NCBI GenBank assembly: GCA_947474435.1
Contig: CANJII010000026.1
Coordinates: 1-48,984, forward strand
DNA length: 48,984 nt
Source: Chitinophagaceae bacterium
Lineage (GTDB): Bacteria; Bacteroidota; Bacteroidia; Chitinophagales; UBA10324
Direction of reading: 5' to 3'
Shown here: positions 1-48,984 of the stretch, piece by piece
How the letters are laid out: the number at the start of each line of letters is the position of its first letter
Numbering within the stretch: position 1 is the stretch's first letter
Notes under the pieces: model-generated
Databases searched by the model: none
The model's input: the letters and a program-made list of their open reading frames with translations, nothing else
What the model was told of the DNA's origin: nothing
Position numbers and translations under genes: made by a program

Positions 1-999
1 AAGAATCCATTGGACTATAATCATTTTCCAAATGTGTTAGAGCGTTCTGTTTTGGGAGAAATCTATTGGTCAGGATATAAAACAGATGGAGATTGTGATG
101 CAAATTTTTCTATTTATGAGCAACCTTCAGAGATTTTTTCCTTTACCGACCATTCAACTTCTTCAACCACGATTACAAATTATGATTGGAATTTTGGAGA
201 CGGGTCACCTCATTCTTTGGCACAAAATCCGACTCATGCTTATACGGATGGAGCAACTACACATACTGTTACATTAGCAATATATTGCTCTTCTGACCAT
301 TGTTCTTCAAGCTATGTCTATACTATTTATGATTGTTGGGCTCACTTTACATATACCATGCAGGATTTAAAAGTAAATTTTAATGCAATAAATTTTGGTG
401 CTCCTTATTACTTTACTTATGCATGGGATTTTGGCGATGGAGGAACTGCATCAACTCAGGATGCAACACATCTTTTTGCATTGCCAGGAATTAAACATGT
501 TTGTTTAACTGTAACGAATAATATAACTGGATGTGTAAGCGACCCTGTTTGTCAGGATATTACTGTAACTGCTCCGGTTATTGGTACATGTAAGGGAACG
601 ATGGAAACTTGGGGAGGGGCGGTTTATGCAAATAATTCAAACAAAAAATTTGATTGTAAATTATGGGTCTGTAATAATTGGATGGTTAGTGAAGTTGGAA
701 CTAAAACGATTAATTACAAAAAGAAATCGAATGGTAATTGGGCTGAGGATAAAGCAACAACATTGCATGACCAAATTTGGGGAGATTTTTATGATGTAGA
801 TTGCAACAACCGAATGAATGTTCCATTGACAGGGGCATATGTTGATGATGGAACTACAGCAAAATCAATAACTACAACATGGGGACCTTCTCATTTTTGG
901 AGTTCGGGTGTTCATACAATTTATGTTCATCAGCTTGGGCTTCACTCTTTACATTATGTAAATTCTGAAACGGCAGTTTATTTAAATCTCTGGCAATAG
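1..999 (+). CDS. PKD-domain surface protein, 3' part only
   Basis: The reading frame is open from base 1, so the true start lies upstream and only the last 332 residues or so are visible. Two PKD domains can be read, each with the typical core: YDWNFGDG near the start, then YAWDFGDG about 80 residues later, each followed by a T-rich strand ending in VTLAIY or VCLTVTN. PKD domains are Ig-like beta sandwiches of secreted Bacteroidota proteins. The last 140 residues are Cys- and Trp-rich and match no family I recognise. No T9SS sorting domain is present at the C-terminus, so the export route is unclear. A barrel gene follows 12 bp downstream and may be co-transcribed. Confidence 0.75.
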   Translation, partial: KNPLDYNHFPNVLERSVLGEIYWSGYKTDGDCDANFSIYEQPSEIFSFTDHSTSSTTITNYDWNFGDGSPHSLAQNPTHAYTDGATTHTVTLAIYCSSDHCSSSYVYTIYDCWAHFTYTMQDLKVNFNAINFGAPYYFTYAWDFGDGGTASTQDATHLFALPGIKHVCLTVTNNITGCVSDPVCQDITVTAPVIGTCKGTMETWGGAVYANNSNKKFDCKLWVCNNWMVSEVGTKTINYKKKSNGNWAEDKATTLHDQIWGDFYDVDCNNRMNVPLTGAYVDDGTTAKSITTTWGPSHFWSSGVHTIYVHQLGLHSLHYVNSETAVYLNLWQ

Positions 1000-1011
1000 A
1001 AAATTAATGTC

Positions 1012-1878
1012 GTGAGGAGAACGATATTAATTTTGGTAATTATTTTTTTGACAACTACAGGAAAGTCCTTTGCACAGAAAGGACTTTCCTTTGGTTTATC
1101 AGTTGATTATTCTAATAATTATTTAAAAGTTGATAAGCAAAATTCAAGTGGTATGAATTTAAAATCAACTTCAGATTGGATGTTTAAAGGTCAATTGAAA
1201 TTCAATTATGATATAACTAAAAGATTTTACCTATCAAGTGGAATAGGAATTCATAAAGAGAGAATTGCTGTTAACTGGTATAAACCATATATACCCTATT
1301 CTGAAATCAATAACAAGAATTTTCATGTTGATGTTTTTTCTGAAAATTTAAGACCAAATTTTTTTCTTCCTATTTCAATAGGTTATAAAGTTGGAAATGA
1401 AAAGAAGTGCATGTTTACTGTTGAAGCAGGATTGATGGCGAGTTTATCGGGAGGTAATTTTGGGAAACCGATTGCAAGTGGCAGCCAACATTTTAGTCAT
1501 TCCTATCAAGAAGGAGATTCTGTTTACCTTGAAAGATGGTATTCTAACTATACTTATGTAAAACCGATTGCCATAAATCTCATTTCTAAAATTGGAATAA
1601 CTTTTACTTCGAAAAGAGAATCTGTTTTTGATATTCATTTGCTAATATCAAAGGGGTTGATAAAAACAATTACGGGCGACCTAAAATATTTTTCAAAGGC
1701 AAGTTCAACAATTGATTATTTAAGTTTCATTTATACGAATCCTACTCCGAATGAAACTTATAATTTCTTTAACAGAGGTTCACAATATGGTTTGGGAATT
1801 TCCTATATGATAAATTGGAATGAGTTAAAGAAAAATAAAAGATTGGAAAAGGAATATGAAAATCAAGAAGGGAAATAA
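1012..1878 (+). CDS. Outer membrane beta-barrel family protein
   Basis: A 288-residue protein with a clear signal peptide (hydrophobic core ILVIIFLTTT, likely cleavage after SFAQ near residue 22). The rest alternates polar and aromatic residues as in a small porin-like barrel, and includes the pair 'FYLSSGIGIHKERIAV' and 'SIGYKVGNE' typical of PorT/OmpW-like Bacteroidota barrels. The start is GTG at 1012: the nearby ATG at 1007 runs straight into a stop. The C-terminal 25 residues are charged and Lys/Glu-rich, which is unusual for a barrel that normally ends on an aromatic strand. It lies 12 bp after the PKD-protein gene, and a strong terminator follows. The substrate or role cannot be told. 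Confidence 0.65.
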   Translation: MRRTILILVIIFLTTTGKSFAQKGLSFGLSVDYSNNYLKVDKQNSSGMNLKSTSDWMFKGQLKFNYDITKRFYLSSGIGIHKERIAVNWYKPYIPYSEINNKNFHVDVFSENLRPNFFLPISIGYKVGNEKKCMFTVEAGLMASLSGGNFGKPIASGSQHFSHSYQEGDSVYLERWYSNYTYVKPIAINLISKIGITFTSKRESVFDIHLLISKGLIKTITGDLKYFSKASSTIDYLSFIYTNPTPNETYNFFNRGSQYGLGISYMINWNELKKNKRLEKEYENQEGK

Positions 1879-1900
1879 ATTTTTCTTAAAGAAAAAAATT

Positions 1901-1929
1901 AAAGCCGCACTAACACTGCGGCTTTTTTT
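1901..1929 (+). terminator. Rho-independent terminator
   Basis: A perfect 9-bp stem (AAAGCCGCA, 7-nt loop, TGCGGCTTT) is followed by a T run. It closes the transcript of the barrel gene that ends at 1878. The opposite strand also reads into a T-rich stretch, so it could work in both directions. Confidence 0.85.
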
Positions 1930-1930
1930 G

Positions 1931-2084
1931 TGAGAGCAAATGAGTGCGTCAGCCGCAAGAAGGATTGAAGGGAAAATCCTTTTATTGTAATCAATAAAAG
2001 ATTGGAATGACAGCCTGACCGCTTGCATTGTAATCAATGCTTGGGGGCTTGCCCTAATTATTTTACTGAGTGAATTGTATTCAC
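1931..2084. repeat. Intergenic element with nested short palindromes
   Basis: The stretch between the terminator and the aldehyde dehydrogenase stop codon holds three hairpins. CTTTTATTG/CAATAAAAG (1979-2000) and GCATTG/CAATGC (2025-2040) both have the same TAAT loop. GTGAAT/ATTCAC (2070-2084) has a TGT loop and overlaps the stop codon of the neighbouring minus-strand gene. Between them lie GC-richer blocks (AGCCGCAAGAAGGATTGAAG, GACAGCCTGACCGC, GGGGGCTTGCCC) that look like fixed parts of a dispersed repeat. The element type is an inference from this architecture. No second copy lies in the window. Confidence 0.5.
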
Positions 2085-3655
2085 ACATCAAACTTAATTC
2101 CCTGCGCGAGGGGGAGTGAGTTGCCGTAGTTGATGGTGTTGGTTTGACGGCGCATGTAGAGTTTCCAACTGTCGCTGCCTGATTCGCGCCCGCCACCGGT
2201 TTCTTTTTCGCCACCGAATGCGCCACCGATTTCGGCTCCGCTGGTTCCGATGTTTACATTGGCAATGCCGCAATCGCTACCGGCAGTGGAGAGGTATTTT
2301 TCTGCCTCGAGCATATTTTCGGTGAAGATGGCTGACGACAAACCCTGCGGAACATCGTTTTGCAGGTGAATGGCTTGGTCGAGATTTTTATATTTCATGA
2401 GGTAAAGAATGGGCGCGAAGGTTTCTTCTTTTACAATGTGCAAATTCCCTTTCACCTCAATGATGCATGGCTGCACATAGCAACCGCTTTGGTATCCCTT
2501 GCCCGACATGACACTGCCGCCGAATAAAATTTTTCCGCCTTGTGCCTGCGCAATCTGAATGGCTTCGGTGAACTGGCGCACGGCATCTTTATCAATGAGC
2601 GGACCGACATGGTTGTTTGTATCGAGCGGGTCGCCGATGGTGAGTTGCGAATAAACTTTGAGGAGCCGCTCTTTCACTTTGTTGTAATTTTTTTCGTGAA
2701 TGATTAAGCGGCGTGTGGAGGTGCAGCGCTGACCGGCAGTGCCGACGGCTCCGAATGCAACGGCACGAATGGCTAAATCAAGATTTGCATTTTCGGAAAT
2801 GATAATGGCATTGTTGCCGCCGAGTTCGAGAATGGTTTTTCCGAATCGCTCGCCAACAATTTTTGCCACATGCCGACCCACGCGGGTTGAACCTGTTACA
2901 CTTAGCAACGGAAGGCGGGCATCTTTTAAAATTTCGTCGCCTATTTCTTTTCCGCTTCCGATTATTAATGAAAGAACTCCTTCAGGAATTTTATTGTCGC
3001 GCAAAACTTTTTCCATCAGTTGATGAACTGCCACTGCGCAGATTGGAGTTTTGGAAGATGGTTTCCATAACACGACATCGCCGCACACCAATGCGAGCAT
3101 TGCATTCCAACTCCACACTGCAACCGGAAAATTAAATGCGCTGACAACTCCGACCACACCAAGGGGATGATACTGCTCGTACATGCGGTGATTGGGGCGC
3201 TCGCTGTGCATGCTCAAACCATATAACTGGCGCGAAAGTCCGACTGCGAAATCGCAGATGTCAATCATCTCTTGTACTTCGCCGAGACCTTCCTGCAAGC
3301 TTTTTCCCATCTCGTAAGAAACTAATTGTCCGAGTGGTTCTTTATAGTTGCGCAGTTCATTTCCCATCTGGCGAACAATTTCGCCGCGCTTAGGGGCAGG
3401 AATTAATCGCCATTGTTTGAACGCGTTTTCTGCTGTTGTTAAAATTTTATCGAGGTCAGCTTTGGTTGCCTGCTTAACGGAACCAATCAGTTGCGAATCA
3501 ACGGGAGAATAGGAGTGTAACACTTCGCCGTTTGTCTTGAGCCAATCAACTCCGGTACTTGCACCGGAACTGAGTTGTTTCAATTTTAATGCTTTTAAAA
3601 AATTATGATTTACAGTTTTTGATTTGGCTTTAGGTTTTGCTGGTGCTTCTATCAT
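2081..3655 (-). CDS. ALDH7-family (antiquitin-like) aldehyde dehydrogenase
   Basis: A 524-residue NAD(P)-dependent aldehyde dehydrogenase that oxidises an aldehyde to the acid. The catalytic Cys311 lies in GTAGQRCTSTRR, and the general-base Glu277 in LELGGNN. The cofactor-loop motif SVTGSTRVGR, the N-terminal AFNFPVAVWSWN and the C-terminal GGEKETGGGRESGSDSWK match the ALDH7A1/AmaB group. That group converts alpha-aminoadipate semialdehyde (piperideine-6-carboxylate) in lysine catabolism, and also handles osmolyte and lipid aldehydes. No other lysine-degradation gene is adjacent, so the substrate is inferred from family only. The start is ATG; the first 35 residues are a Lys-rich extension. 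The gene stands alone, with a TAATATTG -7-like element upstream. Confidence 0.92.
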   Translation of the reverse strand: MIEAPAKPKAKSKTVNHNFLKALKLKQLSSGASTGVDWLKTNGEVLHSYSPVDSQLIGSVKQATKADLDKILTTAENAFKQWRLIPAPKRGEIVRQMGNELRNYKEPLGQLVSYEMGKSLQEGLGEVQEMIDICDFAVGLSRQLYGLSMHSERPNHRMYEQYHPLGVVGVVSAFNFPVAVWSWNAMLALVCGDVVLWKPSSKTPICAVAVHQLMEKVLRDNKIPEGVLSLIIGSGKEIGDEILKDARLPLLSVTGSTRVGRHVAKIVGERFGKTILELGGNNAIIISENANLDLAIRAVAFGAVGTAGQRCTSTRRLIIHEKNYNKVKERLLKVYSQLTIGDPLDTNNHVGPLIDKDAVRQFTEAIQIAQAQGGKILFGGSVMSGKGYQSGCYVQPCIIEVKGNLHIVKEETFAPILYLMKYKNLDQAIHLQNDVPQGLSSAIFTENMLEAEKYLSTAGSDCGIANVNIGTSGAEIGGAFGGEKETGGGRESGSDSWKLYMRRQTNTINYGNSLPLAQGIKFDV

Positions 3656-3760
3656 TTGAAATGGAAATTTTGAGGATGCAATATTAGGTTGAAAAAGTGT
3701 TTAGACGAAAGTTTAGCATGTTTTGAATGTTGAGAAAGTTCCTTAATGAGAATGGTAGAA

Positions 3761-5821
3761 TTAATTTGAAATAAATTTTTCGCACTCCATCAACCTCGTT
3801 CTTGAAAATTCGTGTTGCGGATTGTATTGAAGTGCTGTTTCAAAATACTTTTTTGCTGCTGAATAATTTTTCTTTTGCATTTCAATTACTCCTGCATTTG
3901 CATAAGCTTCAACATAATCGGGTTTGAATTTTATTGCTTTGATATAATATTCTAAAGCAACATCATAATTATTTAGTTGAAAGAAATGATTGCCTTTGTT
4001 GAGATATGTGTTTGCAAGATTGCTGGTTGCTAACTGATGTGTTGGTTGAAGTACTAATGTTTTATTGAAATAAAATTCTGCTGAATCAAATTTTTGTAAT
4101 GCGAAATAAACGGTGCCGATATTATTGTAAGCATCGGCATAAGTTGAATCGAGTTCTATTTGTTTTCTGAAAACTAACAGTGCAGAATCTTCTTTCTTTT
4201 CAGTATGAAGTTTCGCTCCCTTTTTCTGTAACACTCCTAGCAAGTTGGATTTGGCCATTGCAAAATCTTTAACCCCAATTGATTTCTGGTAATAATATTC
4301 TGAGCTATCAGTTTGGTTTATCAGGTTGTAATAAGCACCCAGGTGATTATATAAATCGGCGGTTGCGTAAACACCAATTCCTCTTTTGAATAAATGAAAT
4401 GCGCTGTCGAGTTTTTCTTGTTTGATTGTTTCATCTTTTGAAGTATCAGCTTCGGTCATCAGAATGGAACCATAATTCAAAGTTGCTTTCACGCTGTTCG
4501 GAACCTTTGGTTCATCAGCAGCGAAAATTGATTTATTGCTTTTCCAATCGAAATTTCTTTCGAAAGTTTCAAATGAATAGAAACCTGTCACGATTAAAAC
4601 TACAATGAAAATCGTTAGCTTTCTTTTTGTTTCGTCTTTCTGAATTTTATAAACCATAAATAATGTTCCAACCATCATCACACAAATTCCAATGGAAGGA
4701 AGAAATAAAAACCGGTCGGCGAAAGGGGCGCCTACATTGAAAAATAAATTGGAAACCAAAATGACTGGCAACAACCAAATCAATAAAAGAAGTGCATGAT
4801 ACTGTTTTTTGAATATGGAAATAACAATCCATACACTCATTGCCGAAAACAACAGCAGGGAAAACCAAACCTGTGGTTGCGAAAAGTTTGAATATGGAAT
4901 TGCGTTGAAGGTATAGTCGTAAGATAGCGAGTATGGATAAAGTGATTTAATCAAATACAGAAAAAAAACCCAAATGATGGTTGCGAATTTTTCGGTAGTT
5001 GTTGCGAGGTGGTAGGGATTGTTCATCACATCAGTTGAAATTCTATCACCAACTGTTCCAACAAACGATGAACGAATGAATAAATAAAATACTGCAACAA
5101 TGATGAATGGAAAAAGCGAAATCAAAATTCGTTTCACTGATGTTTCTTTATTCAGCCACCATGCAAGCGGCAACCAAACCAACAGTAGGATCGCCTGCTC
5201 CTTCGATAATAATGCAAGCGCAAAAGCGAACAATGCAAAAATTAAATACAGCACTTTTTTCTCTTTCAATAATTTCATCCAGAAGAAAAATGTTGAGAGA
5301 ATAAAAAGCAGGCAAAGTATTTCGTCGCGGCTTTTTATGTTCGATACAACTTCAGTATGCGTTGGGTGAACAACAAATAATAGTGTACCACCAAAAATTA
5401 TCAGAGGTGATAAGGAAGGGAATAAAAGATAAAGTGTAAACAACAACAGCACGCAAGTCAATGCATACAACAACACATTAATAATGTGTTCGAATGGTGC
5501 ATTGCTTCCAAACAACTCGTGTTCTATTGCAAAGGTGATTAACGAAAGCGGACGATACCTTCCTCCTGTTAAATCGCTGTTACCCTTGTTGTATCCGAAG
5601 AAACTATCCTTAGTCAATAAATCAGGAATTCCGGCAATTCCTTTTTGCACAACGGCGTTTGACTGAATCACGATAATATCATCATACACATATTCGTGAT
5701 TGAAAGTGTTTGCATAAATTCCGATAGCAACAAAAAATAAAACAACCGCCTGCAAATTTTTATTGCTGAGAAATTGATTGATATAGCCGTAAGGTTTTTT
5801 TTGAGAAGGGATTTTATTCAC
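3761..5821 (-). CDS. TMTC-like membrane glycosyltransferase with TPR repeats
   Basis: A 686-residue protein in two parts. Residues 1-430 hold about ten membrane segments with the luminal first-loop motif EYVYDDIIV (Asp47-Asp48), the GGRYRPLS motif and HxTEVVSNIKSRDEI. These are the marks of the GT-C fold DUF1736/TMTC O-mannosyltransferase-like family. Residues 470-686 form TPR repeats (AYNNIGTVYFALQKFDSA and AYANAGVIEMQKKNYSAA are clear units). Family members transfer a sugar from a lipid carrier to exported protein; here the donor and target are unknown. The start is GTG, since no ATG lies between the promoter and this codon. A promoter-like TTG-N17-TATATTTA sits just upstream. It is divergent from ccmB. 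Confidence 0.8.
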   Translation of the reverse strand: MNKIPSQKKPYGYINQFLSNKNLQAVVLFFVAIGIYANTFNHEYVYDDIIVIQSNAVVQKGIAGIPDLLTKDSFFGYNKGNSDLTGGRYRPLSLITFAIEHELFGSNAPFEHIINVLLYALTCVLLLFTLYLLFPSLSPLIIFGGTLLFVVHPTHTEVVSNIKSRDEILCLLFILSTFFFWMKLLKEKKVLYLIFALFAFALALLSKEQAILLLVWLPLAWWLNKETSVKRILISLFPFIIVAVFYLFIRSSFVGTVGDRISTDVMNNPYHLATTTEKFATIIWVFFLYLIKSLYPYSLSYDYTFNAIPYSNFSQPQVWFSLLLFSAMSVWIVISIFKKQYHALLLLIWLLPVILVSNLFFNVGAPFADRFLFLPSIGICVMMVGTLFMVYKIQKDETKRKLTIFIVVLIVTGFYSFETFERNFDWKSNKSIFAADEPKVPNSVKATLNYGSILMTEADTSKDETIKQEKLDSAFHLFKRGIGVYATADLYNHLGAYYNLINQTDSSEYYYQKSIGVKDFAMAKSNLLGVLQKKGAKLHTEKKEDSALLVFRKQIELDSTYADAYNNIGTVYFALQKFDSAEFYFNKTLVLQPTHQLATSNLANTYLNKGNHFFQLNNYDVALEYYIKAIKFKPDYVEAYANAGVIEMQKKNYSAAKKYFETALQYNPQHEFSRTRLMECEKFISN

Positions 5822-5827
5822 AGCGAG

Positions 5828-5855
5828 TAAATATAAAATGGATTAATAGGTTCAA
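5828..5855 (-). promoter_or_regulatory. Putative promoter of the TMTC-like gene
   Basis: On the minus strand, TTG (5853-5855), 17 bp, then TATATTTA (5828-5835) fits the Bacteroidota -33/-7 pattern TTG/TAnnTTTG with one mismatch. The GTG start lies only 6 bp beyond, so the leader would be extremely short. Confidence 0.4.
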
Positions 5856-5917
5856 TAAGCTTATCATAAAAATTTTAAAATGATACTGATATACAATGAA
5901 TCGGAAATAATTTGAAT

Positions 5918-5948
5918 TTGTACCCGCAGTTTATCAAACTTACTTTCG
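5918..5948 (+). promoter_or_regulatory. Putative ccmB promoter, nearly leaderless
   Basis: TTG (5918-5920), exactly 20 bp, then TACTTTCG (5941-5948) fits the Bacteroidota promoter with one mismatch. The ATG of ccmB is 8 bp further on, so the mRNA would have a leader of only a few bases. This argues against the TTG codon at 5912 as the start. Confidence 0.45.
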
Positions 5949-5956
5949 CCGCACGA

Positions 5957-6616
5957 ATGAATTTTTCAAAATCAATCTGGTTTTTAATAAAAAAAGATTT
6001 GCTCATTGAGTGGCGACAACGATATGCTTTCAATGGAATTATACTCTATCTCGCCTCAGTTGTTTTTCTCATTTATGTTTCGTTCATGGAATTGAAACCC
6101 GAAATGTGGCTCACACTTTTCTGGATTGTAATGTTGTTTACTTCAGTAAATGCTGTAGCAAAAAGTTTTTTACAGGAAGGAAGGGCGCGATGGCTTTATT
6201 ATTATTCCATTGCAAGTCCGTATGCAATTATTGTAGCCAAAATGATTTACAATTTATCGTTGATGTTAATCCTCTGCATCATTGGTTTAATTATTTACAG
6301 TGTGGTGCTTGGAAATCCATTGCTGCATCCATATTATTTTTTGCTGGTTGTTATTCTCGGTAGTTTCAGTTTCTCACTCACATTCACACTCATGAGTGCA
6401 CTCGCTTCAAAGGCAGGTAACAGCGCCATGATAATGCCCATACTCAGTTTCCCCATTGTGGTTCCCATTCTTTTGTTGTTAGTGAAATTATCCCGCGAAG
6501 CATTGTATGGTGGAATTTTAGAATGGCCATTAAAAGATTTTGCTTTATTGATTTCATTGGATGCAGTAATGCTGGTGATGGCAATGCTGCTGTTTCCGTT
6601 TTTGTGGAGAGACTAA
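5957..6616 (+). CDS. ccmB: Heme exporter CcmB (cytochrome c maturation permease)
   Basis: An inner-membrane permease of the CcmAB(C) system that works in heme delivery for c-type cytochrome maturation. From the ATG at 5957 it is 219 residues, close to the family's usual 220. The N-terminal KDLLIEWRQRYAFNGIILY is the hallmark CcmB entry helix; six hydrophobic segments follow, and the central AVAKSFLQEGRARWLYYY and PIVVPILLLL stretches are family-typical. An upstream TTG at 5912 would add 15 residues, but it overlaps a promoter-like element, so ATG 5957 is preferred. ccmC and a ccmD-like gene follow on the same strand; no ccmA or ccmE is in the window. Confidence 0.92.
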   Translation: MNFSKSIWFLIKKDLLIEWRQRYAFNGIILYLASVVFLIYVSFMELKPEMWLTLFWIVMLFTSVNAVAKSFLQEGRARWLYYYSIASPYAIIVAKMIYNLSLMLILCIIGLIIYSVVLGNPLLHPYYFLLVVILGSFSFSLTFTLMSALASKAGNSAMIMPILSFPIVVPILLLLVKLSREALYGGILEWPLKDFALLISLDAVMLVMAMLLFPFLWRD

Positions 6617-6707
6617 AATCTGTAAACAGTTATCAGTATGCAATATGCAGTTTTGCGTTACAATAGGCTGTTAACAATAAGCATTTTTTTTGATGATAAA
6701 AATCTCT

Positions 6708-6736
6708 TTGATAAATCTAAGACTATCTTATTATTG
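6708..6736 (+). promoter_or_regulatory. Putative ccmC promoter
   Basis: TTG (6708-6710), 18 bp, then TATTATTG (6729-6736) matches the Bacteroidota TTG/TAnnTTTG pattern with one mismatch. The ATG of ccmC is 13 bp downstream. The 133-bp gap after ccmB shows no other structure. Confidence 0.4.
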
Positions 6737-6749
6737 CGCCGCCTTATAA

Positions 6750-7481
6750 ATGAATACTAACAACTGGATGCGGAAATGGTGGTGGAAAGTGTTGGCAATT
6801 ATGCTGATGCTTTTTACGATTGTTATAGGAATGATGGCCACAGTTCCTGCGCTTCCGATTTTACACGAAACCATACGCAATCTTTACTACCATGTTCCCA
6901 TGTGGTTTGGAATGACTTTAATGTTGTTGTTCGGAATGATTTTTAGCATTAAATTTTTGCGGAACAGTAGAATGGAAGATGATATTATCGCAGCTTCTTT
7001 TACCAAGGTCGGTTTGTTGTTTGGTTGTTGCGGCATTACTACCGGAATGATTTGGGCACAAAGTACATGGGGTGTTTTTTGGAATAATGACCCGAAAGAA
7101 AATGCAGCAGCCGTTGGTTTGCTTTTATACTTTGCCTACTTCGTTTTGCGAAACAGCATGGATGACATGGATAAGCGCGCCCGTGTTTCGGCTGTAGCAA
7201 ATATTATTTTCTACTTCACATTTATTCCAATCATTTTTATTGTTCCCCGCTTAACTGATTCATTGCATCCCGGCAATGGCGGCAATCCCGGGTTTAATGC
7301 CTATGATTTAGACAGCAACATGCGAATGGTTTTTTATCCTGCGGTAATCGGCTGGACTTTATTTGGTACCTGGATAACCACTGTTATTTCAAGAACCGAA
7401 ATTGTTAATCGCGAACTTCATTTCAGTATGAATAATATTTCAATGAATAATTCATCAAAACAATTAGATAGTAAATTCTGA
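6750..7481 (+). CDS. ccmC: CcmC/CcsA-type heme-handling membrane protein
   Basis: A 243-residue polytopic protein of the heme-handling family for cytochrome c biogenesis. The tryptophan-rich WWD motif is visible as WGVFWNNDPKE (residues 107-117). Candidate axial heme His residues flank it: His48 in YYHVP and His173 in SLHPGNGG. Six hydrophobic segments match CcmC topology, and the length fits CcmC (about 240) better than the longer fused CcsA proteins. It lies between ccmB and a ccmD-like gene, the usual Bacteroidota order. CcmC loads heme for transfer to CcmE; CcmE is not in this window. Confidence 0.92.
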   Translation: MNTNNWMRKWWWKVLAIMLMLFTIVIGMMATVPALPILHETIRNLYYHVPMWFGMTLMLLFGMIFSIKFLRNSRMEDDIIAASFTKVGLLFGCCGITTGMIWAQSTWGVFWNNDPKENAAAVGLLLYFAYFVLRNSMDDMDKRARVSAVANIIFYFTFIPIIFIVPRLTDSLHPGNGGNPGFNAYDLDSNMRMVFYPAVIGWTLFGTWITTVISRTEIVNRELHFSMNNISMNNSSKQLDSKF

Positions 7482-7530
7482 TGAATACTATTCACATTTC
7501 ACCTTTGACTATTCACAATTTTCCCCGGCT

Positions 7531-7776
7531 ATGAAAAAAATAATTTCATTTCTTCTTCTTCAAATCATTACTGTTACTGCATTTGCACAGCGGCCTGATA
7601 CAAATGTTGAAATGGCTGATTTAATGCGCAGCAATGGGAAAATCTATGTTGTGATTGCAGTGCTGCTTACTATTTTTGCCGGCCTTCTGCTGTTTTTAAT
7701 CTCACAGGAATTGCGATTAAAGCGAATGGAAAAAAAATTAAATAACCACATTTCAAACCAAAATAATAATCAATGA
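7531..7776 (+). CDS. CcmD-family small membrane protein
   Basis: An 81-residue protein with a signal-peptide-like start ([20 protein letters not shown]), a short acidic loop, a single strong membrane helix ([20 protein letters not shown], about residues 38-57) and a charged tail with RLKRMEKKL. Size, topology and position directly after ccmC match the CcmD-like family of Bacteroidota, which stabilises the CcmABC complex. Its stop codon overlaps the ATG of the glutamate dehydrogenase gene (ATGA), so the two are probably translationally coupled. Confidence 0.75.
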
Positions 7777-9200
7777 AAAAAGGCGCAGCTAATCATGAAT
7801 ACAGTTTCTTCGGTAATGTAGAAAGGTATTTCGACAAGGCAGCAGCACACACCCAGTATCCAAAAGGTTTACTGGATCAAATCAAAGCTTGCAACAGTGT
7901 TTACCAAATGCGTTTCCCCATAAAGATTGGCGATCGTGTTGAGGTAATTGAAGCCTACCGCGTGCAACACAGTCAGCACAAGGTGCCTTGTAAAGGTGGA
8001 ATTCGTTACAGCTTGGGTGTAAATCAGGATGAAGTGATGGCGCTTGCATCGCTTATGACTTACAAATGCGCCATCGTTGATGTTCCGTTTGGTGGAGCTA
8101 AAGGCGGAATTAAAATTGACCCTAAAAAATATACTGAAGATCAACTCGAAAGAATCACCCGCCGTTACACAGTGGAGTTGATGAAGAAAGGTTTCATTGG
8201 ACCCGGCATTGATGTTCCTGCTCCTGATTATGGAACAGGTGAAAGAGAAATGAGTTGGATATTGGATACATATGTTGCATTCAATCCCGGACAAGTAGAA
8301 GCTTACGGATGTGTAACCGGAAAACCTGTGAGTCAGGGTGGAGTTCGTGGAAGAAAAGAAGCAACCGGTCGCGGAGTGTTTTTTGGTATTCGCGAATTGT
8401 GCAATGTGCCTGAGGATATGAAAGCACTTGGTTTAACAATTGGAATTGAAGGCAAGCGGGTAGTAGTTCAAGGTCTTGGAAATGTTGGATATCACTCTGC
8501 ATTATTTTTCTGGGAAGCTGGTGCTACAATTGTTGGCTTAGCTGAAATTGATTGTGCATTATACAATGCCAAAGGTTTGGATTTGAATGATGTGATGAAG
8601 TACAAAGCTGAACACGGTTCACTCTTAACATATCCTAATGCTAAGGTGTTTAAAAATGCAGGTGCATGCTTGGAATTTGATTGCGACATTTTGGTTCCTG
8701 CTGCATTGGAAAATGTGATTACCGGAGAAAATGCTCCGCGTGTGAAAGCAAAAATTATTGCTGAAGGTGCAAACGGACCTGTAACACCTGATGCTGAAGA
8801 AATATTGTTAAAGAAAGGTTGCTACATTATTCCTGATATGTACCTGAATGCAGGTGGTGTAACCGTTTCTTATTTCGAGTGGTTGAAAAATTTATCGCAT
8901 GTTCGTTTCGGCAGAATGGATAAACGATTTACTGAAAACAGTAACCTGAAATTTGTAAGCACCATCGAAAGAATTACCGGACAGAAAATTACTGATGGCG
9001 AACGCGAAGGTTTAACTCACGGTCCGGATGAAGTTGATTTGGTAAACAGCGGATTGGAAGAAACAATGATCAGCGCTTTCCACGATATCAGAAGAGTACT
9101 GAAAGGAAGCAAGAAAATAAAAGATCATCGCACTGCTGCGTTTGTAGTTTCTATAAACAAAGTTGCCGGAGCATATATGTCACTTGGCATTTGGCCATAA
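7773..9200 (+). CDS. Glu/Leu/Phe/Val dehydrogenase (glutamate dehydrogenase)
   Basis: A 475-residue hexameric-type amino acid dehydrogenase that interconverts glutamate and 2-oxoglutarate plus ammonia with NAD(P). Substrate and catalytic residues are visible: Lys74 in CKGGIRYS, Lys98 in MTYKCA, Lys110 in PFGGAKGGI, and catalytic Asp152 in PAPDYGTG. The Rossmann motif [10 protein letters not shown] follows near residue 231. At the C-terminus SYFEWLKNL and the helix [11 protein letters not shown] are family-typical. The protein is longer than classical GDH (about 420-450), mainly through an insert around residues 170-215. It overlaps the ccmD-like gene by 4 bp, an odd pairing of nitrogen metabolism with cytochrome maturation. 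A terminator follows. Confidence 0.93.
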
Positions 9201-9249
9201 TCAAACAAAGGAATTCGCATTGATTTTTTTTTGAAAACCCTTTCCGACA

Positions 9250-9282
9250 AAAATCGCCCTCAAAATGGGGGCGATTTTTTTT
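9250..9282 (+). terminator. Rho-independent terminator after the GDH gene
   Basis: A GC-rich stem (AAAATCGCCC paired with GGGCGATTTT, small A-rich loop) is followed by eight T residues. It lies 50 bp after the dehydrogenase stop codon. Confidence 0.85.
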
Positions 9283-9321
9283 GTTATACATTATCTGATA
9301 AAAAATTAAACAGAATCAAAA

Positions 9322-10047
9322 ATGAAATTGATAAAAACTGCGTTGTGTTTTGTAATAAGTATTTTGGAATTAATGAATTACTCAACCTGCAACGCTCAAT
9401 CTGTTAGCGACATGGATGGCGGTTATTTTCAAATCGGAATTAATTATATAAAACCATCGAAGCCGGGATTGGCAAATTATTTAACTGAATTTTCTGATTC
9501 GTTGAATTTTCCAAAAGCATTTTCAATTGACAAAGGATATGGAATCTCTCTCGGATTTATTAATCATCACAATGCTTTTGAATTTGCAGCAGGTGGTGAT
9601 TTATTATGGGGGCATCATTATCAGAATATCGGCGATACCATTTCAGGTACAGTTGCCACCACAGATATTAATTTAAATTTTGGGTTAAATGTTTTTCCGG
9701 TTCGCTGGTTTTTCATTGGAGGAAACCTGAGTATCTGTAACAGTACTGAAAAGTACAAAGCGGGTGATCAGGCATCAAATGTTATTCTTGAATCGCAAGG
9801 CGATGGCTTCAGCAATATTTTTAATGGCTATTCATTAGGAGTAAAAGGTGTGGCTGGTTTTAATTTTAATGTTTCAAAAAAAGGTAAATACAATACATAC
9901 CTGCGGCTCAATGCATTTTATGAATTGGGGTTAACTGAGTTTGATTTTTATAAAACCTTTGAACACCGATTGAAATATTATAATGGAAACAGAAAAACCA
10001 AATTGGTTTATCCTGGTGTTACAATGTCGTTGCAATTTGGAACATAG
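9322..10047 (+). CDS. Outer membrane beta-barrel-like exported protein
   Basis: A 241-residue protein with an N-terminal signal peptide (MKLIKTALCFVISILELMNY, cleavage near CNAQS at about residue 26). The body alternates aromatic and polar residues (FQIGINYIKPSK, DINLNFGLNVFPVRWFFIGG, TYLRLNAFYELGLTEFDFYK) and ends in VTMSLQFGT, as in small outer-membrane barrels. The function is unknown. It is a single gene: the GDH terminator lies upstream and a palindromic stretch follows. I see no lipobox and no T9SS domain. Confidence 0.6.
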   Translation: MKLIKTALCFVISILELMNYSTCNAQSVSDMDGGYFQIGINYIKPSKPGLANYLTEFSDSLNFPKAFSIDKGYGISLGFINHHNAFEFAAGGDLLWGHHYQNIGDTISGTVATTDINLNFGLNVFPVRWFFIGGNLSICNSTEKYKAGDQASNVILESQGDGFSNIFNGYSLGVKGVAGFNFNVSKKGKYNTYLRLNAFYELGLTEFDFYKTFEHRLKYYNGNRKTKLVYPGVTMSLQFGT

Positions 10048-10070
10048 CAATTTTTTGTGAGATGATTAAA

Positions 10071-10105
10071 CGCAGGGTTCCGAAAAAGGTAACCCTGCTG
10101 AGACA
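10071..10105. repeat. 35-bp palindromic element, intergenic copy
   Basis: An 8-bp inverted repeat, GCAGGGTT (10072-10079) and AACCCTGC (10091-10098), sits 24 bp after the barrel gene and is followed by TGAGACA. The same 35-bp frame recurs at 43833-43867 inside the LRR gene, with 27 of 35 positions equal by eye and no gaps. It could alternatively be a weak transcription terminator, but no T run follows on the plus strand. Confidence 0.45.
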
Positions 10106-10318
10106 AAAAATCTAAATAAATTATACCAGAGTATTTTGGTTCATGAAAATTTTTGCATCAGCAAATTGCTGACCTTCAATCATCATTCAACAAAAATATT
10201 CTTTTATGGTTAGGATGGAAATATGAAGGGAATTTTGGAATCTTGAATTCTGAAATGTATATTGTAATAGTGAATTCATGTCACTGCTTCGCTCCCAAAA
10301 AAAACATAATTATTTTAC

Positions 10319-11536
10319 TTAACTATAAACTGTTTTCGCTTTCTCCCTCAGATTATATTCCAGACTCATCACCTGCCCGTAAGCGCCAGTTGTTCGGAGT
10401 GCAAATAAATGGCCGCGCACGGTGGTTGGCAGCAACAATGCCTTGGCAAAACAATCGGACGATTCGCAAATGGGGCCTACCACATCGTACTTGGTTTCAG
10501 CTATGTTTAACACTGGGTCTCCGACTTGATGTTCGGAGTGTTCCATCTGCTTACTGTAATCCTGCTGAGACCTAAAAGCGGCAGTAAGGTTTTCAATTTT
10601 ATGATACGACTGATACAAGGCGGGGCGAATGAGTTCGGTCATGCCGGCATCGAGAATAATGAAGTCGGTTTTTTTTCCCTTTTTTACAAACAACACTTTT
10701 GAAATAAGCGCACCGCACTGCGCCACTATGGAGCGCCCCAATTCAAAATGCACCTGCTGTTGTTTTTTTATTTCGAGAAATTTATGAAACACATTGAAGT
10801 ACGATTTAAAATCGGGTATAGCATTTTTATCGGGCTCGTGGTAATCAACTCCCAATCCGCCTCCCACATTGAGGTGAATGATGGTGATGTTGCGGCTGCT
10901 GAACCATTGCTGAATTTCATTTATACGGGTACACAACAAGCGGAAAGGTTCGAGGTCGCATATCTGCGAGCCGATGTGAAAATGCAAACCAATGAGTTGA
11001 ATGCTTGGTGAATTCTTGATCACTTCCATTACTGCTTCGAGTTCCCAGAAATTAATTCCGAATTTATTTTCTTCGAGTCCGGTGGTGATGTAGTGATGCG
11101 TGTTGGCATTTACATTCGGATTAATGCGCAGTGCAATTCTTGCTTTTTTATGGAGCGAAGCAGCGAGTTCATTAATCACTTTTATTTCCTCCATGCTTTC
11201 GCAATTGAAACAAAAAATATCGGCAGTGAGCGATTCAATAATTTCCTTATCGGTTTTTCCTACTCCCGCAAATACAATGGATGATGGATTGAAATTATTT
11301 TTTAATGCTGCCTTTACCTCGTTGCCGCTCACACAATCGGCACCGAAACCTGCATCGCAAATAATTTTAAGTATCTGCTGGTTGGTGTTTGCTTTTAAAG
11401 CATAATGAATATGGAAATTGTGTTTTTCAGATTCGGCTTTTAATGCAGCTATTGTTCGCTTAAGTATATCCAGATCATAATAATAAAATGGAGTTTCAAT
11501 GGTTTGGAATTTCTCAATTAAGGATTTGCTGAACAT
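10319..11536 (-). CDS. lysA: Diaminopimelate decarboxylase LysA with an extra loop
   Basis: A PLP-dependent fold-type III decarboxylase that makes L-lysine from meso-diaminopimelate. The PLP lysine is Lys48 in YALKANTN; HFHIGSQ and VGGGLGV bind the phosphate; ELGRSIV (usually EPGRSIV) binds substrate; the interface motif CESSDCF starts at residue 357, and GAYGQVMS follows. The protein is 405 residues. Between HKIENL and YDVVGPICESSD there are about 31 residues where relatives in the phylum, as I recall them, have about 8-10. This extra piece (about residues 319-347) is Gln/His-rich and coincides with a DNA palindrome. The gene follows lysC by 8 bp, so lysC-lysA form an operon. Confidence 0.93.
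   Translation of the reverse strand: MFSKSLIEKFQTIETPFYYYDLDILKRTIAALKAESEKHNFHIHYALKANTNQQILKIICDAGFGADCVSGNEVKAALKNNFNPSSIVFAGVGKTDKEIIESLTADIFCFNCESMEEIKVINELAASLHKKARIALRINPNVNANTHHYITTGLEENKFGINFWELEAVMEVIKNSPSIQLIGLHFHIGSQICDLEPFRLLCTRINEIQQWFSSRNITIIHLNVGGGLGVDYHEPDKNAIPDFKSYFNVFHKFLEIKKQQQVHFELGRSIVAQCGALISKVLFVKKGKKTDFIILDAGMTELIRPALYQSYHKIENLTAAFRSQQDYSKQMEHSEHQVGDPVLNIAETKYDVVGPICESSDCFAKALLLPTTVRGHLFALRTTGAYGQVMSLEYNLREKAKTVYS
10496..10580. repeat. Candidate palindromic insertion inside lysA
   Basis: This DNA encodes the extra loop of LysA. It carries the inverted repeat CTCCGA (10519-10524) / TCGGAG (10533-10538). Its plus-strand end, GTAATCCTGCTGAGACC (10556-10572), matches the end of the intergenic element at 10071-10105 at 15 of 17 positions. 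The frame is kept through it. The boundaries are approximate and the insertion is inferred from the protein family, not from a direct comparison. Confidence 0.4.
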
Positions 11537-11544
11537 AAATATTT

Positions 11545-12855
11545 TTAAAACAATCCTTTGTTCAATGAAACCAATGCAGCTTTTTTCAAATCAGAATTCA
11601 CGAGCAGTGAAATATTGTTTTCGCTTCCGCCATAAGAAATCATGCGGATGGGAATATTTTTCAATGAATCGAAAATGCGCGATGCATACCCTTGTTTATC
11701 AGCGCCGAAAGTTCCGACAATGCAAATGATGGTTTGATTTTTATCTACTTCCACCAATCCGAATTGCTGCAACTCACTTATAATTTCTTCTAAGTGTTTA
11801 TCACTATCAATGGTGAGCGACACCGCAACTTCCGAAGTTGAAATCATATCAATGGGAGTTTTGTATCGCTCAAACACTTCGAACACCGCACGCAAAAATC
11901 CATAAGCGAGCAGCATGCGCGCCGATTTTATTTTTATTGCAGAGAGATTATCCTTGGCGGCAATGGCTGTTATTCTATCGGGTGCAGGTTTGTTTGAGAT
12001 GATGGTTCCGGTGGCGGTTGGTTGCATGGTGTTGAGCAATCGCACCGGTATGTTTTCTTTCTTGGCAGGAAGCACACAAGTGGGATGCAAAATTTTTGCA
12101 CCGAAGTAGGCTAACTCCGCTGCTTCATCAAAAGAGAGTTCAGTAACAGCGAAAGTTTTTTCTATAATGCGCGGGTCGTTGTTGTGGAGTCCGTCAATGT
12201 CAGTCCATATCTGAATTTCAGTTGCTTTCACTGCGGCGCCAATGAGGGTGGCTGTGTAATCGCTACCGCCTCGTTTCAAGTTATCAATTTCACCAAACAA
12301 ATTGCGGCAGATGTAACCCTGCGTGATAAATAAATTTTCAGCTGAAAATTGTTCCAGTGTTTTTGAAATCATTTTTTTAATGAATGGAACTTCCGGTTCT
12401 TCCGTTTCATCAATGCGCATAAAATCAAGAGCAGGCAACAGCACTGAAGAAATATTTTGTTCGGTCAGATATAAATGCAGCAAGGCAGTTGATATTAATT
12501 CTCCCTGAGCAAGTATGGCTTTCTCTTCGTTCACTGTAAATAAATCGAGCGTGAATGATTTTATAAAATTCAAATGCTCAGTTAATAATTCACTTGCATT
12601 TTCAATTGAATCTTTTTTTGAAAACAATTCGGCAATTACTTTTTTATACTGAAGATCCAGATTTGAAATTTGCAATTTCAGTTTCATAAAATCTTTTGTA
12701 TATAACGATGCTGAAATATCAACGAGCAAATTAGTAGTACCGCTCATGGCAGAGAGCACCACAATTTTCCGTTCACCATTATTGATTAATGGCACCAGAT
12801 TTTTTATTCGCTGCGCAGAACCTACCGAGGTTCCGCCGAATTTCATGACTATCAT
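11545..12855 (-). CDS. lysC: Aspartate kinase (monofunctional)
   Basis: This enzyme phosphorylates L-aspartate at the start of the lysine, threonine and methionine pathways. The N-terminal MKFGGTSVGSAQRI is the kinase signature. LKRGGSDYTATLIGAAV and IWTDIDGLHNNDPR form the substrate and ATP site. The C-terminal third holds two ACT domains (PIDMISTSEVAVSLTID, and IPIRMISYGGSENNISLLV) that bind the feedback effector. At 436 residues it has no room for a homoserine dehydrogenase domain. It is the first gene of a two-gene operon with lysA, which points to a lysine-pathway role and probable lysine sensitivity. The start MIVMKFGG was chosen; the second Met three residues on is possible. A near-consensus promoter lies upstream. 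Confidence 0.93.
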   Translation of the reverse strand: MIVMKFGGTSVGSAQRIKNLVPLINNGERKIVVLSAMSGTTNLLVDISASLYTKDFMKLKLQISNLDLQYKKVIAELFSKKDSIENASELLTEHLNFIKSFTLDLFTVNEEKAILAQGELISTALLHLYLTEQNISSVLLPALDFMRIDETEEPEVPFIKKMISKTLEQFSAENLFITQGYICRNLFGEIDNLKRGGSDYTATLIGAAVKATEIQIWTDIDGLHNNDPRIIEKTFAVTELSFDEAAELAYFGAKILHPTCVLPAKKENIPVRLLNTMQPTATGTIISNKPAPDRITAIAAKDNLSAIKIKSARMLLAYGFLRAVFEVFERYKTPIDMISTSEVAVSLTIDSDKHLEEIISELQQFGLVEVDKNQTIICIVGTFGADKQGYASRIFDSLKNIPIRMISYGGSENNISLLVNSDLKKAALVSLNKGLF

Positions 12856-12895
12856 TTTATTAATTCTTCAGATTAAAAATAATTATTGCCTGTCA

Positions 12896-12926
12896 CAAAT
12901 GTATTCAGATAGAAATAGTTTGACAA
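12896..12926 (-). promoter_or_regulatory. Promoter of the lysC-lysA operon
   Basis: On the minus strand, TTG (12924-12926), exactly 20 bp, then TACATTTG (12896-12903) is a perfect match to the Bacteroidota consensus TTG/TAnnTTTG. It implies a leader of about 35-40 bases before the lysC ATG. The rest of the 244-bp gap (12856-13099) shows no riboswitch-like structure that I can recognise. Confidence 0.7.
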
Positions 12927-13099
12927 TGAAAAAGGGAACTGCAAAAATCATGAATGTATATTTTGATCAATAGGTATTATCAAAATAAATCCCTCATCAC
13001 CTATTCCTCGCTTGTGTCCTTTGGTTTCAATAAATAATTTGATGAACCAATATCATTCACGAATAAAAATTCACTGAATGAGAAAAAAGTAAAATAGAA

Positions 13100-13756
13100 T
13101 TACCTCAAATCCACTACATCAACTCCCGGGTGATCTTTGGTGATGAAAGTAAAATAAGTATCAACCAATACCGGATTAGGGGTGAGTTTTACAATTTCGT
13201 AAGTGTAATGGCTTCCGTTTTTATCAAAAACTTTTGCTGAGTAAAGAGTTTTCGCTGCTTTATCAATTAACAAGCGAACTTTAAAATAAGGTTTTGTTTT
13301 GTCGTTGGGTGTCATATCTATCACCTGATAAATTTTTGCATTTATGGTCTGTTCTTCCACATATCCGCATAAAAAATTCTTTTCGTAAATAGTAAAAATC
13401 TGAGTCGGAGTTATGGCATCTTCATCGGGTTCGTAATTGTTTACCTGCACTTCATTGGCATCTTTTAAATAGGTCCAGATCTTTACATTGTCGCAAGTAA
13501 TTTCCTGGTTGGCTAATTCCAGTTTGTATTTATTTCCTTTTACATAAACGGTTCCGGTTTGAGTTTCAGAAACCTTGTTGTTAGCTCCTTCAGTTTTCAT
13601 GGTGAAGGTTGCCTTCACCGATGTATATGTTTTGTATTTGGCACTTACCCCGCTAAGAATAGTTGCAGCAGTTTTTGAATCGGGAATCTGACCGAACGAT
13701 TTGGCAACTAAAAAAAGTGAAGTTGCGGTGAGCAGGAGTGAGGCGATTAGTTTCAT
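13100..13756 (-). CDS. lolA: LolA-family outer membrane lipoprotein carrier
   Basis: A 218-residue periplasmic protein with signal peptide (MKLIASLLLTATSLFLVAKS, cleavage after SFGQ). The body has the LolA-like half-barrel pattern: a YTSVKATFTM strand near residue 42, GTVYVKGNKYKLEL, then DNVKIWTYLKDANEVQVN, which is the equivalent of the 'DGKTLWLYDP' strand in LolA. The family ferries lipoproteins across the periplasm. It begins 13 bp after ftsK, a gene order often seen in Bacteroidota. LolA homologues here are divergent, so some could carry other amphipathic cargo. Confidence 0.85.
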   Translation of the reverse strand: MKLIASLLLTATSLFLVAKSFGQIPDSKTAATILSGVSAKYKTYTSVKATFTMKTEGANNKVSETQTGTVYVKGNKYKLELANQEITCDNVKIWTYLKDANEVQVNNYEPDEDAITPTQIFTIYEKNFLCGYVEEQTINAKIYQVIDMTPNDKTKPYFKVRLLIDKAAKTLYSAKVFDKNGSHYTYEIVKLTPNPVLVDTYFTFITKDHPGVDVVDLR

Positions 13757-13769
13757 GAAGGCGGCGAAT

Positions 13770-16400
13770 TTATACTTTCTCGCCGAGGTTATTCAAGAAC
13801 TGTTCCAATGCGTAACTATCCTTAATTAATACTTCGCGTGCCTTGCTGCCTTGATTTGGGCCAACCACTCCGGCTTGTTCCAACTGATCCATTAATCTTC
13901 CGGCGCGATTGTATCCCAATTTCATGCGGCGTTGTATTAACGAAGTGGAACCTTGCTGGTGCATCACTATCAATCGGGCTGCTTCTTCAAACATTTCATC
14001 TTTTTCATCAGCATCAAATGCATCATCGCCACCTTCCGCTTCTGCATCTACCACTTCAGGTAATAAATGAGCATCCGGATAACCTTGTTGTTGACCAATG
14101 AATTCAGTAACTTTTTCAACTTCAGGAGTATCAATAAATGCGCATTGCAAACGAATGACTTCGCCGTTAATTGAAATCAACATATCACCACGACCAATCA
14201 ACTGATCTGCTCCACCTGTATCTAAAATAGTTCTTGAATCAATTTTAGAAGAAACTTTAAAGGCAATCCGTGCAGGGAAGTTTGCTTTAATTGTTCCGGT
14301 AATAATATTTACTGAAGGTCGCTGGGTGGCAATGATTAAATGAATTCCGATTGCTCTTGCTAACTGAGCTAATCGTGCAATGGGTGTTTCAATTTCTTTT
14401 CCGGCGGTCATAATCAAATCGGCAAATTCATCAATCACTAAAACTATATAGGGAAGAAAGCGATGACCTTTATTCGGATTCAACCGGCGTGAAATAAATT
14501 TCTCGTTGTATTCTTTTAAATTCCGGCAACCTGCTTCCTTCAGTAAATTGTATCGCATATCCATTTCAATGCATAAGGCGGTAAGTGTATTAATTACTTT
14601 CTTGGTGTCAACAATAATGGGTTCTTCTTCGCCCGGAAGTTTTGCCAGAAAATGTTTTTCAATGATGCTGTATAAACTCAACTCCACTTTTTTCGGATCA
14701 ACCAAAACAAATTTTAATTGCGATGGATGTTTTTTATAAAGCAATGAAACAAGCAACGCATTTATACCAACTGATTTTCCCTGGCCGGTGGCACCCGCCA
14801 TTAAAAGGTGCGGCATCTTTGATAAATCAGCAATAAAAATTTCGTTGCTGATTGTTTTACCAAGCGCAATGGGTAAGTCATAAGTGGTGTTCTGAAATTT
14901 TTCAGAAGCAAGCAAGGTTCGCATGCTCACTACTTCTTTATTGATGTTTGGAACTTCAATTCCTATGGTTCCTTTACCCGGAATAGGTGCAATGATGCGG
15001 ATGCCAAGCGCCGCTAAACTCAGTGCAATATCATCTTCCAGATTTTTTATTTTGCTGATGCGAACTCCCGGAGCCGGAATAATTTCATACAAAGTTACAG
15101 TTGGACCTACTGTTGCTTTTATCTTTTGAATTTCAATTCCATAATTCTGTAATGTGCCGATGATCTGGTTTTTATTCCGCTCTAATTCCTCCGTGTCAAT
15201 TTTAATTTTTTCACTTCCATAAACTTCCAGTAAATCCAATTCGGGATATTTATAATTACTAAGGTCAAGAGTCGGGTCGTACAAGCCGAGCGGAACATTT
15301 TCAATTTCTTCTGCTGCTTCTTCTACCGGAGTTTCTACAATATCCAATTCTAAATCTTCATCGTAATCAGGATTAAAAGGTTCTTCTGTTTCAGTTTCTG
15401 TTTCCTGATTTATTTCCAATTCCTGAGATGAAACAACCGGCTCGGCAGTATAACTATTTGACAATGAAAATTCATTGGAGGGTTCTTCTTTCTTTTTGTT
15501 TGATGTTTCGCTGAATGCAGGTGTTACTTGAGTTGGAACAATCGTGAACGCATTTGATTTATCAACTGTAACAATAGAATGTCGGAGTGAATCATCATTT
15601 TGCTCAACAGCGGTTTGTTTTTCTTCTTTCTTAAAATTAAAATTGAAAACAGCCACGAGGTACCCAAGTATTGCGAACGAAAGCAAAGTTCCGGTTCCTA
15701 TTTGCCCGAGGTATCCTAACAGAATGTCGTTGATGTAAATACCGAATGCTCCGCCAAACGGAAAAGTTTTATTCTGAAAAATAAATGAGAGTGACGGTGC
15801 CAGAATAAGTGTGAGTGAAAAACAATGTTTGAATATTCTTACAGTTGGTAATATTTTATTCATCAGCAATCGATTCACTCCGTATGAAAAAATAAATGGC
15901 AAACTGAGAAATGCAGTTAATCCATATCCGTTCCAGATGAACAAATGCGAAACATAAGCACCGAGTTTCCCCATGTGATTTCCGGCTTTAATGGTTTCAT
16001 CAAAAAATATGGTCCAGCTAAAAGGATATATGGTTGAACGGTCGGTTGCACCTGTGAAAAAATAGGAGATAAATGAAACGGCAAGAAATACTGTGAATAA
16101 CAAAAGGAATAATCCGCTTAATTTTTTAAACCGATCGCTTCGTAGAAACAGAATTGCCTGCGCGAATGATGAAGGAGTTTTTTCTTTTTTCTCTTTTGTT
16201 TTTTTCTCCTTTTCGTCAGCAGGTTTTTTTTCGCGGGTTGTTTTTTTCTTTATTGGTTTAGGCGCAATTGTTTCTTCGGCTTCTTCTTCTTCCTCTGTAA
16301 TTTCTTCTTCTGTTTCGGCTAACTCAACAAATTGATCATCTATATCTAAATCAATTTCTTCTTTCTTGGGTTTTAATCGGTTGGAGGTTCTTTCAGCCAT
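13770..16400 (-). CDS. ftsK: DNA translocase FtsK/SpoIIIE
   Basis: An 876-residue chromosome-segregation motor at the septum. Order: an acidic and Lys-rich N-terminal tail (1-88), four membrane helices (about 92-250), a Pro/Glu-rich linker (about 255-385), then the motor. Walker A is GATGQGKSVGIN near residue 535, and Walker B is LVIDEFADL near 653; ATQRPSVNIITG is the conserved sensor segment. The C-terminal gamma winged helix (about 805-870, including GSTSLIQRRMKLGYNRAGR) reads the polar KOPS sequences and contacts XerD. The linker is short, as is common in the phylum. lolA follows in the same transcript. Upstream, 230 bp separate it from a divergent lipoprotein gene. Confidence 0.96.
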   Translation of the reverse strand: MAERTSNRLKPKKEEIDLDIDDQFVELAETEEEITEEEEEAEETIAPKPIKKKTTREKKPADEKEKKTKEKKEKTPSSFAQAILFLRSDRFKKLSGLFLLLFTVFLAVSFISYFFTGATDRSTIYPFSWTIFFDETIKAGNHMGKLGAYVSHLFIWNGYGLTAFLSLPFIFSYGVNRLLMNKILPTVRIFKHCFSLTLILAPSLSFIFQNKTFPFGGAFGIYINDILLGYLGQIGTGTLLSFAILGYLVAVFNFNFKKEEKQTAVEQNDDSLRHSIVTVDKSNAFTIVPTQVTPAFSETSNKKKEEPSNEFSLSNSYTAEPVVSSQELEINQETETETEEPFNPDYDEDLELDIVETPVEEAAEEIENVPLGLYDPTLDLSNYKYPELDLLEVYGSEKIKIDTEELERNKNQIIGTLQNYGIEIQKIKATVGPTVTLYEIIPAPGVRISKIKNLEDDIALSLAALGIRIIAPIPGKGTIGIEVPNINKEVVSMRTLLASEKFQNTTYDLPIALGKTISNEIFIADLSKMPHLLMAGATGQGKSVGINALLVSLLYKKHPSQLKFVLVDPKKVELSLYSIIEKHFLAKLPGEEEPIIVDTKKVINTLTALCIEMDMRYNLLKEAGCRNLKEYNEKFISRRLNPNKGHRFLPYIVLVIDEFADLIMTAGKEIETPIARLAQLARAIGIHLIIATQRPSVNIITGTIKANFPARIAFKVSSKIDSRTILDTGGADQLIGRGDMLISINGEVIRLQCAFIDTPEVEKVTEFIGQQQGYPDAHLLPEVVDAEAEGGDDAFDADEKDEMFEEAARLIVMHQQGSTSLIQRRMKLGYNRAGRLMDQLEQAGVVGPNQGSKAREVLIKDSYALEQFLNNLGEKV

Positions 16401-16630
16401 AGCGTAAAATGGTTACAATTATTCAGGTTGAAATGTATAACGATGCATTGTGCTGAATGGTATATGGTTTCAACAACCAATAAAGTAAGTGTCTAATAGG
16501 AAATTTATAGAATGATTCGTTGATCCATTTTTATAAAAGGTTGATTTTATCCAGAAAAATAATTCTGCGTATCGCTTGAGCTCATAATGATTTTTTGTTG
16601 ATTATCAGAATGTAAATACTTCAATTAAAT

Positions 16631-17056
16631 TTGAGTGTGATTGAATTTTCAAAAAACAGAAAGAGAAACAGTTTTGGTTTTATTGTAATACTTGCATTGT
16701 TGATTTTTTTCGGATGTAAAAAGAAAGAAACAACTCCACCGGCATTTGAAATAAAAGGAAACTGGAAGGTTGGTTATTATCATATTGGAATTGTGGATCA
16801 CACCAATGACTTCAGCGGTTATTCATTTGTATTTAATAACGACAGTTCAATTATAGCGACCCATAATAGTATTAATGAAACCGGTACCTGGTCATATAAT
16901 TCTTCAACCATTCAATTTGTAATTACAATTGGTACAGGTGCACCATTAATTGAAATCAGCAAGAACTGGTTGTTGATTTTAAAATCAGAAGGTGAATTAA
17001 TTTTTGATGAAGACTCAACTACTAATGATGAGGAGTTGCATTTCATCAGGAATTAA
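16631..17056 (+). CDS. Small lipocalin-like lipoprotein, start uncertain
   Basis: At most 141 residues. A positively charged stretch (KNRKRNS) and a hydrophobic helix (FGFIVILALLIFF) lead to a lipobox cysteine in FGCKKK, so it is a predicted lipoprotein. The body (IKGNWKVGYYHIG, then TGTWSYNSSTIQFVI, LLILKSEGELIF, LHFIRN) resembles the lipocalin-like barrels common in Bacteroidota. No ATG exists before the signal sequence. The TTG at 16631 lies inside a perfect -7 element TAAATTTG (16626-16633), so GTG at 16637 may be the real start. It converges with the kelch operon, with 16 bp between stop codons. Confidence 0.6.
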   Translation: MSVIEFSKNRKRNSFGFIVILALLIFFGCKKKETTPPAFEIKGNWKVGYYHIGIVDHTNDFSGYSFVFNNDSSIIATHNSINETGTWSYNSSTIQFVITIGTGAPLIEISKNWLLILKSEGELIFDEDSTTNDEELHFIRN

Positions 17057-17072
17057 AATCAGAAAAATATTT

Positions 17073-18278
17073 TCACTGCTTCAATATATAAATTTTTCCG
17101 CAGGTAACGGATTTATTTTCCGTTTCAATTCTATAAAAATAAATTCCATTGTTGAGTAAATCGGTTTTGAATTCAAGCGTATTTTTTGATTCAGATAGCA
17201 ATGAGTGCATCCAGCGTTTTCCATTTATGTCAAACAAACTGAAGTAATGTTTTTTACCTGTTTCGAAATCGTAACTCAATGTAAAATGATCTGTTGCAGG
17301 ATTCGGGTATAAAGAAATTTTATTTCCGGCTGTATTTATTTCTTTCACTTCATCATTCAATGCAGCGTAGTAATATACACTTCTAAGATACAACGAATCG
17401 TACCCTAGCCCAACATAGGCGCGTGTAGAAAATGAAAATGCAACAGCCCCGCTTCGTCCAGCTGCCGGAAATGAATCGAATGGCATCCACGAATCAGTAA
17501 GTGTATCATACTGCATAAAATCATTACAATAATGATTGAGTGTATCGTAACCCAATCCAACAATTCCTTTTCCGTTTAATGTAAATGCAACACAGCCACT
17601 TCGAGGTGTTCCTGTAAAATCAGTTTTCTGTATCCATGAATCATTCACTGCATCATATTGCCAGCAACCATTTGTCAATTCACCTTTATCGCCATTCACA
17701 ATAAATGCCTTGTTATCCAACACAAAAACCGAAGCTGATTTTCTTTCAGCTCCATTGAAATCATTTTTCGGTGTCCATGAGTTAGTTGTGTCGCTGTATT
17801 GCCATAAATCTTTTTTTAACCCTGTGGCTGAATATCCCAAACCAACATAACCTTTGTTGAAAACGGTAAATGCAACTGCTGAATGCCGGGCATCTCCCGG
17901 CATACTTGCAACCTGACTCCAGGTATTATTAAGTGAATTGTATTTCCAGAAATCGTTGGAGAAAGTACTAAGTCCTGTTCCGGTGCCCACATAACCATTG
18001 TTGCCAATAACAAAACTAACGGCTGCACAACGCGGGAATCCATGAAAATCAGGAGCATTGTACCATTGATGAGAGTAATTATTAAAAATGTAAAACGATT
18101 TTTTTAAATCAACACCATCGTATCCTAAGCCAACAAATGCCTGTTCGCCAATAACAAAAACAGTTGATGCACTTCGGCCTGTATTTGGAAAATAGGGTGC
18201 AGCTATCCAAAGCGGAAGCGCATCTGAGTATATTGAACAACATATCAAAAGTATAATTGAACAGTAAAAATTTCTCAC
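17073..18278 (-). CDS. Kelch-repeat T9SS cargo protein, third paralogue
   Basis: A 401-residue secreted protein: signal peptide (to about residue 20), about six kelch-type blades with the repeating pattern 'RSGAVAFSF.. YVGLGYD.. NDFWKYN.. W', and a C-terminal sorting domain beginning ISLYPNPATDHF and ending GKIYILKQ. The sorting domain sends it through the type IX machinery to the surface. The kelch blades form a beta-propeller, probably for binding sugars or proteins. The start is GTG and overlaps the upstream stop codon (GTGA), so translation is coupled. It is the last gene of a four-gene unit with two close paralogues. Confidence 0.85.
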   Translation of the reverse strand: MRNFYCSIILLICCSIYSDALPLWIAAPYFPNTGRSASTVFVIGEQAFVGLGYDGVDLKKSFYIFNNYSHQWYNAPDFHGFPRCAAVSFVIGNNGYVGTGTGLSTFSNDFWKYNSLNNTWSQVASMPGDARHSAVAFTVFNKGYVGLGYSATGLKKDLWQYSDTTNSWTPKNDFNGAERKSASVFVLDNKAFIVNGDKGELTNGCWQYDAVNDSWIQKTDFTGTPRSGCVAFTLNGKGIVGLGYDTLNHYCNDFMQYDTLTDSWMPFDSFPAAGRSGAVAFSFSTRAYVGLGYDSLYLRSVYYYAALNDEVKEINTAGNKISLYPNPATDHFTLSYDFETGKKHYFSLFDINGKRWMHSLLSESKNTLEFKTDLLNNGIYFYRIETENKSVTCGKIYILKQ

Positions 18279-19516
18279 AGAATGATTATTTTTTGAACTG
18301 CTGATTGAGCAAAATATGAGTCAGATATTAACTGAATAAAATATTCGCCGCGTTTAAAATTTTCAGATGAAAAGAAAATGCTGTTGTCGATGCGAGATAT
18401 TTTATCAATAAGTTTTCCTGATGAATCAAATATTTTTATTTCATAATTGCCAGGTGGAATTCCATTTAAACCAATAGATGAATTGGCAGTTATTATATTG
18501 GGGTAAACATAAAAATTTGATGATGCTGTGACATTCAAAATAGAGGTTGGTGGTTCAAGATATTTGAGTTTCCATAAATCGCGTTTGGTTCCAGTTTCTG
18601 ATTTACCACAAGTAAGATATCCATTTTCACCAATTGAAAATGCAGTAGCAGCTCTTCGTGCATCGCCCGGAAATTGATTGACATAACTCCATTGATTGGT
18701 AAATGAATTATAAAACCAAAAATCATTTTTATATCCACCATCAGTTCCTGTTCCAACAAATCCTAAAGTGTCAATAGTAAATGCAACTGCTGCAATACGC
18801 GGCGTGCCTGGAAAGTTTTGTTTTTGAGACCATGAATCTAAAGCTGCATCGTACTCCCATAAATCATTATAGAAATAATTATCGTCGCTGCCTGTAGTCA
18901 GATATGCCTTGCTGCCTATTGAAAATGCTACAGCACCATTTCGTCCACCAAAATTCGGGAAGCTCATTTTTTGAATCCATGTGTCAAGTGCAGGATCATA
19001 CATCCATGTTTCGTAAGTCGGATAACCCCACACTCTTCCGGTTGAAACAAATCCTTTTCCACCAACAGAAAATGCGGTGGCTTTAAAAACCCCATATGAT
19101 AAACCACTTCCCATTGAATCAATTTGCAACCAGTTGTTCAGATATGCATCGTACCGATAAAAATCCGCCATAATTGTTCCCCATGCCGATGAATCATTTA
19201 TTCCGGTTCCAACATATGCAAAACTATCAATGACAAAAGCAACTGCATCGCGACGGGCAGTTCCTGGAAAATCAGCAACCTGAGACCACGAATCGGTTAA
19301 TGTATCATACTTCCAGAAATCAGTTCGAACCATGTTTAATGAATCTAATCCGGTTCCAACATAGCCATTGCCGTTTATTGAAAATGCTACCGCCCGATCG
19401 CGTTTATTTCCGGATGGGAGAGAAGTTTTTTTTATCCAAATCCATTGAGCGCTTGCAAATTGAACTGTGCTTAATAGCAGCGTAAAAACAAAAAACTTTT
19501 TTAAAATTAAATTCAT
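18275..19516 (-). CDS. Kelch-repeat T9SS cargo protein, second paralogue
   Basis: A 413-residue secreted kelch propeller. A signal peptide ends at FASAQW, near residue 23. Blades repeat 'GRNGAVAFSIGSKAYLTTG' and 'DSWSQKQNFPGTPRIAAVAF' style units. The C-terminal T9SS domain has FYVYPNIITANSSIGL, in which the common YPNP is altered to YPNI, then KLIDKISRID and QKIIIL. It overlaps the upstream kelch gene by ATGA and the downstream one by GTGA. Blade sequences are clearly related to both neighbours, so the three arose by tandem duplication. No catalytic residues are recognisable; binding is the likely role. Confidence 0.85.
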   Translation of the reverse strand: MNLILKKFFVFTLLLSTVQFASAQWIWIKKTSLPSGNKRDRAVAFSINGNGYVGTGLDSLNMVRTDFWKYDTLTDSWSQVADFPGTARRDAVAFVIDSFAYVGTGINDSSAWGTIMADFYRYDAYLNNWLQIDSMGSGLSYGVFKATAFSVGGKGFVSTGRVWGYPTYETWMYDPALDTWIQKMSFPNFGGRNGAVAFSIGSKAYLTTGSDDNYFYNDLWEYDAALDSWSQKQNFPGTPRIAAVAFTIDTLGFVGTGTDGGYKNDFWFYNSFTNQWSYVNQFPGDARRAATAFSIGENGYLTCGKSETGTKRDLWKLKYLEPPTSILNVTASSNFYVYPNIITANSSIGLNGIPPGNYEIKIFDSSGKLIDKISRIDNSIFFSSENFKRGEYFIQLISDSYFAQSAVQKIIIL

Positions 19517-20721
19517 AGCAAAATAATTTTTCCTGTTTGAATTTTATTTCCATGAACAGAAACCGAAAAAAAATAAATACCACTCAGTAGATTTTTTCGA
19601 TCGAACAGATAATTATTCTGGATATTTTTTTCCTCATAAACTTTTGTGCCTGAAACAGTAAACAATGCGAAATCAACCGGAGAAACTTTTATTCGAAAGT
19701 TTGCAGAATTTGAAATCGGATTTGGGAAAATTTCAATTGCATTAGATGCGGCGAGTTCATCAGTTGTTTCAATTCCTGTTGTATCGATAAATGGTATGTA
19801 ATAATAAAATTCCCAGAAATCTTTCAGATTGGTTCCATTGGTACCGGTTCCACAGTATCCTTTGTTTCCGATATTAAATCCCGGAACATAATGCCGCCGT
19901 GAACCCGGAAATTCAGTAAGCGTGTCCCAAATATTTGTTTGTGGATTGTATTCGTAAAAATCTTTAAAATCGCTGTAGCCATAATCGCAACCTAAACCAA
20001 TAAAACCTTTTCCGTTACATGAAAATCCGGTTGCGCCAAATCTTGCCAACCCTGGAAATGGAGATTGCGGAATCCATGAATTTATGGAAGGATGAAAAGA
20101 CATTAGTTGTGAAGGATAAGTGTATTCACCGGTGCAAACATATCCGACCGTATCAATTACAAACGATGCGGAATAAAAAGGTACAGCCGAAGGATAATTT
20201 GCTTTTGTTAACCACACATTTGTTAGCGGATCGTATTCATACCAATCAGAATAATAACCTAAACCGAGATATCCTTTTCCATTAATTGAAAATCCGGTGG
20301 CGCCATCGCGGGCAACGCCCGGCATTGGTGCTTTTTGTGTCCATGTATTTAATACAGGATTGTATTCCCACAAATCGTTGTAATCAACATAAGCTGCTGA
20401 GGTTCCAGTACCTGCATATCCTTTGTTGCCAATTGAAAAACCAACTGCACCAAATCGTGTTCCCCCGCCAAAGTCAGCTTTTTGCGCCCAAGAGTTTGTA
20501 GTTTTATCAAACTCCCAAAAATCAGGATAGGCAATATTTACTCCTCCCGCATTTACATGTCCTAATCCCATGTATCCTTTATCGCCAATTGAAAATCCGA
20601 TTGCTCTGTGTCGGGCAAGTGGAGGAAATTCTGCTTTCTGTACCCAAACATAATATCCGGTAGTATCAGCAAATGTTTGCAACGAGGAAGCAATGAAGAG
20701 GAAGAAGAAAATTTTTTTCAT
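19513..20721 (-). CDS. Kelch-repeat T9SS cargo protein, first paralogue
   Basis: A 402-residue secreted kelch propeller. The signal peptide (MKKIFFFLFIASSLQTFA) is followed by six blades of the form 'ARFGATGFSCNGKGFIGLG ... DFYEYNPQTNIW'. The T9SS sorting domain starts IEIFPNPISNSANFRI and ends GKIILL. It lies 5 bp after a DUF4907 lipoprotein gene and overlaps the next kelch gene by 4 bp (ATGA), so the whole set is one transcription unit. In other Bacteroidota, DUF4907 lipoproteins are also found next to kelch genes, which hints at a surface-anchored pair; this is established only as an association. Confidence 0.87.
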   Translation of the reverse strand: MKKIFFFLFIASSLQTFADTTGYYVWVQKAEFPPLARHRAIGFSIGDKGYMGLGHVNAGGVNIAYPDFWEFDKTTNSWAQKADFGGGTRFGAVGFSIGNKGYAGTGTSAAYVDYNDLWEYNPVLNTWTQKAPMPGVARDGATGFSINGKGYLGLGYYSDWYEYDPLTNVWLTKANYPSAVPFYSASFVIDTVGYVCTGEYTYPSQLMSFHPSINSWIPQSPFPGLARFGATGFSCNGKGFIGLGCDYGYSDFKDFYEYNPQTNIWDTLTEFPGSRRHYVPGFNIGNKGYCGTGTNGTNLKDFWEFYYYIPFIDTTGIETTDELAASNAIEIFPNPISNSANFRIKVSPVDFALFTVSGTKVYEEKNIQNNYLFDRKNLLSGIYFFSVSVHGNKIQTGKIILL

Positions 20722-20726
20722 TGAAG

Positions 20727-21122
20727 TTATTTAAAGGTGATTCCCAAACTGTCCAGTTCATTGATGGTAATTGTCGGGGGCATTATATTGTTTTGAATTT
20801 TATAACAAACAAATGAGGCCGCAATTTTTGCTTCGTCTTCAGTTTTAAAATATTGATTTCCATTAACCGCAGGAATACTTGATTGATGAATGTATCTTTG
20901 ATCATTCATTAAAATATCATAACCAAAACCTGCTGATTTTTCTGTTGAATCATTAATAAATACTTTGAATGAAATATTTTTTTCGGCACTTGATTCTGTC
21001 CATGCTGAATCAAGTGTTGATTTAATTTCAGAAACAGAATTATTTTCGGATGAAGAATTACAGGAATAGAAAAAAACAAATATTATGACCGGAATTAATT
21101 TTGATTTTTTACTTAACTTCAT
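20727..21122 (-). CDS. DUF4907-family lipoprotein
   Basis: A 131-residue predicted lipoprotein. The signal ends with the lipobox SCNSSS (Cys near residue 21). The conserved DUF4907 block is present: GFGYDILMNDQRYIHQSSIP, then GNQYFKTEDEAKIAASFV and MPPTITINELDSLGI. The ATG at 21122 is preferred over a TTG two codons upstream. It is the first gene of a four-gene unit with three kelch paralogues, starting 5 bp before the first. The function is unknown; a small periplasmic or surface partner of the kelch proteins is an inference from the tight linkage. Confidence 0.8.
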   Translation of the reverse strand: MKLSKKSKLIPVIIFVFFYSCNSSSENNSVSEIKSTLDSAWTESSAEKNISFKVFINDSTEKSAGFGYDILMNDQRYIHQSSIPAVNGNQYFKTEDEAKIAASFVCYKIQNNIMPPTITINELDSLGITFK

Positions 21123-21212
21123 ATTCAAAATTCAACAGGGTTAAATTGAATCGTGAAATTAAATAGTTTTTACTAACGGGCTCGATGTTTCAGCAAATAA
21201 AAAAGCTGAATC

Positions 21213-22973
21213 TTACTCTTCCCTAATAACCGTAAATTTTCCGGTCAACATTTTATATGGAGTTTTTATTCTGATGATATAATTTCCACTCATGAGGTTT
21301 GAAGTATTCAGGAATATTCTTTTTGTGTCTGCCGATAAGTTTTCATTGAAAATAATTTTTCCGTTTATAGAATAAATTTCAATTGAACTTTGGCGGAAAG
21401 AATTATTCAAATCAATATTTAAATAATTACTTGCAGGATTCGGATATGCAAAAAGTGAATTCGATTCAATAAAATTCTGAACGAAAGTGGTATCAATAAT
21501 CACCGTGTCTTCAATGGTAATTTTATATCCTAATCTTCCCATATAAATATCATCAACACCTGCCGATGGAATGTATAAGCTGTCGGTTTCTCCTGTATCA
21601 ATTACACAATAAAGTGTGTAATAACCTGCTGTGTAAACATGACCTGAATCATCTAAAGTTATTGCATTTAATCCATCAATAAATGAACTAAGACTTCCGC
21701 GAACCCAGTGAAGAACACCTGAGTCAGTATATGCAGCAACAAAAAAATTCTTTGCAGGTAAGGATGAAAAAGTATCAGCGCCTTCGCCAAAAACAGGTGA
21801 ATTAATTCCTGAATATTTTCCGCATAAATAAATTAATGAATCATCATGAATAATTTGAGTGGAAGTAATTGAACCTGATATGTTGTAACCGGAATTTTTT
21901 GCAAAAATTAAATTTCCATTGGATTGATAGGTGCAAATAAAATTTTCGTTTCCGGGATTCACTGAATTTAAAACAATGCTTCCCGAATCGTTCCCGAAAT
22001 ATCCACTATTGGCATATGTACCTGTAAGTAAAATTTCATTTGTACCGTTTACATCTGCTCCGTGCAGGTAATCATTTCCTGTACCACCAATGAATTGCCA
22101 CCAAACTCTTTGTATTTCAACTGAATCCCAATGAAATTTTATCAGGTAAATATTTGTGAGACCTCCTGCATTGCTGAGTTGTGCAGTATCCGGTAATGTT
22201 CCAATAATTGGTTTGCCATAATAATTTCCTGAAAAATAAAAGTTCTGTTGTTCATCTGCCGAAATTCCGATTGGAACTACCTGCGAAGTGTTTTTAATCA
22301 GATCAGATAAAAACTGCAATTGGCCAGAAGTGTTATAAATAGCAGACCATACATGCCATGTGAAATCGTTTGATAATGTATCAGAAGAATTAGCGGTTGT
22401 TGTTATTAATTGTGAAAACCGAGAGCCCTGAATAATAATAGTTTCATCAGTTATGCAGGAGGCAATTTTTTCATCTTCAATGGCACCTATATTATTAGCC
22501 CAAATGAATATTGCATTTATATCAAACTTCGCTATAAAAATATCCCGACTGCCATAAGATGTGAATGAATCGGTTGAAGAAGTAAATGATATATTTCCAC
22601 CATCAATAATATCACCGAAATAACCAGTAATAATTATGTTGCCCGTACTGTCTTCAAAAATTTTTTGCGGCTCAATCCCATAACTTGCAGAGGCAACTTT
22701 TTTCGCCCAGATCAAATTGCCATTCAAATTATATTTTGCTATAAACAAACCAAATCCTATAACGCCAAGTGTTGTGCTTTCAAATATCACTGTATCCTGA
22801 AAAAAACCAGTGACTAATAAATTTCCATCGTGAGTATAAGTCATTGCATTTGCTCGATCGCTGTTGGTTCCACCGGCTGTTGAAGCCCAGTTCCAATAAG
22901 GTGCCTGAGCATTTGATTGAATAGAAAACAAGATAAATAACAAACTCAGTAATATGTAAAATGATGATTTCAT
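21213..22973 (-). CDS. SBBP-like beta-propeller protein with T9SS sorting domain
   Basis: A 586-residue secreted protein from the ATG at 22973 (an upstream TTG at 22991 adds only a weak extension). The signal peptide MKSSFYILLSLLFILFSIQS is cleaved after NAQ. The body repeats 'DGNLLVTGFFQDTVIF' and 'IFIAKFDINAIFIWAN' style units. These are SBBP-type blades (tracking a path, then I.I.AKY...W), as in propellers of Bacteroidota surface proteins. The C-terminus is a canonical sorting domain: LFAYPNPASNYLNIDL, then SNLMSGNYIIRI and GKFTVIREE. The ligand is unknown. It is upstream of the DUF4907-kelch unit on the same strand but 90 bp away, so probably a separate transcript. Confidence 0.82.
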   Translation of the reverse strand: MKSSFYILLSLLFILFSIQSNAQAPYWNWASTAGGTNSDRANAMTYTHDGNLLVTGFFQDTVIFESTTLGVIGFGLFIAKYNLNGNLIWAKKVASASYGIEPQKIFEDSTGNIIITGYFGDIIDGGNISFTSSTDSFTSYGSRDIFIAKFDINAIFIWANNIGAIEDEKIASCITDETIIIQGSRFSQLITTTANSSDTLSNDFTWHVWSAIYNTSGQLQFLSDLIKNTSQVVPIGISADEQQNFYFSGNYYGKPIIGTLPDTAQLSNAGGLTNIYLIKFHWDSVEIQRVWWQFIGGTGNDYLHGADVNGTNEILLTGTYANSGYFGNDSGSIVLNSVNPGNENFICTYQSNGNLIFAKNSGYNISGSITSTQIIHDDSLIYLCGKYSGINSPVFGEGADTFSSLPAKNFFVAAYTDSGVLHWVRGSLSSFIDGLNAITLDDSGHVYTAGYYTLYCVIDTGETDSLYIPSAGVDDIYMGRLGYKITIEDTVIIDTTFVQNFIESNSLFAYPNPASNYLNIDLNNSFRQSSIEIYSINGKIIFNENLSADTKRIFLNTSNLMSGNYIIRIKTPYKMLTGKFTVIREE

Positions 22974-23065
22974 GATTTTTTTGATTAGCAAACAAACAGA
23001 ATGAAGTAAAGTTAACTGATAACTTTTTTAATACTAATATTTCAGGAAGATACAAAGTGGAAAAC

Positions 23066-23105
23066 AAAAAAGTCATTGCAGATTTTTATGCAATGGCTTT
23101 TTAGT
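23066..23105 (-). terminator. Terminator of the large adhesin-like gene
   Basis: On the minus strand a stem AAGCCATTGCA / TGCAATGACTT (one mismatch, 8-nt loop) runs into six T residues, 10-15 bp after the stop codon at 23116. Confidence 0.75.
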
Positions 23106-23115
23106 CTTCATCTAT

Positions 23116-26100
23116 TTATTGCAAAACTATTTGTTTCGAGTCAATTGCATTTTCTCCAATGAGACGAATCATGTAAACTCCTTTCGAAACCTCATTCGGG
23201 AATTGAATATTCAAGGTGCTTTCTCCGTTAATATTTTTTGTCAGAATAGTTTGTCCCAGAATATTTTCAATTTTTAATGTTGTGAAATTTTCAGGGTTTG
23301 AAATTTCCACAACAAATGCGCCATCAGTCGGATTCGGGTAAACACTGAAGTTCGTTTCCATTTCACTTCCATCCAATCTGCAATTGAATGTTATAGCTTT
23401 AGTTCGGTAAGAACTTGAGCCACATGCATTATTTGAACGGACTCTTACATTTCCTGTGGAGCCTCCGAAATTAACTGTTACACTTGTTGCAGTAGTTGTG
23501 AGGGTGGTACTTGCAGAAGTAGTAACACCATCAGAAATATGTCCGCCTGTCGGACAAGTCCAGGTGTAAGAAACAGCACCTGCAACTGCAACTGTTGAAT
23601 ATGGAACACCAAATTGATTCGCACACGCAGTAGCTGAACCTGTTATTGAAGCTGGTATTGATGAAATTGCATTTATAGTTAAAGTACGCTGAGCACTAAT
23701 TCCGCAAGCATTACCCGCGGTAACACGAATTTGCCCGGTACTGTAGGCAGGAAGGAAATTAGCAGTTACACCATTCAATCCTTGTCCGCTTGCAATGGAT
23801 GCATTCGCAACGCTGAAAGTCCAGTTGTATGTAATGCCTGCAACATTGGTTACTGAATATGGAACTCCTGAGCTTCCACAAACTCCGGCTGAAAGGCCTG
23901 TTATTGTACTTGGTGTTGCAGGAGTATTGCGAGTAATAGTAAGAGTTCGTGAAGTACTTGTTCCACATGCGTTATTTGAAACAACACTCAATGTTCCAGA
24001 TGCTGTAAATGTTGCTGTGTAACTTACCACAACTGTAACAGTTCCCTGACCACTTGTTACAACTCCTCCTGTAGGTGGAGTCCATGTATATGAAGTTGCT
24101 CCTGAAATTGCAACAATTGAATAAGTTTTTGAATCGCCAGGACAAACTTTTGTGTTGCCACCAGTTGCAGTAATTGTTCCGGGTCTTCCAGGAAGTGTAC
24201 AACTTACAACAGTTGTTTGTTGTGATGATGAATTACTGCATCCATTTGCATTTGTGTATAAATAGGTAATTGTATAAGGTCCGCCTGCTCCTGCAGTGGC
24301 AGGAGTGAATGTGTTGCCTGAAATTCCGGGTCCACTAAAGGTTCCTCCTGATGGAGATCCTGTGAGTGTTGCAGCAGCTGCAGTTACATTGTAACTGCTT
24401 GCTAATCCTGAAAAGGAAACAACAGACAAAGGATTAACCGTTACAGTAATGTGATTTGATTCAACACTTCCACAAGAATTAGAAGTAGTTGTGAAATAAT
24501 CACCTGATGTAGTCGCTGTTAAAGTTGCTGTTGTTCCACCACCAATGCTCCATGTTCCGCCAGTTGAATTTCCACTGAGTAAAATATTTCCTCCAGAACA
24601 GAAAGTGGTTGGACCTCCTGCTGTGATTACAGATGGAGTTGGATTAGGATTAACTGTTACAGTAATGTGATTTGATTCAACACTTCCACAAGAATTAGAA
24701 GTAGTTGTAAAATAATCTCCGGTAGTCGAAGCAGCTAAAGTTGCAGTTGTTCCGCCAACCACGCTCCATATTCCACTTGTTGAATTTCCGCTGAGTAAAA
24801 CATTTCCACCAGAACAGAAAGAAGTTGGACCGCCTGCTGTGATTACAGATGGAGTTGGATTAGGATTAACTGTTACAGTAATGTGATTGGAAGTTGTGTT
24901 TCCGCAAGAATTTGTTGTTGTAACAAAATAATCTCCGGTAGTCGAAGCAGTTAAAGTTGCAGTTGTTCCGCCACCCACACTCCATATTCCACTTGTTGAA
25001 TTTCCGCTGAGTAAAACATTTCCACCAGAACAGAATGTTGTTGGACCACCAGCTGAGATTACTGATGCAGTTGGATTTGGATTAACTGTTACAGTAATGT
25101 GATTCGAAGTTGTGCTTCCGCAAGAATTTGTTGTTGTAACAAAATAATCACCGGCAATTGTTGCAGTTAATGTTGCGGTAGTTCCGCCACCCACACTCCA
25201 GGTTCCGCCTGTTGAGTTTCCGCTGAGTAAAACATTTCCACCAGAACAAAATGTTGTTGGACCACCAGCTGAGATTACTGATGCAGTTGGTAAAGAATTA
25301 ACTGTTACAGTAATGTGATTTGATGTTGTGCTTCCGCAGGAATTTGTTGTTGTTACAAAATAATCACCGGCAGTTGTTGCAGTTAAAGTTGAGGTAGTTC
25401 CGCCACCAACACTCCAGGTTCCGCCTGTTGAGTTTCCGCTTAGTAAAACATTTCCACCAGAACAGAATGTTGTTGGACCACCAGCTGAGATTACTGATGC
25501 AGTTGGATTTGGATTAACTGTTACAGTAATGTGATTCGATTGAACACTTCCGCATGAATTAGAAGTAGTGGTGAAATAATCTCCGGCAGTTGTTGCTGTT
25601 AAAGTTGCAGTTGTTCCGCCACCAATGCTCCAGGTTCCACCTGTTGAGTTTCCACTGAGTAAAACATTTCCACTTTGACAGAAAGTTGTTGGTCCGCCTG
25701 CTGTAATTACTGATGCAGTTGGATTTGGATTAACTGTTACAGTAATGTGATTGGAAATTAAAACTCCGCACGCAGAAGCATTTGTAACATAGTAATCGCC
25801 ACTCGCTATTGCTAAAAGAGTTTGTGTTGTTCCACCGCCAATGCTCCATGTTCCGGCATTGGTGTTTCCACTAAGCAAAACACTTCCACCAGAACAGAAA
25901 GTAGTTGGTCCGCCGGCGGTTATTGTTGCTGCTGTTCCTGATGCAGGATTTACAACTACTGTTACACTTTGTGTGTTGCTGCAAGTTCCTCCTATTATTG
26001 TATAAGTATAAACCACACTCACAGGACTTCCGGTAGTGTTGATTAAAACTTCATTCGGATTTGTTGATTGCGGAGTTGTAATCGCTGCATTGCTGATGCC

Positions 26101-28836
26101 TGCAACCGCAGCGCGTGTCCATGTAAATGTTACACCACTTGTTGTACTGGTTGGTGTGTATGTGAAAGCATTTCCACTGCAAATTGCGGCTGGTGTTAAT
26201 GTGCTGCTTAGCGAAGGTGTTGGTGTAAATGAAACCGGATCAGAACTGATTCCATTTGCAACTACCACCAATGAATAGGTTCCGGCAGGCAAACCGGCAG
26301 GTGTTGTAAACTGAACTGAATCAGGTAAATTTCCACGCATAACACCAGTGCTGTTCCAGTTAGCTGTTCGAGCATAATAAACATTAGCCCCTGATGTTAA
26401 ACGGACAATAGGATAATTGCTTGACATCTGCCAGTCATCACCATACGATGCACCTTGAGAAATGCCATTGAACTTTGTTCCGAAAGCTTTAAATGTTGTA
26501 CAAGTAGTTTGCTTGATTGCACTAATTGTCGGTTTTCCTGATGCAACCGGATTTCCAACCGGAGTATAAACATAGTATTGAGATGCACCTGCGTTTTGCT
26601 GAATCGAATATAAAACTGTTCCATCCGGTAAGTCAACAAAATTTGTGATGTAGCATGAAATCGGAAGTGAGGTTCCTCCTCCCGGTACACCGATTTGGGT
26701 AAAGGTGTTTGTGAGATAATCGAACTCATAAAATTTTGTTGGTGAAGGAAAATGATTTGCTGAAGTAGGAATTGGTGAAACTGTACAAATAATTTTTCCG
26801 TTTGCCATCATTGCCATTGGAGCATCAGGAGTTCCTTGTGCCCCTGGAATATCAGGGCCCGCATTCCATACTCCCGGACTTGTAGTGCCCGAAGGAGTGT
26901 AGTAAGCAGTATGCCCAAGTGCACCGAGAAAAAATGCCCGACCATCAGGAAGGAGTAATGCGCCTCCGGTTTCATCACCAAACGGATCGTACAATGAAAC
27001 AGGTAAAGCTGCATCCTGCACCCATGTATTTGTAGCAGGAATATATCTTTCAGAACTTGTTGAAAGACGATCAACATAAAGCACACTGTTATCAGGTAAT
27101 TTCAACCATGCAGATTCGTTATGAATACCAAAAGCTGTTGGCCCGGTTGTGTAACTGTTTGTTGATGGAGTATAAATATTTGTACCTGTTAAACTTCCCG
27201 CAACCAATGCCTGTAACACTCTTCCGTCCTCAAGAATTTCTGAGTTTGCATCGCTCACATTTCCCGAAGGATTATTTGCTGTAGCTGTCCATGTATTTGT
27301 CAACGGATTATAAACTTCACCTTTTGCCAATCCGGCTCCATACTCGCCACCTGCAACATATACACGACCATCCTTTAAAATTTGTGAAGAATAAAACAAT
27401 CGGGTACTAATCATGGGTGCAATGGATGACCAAGTTCCATTTACATAACTGCCATTTGCATTCGGAGTTAACTTGTCATAAATATTTCCATAACCATCTG
27501 CTCCTCCTCCTGTTGATTTACATAAAACTGTACCGTCAGAAAGCAAAAGCATTCCACCACCACTTGGGTGGGGTGCTAAAGTTGCCACAGGAGTCCATGT
27601 TCCTATTTGCGAAATGGTTTGTGTTCCGGCAGGGCATGTAACAGTTGGCGTGCGTGCCCCCATTGTTCCTGATCCGATAAGTTGTGTACAACATCCAGAT
27701 AAAATATCACCGAACCCTGCATTGGCAGTAATGTCGTAAGTAATCCAGAAATAATTAATTCCTTCAGAAAGTGAAACCGAACCTGTAACAGTGTATGTGC
27801 CGTTCGGATTATTTGCAGTAGCTCCGAATTGAGTGGCTGATGAAAATGTATTACTGATTCCGGTGTAATAAACTTTTGCATTAGTAATATCAGTAGCAGG
27901 ATTTGTGCAACCCGCCGTTGAAAGTGTTACACTTGTTAAATTGAGTGGTGTAGTAGTTCCACTTGTTACAACCTGAACCTGCAATATCTGATTGCCGGTT
28001 GTGTTTCGTGAAACTGCTGCTCCATTATTCAGATAGATGGTTGTGCTTGAGGTGTATGACATTGGTAAAACTGCACCGGGAGTCCATGTGTATGTTAATC
28101 CTGCAGCCGGAAAATTTGTTGACGACATATTGCAAACTGCAGTTAATGCTGCGCCCGCAATTGATGTTGCCCATGTGTTTGTTCCGTTTGTAACACTTCG
28201 GATATTGAAATCTGAAGCTGAACCTCCAAGCAACCCAATATTTCCAGACTCAGTTGAAACATCGGCACATGTATTCGCGCCAGTAGTTGTTGCATCAGTA
28301 GTTGGTCCCCAAACCACTTGCACAGTATTACTGGTTTCATTTAGAATAATCTGAAATGTCCAATGGTTAGCACTTGCATTATTGTAGTGATCGCAATCAG
28401 TCCATTGAATAACAAATTGTCGGTTAGGCGCTGTTCCTCTCGAACCATAAATAATGGTTGAAGTAGCAGAAGCATTAACCAAATCAGTTCCATATCCTGC
28501 AATGGAATTCAAACCTGCTGCCTGCAATCCGCAATAAACAGTTGACGAGGCAGGCACAGAACCCATTGTAATAAATCCATTTGTGCAAACTCCTAATGAA
28601 GTATAAGCGGTTCCATTATAAGTGAAAGTAAATGGAATGGTGAGTAAGGTTGAAACACCATCATCCCATGTACCAGTGAATAAAGTGGTGCCGGTTATAG
28701 CTGTATAGTTAGTGGTGGAAGATGAAAAAGTGTAACCTGAAACGAATGCTTTTGCAGGAAGAAAAGCAGAAAGAATTATCATCAAAGCAAAAAAGAATTT
28801 CACTGATGATCGTTGGGAGTAATTGTTTTTTTTCAT
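23116..28836 (-). CDS. Giant kelch/Ig-like repeat surface protein, T9SS cargo
   Basis: A 1,906-residue secreted protein. Order: signal peptide (to about residue 31); an N-terminal beta domain (GVCTNGFITMG); kelch blades (about 430-800, for example LKDGRVYVAGGEYG and LLPDGRAFFLGALG); a galactose-oxidase-like C-terminal sandwich (NYPIVRLTSGANVYYART, about 800-900). Seven tandem 72-residue Ig-like units follow (about 967-1471, each with GGPTTFCSGGNVLLSG and NHITVTVN), then PKD-like domains to about 1810. The sorting domain is FSVYPNPTDGAFVVEI ... KQIVLQ. The Tyr-His pair of active galactose oxidase is not visible, so adhesion is more likely than oxidase activity. The repeat region is a place for length change by recombination. 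Confidence 0.85.
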   Translation of the reverse strand: MKKNNYSQRSSVKFFFALMIILSAFLPAKAFVSGYTFSSSTTNYTAITGTTLFTGTWDDGVSTLLTIPFTFTYNGTAYTSLGVCTNGFITMGSVPASSTVYCGLQAAGLNSIAGYGTDLVNASATSTIIYGSRGTAPNRQFVIQWTDCDHYNNASANHWTFQIILNETSNTVQVVWGPTTDATTTGANTCADVSTESGNIGLLGGSASDFNIRSVTNGTNTWATSIAGAALTAVCNMSSTNFPAAGLTYTWTPGAVLPMSYTSSTTIYLNNGAAVSRNTTGNQILQVQVVTSGTTTPLNLTSVTLSTAGCTNPATDITNAKVYYTGISNTFSSATQFGATANNPNGTYTVTGSVSLSEGINYFWITYDITANAGFGDILSGCCTQLIGSGTMGARTPTVTCPAGTQTISQIGTWTPVATLAPHPSGGGMLLLSDGTVLCKSTGGGADGYGNIYDKLTPNANGSYVNGTWSSIAPMISTRLFYSSQILKDGRVYVAGGEYGAGLAKGEVYNPLTNTWTATANNPSGNVSDANSEILEDGRVLQALVAGSLTGTNIYTPSTNSYTTGPTAFGIHNESAWLKLPDNSVLYVDRLSTSSERYIPATNTWVQDAALPVSLYDPFGDETGGALLLPDGRAFFLGALGHTAYYTPSGTTSPGVWNAGPDIPGAQGTPDAPMAMMANGKIICTVSPIPTSANHFPSPTKFYEFDYLTNTFTQIGVPGGGTSLPISCYITNFVDLPDGTVLYSIQQNAGASQYYVYTPVGNPVASGKPTISAIKQTTCTTFKAFGTKFNGISQGASYGDDWQMSSNYPIVRLTSGANVYYARTANWNSTGVMRGNLPDSVQFTTPAGLPAGTYSLVVVANGISSDPVSFTPTPSLSSTLTPAAICSGNAFTYTPTSTTSGVTFTWTRAAVAGISNAAITTPQSTNPNEVLINTTGSPVSVVYTYTIIGGTCSNTQSVTVVVNPASGTAATITAGGPTTFCSGGSVLLSGNTNAGTWSIGGGTTQTLLAIASGDYYVTNASACGVLISNHITVTVNPNPTASVITAGGPTTFCQSGNVLLSGNSTGGTWSIGGGTTATLTATTAGDYFTTTSNSCGSVQSNHITVTVNPNPTASVISAGGPTTFCSGGNVLLSGNSTGGTWSVGGGTTSTLTATTAGDYFVTTTNSCGSTTSNHITVTVNSLPTASVISAGGPTTFCSGGNVLLSGNSTGGTWSVGGGTTATLTATIAGDYFVTTTNSCGSTTSNHITVTVNPNPTASVISAGGPTTFCSGGNVLLSGNSTSGIWSVGGGTTATLTASTTGDYFVTTTNSCGNTTSNHITVTVNPNPTPSVITAGGPTSFCSGGNVLLSGNSTSGIWSVVGGTTATLAASTTGDYFTTTSNSCGSVESNHITVTVNPNPTPSVITAGGPTTFCSGGNILLSGNSTGGTWSIGGGTTATLTATTSGDYFTTTSNSCGSVESNHITVTVNPLSVVSFSGLASSYNVTAAAATLTGSPSGGTFSGPGISGNTFTPATAGAGGPYTITYLYTNANGCSNSSSQQTTVVSCTLPGRPGTITATGGNTKVCPGDSKTYSIVAISGATSYTWTPPTGGVVTSGQGTVTVVVSYTATFTASGTLSVVSNNACGTSTSRTLTITRNTPATPSTITGLSAGVCGSSGVPYSVTNVAGITYNWTFSVANASIASGQGLNGVTANFLPAYSTGQIRVTAGNACGISAQRTLTINAISSIPASITGSATACANQFGVPYSTVAVAGAVSYTWTCPTGGHISDGVTTSASTTLTTTATSVTVNFGGSTGNVRVRSNNACGSSSYRTKAITFNCRLDGSEMETNFSVYPNPTDGAFVVEISNPENFTTLKIENILGQTILTKNINGESTLNIQFPNEVSKGVYMIRLIGENAIDSKQIVLQ
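24424..25936 (-). repeat. Seven 216-bp tandem repeats in the adhesin-like gene
   Basis: A 216-bp unit (72 codons) is repeated seven times in frame. The period is exact: GAGATT in the CCAGCTGAGATTACTGATG block begins at 25055, 25271 and 25487. The middle units differ at only a few positions, while the two ends are more divergent. This is the pattern of recent internal duplication or gene conversion. The units encode Ig-like domains, each with two conserved cysteines (TFCSGG and NSCGS). Confidence 0.95.
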
Positions 28837-28972
28837 GGGTTGGTTTGATGGTGCAATATCATTAAAGAATGTGTATTTTCTATTAATGAAATCTGCAATT
28901 TTGATTTAGAGGTTACCTTTTTAACGATCGGCTTTAAACTTTTATAAAGGAATGAGAAAAATTGAATAAAAA

Positions 28973-29010
28973 ATCCCGACAAGCGATAAAAACATATCTG
29001 TTGTCCGGAT
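28973..29010 (-). terminator. Terminator of the SprB-repeat gene
   Basis: On the minus strand a stem ATCCGGACAA / TTGTCGGGAT (one mismatch) leads directly into a run of T residues (GGATTTTTTATTC), about 43 bp after the stop codon at 29053. Confidence 0.75.
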
Positions 29011-29052
29011 TCAATTCTGAAGTTTAATTCAGAAATAATTTTTTTTGAAAAA

Positions 29053-30264
29053 TTATTCTTTTACAAATTGCTTCATAATAAAACTTCCATCACTTAATTG
29101 AACCGAAATAATATAAACACCAGCTGGTATTTTACTTACTTTAATCTTCATTTCATATTTATTATTGAAAGTAATTGAAGTTGAAATTATTCTACCTAAA
29201 ACATCCGTTATTTCAATTAAGCCGGATTGATTTTGATGGCTGGAAATAACGAGTTCATCAGCAACAGGATTAGGATAAATTTTTATTGCTTCATTAGTTT
29301 CGGTATTTTTTATTCCGGAAGCAACTCCAACAGTCAACGGACTTTTTACAATACATCCATTGCTGTCAGTTACCATGTATAAATATTCTCCGGGTAATAA
29401 ATTGCTGGTTGTAGCTGTTGAATCATTATTATTCCAGTTTATCTCATATGGCGGAACTCCTCCCGAAACCACTATAGTTATGGAGCCATCAGCACAAGTA
29501 ATACATGAAGCATCGGTAATAAAAGTATCCACAACAATTTGAGGCGGACTGGAAATAGTAACACTATCGGTTACAGTGGTTCCATTGGCATCTGTTATTG
29601 TTACTGCATAAACTCCAACACATAAATCGGTTGTGGCAGTAGTTGTATCACCATTGCTCCACAAAAAAGAATATGGAAAAGTACCACCTGATACACTGGC
29701 ATCTGCAATGCCCGAACATGTTTCAAAGCAATCGGAGTTGGTTCCGAAAATATCTACTGTTAAACTGAATCCTGCTTCAACTATGCAATTATTATTGATG
29801 ACAGGAGTTAGTTCTTCATCAAACAACATCCCATCTGTAATCCACAAACTATTAGGCTGACATGGATGAGGTTGTCCTATAGTTGTTGGTACTCCAACAG
29901 CTTTGATTGACATATCTAATAAACCACCTGTGTTAAAGAAATACAAAGCATAATAATTGGACCCAGAAGGAATAAGCATTGAATCACCAGTAGCAAGGGT
30001 GTCATTACCTGGAAAAATGTAAACCGAATCAAATGGAGCTGAATTGACATAGAGATAATAGTCAACTCCTGAAACAGTACTGCCACTAATAATAAAATGC
30101 TGGTCGGCTGTTGGAAAACAATAGTTGCTATGAAACATGTTTGATGTTAAAACCATGTTAACCGGAGTTCCAACCTGCCAGTTTTGAGATTTTGAAATAT
30201 GAGGTGATAGCAGAATGAATGTAAAAAGTAAGATTGAATGGAGTAATGTAATTGATGTTTTCAT
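29053..30264 (-). CDS. SprB-repeat surface protein, T9SS cargo
   Basis: A 403-residue secreted protein. The signal peptide ends near HISKSQ (residue 27). A beta-rich N-terminal half is followed by two SprB-type repeats: one reads GIADASVSGGTFPYSFLWSN with LCVGVYAVTITDANG; the other CADGSITIVVSGGVPPYEIN with LLPGEYLYMVTDSNGC. SprB repeats occur in gliding adhesins and many other surface proteins. The sorting domain (IKIYPNPVADELVIS ... IMKQFVKE) directs T9SS export; its last residues match those of the LRR protein near 43975. It has its own terminator. The role is probably adhesion. Confidence 0.85.
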   Translation of the reverse strand: MKTSITLLHSILLFTFILLSPHISKSQNWQVGTPVNMVLTSNMFHSNYCFPTADQHFIISGSTVSGVDYYLYVNSAPFDSVYIFPGNDTLATGDSMLIPSGSNYYALYFFNTGGLLDMSIKAVGVPTTIGQPHPCQPNSLWITDGMLFDEELTPVINNNCIVEAGFSLTVDIFGTNSDCFETCSGIADASVSGGTFPYSFLWSNGDTTTATTDLCVGVYAVTITDANGTTVTDSVTISSPPQIVVDTFITDASCITCADGSITIVVSGGVPPYEINWNNNDSTATTSNLLPGEYLYMVTDSNGCIVKSPLTVGVASGIKNTETNEAIKIYPNPVADELVISSHQNQSGLIEITDVLGRIISTSITFNNKYEMKIKVSKIPAGVYIISVQLSDGSFIMKQFVKE

Positions 30265-30326
30265 ATTGAATTTTTTTGCGAATGTAAATAAATATGCAGG
30301 TGATGAAAATTGATATAAATCAGCAA

Positions 30327-30932
30327 TTACAAACTCACCATAAACTGTTTTAAAGCACTATCATCTTTTATGCTTCTGCATAAAGTTGCAGGCATTGATT
30401 TTTCTAAGTTGTTTTTTTTCTGAATGTATGAACTTGTATTATGCGTTGCGGTATTTTCTTTTTCTGATTTCGTAATGCTTTTGTTATCTAATGCTTCAGT
30501 TTGTTTCGTTATTTCGGTTTTAACATAAATTGTGTCGGTTAAATATTTATAAACGATTCGCTCGTTTGTGACGGAAGAATAATCAGATAAAAAATAAACC
30601 GAAGTCAGAAATAAAAACACCATGAAGACCGCAGCAATGGGTTGGTACAATGGAACTTTCAAATACAAAAAACGCAATTTGTTTTTTTTATTTTCTGCAG
30701 TTGAATGATGGGCATCAAATGCAGTTATTAATTTGTTTTTAAGATTTTCAGTTGGTGAAATTGAATTCTCCTGTATGGTAGAATTCAGATTGTGATGCAA
30801 TTCAAATAATTGACTGTATTCTTCTTTATCCATTTCGGCAAGTACAACAGATTTTTCATCCTGCGAAAGAAATTCATAATTTTTTGAACCGAGCAAGTCA
30901 ATTATTTTTTCTGATGGATTTATTTCTTTCAT
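30327..30932 (-). CDS. Probable anti-sigma factor with one membrane helix
   Basis: A 201-residue protein. The N-terminal 90 residues are charged and probably cytoplasmic (EKIIDLLGSKNYEFLSQDEK). A single membrane helix follows (PIAAVFMVFLFLTSVYFL, about residues 98-115), then a periplasmic Lys/Thr-rich tail. It starts 15 bp after an ECF sigma gene, and this topology and position are those of anti-sigma factors that hold the sigma factor at the membrane. No zinc-binding HxxxCxxC motif is visible, so it is not of the ZAS type. The C-terminal tail contains one Cys (ATLCRS). Function is inferred mainly from context. Confidence 0.6.
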   Translation of the reverse strand: MKEINPSEKIIDLLGSKNYEFLSQDEKSVVLAEMDKEEYSQLFELHHNLNSTIQENSISPTENLKNKLITAFDAHHSTAENKKNKLRFLYLKVPLYQPIAAVFMVFLFLTSVYFLSDYSSVTNERIVYKYLTDTIYVKTEITKQTEALDNKSITKSEKENTATHNTSSYIQKKNNLEKSMPATLCRSIKDDSALKQFMVSL

Positions 30933-30947
30933 ATTGAATTGAAGTTT

Positions 30948-31496
30948 TTAATTGGTTGGATTGTAAACACTCAACTGATTAGCCATTTTTTTCAGCAGAT
31001 AAAACAAGCGTGATTTAACTGTTCCTTCAGCTAAACCAACAATGCTGCTGATTTGCGGAATGCTTAATTCTTCATGAAACCTCAGCAGCAAAATGGTTTT
31101 GTTTTCCTCATCCATTTCGCCGATGAGTTTATTCAGTTCGTGTTTGAAATTTCTTTTATCAATGTTTTCATTTTGAATAGCCGGCGAAATAAAATCCGGA
31201 ATAAAATTTAAAGCAATCAATTGTTTTCTGTTTAATTGATTTCTCATTTCGTTTCGACAAAGGTTTATCGCGATTGTATAAATCCAGGTAGAAAATTTCC
31301 GTGTCACATCAAACCGATCGTGCGATTCCATAACTTTTATAAATACATCATGCAAAAAGTCTTCGGCTTTTTCCCTGTCATTTACTAACCGGAAAATAAA
31401 ATTGAATAATCGTTTGTGATACCGGTCATACAATTCTTCAAAGCACTGCCGGTCGCCATTCTGAATGCGAGCCATCAATTCTTCATCAGTTAACAT
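30948..31496 (-). CDS. ECF-type RNA polymerase sigma factor
   Basis: A 182-residue sigma-70 family protein with only regions 2 and 4. Region 2 reads ECFEELYDRYHKRLFNFIFR and AEDFLHDVFIKV, with the WIYTIAINLCRNE helix that meets the -10 DNA. Region 4 reads LLRFHEELSIPQISSIVGL and EGTVKSRLFYLLKKM, the -35 helix-turn-helix. ATG 31496 is chosen: the longer frame would begin at two TTG codons. It sits between a GDNDTFP-motif protein gene (upstream, 32 bp) and a probable anti-sigma gene (15 bp downstream), so all three likely form one unit. It is not possible to say which genes it controls. Confidence 0.92.
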   Translation of the reverse strand: MLTDEELMARIQNGDRQCFEELYDRYHKRLFNFIFRLVNDREKAEDFLHDVFIKVMESHDRFDVTRKFSTWIYTIAINLCRNEMRNQLNRKQLIALNFIPDFISPAIQNENIDKRNFKHELNKLIGEMDEENKTILLLRFHEELSIPQISSIVGLAEGTVKSRLFYLLKKMANQLSVYNPTN

Positions 31497-31528
31497 TGGA
31501 TATTGCTTCAACAAAGTTCCGAATTGAA

Positions 31529-32698
31529 TTATTTCTTGTTGTTAAAGTAATGCTCCACTTCAGTTTTCATGTTTGAAGTTTCGGCAATTGCCATAATCAT
31601 GTTTTTATAATTTGCAGCCTTTTCGTTTTGTTTTTTCTCTGTATAATAATCATACAACGAAATCATAGGGGCAATGTAATTGCCGTTCATATTGTAAACA
31701 ATTGCTTCACTCAATTCATTAATGAAACTTATTTGCAGGTAATCCAATAAAAATTTCTGTTCCATGTTTTTCTGAAGCACCGGAATGTTATCGTATTTTT
31801 TTTCGCTGAAACGAAACGCTAATCCTTCCAGATACATGGAGTCTTCAAAAGTTTTGAAATAAGCAGGATCGCAACTTTCAGCGAAATACAATGGACGCTT
31901 CTTTATGTTGTTCATCAGAAATTCTCCAATCAAAGTATTCAGTTGTTCAGTGCTTGTGATTTTGCTGTAATCAATTTCCAGATAAATAATTCCAAGTTCA
32001 TTGCACAAGGCTTTGCGGTAATCATCCAGTAAAAACAAACTCAGGTTTATGACTTTAATATCAGTGCGAATATTTTTTACATCCTGCAACATCCACGCAG
32101 GGAATGTATCATTATCGCCGTTGGTTATCAGCACTCCATCTTTTGCCACCGACATCAAGAGGTTGTAATCCCAGTTCAATATTCCAGGTGATATTTCATT
32201 TAAGTTGTACCACTTGGTCAGGTATTCTTTTTTCTCTTTTGCATTTCCGGTAGTTTCAGCATGCACCACTAAATCAGGATAAAGTTCTGTTCTCGTTGGG
32301 TCTATTGAAAAGGCTTTTAATAAATTGCTGTAATTATTTTCCCTGTCGTTTTTTAAAATCCCATTGTAATAGAGCAGGTAATTATATTCGTAAGTTTCAG
32401 GAATCAGCTGACTCATTTTATTCATAATTCCTTCCAGTGAATCTGTCATGCCCTGCACAATCGGTTCGTTTTTATCACTGCAAACCAGTAAATTTCTGTT
32501 TGCACGATAATAGTATTCCCAGGCCTGAGCGTTCAAAGGATTTTTTTCTGTTTCGGTTTTCCAGAGCGCCGCTTGATGTGTGTACCACTCATTTGTTTGA
32601 TGTTGCCTGGCAATGCCATAAACAGGTTCGGGTTTTTGTGCTTTTGCAGTTAAAATCTGAAGGGTAAAGAGGATGATGAAACAGAAATTGGTTCGCAT
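31529..32698 (-). CDS. Exported soluble protein with the GDNDTFP motif of DUF2723 proteins
   Basis: A 389-residue protein with a signal peptide (MRTNFCFIILFTLQILTAKA). The region around residues 190-222 reads ITNGDNDTFPAWMLQ and RTDIKVINLSL, the soluble C-terminal signature of the large DUF2723 membrane proteins of Bacteroidota. Here the membrane glycosyltransferase-like half is missing, and the N-terminal 180 residues look TPR-like (WEYYYRANRNLL, YSNLLKAFSIDPTR). So it is a stand-alone periplasmic form. It leads a probable operon with an ECF sigma factor and its anti-sigma factor, which suggests a link to envelope stress or signalling; the molecular role is unknown. Confidence 0.65.
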   Translation of the reverse strand: MRTNFCFIILFTLQILTAKAQKPEPVYGIARQHQTNEWYTHQAALWKTETEKNPLNAQAWEYYYRANRNLLVCSDKNEPIVQGMTDSLEGIMNKMSQLIPETYEYNYLLYYNGILKNDRENNYSNLLKAFSIDPTRTELYPDLVVHAETTGNAKEKKEYLTKWYNLNEISPGILNWDYNLLMSVAKDGVLITNGDNDTFPAWMLQDVKNIRTDIKVINLSLFLLDDYRKALCNELGIIYLEIDYSKITSTEQLNTLIGEFLMNNIKKRPLYFAESCDPAYFKTFEDSMYLEGLAFRFSEKKYDNIPVLQKNMEQKFLLDYLQISFINELSEAIVYNMNGNYIAPMISLYDYYTEKKQNEKAANYKNMIMAIAETSNMKTEVEHYFNNKK

Positions 32699-32781
32699 GA
32701 GATTTGAAATTTTTTTTGTTATGGATAGTTATAACCGCGAAACGCTGAATCGTTCACTCTTTTTTAAATTATTTTTTCAAG

Positions 32782-33186
32782 TCAGTATAATTTTACTTTA
32801 TACTTCGCAGCCATTTTTTCAATTTGTTCATTCGATACAAGGTGAATGTTTTCATGCCGGTGATAATTTTCAACTGTCACAACAAATAATTTGTAATTGT
32901 ATTTGCCGGCCATTTTAATGTAAGGCTCCATTTCCCATTCAAGTGTAAAAGTGTTGGCGACAAAAACCTTTTCGCAATTTTTCTTCAGTTGGTTTTTAGT
33001 TTCTTCTTCGCACTGTTTGTAAGCCAAATGATTTTTAGCGAATTCAAATTTGTATTCAGCTGTTTCAACATCCGTAAAAAAATCATCAATGCTTAGGACA
33101 GGATATTTTCCATTTTCACAAAGCAAATTTGCCAGTGTTGATTTTCCGCTGCCGGGTAATCCGCGAAGAAGAATAAGTGATTTCAT
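32782..33186 (-). CDS. Small P-loop kinase/ATPase (N4BP2/PNK-like)
   Basis: A 134-residue P-loop protein. Walker A is LLRGLPGSGKSTLANLL at residues 5-21, and SIDDFF (about residues 33-38) sits where zeta-toxin, polynucleotide-kinase and N4BP2-like kinases have the catalytic Asp. KVFVANTFTLEWEMEPYI corresponds to the strand-helix after Walker B, and ENYHRHENIHLV to the lid. The substrate could be a nucleic acid end or a small nucleoside. No antitoxin-like gene is next to it. It is divergent from the symporter gene. Confidence 0.75.
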   Translation of the reverse strand: MKSLILLRGLPGSGKSTLANLLCENGKYPVLSIDDFFTDVETAEYKFEFAKNHLAYKQCEEETKNQLKKNCEKVFVANTFTLEWEMEPYIKMAGKYNYKLFVVTVENYHRHENIHLVSNEQIEKMAAKYKVKLY

Positions 33187-33257
33187 TTTTAATTAACTGA
33201 CAGTGATTTTGAATTAAACCGTTGCAATTTAAATAACGACTTATGTAATTGTTATAA

Positions 33258-33288
33258 TTGAAATTAAAATTCAGAAAGAAATTATTTG
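33258..33288 (+). promoter_or_regulatory. Putative promoter of the symporter gene
   Basis: TTG (33258-33260), exactly 20 bp, then ATTATTTG (33281-33288) has the right spacing and the TTTG end of a Bacteroidota -7 element, though the TA is not in register. It lies 31 bp before the ATG. Confidence 0.35.
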
Positions 33289-33319
33289 TATTCTTAGCTC
33301 GGTTTGAAATTCAACTGAA

Positions 33320-34543
33320 ATGAAAAAAATAAATCTCACCACACAAATAATTATTGCAATGATACTTGGTATTGCCATCGGGCAATGGTATCGGACCACT
33401 CACCTTGATGTTGAGCAACAGAAAGCATTTGCTTCAAACATTCAGATACTGAGCGAAATATTTCTGCGGTTAGTTAAAATGATTATTGCCCCGCTGGTTT
33501 TCAGTTTGCTTTTAACGGGCATTGCTAAAGTTGGCGATTTTAAAAGTGTTGGCCGCATCGGACTGAAAACCATAACCTATTTTTTAAGTGCAACACTACT
33601 TGCCTTACTTACCGGTTTAGTTATAGTAAATGTATTTGAACCTGGTAAAGCATTGCATTTAACCACGCTGAATTCAGTAGTTCCGGTCAGCACCAATGGA
33701 TTTAATATTCATGAATTCATCACGCATGTTTTTCCTGACAGCATTGTGAATGTGATGGCATCGAATCAGATTTTACCAATTATAGTTTTCGTTTTGTTCT
33801 TTGCTGTTGCCACTGCATCCATCGGCGAAAGAGGAAAAGTAATAATAGATTTTTTTGATGCCGTTGGTCATGTTATGTTGAAGGTTACAGGTTATGTAAT
33901 GAAACTTGCCCCACTCGGAGTATTCGGTGCAACTACGGCAGTAATTACACAGCAAGGCTTAGGAATTTTATCTGGTTACGCCGGAATTATACTTTGCTTT
34001 TTTGGTGGCTTGCTGTTTTTTGTTTTTGTTATTCTGTTAGGAATTTGCCTTGTGCTTGGAATACCATTCTTTAAACTCATAGCTCATGTGCGCGAACCCA
34101 TGTTGCTTGCATTTACCACAGCCAGCAGTGAAGCTGCAATGCCTAAAGTAATTTTAGGATTGGAACGATTCGGAATCAGTAACCGCATTGTAAGTTTTGT
34201 TTTACCGCTTGGTTATTCTTTCAACTTAGACGGAAGCATTATGTACATGATTTTCGCTACCATCAGTATTGCACAAGCCTATGGAATGGATATTCCTTTC
34301 ACCCAACAATTAAGTATGATGCTGATACTAATGATTACGAGCAAGGGAGTTGCCGGAGTTCCGCGCGCTAGTTTGGTTGTAATTGCAAGTATGCTAACCA
34401 TGTTCAGTATTCCGGTTGAAGGGCTTACTTTATTATTAGCCATTGATTGGTTGCTCGATATGGGGCGTGCATGCACCAATGTTATTGGCAATGCAGTTGC
34501 AACCTGCGTGATCAGTAAGTGGGAAGGCGAAAAATATAGTTGA
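33320..34543 (+). CDS. Dicarboxylate/amino acid:cation symporter (DAACS family)
   Basis: A 407-residue membrane transporter of the glutamate/aspartate and C4-dicarboxylate family, driven by Na+ or H+. Signatures of the elevator transport domain are present: the first hairpin TTASSEAAMPKVILGLERFG, the NMDGT-like motif SFNLDGSIMYM (with L for M), the second hairpin SKGVAGVPRASLVV, and DMGRACTNVIGNAVATCVI in helix 8. The Asp in DMGRACTNV is near the site that binds the substrate amino group in amino acid transporters; this favours glutamate or aspartate, but I would not name GltP or DctA. It is a single gene; an 8-bp inverted repeat (34541-34548/34571-34578) overlaps its end. Confidence 0.92.
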   Translation: MKKINLTTQIIIAMILGIAIGQWYRTTHLDVEQQKAFASNIQILSEIFLRLVKMIIAPLVFSLLLTGIAKVGDFKSVGRIGLKTITYFLSATLLALLTGLVIVNVFEPGKALHLTTLNSVVPVSTNGFNIHEFITHVFPDSIVNVMASNQILPIIVFVLFFAVATASIGERGKVIIDFFDAVGHVMLKVTGYVMKLAPLGVFGATTAVITQQGLGILSGYAGIILCFFGGLLFFVFVILLGICLVLGIPFFKLIAHVREPMLLAFTTASSEAAMPKVILGLERFGISNRIVSFVLPLGYSFNLDGSIMYMIFATISIAQAYGMDIPFTQQLSMMLILMITSKGVAGVPRASLVVIASMLTMFSIPVEGLTLLLAIDWLLDMGRACTNVIGNAVATCVISKWEGEKYS

Positions 34544-34710
34544 ACAACAGATCGGTTAATTTGCATTATGGTTGTTCATAGATATACAAACAAAATCATT
34601 GCCATGGTGACAATGACCTTTATGGCTTAAAAAATTTACCGGAGATTGTTTTTTTTGGGCGTTTGTTGAAACCGTCAACAGTGCCGATCCCAAAAGCAAA
34701 TTGAAGGAAA

Positions 34711-34929
34711 TTAAATTTTTGCAGGAAGGATTTTTTCAGTAATCCATTTCCCGTTTACATGTTCGCCCCAGATAATAACATCCTTATTTTTTTCATATAC
34801 GCGCTTAGCTTCCAGCATCGCTTTTTTATCCGGACAACAGATTTTTACTCCGTTTTTTGAACCCTTATTGCAAACTTCAATGTAAAAGCCGTCTTTAAAT
34901 TTTTTCGGCACTGTAGGTGGTCTTCCCAT
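34711..34929 (-). CDS. Small conserved-looking protein, function unknown
   Basis: A 72-residue basic protein starting MGRPPTVPKKFKDGFYIEVC. It has three cysteines (EVCNKG, KICCPDKK) and a helix AMLEAKRVYEKNKDVI, and ends in a strand-rich tail GEHVNGKWITEKI. I do not recognise the family. The GRPP start resembles AT-hook-like or minor-groove contacts, and the Lys-rich composition would suit nucleic acid binding, but nothing proves it. It has no signal peptide. It stands alone between a symporter gene and a divergent thioesterase gene. Confidence 0.6.
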   Translation of the reverse strand: MGRPPTVPKKFKDGFYIEVCNKGSKNGVKICCPDKKAMLEAKRVYEKNKDVIIWGEHVNGKWITEKILPAKI

Positions 34930-35051
34930 TACTTATAACTTTTTTTGTTATTGGTGGCAATAATAAATTATTTATTCTTAAATCCATTATCAGTATTAAC
35001 ATTCTCATCAACAAAAGTTAAAATCCATATTCTTATTTGTATTTCTGCCCT

Positions 35052-35477
35052 ATGAAAAATTTCAAACACAAAACAGCCATTCAGGTCCGGTTTGCTGATA
35101 TGGATATGATGGGGCACGCCAACAACTCAGCCTATTCCACATTTATTGAGTATGCACGGATGAAATATTTTGACGATGTGGTGGCTGAAGAAGGAGTGTG
35201 GAGCAAACTCGAAGGACTGATTCTCGCCCGATTGGAAATTGACTTTCGATTACCGATTGTTCTTGGCGATGAAATTTTTATTTATACAAGATGTTCCAGA
35301 ATGGGAACAAAAAGTTTTGATATGGAATGTGTGATTGCAAAAGCTGAAAAGGAAGTGGAAACAATAATGGCAGAAACAAAAGCGGTTATTGTGTGTTTCG
35401 ATTATTCAACCAATAAAACTGTTGCGGTTTCCGAAGAAAGGAAAAAGAAAATTGCAGATTACGAAAGTGCTGACTGA
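35052..35477 (+). CDS. Acyl-CoA thioesterase, hot-dog fold (4HBT)
   Basis: A 141-residue cytoplasmic hot-dog enzyme. The N-terminal motif VRFADMDMMGHANNSAYSTF carries the 4HBT catalytic Asp, within the D-x-D-xx-GH-x-N pattern, and YARMKYFDD follows. This places it with YbgC/FadM-like thioesterases that hydrolyse acyl-CoA. ATG 35052 is used: the TTG at 35037 is part of a TTATTTG promoter-like element. The next gene converges, and the two stop codons touch at 35477/35478 without spacer. The natural acyl chain is not known. Confidence 0.88.
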   Translation: MKNFKHKTAIQVRFADMDMMGHANNSAYSTFIEYARMKYFDDVVAEEGVWSKLEGLILARLEIDFRLPIVLGDEIFIYTRCSRMGTKSFDMECVIAKAEKEVETIMAETKAVIVCFDYSTNKTVAVSEERKKKIADYESAD

Positions 35478-36563
35478 TTATTTTTTTGTTTTCAAAAATG
35501 CAAGCAAATCATTGCTGCTGCTGTCAAAGTCAAATACATCAGTCAGTTGATAATAATTCTGATGGTCAATAGTATAGTCATATCCGAATTTTGCCACTTC
35601 TAATTTATCACCTTCAAAATCCATGATCGAAACAATCGATTTCATTTGCGAAACAGTAAAGCATTTTTTGCTTTGAATAATTTGTTTGGCAGTGCTGATT
35701 TTTGTGCCGGAGAAACTTAAGTTTTTTATGCTTGAAATTATTGAACTCATATCAGCATCAGTTACCACACAAATCGGTACCACCACCACCGGAGGAGGAA
35801 GCATTGATTTCACTGTTGCATCGCCAAACGCATTCCATTCATTTTTATAAACCTGTGTGCTGAAAACCTGTTCGGCAAAACTGTAATTCTGAATGTCGTA
35901 GCACTTAGCAAGGTTTTGTTTCAGAAATTTCATCCGGTTTAAATCCAGTTGAACTAATGTAGCGAGCATCATCATTTGAGCAATGGTCACACAATTACTC
36001 TGAATGAATTGAGTTGCTGCGTTCATTCGGTTGACATCACCTTGCTGTTCGGTAACAGGAATTACGAGAACCATAAAATCATTATCGCTCATTGGTAAAC
36101 TGCAACCACTTACTCCTTTGTATCCAACCGGCGAAGGATAATTTAAATCAGGAAATAGTTTGACATTTATTGGTGGAGGCGGATCTATGACAACTTGCCC
36201 ACCTAAATTAGTAAGATTCACAAAATCATAAAACTGAAATGCATAAGAGAGTGAATTGAATGCATCGAACAAGGCATAATAATGCTGTTTATCATAAATA
36301 TTCGGATATGCGGAATAAGCAAACTGTAATCGCATTCCATCATCATAAAAAACAGAAGCGAGTTGGTAAGCATGATCGCTCAAGAGGCAGCGACCGCGCA
36401 ACCAGGCATTCAGGTAATTCAGTTTCAACTGATCGGTTGGTTGCGTACTTATTTTTTTATATTGAATCTGAACTTCATCATTACTCACCGGTGTGGTACA
36501 GTTTTGCGCGAATGATTGAATTGAAACTGAAATTATAAATATTAATGGAATGTAAATTTTCAT
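35478..36563 (-). CDS. Exported DUF4476-repeat protein
   Basis: A 361-residue secreted protein from ATG 36563; a TTG at 36587 lies in a promoter-like TTTATTTG. The signal peptide (MKIYIPLIFIISVSIQSFA) is followed by three degenerate copies of a helical domain with the DUF4476 pattern. In the second, MSDNDFMVL ... FIQSNCVTIAQMMMLATLV ... DLNRMKFLKQN is clear; in the third, VTDADMSSII ... QSKKCFTVSQMKSIVSIM ... DKLEVAKFGY. The copies are separated by a Pro-rich linker (MLPPPVVVVP). No enzyme motif or sorting domain is present. The function of DUF4476 is unknown. Confidence 0.8.
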   Translation of the reverse strand: MKIYIPLIFIISVSIQSFAQNCTTPVSNDEVQIQYKKISTQPTDQLKLNYLNAWLRGRCLLSDHAYQLASVFYDDGMRLQFAYSAYPNIYDKQHYYALFDAFNSLSYAFQFYDFVNLTNLGGQVVIDPPPPINVKLFPDLNYPSPVGYKGVSGCSLPMSDNDFMVLVIPVTEQQGDVNRMNAATQFIQSNCVTIAQMMMLATLVQLDLNRMKFLKQNLAKCYDIQNYSFAEQVFSTQVYKNEWNAFGDATVKSMLPPPVVVVPICVVTDADMSSIISSIKNLSFSGTKISTAKQIIQSKKCFTVSQMKSIVSIMDFEGDKLEVAKFGYDYTIDHQNYYQLTDVFDFDSSSNDLLAFLKTKK

Positions 36564-36619
36564 TAACAAATTTTTATTTAAGAACAAATAAAATAAGTTG
36601 TTATGATTTATTAGAAATA

Positions 36620-37051
36620 TTATTTTAACAGAGAAGTTGTATTAAAAATTACCGGATCAATGTATTTTTCACCTGCACAAATTTTATCTATAGCTTCATT
36701 TAAAGTTTCAATGCTTGAAGTTTTTAGTACATAACCCAGACAACCTGCTGAAAACATAGCTTCAACTGTTTCTTTATCTTCAAACATGCTGATAGCTATA
36801 ATTTTAATGTGCGGATACAATTCTAAAATTCTTCTTGCCGCCTCGTCTCCATTCATATGTTTCATTTTGTAATCCATAAAAATTACATCAAATTGGTATT
36901 CTCTCATCATAGCCACCGCTTCTTCACCATCAAATGCAATTTCAACTTCTTTTATATTCAAGTTCTGTTTTAATGAATTTTGAATTGCCTGACAAAACAT
37001 TTTATGATCATCAACAACAAGCAACGAAAGTTCTTTTTCTGTTGAAGGCAT
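36620..37051 (-). CDS. Lone response-regulator receiver domain
   Basis: A 143-residue CheY-like receiver. Acidic pocket Asp14/Asp15 (VVDDHKMF), phosphoacceptor Asp60 (VIFMDYKMKHMNG), Ser88 (AIS) and Lys110 (YVLKTS) are all in place. The sequence, especially VEAMFSAGCLGYVLKTS and IDKICAGEKYID, is that of NarL/FixJ regulators, which normally carry a LuxR-type HTH after it. Here the frame stops shortly after the receiver, and no HTH is found downstream. It could act by protein contact or be a truncated gene. No histidine kinase is adjacent. Confidence 0.88.
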   Translation of the reverse strand: MPSTEKELSLLVVDDHKMFCQAIQNSLKQNLNIKEVEIAFDGEEAVAMMREYQFDVIFMDYKMKHMNGDEAARRILELYPHIKIIAISMFEDKETVEAMFSAGCLGYVLKTSSIETLNEAIDKICAGEKYIDPVIFNTTSLLK

Positions 37052-37070
37052 CTGTATTTTTTTTGAAGTC

Positions 37071-37101
37071 TAAATGTAGCGACAATTTAAAAATTGAACA
37101 A
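37071..37101 (-). promoter_or_regulatory. Promoter of the receiver-domain gene
   Basis: On the minus strand, TTG (37099-37101), exactly 20 bp, then TACATTTA (37071-37078) is a one-mismatch match to TTG/TAnnTTTG. It starts 20 bp before the ATG. Confidence 0.55.
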
Positions 37102-37175
37102 TTATCACCTGGTATAAATAATAGCAGGAAGTTTTTTTGCTTCAATTTATTTCCCTTTTTTATCAATTGTCTGAA

Positions 37176-37212
37176 AAATAAAAACGCCCCTCAAAAAAAA
37201 TTGAAGGGCGGT
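37176..37212 (-). terminator. Terminator of the cupredoxin gene
   Basis: On the minus strand CGCCCTTCAA pairs with TTGAGGGGCG (one mismatch), followed by GTTTTTATTTTT. It lies about 25 bp after the stop codon at 37236. Confidence 0.85.
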
Positions 37213-37235
37213 ATCTTTTTATTGTATTTGTAAAA

Positions 37236-37826
37236 TCATTCTTTCACAACTCTCACTACTTTTACAATATCCATTTCATTTCTGATTGCCACAAAATATA
37301 TTCCGTTATAGAGACCCGAAAAGTCTAAAGTATTTATACTGCCGTTTGAAAGATCCATGTATAAAACTGTTTGTCCAACAATGTTTTTTATATCAGCTAC
37401 ATGCGATTTGCCAGATGAAGGCATGTTGATTTTTAAAAAATTGTGAACACCAGTCGGATAAATTAAAATTTCGCTTTGATGGTCAATATTTGATGTTTCA
37501 GTTGAACTTGCAGATGCTTTTACCTGACCAGTAAATAAATGAACAGAGCAATGAAAATTGTAATCTCCGGCAACTGATAAAACATAAATGAACGAAGTAC
37601 CACTGGTAACATTAAAAGTGTTGGCGCCGGAAGGAACAGATGTTGATTCCAAAGGGTGAAAACTAAAATCACCGCCCCAGATTATTGTATCACCAACATT
37701 AGCCAAAACCACATTTGGACTATATGCCATACCTGCGGAACCTCCGAACTGAATTAAATGTGATGTGGCAAATGCTCCGAAACTTAAAAGAATGAAGGAG
37801 AGGAACAGAGTAATTTTTGATTTCAT
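37236..37826 (-). CDS. Plastocyanin/azurin-like cupredoxin with T9SS sorting domain
   Basis: A 196-residue protein. The signal peptide (residues 1-20, SFGAFA) is followed by a one-domain cupredoxin (about 22-106) and a T9SS sorting domain (ILIYPTGVHNFLKINM ... VVRVVKE). Copper ligands can be placed as His57 (FSFHPLES), Cys93 and His96 (NFHCSVH). The usual axial Met in a GM-x-G pattern appears to be Phe98 (LFTGQV). A protein exported by T9SS would carry this site outside the cell or on the surface. It is divergent from the MbnP/MbnH-type gene pair, which hints at shared copper or redox biology; that link is an inference. Confidence 0.75.
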   Translation of the reverse strand: MKSKITLFLSFILLSFGAFATSHLIQFGGSAGMAYSPNVVLANVGDTIIWGGDFSFHPLESTSVPSGANTFNVTSGTSFIYVLSVAGDYNFHCSVHLFTGQVKASASSTETSNIDHQSEILIYPTGVHNFLKINMPSSGKSHVADIKNIVGQTVLYMDLSNGSINTLDFSGLYNGIYFVAIRNEMDIVKVVRVVKE

Positions 37827-38107
37827 GTTTTGATTTTATTTGGTTCGCAACTTTACAATGGATTCTACGCAAAACCGACGGTTATAGTTCCAATGAATTA
37901 ACAGTCGTCTGATAAACTGTATAATACTTTGTCAAATTAATCGCAAGTTGAAAATAAAAAGTGATTAGGTGTGTTGTTCTGCATTATGAATTCAGGTGAT
38001 TAAAATCATTTACTTAAAGTCATATATGTACTCATTTTGAAACACTGAAATTTCACTGAGATTCATTTTTATTTTTTTAGTTGAAATAAAATCAGAACAC
38101 TTAGTAA

Positions 38108-38842
38108 ATGACAAATAAAATTTTCCTCGCTTTATTTTTTGCTGTTGTTTTTCAGTCGTGTGAAAAAGGAATGGTACAGCCTCACATTACTAAGGCCACA
38201 AAAGGAACTGTTCATTTTAAAATAAATTATGAAGTGGACCATGTCGCACTTCAAAACATGGAAATGCTTTATACCACTCCGAACGGTTATCCTTATTCAG
38301 TCTGGAAAATTCAGTACATCGTTTCAGATTTCAAATTTTATAACTCAGCAGGAGTTTGGAGCGATACCGGATTTTATTTTCTTGATTCGCAGGACATCGG
38401 AAAAAATTCTATTTCAATTCAGGGAATTCCGTTCGGATATTATGAGCGGGTTTCATTTCTGATAGGAATAAAACCTGAATACAATGTGCATGATTCGTTA
38501 CCGATGCAAGCTGATTTTCAGGATATGTTCTGGCCTGATGTAATGGGTGGAGGATATCACTTTATGAAGCTTGAAGGAAGATATTCAGTGGGCGGAACAG
38601 AGATGGGTTACGCCATTCACATTGGAGGAACTGGATTTTCAATTCCGATAAAGTTGAATCAGAAGTTTCAGGTGAATTATAAATATCCAATAAAATATTT
38701 TCAATTGACCATGAACATCAATGAGTGGTTTCGAAATCCAATCACTTATGATTTTGAAACTGATGGTGCATCCATCATGGGTGATTCAGTAGCAATGATG
38801 AAGATTGTAAAAAACGGTGTGGATGTTTTTAAAATTAATTAA
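38108..38842 (+). CDS. MbnP-family periplasmic lipoprotein
   Basis: A 244-residue predicted lipoprotein (lipobox VVFQSCEK, Cys18). It has the MbnP hallmark: MFWPDVMGGGYHFMKLEG (residues 140-157), preceded by the paired strand GTVHFKINYEVDHVAL and followed by HIGGTGFSIPIKL. MbnP proteins bind copper, and in the studied case a tryptophan is oxidised to kynurenine by the diheme partner MbnH. Trp66, Trp84, Trp142 and Trp207 are the candidates here; I cannot say which is modified. The stop codon overlaps the start of the diheme peroxidase-like gene by 1 bp. There is no methanobactin precursor visible nearby. Confidence 0.85.
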   Translation: MTNKIFLALFFAVVFQSCEKGMVQPHITKATKGTVHFKINYEVDHVALQNMEMLYTTPNGYPYSVWKIQYIVSDFKFYNSAGVWSDTGFYFLDSQDIGKNSISIQGIPFGYYERVSFLIGIKPEYNVHDSLPMQADFQDMFWPDVMGGGYHFMKLEGRYSVGGTEMGYAIHIGGTGFSIPIKLNQKFQVNYKYPIKYFQLTMNINEWFRNPITYDFETDGASIMGDSVAMMKIVKNGVDVFKIN

Positions 38843-39870
38843 TGATGAAACGGATATTTGTTTTCATTCTGATTGTTCCATTGTTTATGATTGGAAATAA
38901 TGCATGCAAAAAGAAAGTTGAAAAACCAATCAGCAAATTAGATACAGCGATTTACAATCCAACCGCTTATCATTTTGTAAATCCAACTGATTTTCCCTAC
39001 ATGCAGTTGAGTACAAGTAACCCAATGACGGTTGAAGGAATTCGCCTTGGAAGGATGTTGTATTACGATAACATCATTGATAAATACCAGGCGCGTTCGT
39101 GCGGAACTTGTCACCATCAGGATAAAGCGTTCAGCACACCCGGAAATATTATACCGCACATCAACATCGGTTACAGCAGTTATTTTTTATGGAACGGCGG
39201 AGTGAAAGGAACAATTGAAGATGCGATGAAATTTGAAGTGGAAGAATTTTTTGAAACCAATGTTTCATACCTGAATGCAGATGCAGAATATCCGTATTAT
39301 TTTTTTAAAGCTTTCGGCACTAAGCAAATTACAGCACAACAGGTTGCTTATGCATTGGCGCAATTCATACGAACACTTGTAAGCGGAAATTCTAAGTTCG
39401 ATAAATTCCTGCGCGAAGAAGTTAATTTTTCAAATCAGGAACTCGATGGGTTTAATCTTTTTTATTCGGAAGCGGGTGATTGTTTTCATTGTCATGGCGT
39501 GATGTTATTTACCGACCAGGATTTTCATAACACCGGATTGGATACAACTTTTACAGAAGCGAATTATGGAAGATATACTGTTACAGGAAACCCGATGGAC
39601 AAAGGAAAATTTAAAACACCCACTCTCCGCAACATAGAACTCACTGGCCCATATATGCACGATGGACGGTTTCATTCATTGGAACAAGTCATTGATTTTT
39701 ATAATGCACCAACAGTAATGTCTGCAACATTAGACCCAATCATGTCGAAGCCCAATCATTTAAGCGGATTGAATTTAACTGACTATCAGAAGCAAAGTCT
39801 CATTGCATTTTTAAAAACATTGACTGATACATCGTTTACAATCAATACTGATTTTTCAAATCCATTCTGA
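38842..39870 (+). CDS. Diheme cytochrome c peroxidase-like MbnH/MauG enzyme
   Basis: A 342-residue predicted lipoprotein (Cys22 in GNNACKKK) of the bacterial CCP/MauG family. Two c-type heme sites are visible: CGTCHHQD (Cys87, Cys90, His91) and CFHCHG (Cys214, Cys217, His218). Family motifs LGRMLYYD, ALAQFIRTLVSGNS and FKTPTLRNIELTGPYMHDGR are intact. Its position right behind an MbnP gene makes it the probable MbnH, which forms a bis-Fe(IV) state and oxidises a Trp of MbnP, rather than a plain peroxidase. Heme attachment would need the cytochrome c maturation system, part of which is encoded at 5957-7776. Confidence 0.9.
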   Translation: MMKRIFVFILIVPLFMIGNNACKKKVEKPISKLDTAIYNPTAYHFVNPTDFPYMQLSTSNPMTVEGIRLGRMLYYDNIIDKYQARSCGTCHHQDKAFSTPGNIIPHINIGYSSYFLWNGGVKGTIEDAMKFEVEEFFETNVSYLNADAEYPYYFFKAFGTKQITAQQVAYALAQFIRTLVSGNSKFDKFLREEVNFSNQELDGFNLFYSEAGDCFHCHGVMLFTDQDFHNTGLDTTFTEANYGRYTVTGNPMDKGKFKTPTLRNIELTGPYMHDGRFHSLEQVIDFYNAPTVMSATLDPIMSKPNHLSGLNLTDYQKQSLIAFLKTLTDTSFTINTDFSNPF

Positions 39871-39994
39871 AAAAAAAATTTGCGCGTAGGAGCTGTGTGC
39901 ACGGAGATTTTTTATTGAATAAATTATTTTCATTCAGAAGAAAATAATTTTCCTTGCAACTGTTTTTATTTCTTTGTCAGGAATTAATCAGATA

Positions 39995-41701
39995 ATGAAA
40001 ATCACCGGACAATTAGTTGACATACACAACCGCGAAATATTTCCGGCAGAAATAATTGTGGAGGAAGGAAAAATAATTTCTATTGCAAGAGTTGAAAAAG
40101 CGAACTCAAAATTTATTCTGCCCGGATTTATTGATGCGCACATACATATCGAAAGCAGCATGCTGATTCCATCAGAGTTCGCAAGGCTTGCGGTTATTCA
40201 TGGAACTGTTGCCACGGTGAGTGACCCTCACGAGATAGCAAATGTGATGGGTGTGGAAGGAGTGGAGTACATGATTGAAAACGGAAACAAGGTTCCATTC
40301 TGGTTCAACTTCGGAGCGCCATCGTGTGTGCCTGCAACGAGTTTTGAAACAGCAGGTGCACAATTGGATTCTATTGCAGTAGAAAAATTATTACAACGAG
40401 ATGATATCAAGTACCTGGCGGAAATGATGAACTGGCCGGGAGTTTTATTTGATGATGAAGAAGTGAAAAGGAAAATTGCCGCTGCTCTTAAATTAAATAA
40501 ACCAGTTGATGGGCACGCGCCGGGGTTAACGGGTGAACAAGCACTGAAATATATAAGCGCAGGAATAACTACCGACCACGAATGTTTTACTTACGAAGAA
40601 GGAAAGTTTAAAGCAGAACACGGAATGAAAATTCTGATTCGGGAAGGAAGTGCAGCGAAAAATTTTGAAGCACTGATTCCATTGCTGAAAGAATTTCCTG
40701 AACTGATAATGTTTTGTTCTGATGATAAACATCCGAATGATTTAGTGGTAAGTCACATTAACGAATTGGTGAGTCGCGCTGTGAAGAAAGGATATGATTT
40801 GTTTGATGTATTGCGCGCTGCTTGTTTGAATGCACACACACATTACCATCTCAATCATGGATTATTGCAGGAAGGAGATAGCGCTGATTTTATTTTAGTG
40901 AATGATCTGAGTGATTTTAAAGTGCATCAGACATTTATTAGTGGAAAGTTGGTTGCCGAAAACAACAGCATCGGTTCGAGTCCCGCCTATAGCCTCGGTT
41001 CGAGTCCCCTCGAACCGAAAATTTCGACGCGTGAGGACACGCGCCGAGGCTCGTCATTAATCGAAAGCATTCCTGAAAAAATCATCAACAATTTTAATTG
41101 CACCGAAAAACATCGGGATGATTTTAAACTGAAATCAAACGGCAAAAAAAAAATCAGAGTAATAGAAGCACTCGAAGGGCAGTTAATTACCAATGAAATT
41201 ATTGTTGATGCAAAAACTGAAGATGGATTTATAGTGAGCGATGTTAAACAAGATATTTTAAAACTTACAATAGTTAATCGATACAACAATGCTCCTCCGG
41301 CAATTGCATTCATAAAAAATTTCGGATTGAAACGCGGAGCTATTGCAAGTTGTGTTGGTCACGATTCACATAATATAATTTGTGTTGGTGTGGATGATAA
41401 ATCTATTTGTCGTGCAGTCAATCTAATTATAAAATCAAAAGGCGGATTATCTTCCACTGATGGAATGAATGATAAAGTTTTACCACTGCCTGTTGCCGGT
41501 ATCATGACCAATGCTGATGCTTATGAAGTTGCTGAAGGTTATTCTTCCATTGATGCATTCGCCAAACAACTCGGAACAAAACTGAATGCACCGTACATGA
41601 CTCTTTCATTCATGGCATTGCTCGTTATTCCTGATTTGAAACTGAGCGATAAAGGTTTGTTCAGCGGGAAGAAGTTTGAGTTTGTGGAGGTGGAATTATA
41701 A
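39995..41701 (+). CDS. ade: Adenine deaminase with a palindrome-encoded insert
   Basis: This amidohydrolase converts adenine to hypoxanthine plus ammonia. The metal motif is [14 protein letters not shown] (His49, His51), then [23 protein letters not shown] and [12 protein letters not shown]; the C-terminal domain has [11 protein letters not shown] and KGGLSSTDG. From ATG 39995 it is 568 residues; homologues run to about 540-550. The difference sits at about residues 325-355, between the first domain ([10 protein letters not shown]) and [11 protein letters not shown]. There the sequence is Ser/Pro/Arg-rich and unlike the rest, encoded by a GC-rich palindrome. The TTG at 39974 is a promoter TTTG, not a start. 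Function is probably kept because the insert is at a domain junction. Confidence 0.92.
40969..41060. repeat. GC-rich palindromic element inserted in frame in ade
   Basis: A 92-bp stretch with markedly higher GC than its host gene. It contains a 10-bp stem TCGGTTCGAG/CTCGAACCGA with loop TCCC (40995-41018), a 6-bp stem CGCGTG/CACGCG with loop AGGA (41028-41043), and an outer pair AGCCTCGG/CCGAGGCT (40991-40998/41044-41051). A 14-bp direct repeat TCGGTTCGAGTCCC lies at 40971 and 40995. It stays in frame and encodes about 30 low-complexity residues. The form is that of translated palindromic elements known from Rickettsia. Confidence 0.7.
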
Positions 41702-41711
41702 TTCTGATTGA

Positions 41712-41900
41712 AATCGAGAATGTCAAGTCCACCGAAAAAATTCAATAACGAAAATGTCATTGCGAGGAGAGTGTATTCACTCGACGAAGCAATCCTTCGG
41801 CACAGCACCCGCAAAAAAATTGCTAATTATTTCACCACATTTTATGTTGAAAGATTGCTTCGAAAACTGAATACAGTTTTCTCGCAATGACATCTCGATT
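41712..41900. repeat. Dispersed palindromic repeat with GTCATTGCGAG ends
   Basis: Perfect 11-bp terminal inverted repeats GTCATTGCGAG (41756-41766) and CTCGCAATGAC (41881-41891), an inner pair CGAAGCAATC (41785-41794) / GATTGCTTCG (41853-41862), and an outer pair AATCGAGA/TCTCGATT (41712/41893). Two mini-hairpins sit between: GAGTG-TATT-CACTC (41769-41782) and GAAAACTG-AATA-CAGTTTTC (41862-41881). This is the REP-like 'TCATTGCGAG...CGAAGCAATC' element seen in many bacterial genomes. The apparent reading frame across it is not a gene. Confidence 0.85.
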
Positions 41901-41995
41901 ATAAAATGAATGATATGTTTTAGTTTTCATTTTCTTTAAGTTATTAAATTTATGAGTGAAGTTTTTATTTACATTTATACCAAACCAACACTTCA

Positions 41996-43975
41996 ATGAA
42001 AAAAATATTTACAACCTTGCTTATTATTTTCTCTTTCTCTTTTTGTAAAGCGCAGTGGGTTACAATTCCGGATGCGAATTTCAGAAACTGGTTGAATGCA
42101 AATGGTTATGCTTCATGCATGAATGGAACTTTGATGGATACAACTTGCAGTGCGGTTGTGAATGCGATTGCGATTAATTTCGGATGGCAAGGTATTTCCA
42201 ACCTTACAGGTATTCAATATTTTGATCATCTTCAATCTTTAAACTGTTCAGATAACCCAATTGCTTCTCTTCCACAATTGCCTGGAACTTTAACAACACT
42301 TGATATAAGTGGAAATCAAATCTTCTCTTTACCAGCATTGCCAAGCGGTCTTCAAGTATTAAATTGTAATGGAAATACCTGGCTTTCGGCGCTTCCCTCA
42401 CTTCCTGTTGGTTTGACTTTACTCAATTGTGGTAATTGTAATCTCACTTCTTTACCTTCTTTACCATCTGGTTTAACAACTCTATTTTGCTTCACTAACC
42501 AACTTACTTCTTTGCCAAATTTGCCTGGAAATTTATTGGAGCTTGGTTGTGGTTCAAATCAACTTACTTCATTGCCGTCATTATCCGCAAATTTGGTAAC
42601 CTTGAATTGCGAAGAAAATCAGCTTACATCTCTTCCGACTTTATCTGCAACCTTGCAAAATTTATATTGTTACAGTAATCAGTTGACTACACTTCCTATA
42701 TTATCAAATAACATTGAAATTTTAGATTGTCGATATAATCAGCTCACTTCACTGCCTTCATTACCTCCTAATCTTGGTGGTTTATACTGTGGGTATAATC
42801 AGCTCAATTCTCTTCCGAGTTTGCCCAACTCATTATTCGTCCTTATTTGTCATTATAATCAGATTACTACTCTTCCCTTCTTACCTTCCGGATTAATTTC
42901 TCTCGATTGCAGTTATAATCAACTTACCTTCATTCCTAATTTACCTCAAAGTATTTATTTCTTTGATGTTAGAACTAATCCTGCACTTTCTTGTATGCCA
43001 ATTTTACAGATTTTCAATGGAGGAGTTTCAAGTTTTAATATCTCCAACACCGGAATCACCTGCCTTCCAAATACAATTCAACACACAGGTTCCATTCCTG
43101 CAATTGACACAATGCCAATCTGCACTTGCACTTATCCATCAGGCATTACAACCACAAACATTACATCCACATCAGCAAAAGTCAACTGGAGTATGGAGTG
43201 TTGTTCGCAGTTTCAAATTCAGAAAAGAATTACCGGCACAACTACATGGAGTACTGTAACAGCATTAGCAACAGCAACTTCAAAAAATTTAACTGCACTA
43301 ACTCCGGGCACTACTTATGATTTGCGCATGAGAGTAAAGTGTACTGATGCAATAACCTATTCCTCGTGGTCGCCGATACAAACTTTTACAACACTCGTTA
43401 ACTGCGTGGCACCAAATGGTGTAACAGTTTCCAATCTGACACAAACACACGCAACTATTAATTGGAATACTGTTACCAATGCATACGCTTTTAAATTTTC
43501 AGGAAGAAAACTTGGCACCACTGCATGGACTACCTACACCATTTATTCGCCGCTCACAGTTAAACAATTAAACGGATTGACAGCAAACACCACTTATCAG
43601 TATCGCATGCAAACTGTTTGCAGTGCATCAGGTATTCCAACTTCGCCATGGACTGCCATCAGCACATTCAACACTCCTCTTCGCATGGAAGATGAAATCA
43701 TGGAAAATGAAAAAATTGATTTTACCATTTATCCAAATCCGGTTTCGCAGTTGCTAACGGTTATGGCTGATTTTTCAATCGGCGATGAAATTGAAATAAA
43801 AGATTTGTTGGGAAGAACTCTTATTACTCAAACGCAGGGCTCTGATTACAGTAACCCTGCTGGCACACAATCTTCAAACACGATAGATGTCAGTAATTTA
43901 TCAGCCGCTCAATATTTTGTTTCCATCAGAAAAAATGATGGAAGCGTTTTGATTAAACAGTTTGTGAAAGAATAA
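41996..43975 (+). CDS. LPX-type leucine-rich repeat and Fn3 surface protein, T9SS cargo
   Basis: A 659-residue secreted protein. The signal peptide (MKKIFTTLLIIFSFSFCKAQ) is followed by about a dozen 20-residue leucine-rich repeats of the form LTSLPSLPPNLGGLYCGYNQ (about residues 80-330). This is the LPX type known from YopM/IpaH effectors. Two Fn3 domains follow (about 375-470 and 475-555, each with the closing TYDLRMRVKC or TYQYRMQTVC strand). The sorting domain is FTIYPNPVSQLLTVMA ... LIKQFVKE. Between LITQT and NTIDVSNL the sorting domain has about 14 extra residues, encoded by a small palindrome. A TACATTTA element lies 19 bp before the ATG. The role is probably surface binding. Confidence 0.87.
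   Translation: MKKIFTTLLIIFSFSFCKAQWVTIPDANFRNWLNANGYASCMNGTLMDTTCSAVVNAIAINFGWQGISNLTGIQYFDHLQSLNCSDNPIASLPQLPGTLTTLDISGNQIFSLPALPSGLQVLNCNGNTWLSALPSLPVGLTLLNCGNCNLTSLPSLPSGLTTLFCFTNQLTSLPNLPGNLLELGCGSNQLTSLPSLSANLVTLNCEENQLTSLPTLSATLQNLYCYSNQLTTLPILSNNIEILDCRYNQLTSLPSLPPNLGGLYCGYNQLNSLPSLPNSLFVLICHYNQITTLPFLPSGLISLDCSYNQLTFIPNLPQSIYFFDVRTNPALSCMPILQIFNGGVSSFNISNTGITCLPNTIQHTGSIPAIDTMPICTCTYPSGITTTNITSTSAKVNWSMECCSQFQIQKRITGTTTWSTVTALATATSKNLTALTPGTTYDLRMRVKCTDAITYSSWSPIQTFTTLVNCVAPNGVTVSNLTQTHATINWNTVTNAYAFKFSGRKLGTTAWTTYTIYSPLTVKQLNGLTANTTYQYRMQTVCSASGIPTSPWTAISTFNTPLRMEDEIMENEKIDFTIYPNPVSQLLTVMADFSIGDEIEIKDLLGRTLITQTQGSDYSNPAGTQSSNTIDVSNLSAAQYFVSIRKNDGSVLIKQFVKE
43833..43867. repeat. 35-bp palindromic element, copy inside the LRR gene
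   Basis: A 6-bp inverted repeat GCAGGG/CCCTGC (43834-43860) inside the sorting-domain region, followed by TGGCACA. It lines up without gaps with the intergenic copy at 10071-10105 (27 of 35 positions by eye), and both are preceded by AAA. It adds residues between two strands of the sorting domain. Confidence 0.4.
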
Positions 43976-44047
43976 TGATTTATCCATTGAGTGTCTTTCT
44001 TTAATACCGAAAGTTCGTGAAGGTTTATTAAGTAAAAAAGAGTTTCA

Positions 44048-44935
44048 TTGAAAATCGAAATTGAAAAGATTGTTATAACCAATGCTATCTCATCCGCTTC
44101 AGGGTTGGCAATAGAAGGAAACTCTATTTGGATGATAGGTGACGATGCTGCATATGTTGTTAAATCAACTATTGGCCAATCAGATTTCAACAGAATAAAA
44201 TTGTATGAAAATGATTCTGAAGAGCGCTTGGCAAAAGTAACGAAACACGATTTTGAAGCTTGCGCTGTAGGAGAGATGGCAGGCGAGCAATACTTGTTTG
44301 TTTTTGGTTCAGGTGGCCTGAGCCCATATAGGGAATCAATGTTTGCACTGAATATTGAAAATACCCGTCAATGTTATAAGCTGTCACTGCAGCATTTATA
44401 CAATGCTATCAGAAGCAGTGTTGGATTGAAAGAAAAAGAATTAAATATAGAAGGCGCTGCATTAGCCGGCGATAAGCTGGTGTTATTTAATCGGGGAAAA
44501 AATTTTATTGTTTTACTATCCTGGAAAAAGTTTTCAGCATTTGTGCTTCATGAAGATGCGACCGATATACCACCGTTTAAAATAATTAGGATTGAACTGC
44601 CTGTGGTCAATGGATTTCAAATTGGTTTTTCGGGTGCCTGTGTTGTTAGCGAAAACGAAATGCTTTTCACCGCTTCGCTTGAAGAAACAATTGATCCTAT
44701 TAATGACGGGGCAATTAAAGGCAGCTACATCGGCTTGCTCCAACTGGTGAATGATACAGATGCGAAAGTAGAAGCACTTACACCATTAAAAAGTAATAGT
44801 GGCGATATTTTAACTGATAAATTAGAAGCCATTGAAACAATAAAAATCAGTGGAAATTATATTTCAGCTATTGCAGTTGCCGACAATGATGATGGGGCAT
44901 CTAAATTGTTTTATTTATCAATTTGCACTGATTGA
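44048..44935 (+). CDS. DUF6929-like propeller protein, cytoplasmic
   Basis: A 295-residue protein without a signal peptide, rich in strand patterns such as SSASGLAIEGNSIWMIGDDA, GEQYLFVFGSGG, NIEGAALAGDKLVLFNRGKN and SGACVVSENEMLFTASLE. Together these suggest a beta-propeller and remind me of the Bacteroidota family DUF6929, which I name with reserve. The start is TTG at 44048: an in-frame stop lies four codons upstream and no ATG precedes the first conserved strand. The genes on both sides are unrelated in function. No catalytic motif is recognised. Confidence 0.6.
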   Translation: MKIEIEKIVITNAISSASGLAIEGNSIWMIGDDAAYVVKSTIGQSDFNRIKLYENDSEERLAKVTKHDFEACAVGEMAGEQYLFVFGSGGLSPYRESMFALNIENTRQCYKLSLQHLYNAIRSSVGLKEKELNIEGAALAGDKLVLFNRGKNFIVLLSWKKFSAFVLHEDATDIPPFKIIRIELPVVNGFQIGFSGACVVSENEMLFTASLEETIDPINDGAIKGSYIGLLQLVNDTDAKVEALTPLKSNSGDILTDKLEAIETIKISGNYISAIAVADNDDGASKLFYLSICTD

Positions 44936-45054
44936 AGCCATAACGATTTATTAATGCAATTCACTTATATAACAAGTGAAAGTATTTTCACTCTAACAAA
45001 CAAATGTTAGCACCACGCAATTTTTAATTGCAACATAATTTTATGTTTGCTTCA

Positions 45055-47298
45055 ATGCGATTACGAAAATTTATTTACTCTTTTTTACTCCCCACTCTTA
45101 TCTCTTCACTCTTCAGTGCGTATTCGGAGGCGCAATCGGTCCATGATAAATATTTGTTACACATTCATCACGCAACTGCACCTTTTAAAATAGATGGAGT
45201 GTTGGATGAACCCGATTGGCAATTGGCAGATGTGGCAAAAGATTTTTTCGCCATACTGCCTTATGATACTTCCTTTTCGAAAAGCAAAACAGAATGTCGT
45301 GTTGCATACGACGATAATTATTTTTATGTGAGTGCAGTTTGCTTTGATGAATTGCCGGGGCATTATGTAATTCAATCATTGAAGCGCGATTATTCTTATC
45401 CGGTTACTGATGCATTTGCGGTAGTGCTCGACCCGTTTCAGGATGGCACAAATGGTTTCAACTTCGGAGTAAATCCATACAATGTGCAGCGCGAAGGCAG
45501 CATTGATAACGGCGGCGGTTTTGGTGTGAGCACTGATTGGAATGTGAAATGGATATCGGAAACAAAAATTGAAGACGGAAAATGGACTTGCGAAATTGCC
45601 ATTCCATTTAACAGCATCCGCTTTAAACCGAATGCAGATAAGTGGTACATCAATTTTATTCGCAATGATTTAAAGCGCAACGAACAATCAGGTTGGGTTC
45701 CGGTGCCGAGAAGTTTTAATCCGAGTTCTTTGGCATTTACCGGAACATTATTCTGGGACAAACCATTGGGCAAAACCGGAGAGAATATTTCGTTGATTCC
45801 ATATGCCATTGGTTCAGTAAATACTATTGCAACTGAAGGAAATGATATTCATGCGAAACCGAATTTCGGATTGGATGCAAAAGTTGCCGTGAGCAGTTCG
45901 TTGAATTTAGATATAACTGTTAATCCTGATTTCAGTCAGGTGGAAGTGGATGCGCAACAAACCAATCTCACTCGTTACAATTTATTTTATCCCGAGAAAA
46001 GAAGTTTCTTTATTGAGAACAGCGATTTGTTTGGTCAGTTTGGTTTTCGTCAAATCCGTCCGTTCTTCTCCCGCAATGTTGGATTGAGCAATGGAAATGT
46101 TATTCCCATTCAAGGTGGTTTACGATTGAGTGGAAAACTCACTCCCAAGGACAGAATAGGAGTAATGAGTATTCAAACGGCTGATGATTCCATTGGAACA
46201 AATGCAATCAGCGGACAGAATTATTCGGTGGTTGCTTATCAGCGAAAAATATTTTCGCGCTCAAACATTGCATTCATCGGTGTGAATCGGCAAGCGTTCA
46301 ACCATTTTGAATTGCAGAAAAAAGATTTCAATCGGGTAGGAGGCATTCAATACAATCTGGCATCGGCAAACAACAAGTTGGTGGGCTTTGCTTTTTTTAT
46401 GTATTCAAATAATATGGTGAGTGGTTATCGTGCATATTCCCATGCAGCGTTCTGGACCTATAATTCATCACGCTGGCAGTTCATTTACAACCATGAATAT
46501 GTTGGAAAAAATTTTTTAACCGATGTTGGGTTTGTTCCACGATTATATAATTATGATGCAGCTATAAAAACAGTTGTCAGAAATTCATACTGGCGATTGG
46601 AAAATTCTGTATCGAGAAAATTTTTTCCTTCCGGAAATCTGAAAACCAGGATGAATAATTTTATGGTATCAATTTATAGCAGTGATTATTATAATGAAGA
46701 ATTTAAACATACAGAACTTTATCAGGAACTGATTTTGCAAACCAATTTTCAGAACAGCGCTATTTTTGAAATTGACATTGACCATACTGATTTGAATCTT
46801 CAATATGCCACTTCACTCAATCCGAAAGACACGCTTTATTTTCTTCCGGGAAAATATTCCTATCAAAGTGTTTTGATGAAATTTAATTCGAATCTCAGAA
46901 AAATTTTCAACTACACTTTGAATGCGCAGTATGGTTCGTTTTATACGGGAACTAAACTGACTTTAAATTCAACAGTCACCTATCGAATTCAACCTTATGC
47001 AAATCTCTCGCTCTCTTTAAATTACAATCAGGTTGATTTGCCTTTGCCGTTTCAGAATTTTTATTTGTTGTTGGTTGGTCCGAAACTGGAATTCACTTTT
47101 ACCCATGATCTTTTCTTTACTACATTTTTACAATACAATACACAGGTCGAAAATTTTAATGTGAATTGCAGGTTGCAATGGCAATTCAAACCGCTCAGTT
47201 ATCTGTACTTAGTTTACAGCGATAATTATGAAACCATAAATTTTGGAAATAAAAATCGTCAAGTGGTTTTAAAATTTGTTTACTGGCTCAGCTTATAA
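45055..47298 (+). CDS. DUF5916 outer-membrane protein with CBM9-like domain
   Basis: About 747 residues. The signal peptide (LRKFIYSFLLPTLISSLFSA) is followed by a CBM9-like sandwich (about 35-230: FKIDGVLDEPDWQLADVAKD, CRVAYDDNYFYVSAVCFD, WTCEIAIPFNSIRFKP). The DUF5916 barrel comes next, with its signature LDITVNPDFSQVEVDAQQTN and YPEKRSFFIENSDLF, and many aromatic strands up to the C-terminal VLKFVYWLSL. The family is outer-membrane and its ligand is unknown. The start is uncertain: ATG at 45043 or 45055; a -7-like TATGTTTG (45042-45049) overlaps the first, so 45055 was chosen. pcm begins 2 bp after the stop, an operon. Confidence 0.88.
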   Translation: MRLRKFIYSFLLPTLISSLFSAYSEAQSVHDKYLLHIHHATAPFKIDGVLDEPDWQLADVAKDFFAILPYDTSFSKSKTECRVAYDDNYFYVSAVCFDELPGHYVIQSLKRDYSYPVTDAFAVVLDPFQDGTNGFNFGVNPYNVQREGSIDNGGGFGVSTDWNVKWISETKIEDGKWTCEIAIPFNSIRFKPNADKWYINFIRNDLKRNEQSGWVPVPRSFNPSSLAFTGTLFWDKPLGKTGENISLIPYAIGSVNTIATEGNDIHAKPNFGLDAKVAVSSSLNLDITVNPDFSQVEVDAQQTNLTRYNLFYPEKRSFFIENSDLFGQFGFRQIRPFFSRNVGLSNGNVIPIQGGLRLSGKLTPKDRIGVMSIQTADDSIGTNAISGQNYSVVAYQRKIFSRSNIAFIGVNRQAFNHFELQKKDFNRVGGIQYNLASANNKLVGFAFFMYSNNMVSGYRAYSHAAFWTYNSSRWQFIYNHEYVGKNFLTDVGFVPRLYNYDAAIKTVVRNSYWRLENSVSRKFFPSGNLKTRMNNFMVSIYSSDYYNEEFKHTELYQELILQTNFQNSAIFEIDIDHTDLNLQYATSLNPKDTLYFLPGKYSYQSVLMKFNSNLRKIFNYTLNAQYGSFYTGTKLTLNSTVTYRIQPYANLSLSLNYNQVDLPLPFQNFYLLLVGPKLEFTFTHDLFFTTFLQYNTQVENFNVNCRLQWQFKPLSYLYLVYSDNYETINFGNKNRQVVLKFVYWLSL

Positions 47299-47300
47299 AA

Positions 47301-47963
47301 ATGATCAACAAAGAAAAACTGGATACATACCTGCATAAAGGAATGCGGAAAAAATTGGTGGAATCAATTGCCAAACGCGGAATAACAAATAAAGAGGTGT
47401 TGGAAGCAATCAACCGTGTACCCCGTCATTTGTATTTTTTTGATTCGGTGTTTTTGGAAAAAGCTTATGAAGACAAAGCCTTCCCGATAGGCGAAGAACA
47501 AACAATTTCGCAACCATATACCGTTGCGTATCAAACTTCTTTGCTGGAAATTAAAAAAGGTGAAAAAATTTTAGAGGTAGGAACAGGTTCCGGTTACCAG
47601 GCATCGGTACTTGCTGAAATGGGCGCCAAAGTTTTCACCATTGAACGACAAAAGAAATTGTATGAGAAGACCAAACCCATGCTCGCCGATTTTGGATACT
47701 CATCTATTAAATGTTTTTATGGCGATGGCTTTGCCGGCTTACCAACTTTTGCACCTTTCGAAAAAATTGTTGTAACCGCTGCCGCACCATTTATTCCTGA
47801 GCAATTATTAAAACAATTAAAGGTTGGCGGATGGTTAGTCATTCCAGTTGGCGAAAATGTGCAAAGCATGAAACGAATCACCCGCATTTCAGAGGGAGAT
47901 TGGACAGAAGAAGTATTCGATAATTTTAAATTTGTACCGATGTTAACAGGAAAGGTTAATTAA
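47301..47963 (+). CDS. pcm: Protein-L-isoaspartate O-methyltransferase
   Basis: A 220-residue S-adenosylmethionine-dependent enzyme that methylates L-isoaspartyl residues in aged proteins for repair. The SAM motif I is ILEVGTGSGYQASVLAEMGA, preceded by the family-specific GEEQTISQPYTVAYQ and NRVPRHLYF. Post-I motif VFTIERQKKL, motif II GLPTFAPFEKIVVTAAA and motif III LLKQLKVGGWLVIPVG are intact. The length equals the family's norm. Only 2 bp separate it from the DUF5916 barrel gene, so they are co-transcribed, although no functional link is obvious. Confidence 0.95.
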   Translation: MINKEKLDTYLHKGMRKKLVESIAKRGITNKEVLEAINRVPRHLYFFDSVFLEKAYEDKAFPIGEEQTISQPYTVAYQTSLLEIKKGEKILEVGTGSGYQASVLAEMGAKVFTIERQKKLYEKTKPMLADFGYSSIKCFYGDGFAGLPTFAPFEKIVVTAAAPFIPEQLLKQLKVGGWLVIPVGENVQSMKRITRISEGDWTEEVFDNFKFVPMLTGKVN

Positions 47964-48018
47964 GATTTAAATTGAATATTTTGAATCTGTAAGTAATCAT
48001 GCAACCATTTTTTTTGAA

Positions 48019-48051
48019 TTGATGTCTGAATGAAGATTTCAATTATATTTG
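48019..48051 (+). promoter_or_regulatory. Promoter of the following lipoprotein gene
   Basis: TTG (48019-48021), 22 bp, then TATATTTG (48044-48051), a perfect -7 element. It lies between an upstream in-frame ATG (48030) and the ATG at 48078, and so decides the start at 48078. Confidence 0.55.
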
Positions 48052-48077
48052 CCCACATTCAAAAAACAAAGAATAAC

Positions 48078-48707
48078 ATGAAGAAACTCCTTTTAATCGT
48101 TTTGGTTATTGTAACCGCTGGAGAAATTTTTTACGGCTGCAAGAAAGGGAATGAAGATCCCCTTATTTCATTCCGCTCTCGCAAACATCGGGTTACCGGC
48201 GTTTGGCAGGTTTGTTCGTATCGGATTAACGACGCAGATTCATTAATTGATAATATTTCAATTAGTGATACACCAACTACAGTCCCAAACCTTTGGGGAT
48301 GTATTGGTACAATGAACTATACTAGAAAGAAAACCTACATTATGGAGTTTGATGACAATGGACTTTATATTTTTAGAAACACCTGGGTTTGGAATACTAC
48401 CAGAGATTGGAATACAAATATTCCGCAGTGTACTGATACTTCATATATCTGGAAGGATTCAACAGTATTAACTAAAGGTCTTTGGACAATGGCCGGAGGA
48501 GTTGGTGATTTTAGAAATAAGGAATTGTTACAATTAACCGATGGAGTAGACCAGGTAACTGGTCAATCTTATGAATTGATTGAAGTTCGCGAAAAGGAAT
48601 TAAAATTCAGACAATCAGTTACTAATCCATTAACAAATGAGGTAACTAAATGGGAATGGACATTATGCCCATATGCTGATAGTACAGCAACTAACGGAAA
48701 TCAATAA
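48078..48707 (+). CDS. Lipocalin-like lipoprotein of unknown function
   Basis: A 209-residue predicted lipoprotein from ATG 48078: MKKLLLIVLVIVTAGEIFYGCKK, lipobox Cys21. An earlier ATG at 48030 would place 16 residues before the signal peptide and lies upstream of the promoter, so it is rejected. The mature part has the pattern of a lipocalin-like barrel: VTGVWQVCSYRINDADSL, YIMEFDDNGLYIFRNT, LTKGLWTMAGGVGDFRNKEL, YELIEVREKELKFRQSV, ending in KWEWTLCPY. Three later Cys residues may form disulfides. It is similar in type to the lipoprotein at 16631. A shared terminator separates it from ilvE. Confidence 0.75.
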   Translation: MKKLLLIVLVIVTAGEIFYGCKKGNEDPLISFRSRKHRVTGVWQVCSYRINDADSLIDNISISDTPTTVPNLWGCIGTMNYTRKKTYIMEFDDNGLYIFRNTWVWNTTRDWNTNIPQCTDTSYIWKDSTVLTKGLWTMAGGVGDFRNKELLQLTDGVDQVTGQSYELIEVREKELKFRQSVTNPLTNEVTKWEWTLCPYADSTATNGNQ

Positions 48708-48727
48708 AATTCGTTAAAAATTTTTCA

Positions 48728-48763
48728 AAAGCCATTCTGAATATTTTCAGAATGGCTTTCTTG
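48728..48763. terminator. Bidirectional terminator between convergent genes
   Basis: A 13-bp perfect stem AAAGCCATTCTGA / TCAGAATGGCTTT with a short AT loop. T residues flank it on one side and A residues on the other, so it can end the lipoprotein transcript (plus) and the ilvE transcript (minus). Confidence 0.85.
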
Positions 48764-48765
48764 TT

Positions 48766-48984
48766 TTAAACCAAAGCTGATAGATGTGATTGAACTTTAG
48801 TGACCCAGTTAAATTTATCAGTCACTTTTCCGGTTTTAATTCCTTCTAAATCCTTTTTCAACCTGTTTGATATTTCTCTTGTTTCAATTGCAGGCAGTTC
48901 CATAACTGTGCCTTTATATTCTATATGAGAAATAGGAGCTACCGAAGCTGCAGTCCCGGTTCCAAATGCATCTTGTAGTTTTGC
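48766..48984 (-). CDS. ilvE: Branched-chain amino acid aminotransferase, C-terminal part
   Basis: The last 72 residues of a PLP-dependent fold-type IV aminotransferase that makes or degrades leucine, isoleucine and valine. The start lies beyond the window. The visible stretch begins AKLQDAFGTGTAASVAPISH, where AFGTGTAA is the signature loop that binds the substrate carboxylate and the PLP phosphate in the BCAT group. ISNRLKKDLEGIKTGKVTDK and the Trp of FNWVTKVQ correspond to the usual tail 'L...L..IQ.G...D...W'. It converges with a lipoprotein gene, with a shared terminator between. Confidence 0.88.
   Translation of the reverse strand, partial: AKLQDAFGTGTAASVAPISHIEYKGTVMELPAIETREISNRLKKDLEGIKTGKVTDKFNWVTKVQSHLSALV

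Follow-up and report, generated by a model that had tools for sequence, protein, structure and literature searches.

A probable REP doublet inserted in frame in the adenine deaminase gene of a Chitinophagaceae bacterium and its association with an atypical RAYT subclass

We identified an in-frame palindromic insertion in the adenine deaminase gene (ade) of a Chitinophagaceae genome (the source genome), and this element is very probably a REPIN (REP doublet) of an atypical, mostly-Bacteroidetes subclass of RAYT. The gene lies in a stretch of 48,984 nucleotides that was analysed as a whole and is termed the window. The assignment is supported by a dispersed family of copies, paired stem changes, empty sites, an open frame, hairpins beside RAYT genes and RAYT relics. 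A first-pass annotation had proposed a protein-tolerated mobile palindrome similar to Rickettsia palindromic elements (RPEs). Its in-frame position, dispersal and empty sites were borne out, but the element fits a REP/REPIN tied to RAYT. That annotation had also called it perhaps undescribed. This holds for the family, as no paper naming it was found in the open-licence literature on RAYT/REP in Bacteroidetes or Pedobacter, but not for the class, since subclass 2.6 with its atypical hairpins and REPs lying in frame have both been described. With its empty sites in close relatives, the element is a well-supported example from Bacteroidota of mobile hairpins turned into coding sequence, and it links such hairpins to a candidate transposase from a RAYT subclass that has been little studied.

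Results

Structure of the palindrome in ade

The first-pass annotation had described a GC-rich block of 92 bases with two stems, an outer pair and a direct repeat, and each of these was located on re-inspection. The region 40970-41052 has a GC content of 61%, compared with 37% for the window. The 10-bp stem comprises 40995-41004/41009-41018 with the loop TCCC, and the 6-bp stem CGCGTG/CACGCG surrounds AGGA at 41028-41043 and extends to 41024-41047 with nine of ten positions paired. The outer 8-bp pair was found at 40991-40998/41044-41051, and the direct repeat TCGGTTCGAGTCCC proved to be 18 nt long with one mismatch (40967-40984 and 40991-41008). As had been claimed, the frame of ade is uninterrupted across the whole block. 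The span 40990-41052 thus described consists of two hairpin units of about 31 nt in opposed orientation, i.e., a doublet, with a half copy 5' of both (Table 1).

Table 1 Features of ade and of the palindromic element, in window coordinates
Feature	Coordinates	Strand	Evidence
ade, adenine deaminase, 568 aa from ATG 39995, bearing the insertion	39995..41701	+	Pfam Amidohydro_1 E 8e-38, Adenine_deam_C E 1.9e-57
Net insertion, 84 bp, residues 325-352	40967..41050	+	DNA and protein alignment; missing from 13 of 14 aligned homologues; coordinates derived from residue numbers; the edges may shift by a few bases
Half (partial) copy of unit 1, 18-nt direct repeat	40967..40984	+	Missing from the G005 insert
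REP unit 1	40990..41022	+	Hairpin 40995-41018, loop TCCC; covariance model R1, 52.2 bits, E 5.6e-11 (whole genome); among the nine sequences used to build R1
REP unit 2, inverted, variant stem CGCGTG/CACGCG	41020..41052	-	R1, 48.5 bits, E 6.6e-10; among the nine sequences used to build R1
Probable REP doublet (REPIN), outer inverted repeat AGCCTCGG/CCGAGGCT	40991..41051	.	ssDNA fold z -6.3; same doublet in G005 ade

Folded as single-stranded DNA, 40988-41054 gave -23.3 kcal/mol (z -6.3), and none of 200 shuffles was as good. As RNA, 40960-41065 gave z -3.8 on the + strand (0/200 shuffles) and z -3.3 on the - strand (1/200). The hairpin pattern with up to three mismatches occurred once in the window, where 0.00 matches were expected. 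Half copies similar to that in ade were present upstream of six of the 82 exact hairpins examined in other genomes, including two in one near-identical context, while downstream of the 82 there was one copy, a full one. The arrangement of a half hairpin and short filler directly 5' of a full hairpin (40967-41008 in the window) recurs at L127, L136, L158, L163 and L101.

Other origins of the block were considered. The half copy resembles a T-arm, but a tRNA or tRNA-like origin was rejected, as ARAGORN detected no tRNA when run on the window and on six copy loci. A known RNA family was likewise dismissed, with no Rfam match at E ≤ 1 for 40850-41180. Five of six frames are open in the unit and four of six in the doublet, and 2607 of 5000 doublet shuffles have at least four open frames; hence, no special coding design of the element is needed.

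A dispersed hairpin family in the source genome and its relatives

A covariance model of the ~31-nt unit, termed R1, was built from nine copies (GCCTCGGTTCGTGTCCTCACGAACCGAAA and close variants). Searched against the 3.5-Mb source genome, it detected 21 units at E ≤ 0.01, the nine model copies included; the further copies that the first-pass annotation had anticipated therefore exist. Inverted doublets were found in ade and at C3:110565-110627, most other units being single at this threshold. With a looser hairpin pattern, the forward strand of the genome gave 18 matches and the reverse strand 19, compared with 0 and 0 for the reversed control; these are mostly the same near-palindromic sites seen from both strands, and at least one looks like chance. 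R1 matched 21 of the 79 genomes searched (source genome included), among them all six of the genus, which hold 1-32 units each.

An exact-pattern scan of bacterial and archaeal genomes returned 72 stretches, all from Bacteroidota by record title, including Pedobacter, Chitinophagaceae, Pinibacter, Filimonas and Algoriphagus. In other genomes, a second hairpin lies within 45 nt 3' of 26 of the 82 exact hairpins. The foot of the aligned copies is GCC, and the GT[AG]G foot conserved in canonical REPs is absent.

Stem changes were examined in 74 aligned copies from the six genus genomes (67 distinct). Seven of the ten stem pairs had changed on both sides, and double-sided changes occupied 28 cells, compared with 4.7 in shuffles and 2-9 in slid controls; the copies had been aligned by fitting to the model, and two neighbouring pairs that distinguish the CGCG variant account for 21 of the 28 cells. 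With these alignment cautions, the changes in the 67 copies are consistent with a constrained hairpin.

The ade insertion and the predicted protein

The start of ade is the ATG used by its closest homologues. About 30 added residues had been proposed by the first-pass annotation; the net insertion within the 92-base block amounts to 28 codons. An ade match was found in 35 other genomes, and 14 of these homologues were aligned. The insert is absent in G001-G004 and present in G005, i.e., missing in four of five same-genus genomes, and G005 is the only sharer among the 14, so that the residues are not conserved in distant adenine deaminases. At the same site, the G005 insert consists of the doublet without the half copy (net 69 bp), and the ade genes of the two genomes are 90% identical.

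An AlphaFold2 model of Ade from 15 sequences had a mean pLDDT of 87.2. Residues 326-350, placed after the strand 318-322 and before the C-terminal part, form the sole stretch of at least three residues with pLDDT below 50, a value lowered in part because just two of the 15 alignment rows carry the insert. The model suggests a low-confidence loop that is probably disordered, and its simplest reading would be a tolerated floppy loop.

In-frame copies and empty sites in other genes

Eight of the 21 source-genome units lie in frame within four genes, namely ade, a sulfatase-domain gene, a beta-lactamase-fold gene (two sites) and a gene for a hydrophobic protein without a Pfam match. Three others were ambiguous (two on C22, one on C13), and ten had no spanning ORF, defined as at least 100 codons with at least 20 codons on either side of the unit. 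Three of these ten (on C86, C28 and C6) touch an ORF at its first codons; an ORF that merely crossed a copy close to a gene start was not scored as translated. The relatives G001-G005 hold 59 units at E ≤ 0.01, and 36 fetched loci contain 55 at E ≤ 0.001, of which eight are in ade or the hydrophobic-protein gene, nine in ORFs without other support and 38 in none. The majority of copies is thus outside genes, as in other REP families.

The doublet site in the sulfatase-domain gene (C3:110565-110627) is empty in all five congeners. The same was observed for each of the two single-unit sites in the beta-lactamase-fold gene (C72), at the second of which the unit replaces about 12 bp. The net insert lengths at these three sites (78, 39 and 21 bp) are multiples of three, as are the 84 bp of ade and the 69 bp of G005 ade, which is expected if only frame-keeping insertions survive. 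The hydrophobic protein of 546 residues (C3:120237-121874) has REP-coded stretches at two sites. One site is REP-coded in all four genomes in which the gene was found (source, G002, G004 and G005), and the other lacks an insert in G004 and carries different fillings in the remaining three. The peptides encoded by the element in unrelated genes are themselves unrelated and come from several frames. Furthermore, an exact copy lies in frame in an MnmE/TrmE-family GTPase gene of a Chitinophagaceae MAG (L098 2005-3441), at residue 368 of 479, past the GTPase match (239-355).

The sulfatase copy is flanked by a 13-bp duplication (12 of 13 positions alike), and none was seen at the other three aligned source-genome sites; the constant short target duplication of a MITE is accordingly not observed, with one of four sites duplicated. 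Flanking duplications are untypical of Y1 transposases, and this one counts against the REPIN reading.

Similar ORFs in four genus genomes (L284, which is source C13, and L244, L257 and L266) have REP units near the predicted N-terminus, together with a second repeat translated as VTLSLSK. The one scanned, L284, encodes a VWA-domain protein.

Association of the hairpins with RAYT genes

Among 30 fetched RAYT (TnpA_REP) loci, ten have a nearby unit at E ≤ 0.05, including all seven best-scoring ones, and 20 have none nearby. Every one of the seven loci scoring at least 250 bits has a unit no more than 75 bp from the profile match, and five of them have units on both sides within 50 bp; of the 23 lower-scoring loci, three have a unit at up to 150 bp. 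This ranking is partly by construction, because four of the seven genomes supplied rows of the RAYT profile, the exceptions being G032, G043 and G055. Inverted flanking units are seen at four of the seven loci. In three genera (L201, L202 and L203), an inverted unit begins 12-14 bases past the end of the profile match and another precedes the gene. Both units face one direction at L204, and at L199 and L200 a strong unit is on one side or repeated in one direction only. The seven genomes hold 7-34 units each, and seven of the 72 others have at least five. When loci were fetched by the hairpin alone, a RAYT-like ORF was located at most 500 bp from 16 of the 82 exact hairpins, and such ORFs occurred in 12 of the 72 exact-pattern stretches. 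The RAYT profile matches PDB 4er8 ('TnpArep for protein') with E 1.8e-5, and NCBIfam NF047646 was matched by all seven RAYTs scanned, one of which reached its cut-off.

An intact arrangement, or REPtron, was found in G004, in the order of a hairpin, a RAYT of 183 aa and an inverted unit (L252 2910-2942) just past the stop at 2903. Its ends, GCCTCGG..CCGAGGC, match those of the doublet. An intact cognate RAYT was not found in the source genome, whose four RAYT matches are at most 37% identical to that of G004. Two relics are present there. C5:89771-89924 matches the REPtron end at 87% identity and contains 38 codons whose translation is 74% identical; C7:92964-93083 matches at 73%. Since these relics are the only close RAYT matches, present activity in the source genome is doubtful. 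G005 contains a shortened RAYT copy between two hairpins (C37) and pieces at C2, and truncated RAYT ends joined to a hairpin recur in the source genome, G005 and G003. When 4-5 kb were compared by blastn, the elements of G004 (C41), G005 (C37) and the source genome (C5) were similar only within the element, indicating that they are at different sites. A contiguous empty site for the G004 REPtron was not found in five relatives, where its two flanks map to different contigs.

Three Pfam Y1_Tnp matches of the source genome were rejected as the mobiliser, their loci containing no hairpin with up to five mismatches.

Discussion

Comparison with known systems

REPINs are described as mobile doublets (PMC3116915). 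Short hairpins, inverted doublets, dispersed copies, paired stem changes and copies beside RAYT are common to the present family and to the REPIN/REP and RAYT systems as presented in PMC3116915 and PMC6006769, and the 21 units of about 31 nt agree with the 20-40 nt dispersed imperfect palindromes that define REPs. The family differs in its GCC/GGC foot without GTAG, in the 1-32 units per genus genome, and in more than one RAYT relic in the source genome and G005. According to the classification in PMC6006769, TnpA_REP subclass 2.6 is mostly from Bacteroidetes, is flanked by atypical hairpins without GT[AG]G and carries the motifs NH[LIV]H, WQ and YIH[QN]NP; as this subclass lacks GT[AG]G, its absence is not defining here. 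The G004 RAYT has NHIH, WQ and YIHNNP, which by motif reading alone places it with subclass 2.6. Chryseobacterium RayT genes are mentioned in PMC11194056.

In-frame REPs are also on record, both inside subclass 2.4 tnpA_REP genes (PMC6006769) and within genes of Opitutus terrae, Rickettsia conorii, Thauera and others (PMC3733652). The latter resemble the present copies in that singles and dimers occur in ORFs, many adding 20-30 residues and some genes being hit twice, but those described there have GTAG or CGTC tags, which are absent from the consensus foot here. The CGTC repeats are reported there from Bacteroidetes and are said to lack a dedicated transposase (PMC3733652). RPEs, as summarized in PMC3733652, share a palindrome lying in frame in protein genes; they differ in lineage, and by description they are set apart from the units of ~31 nt and RAYT-linked doublets of ~60 bp found here. 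Enterobacterial RU elements are likewise small mobile repeats within genes, but they are described as MITE-like units of 103-168 bp, unlike the ~31-nt units here (PMC2759123).

Origin and fate of the ade insertion

We propose that two inverted REP hairpins formed a non-autonomous element that would be moved in trans by a RAYT (TnpA_REP), a Y1/HUH single-strand transposase, and we infer that RAYT made the insertions. The insertion into ade would most simply predate the separation of the source genome and G005, because both carry it at the same codon. It lies in a linker that joins the amidohydrolase part to the remainder of the protein, and was probably kept because of this position, a net length divisible by three and the lack of an in-frame stop. 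The cell would then probably make adenine deaminase with an extra loop of 28 residues, translated and probably disordered, with enzyme activity presumably retained.

A selfish palindrome of the RPE kind, unrelated to RAYT and moved by another enzyme, would reduce the hairpins beside RAYT genes to insertion hot spots. It would suit the in-frame units, which lie within genes as RPEs do, the failure to find an intact cognate RAYT in the source genome, and the 66 of 82 exact hairpins for which the fetched DNA shows no RAYT-like ORF within 500 bp. We nevertheless consider it improbable, given that units bracket the RAYT in three genera (L201-L203) with the inverted one starting 12-14 bases past the profile match, and that truncated RAYT ends joined to a hairpin recur in three genomes. 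Closer to the REPIN assignment, and overlapping with it, is the possibility that an entire IS-like element, made up of hairpin, RAYT and inverted hairpin, moves as one and that the doublets are its shortest, MITE-like deletion derivatives. The shared ends of the G004 REPtron and the doublet point this way, as do the similarity confined to the element among G004, G005 and the source genome, the two relic sites in each of the source genome (C5, C7) and G005 (C37, C2), and the 13-bp duplication at one site. The three aligned sites without a duplication and the scattered flanks of the G004 REPtron weigh against it, and we give it a minor though real chance. A bolder extension, which we regard as rather doubtful, is that REP/RAYT is IS-like here and that its hairpin-only remnants keep supplying disordered in-frame linkers to enzymes and membrane proteins, the gene of one hydrophobic protein having been a repeated target in several species.

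It is very unlikely that adenine deaminase owes a new, selected property to the inserted residues. The insert is indeed kept in frame in both the source genome and G005, whose ade genes are otherwise close, but the loop itself differs between them in the half copy and spacer, is predicted at low confidence and is missing from nearly all aligned homologues, and the element encodes unrelated peptides in several frames in unrelated genes. A selected function of the loop was thus unsupported by both the homologue alignment and the structure model. An artefact, i.e., an assembly error or a decayed gene, might be suspected in a draft of 98 contigs; it is hardly credible when a second genus genome has the same insert at the same codon (G005; L123) and the rest of ade is open and conserved. 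The REPIN assignment also lends itself to experiment: with filled and empty sites available in close genomes, the cost of such insertions can be tested directly, and the intact G004 REPtron offers an enzyme and substrate pair for testing the recognition of REPs without GTAG.

Other palindromes in the window and the genus

Another inverted repeat, GTCATTGCGAG ... CTCGCAATGAC, was noticed by eye at 41756-41891, 3' of ade, and is perhaps a different dispersed palindrome. The source-genome RAYT on C86 (locus L021 500-1350) is bordered by several copies of yet another palindrome, of the GCAGGGTCTCC / GGAGACCCTGC type. A second dispersed repeat of ~81 bp, capable of forming a hairpin (z -2.87, 1/200 shuffles), was found at L252 1992-2072 (G004:C41), at source C14:38056-38137 and elsewhere, with 14 full or partial matches in the source genome. 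It flanks RAYTs of another subtype on both sides in G005:C2 and G003:C10, and the two apparently constitute a second REP/RAYT pair in the genus.
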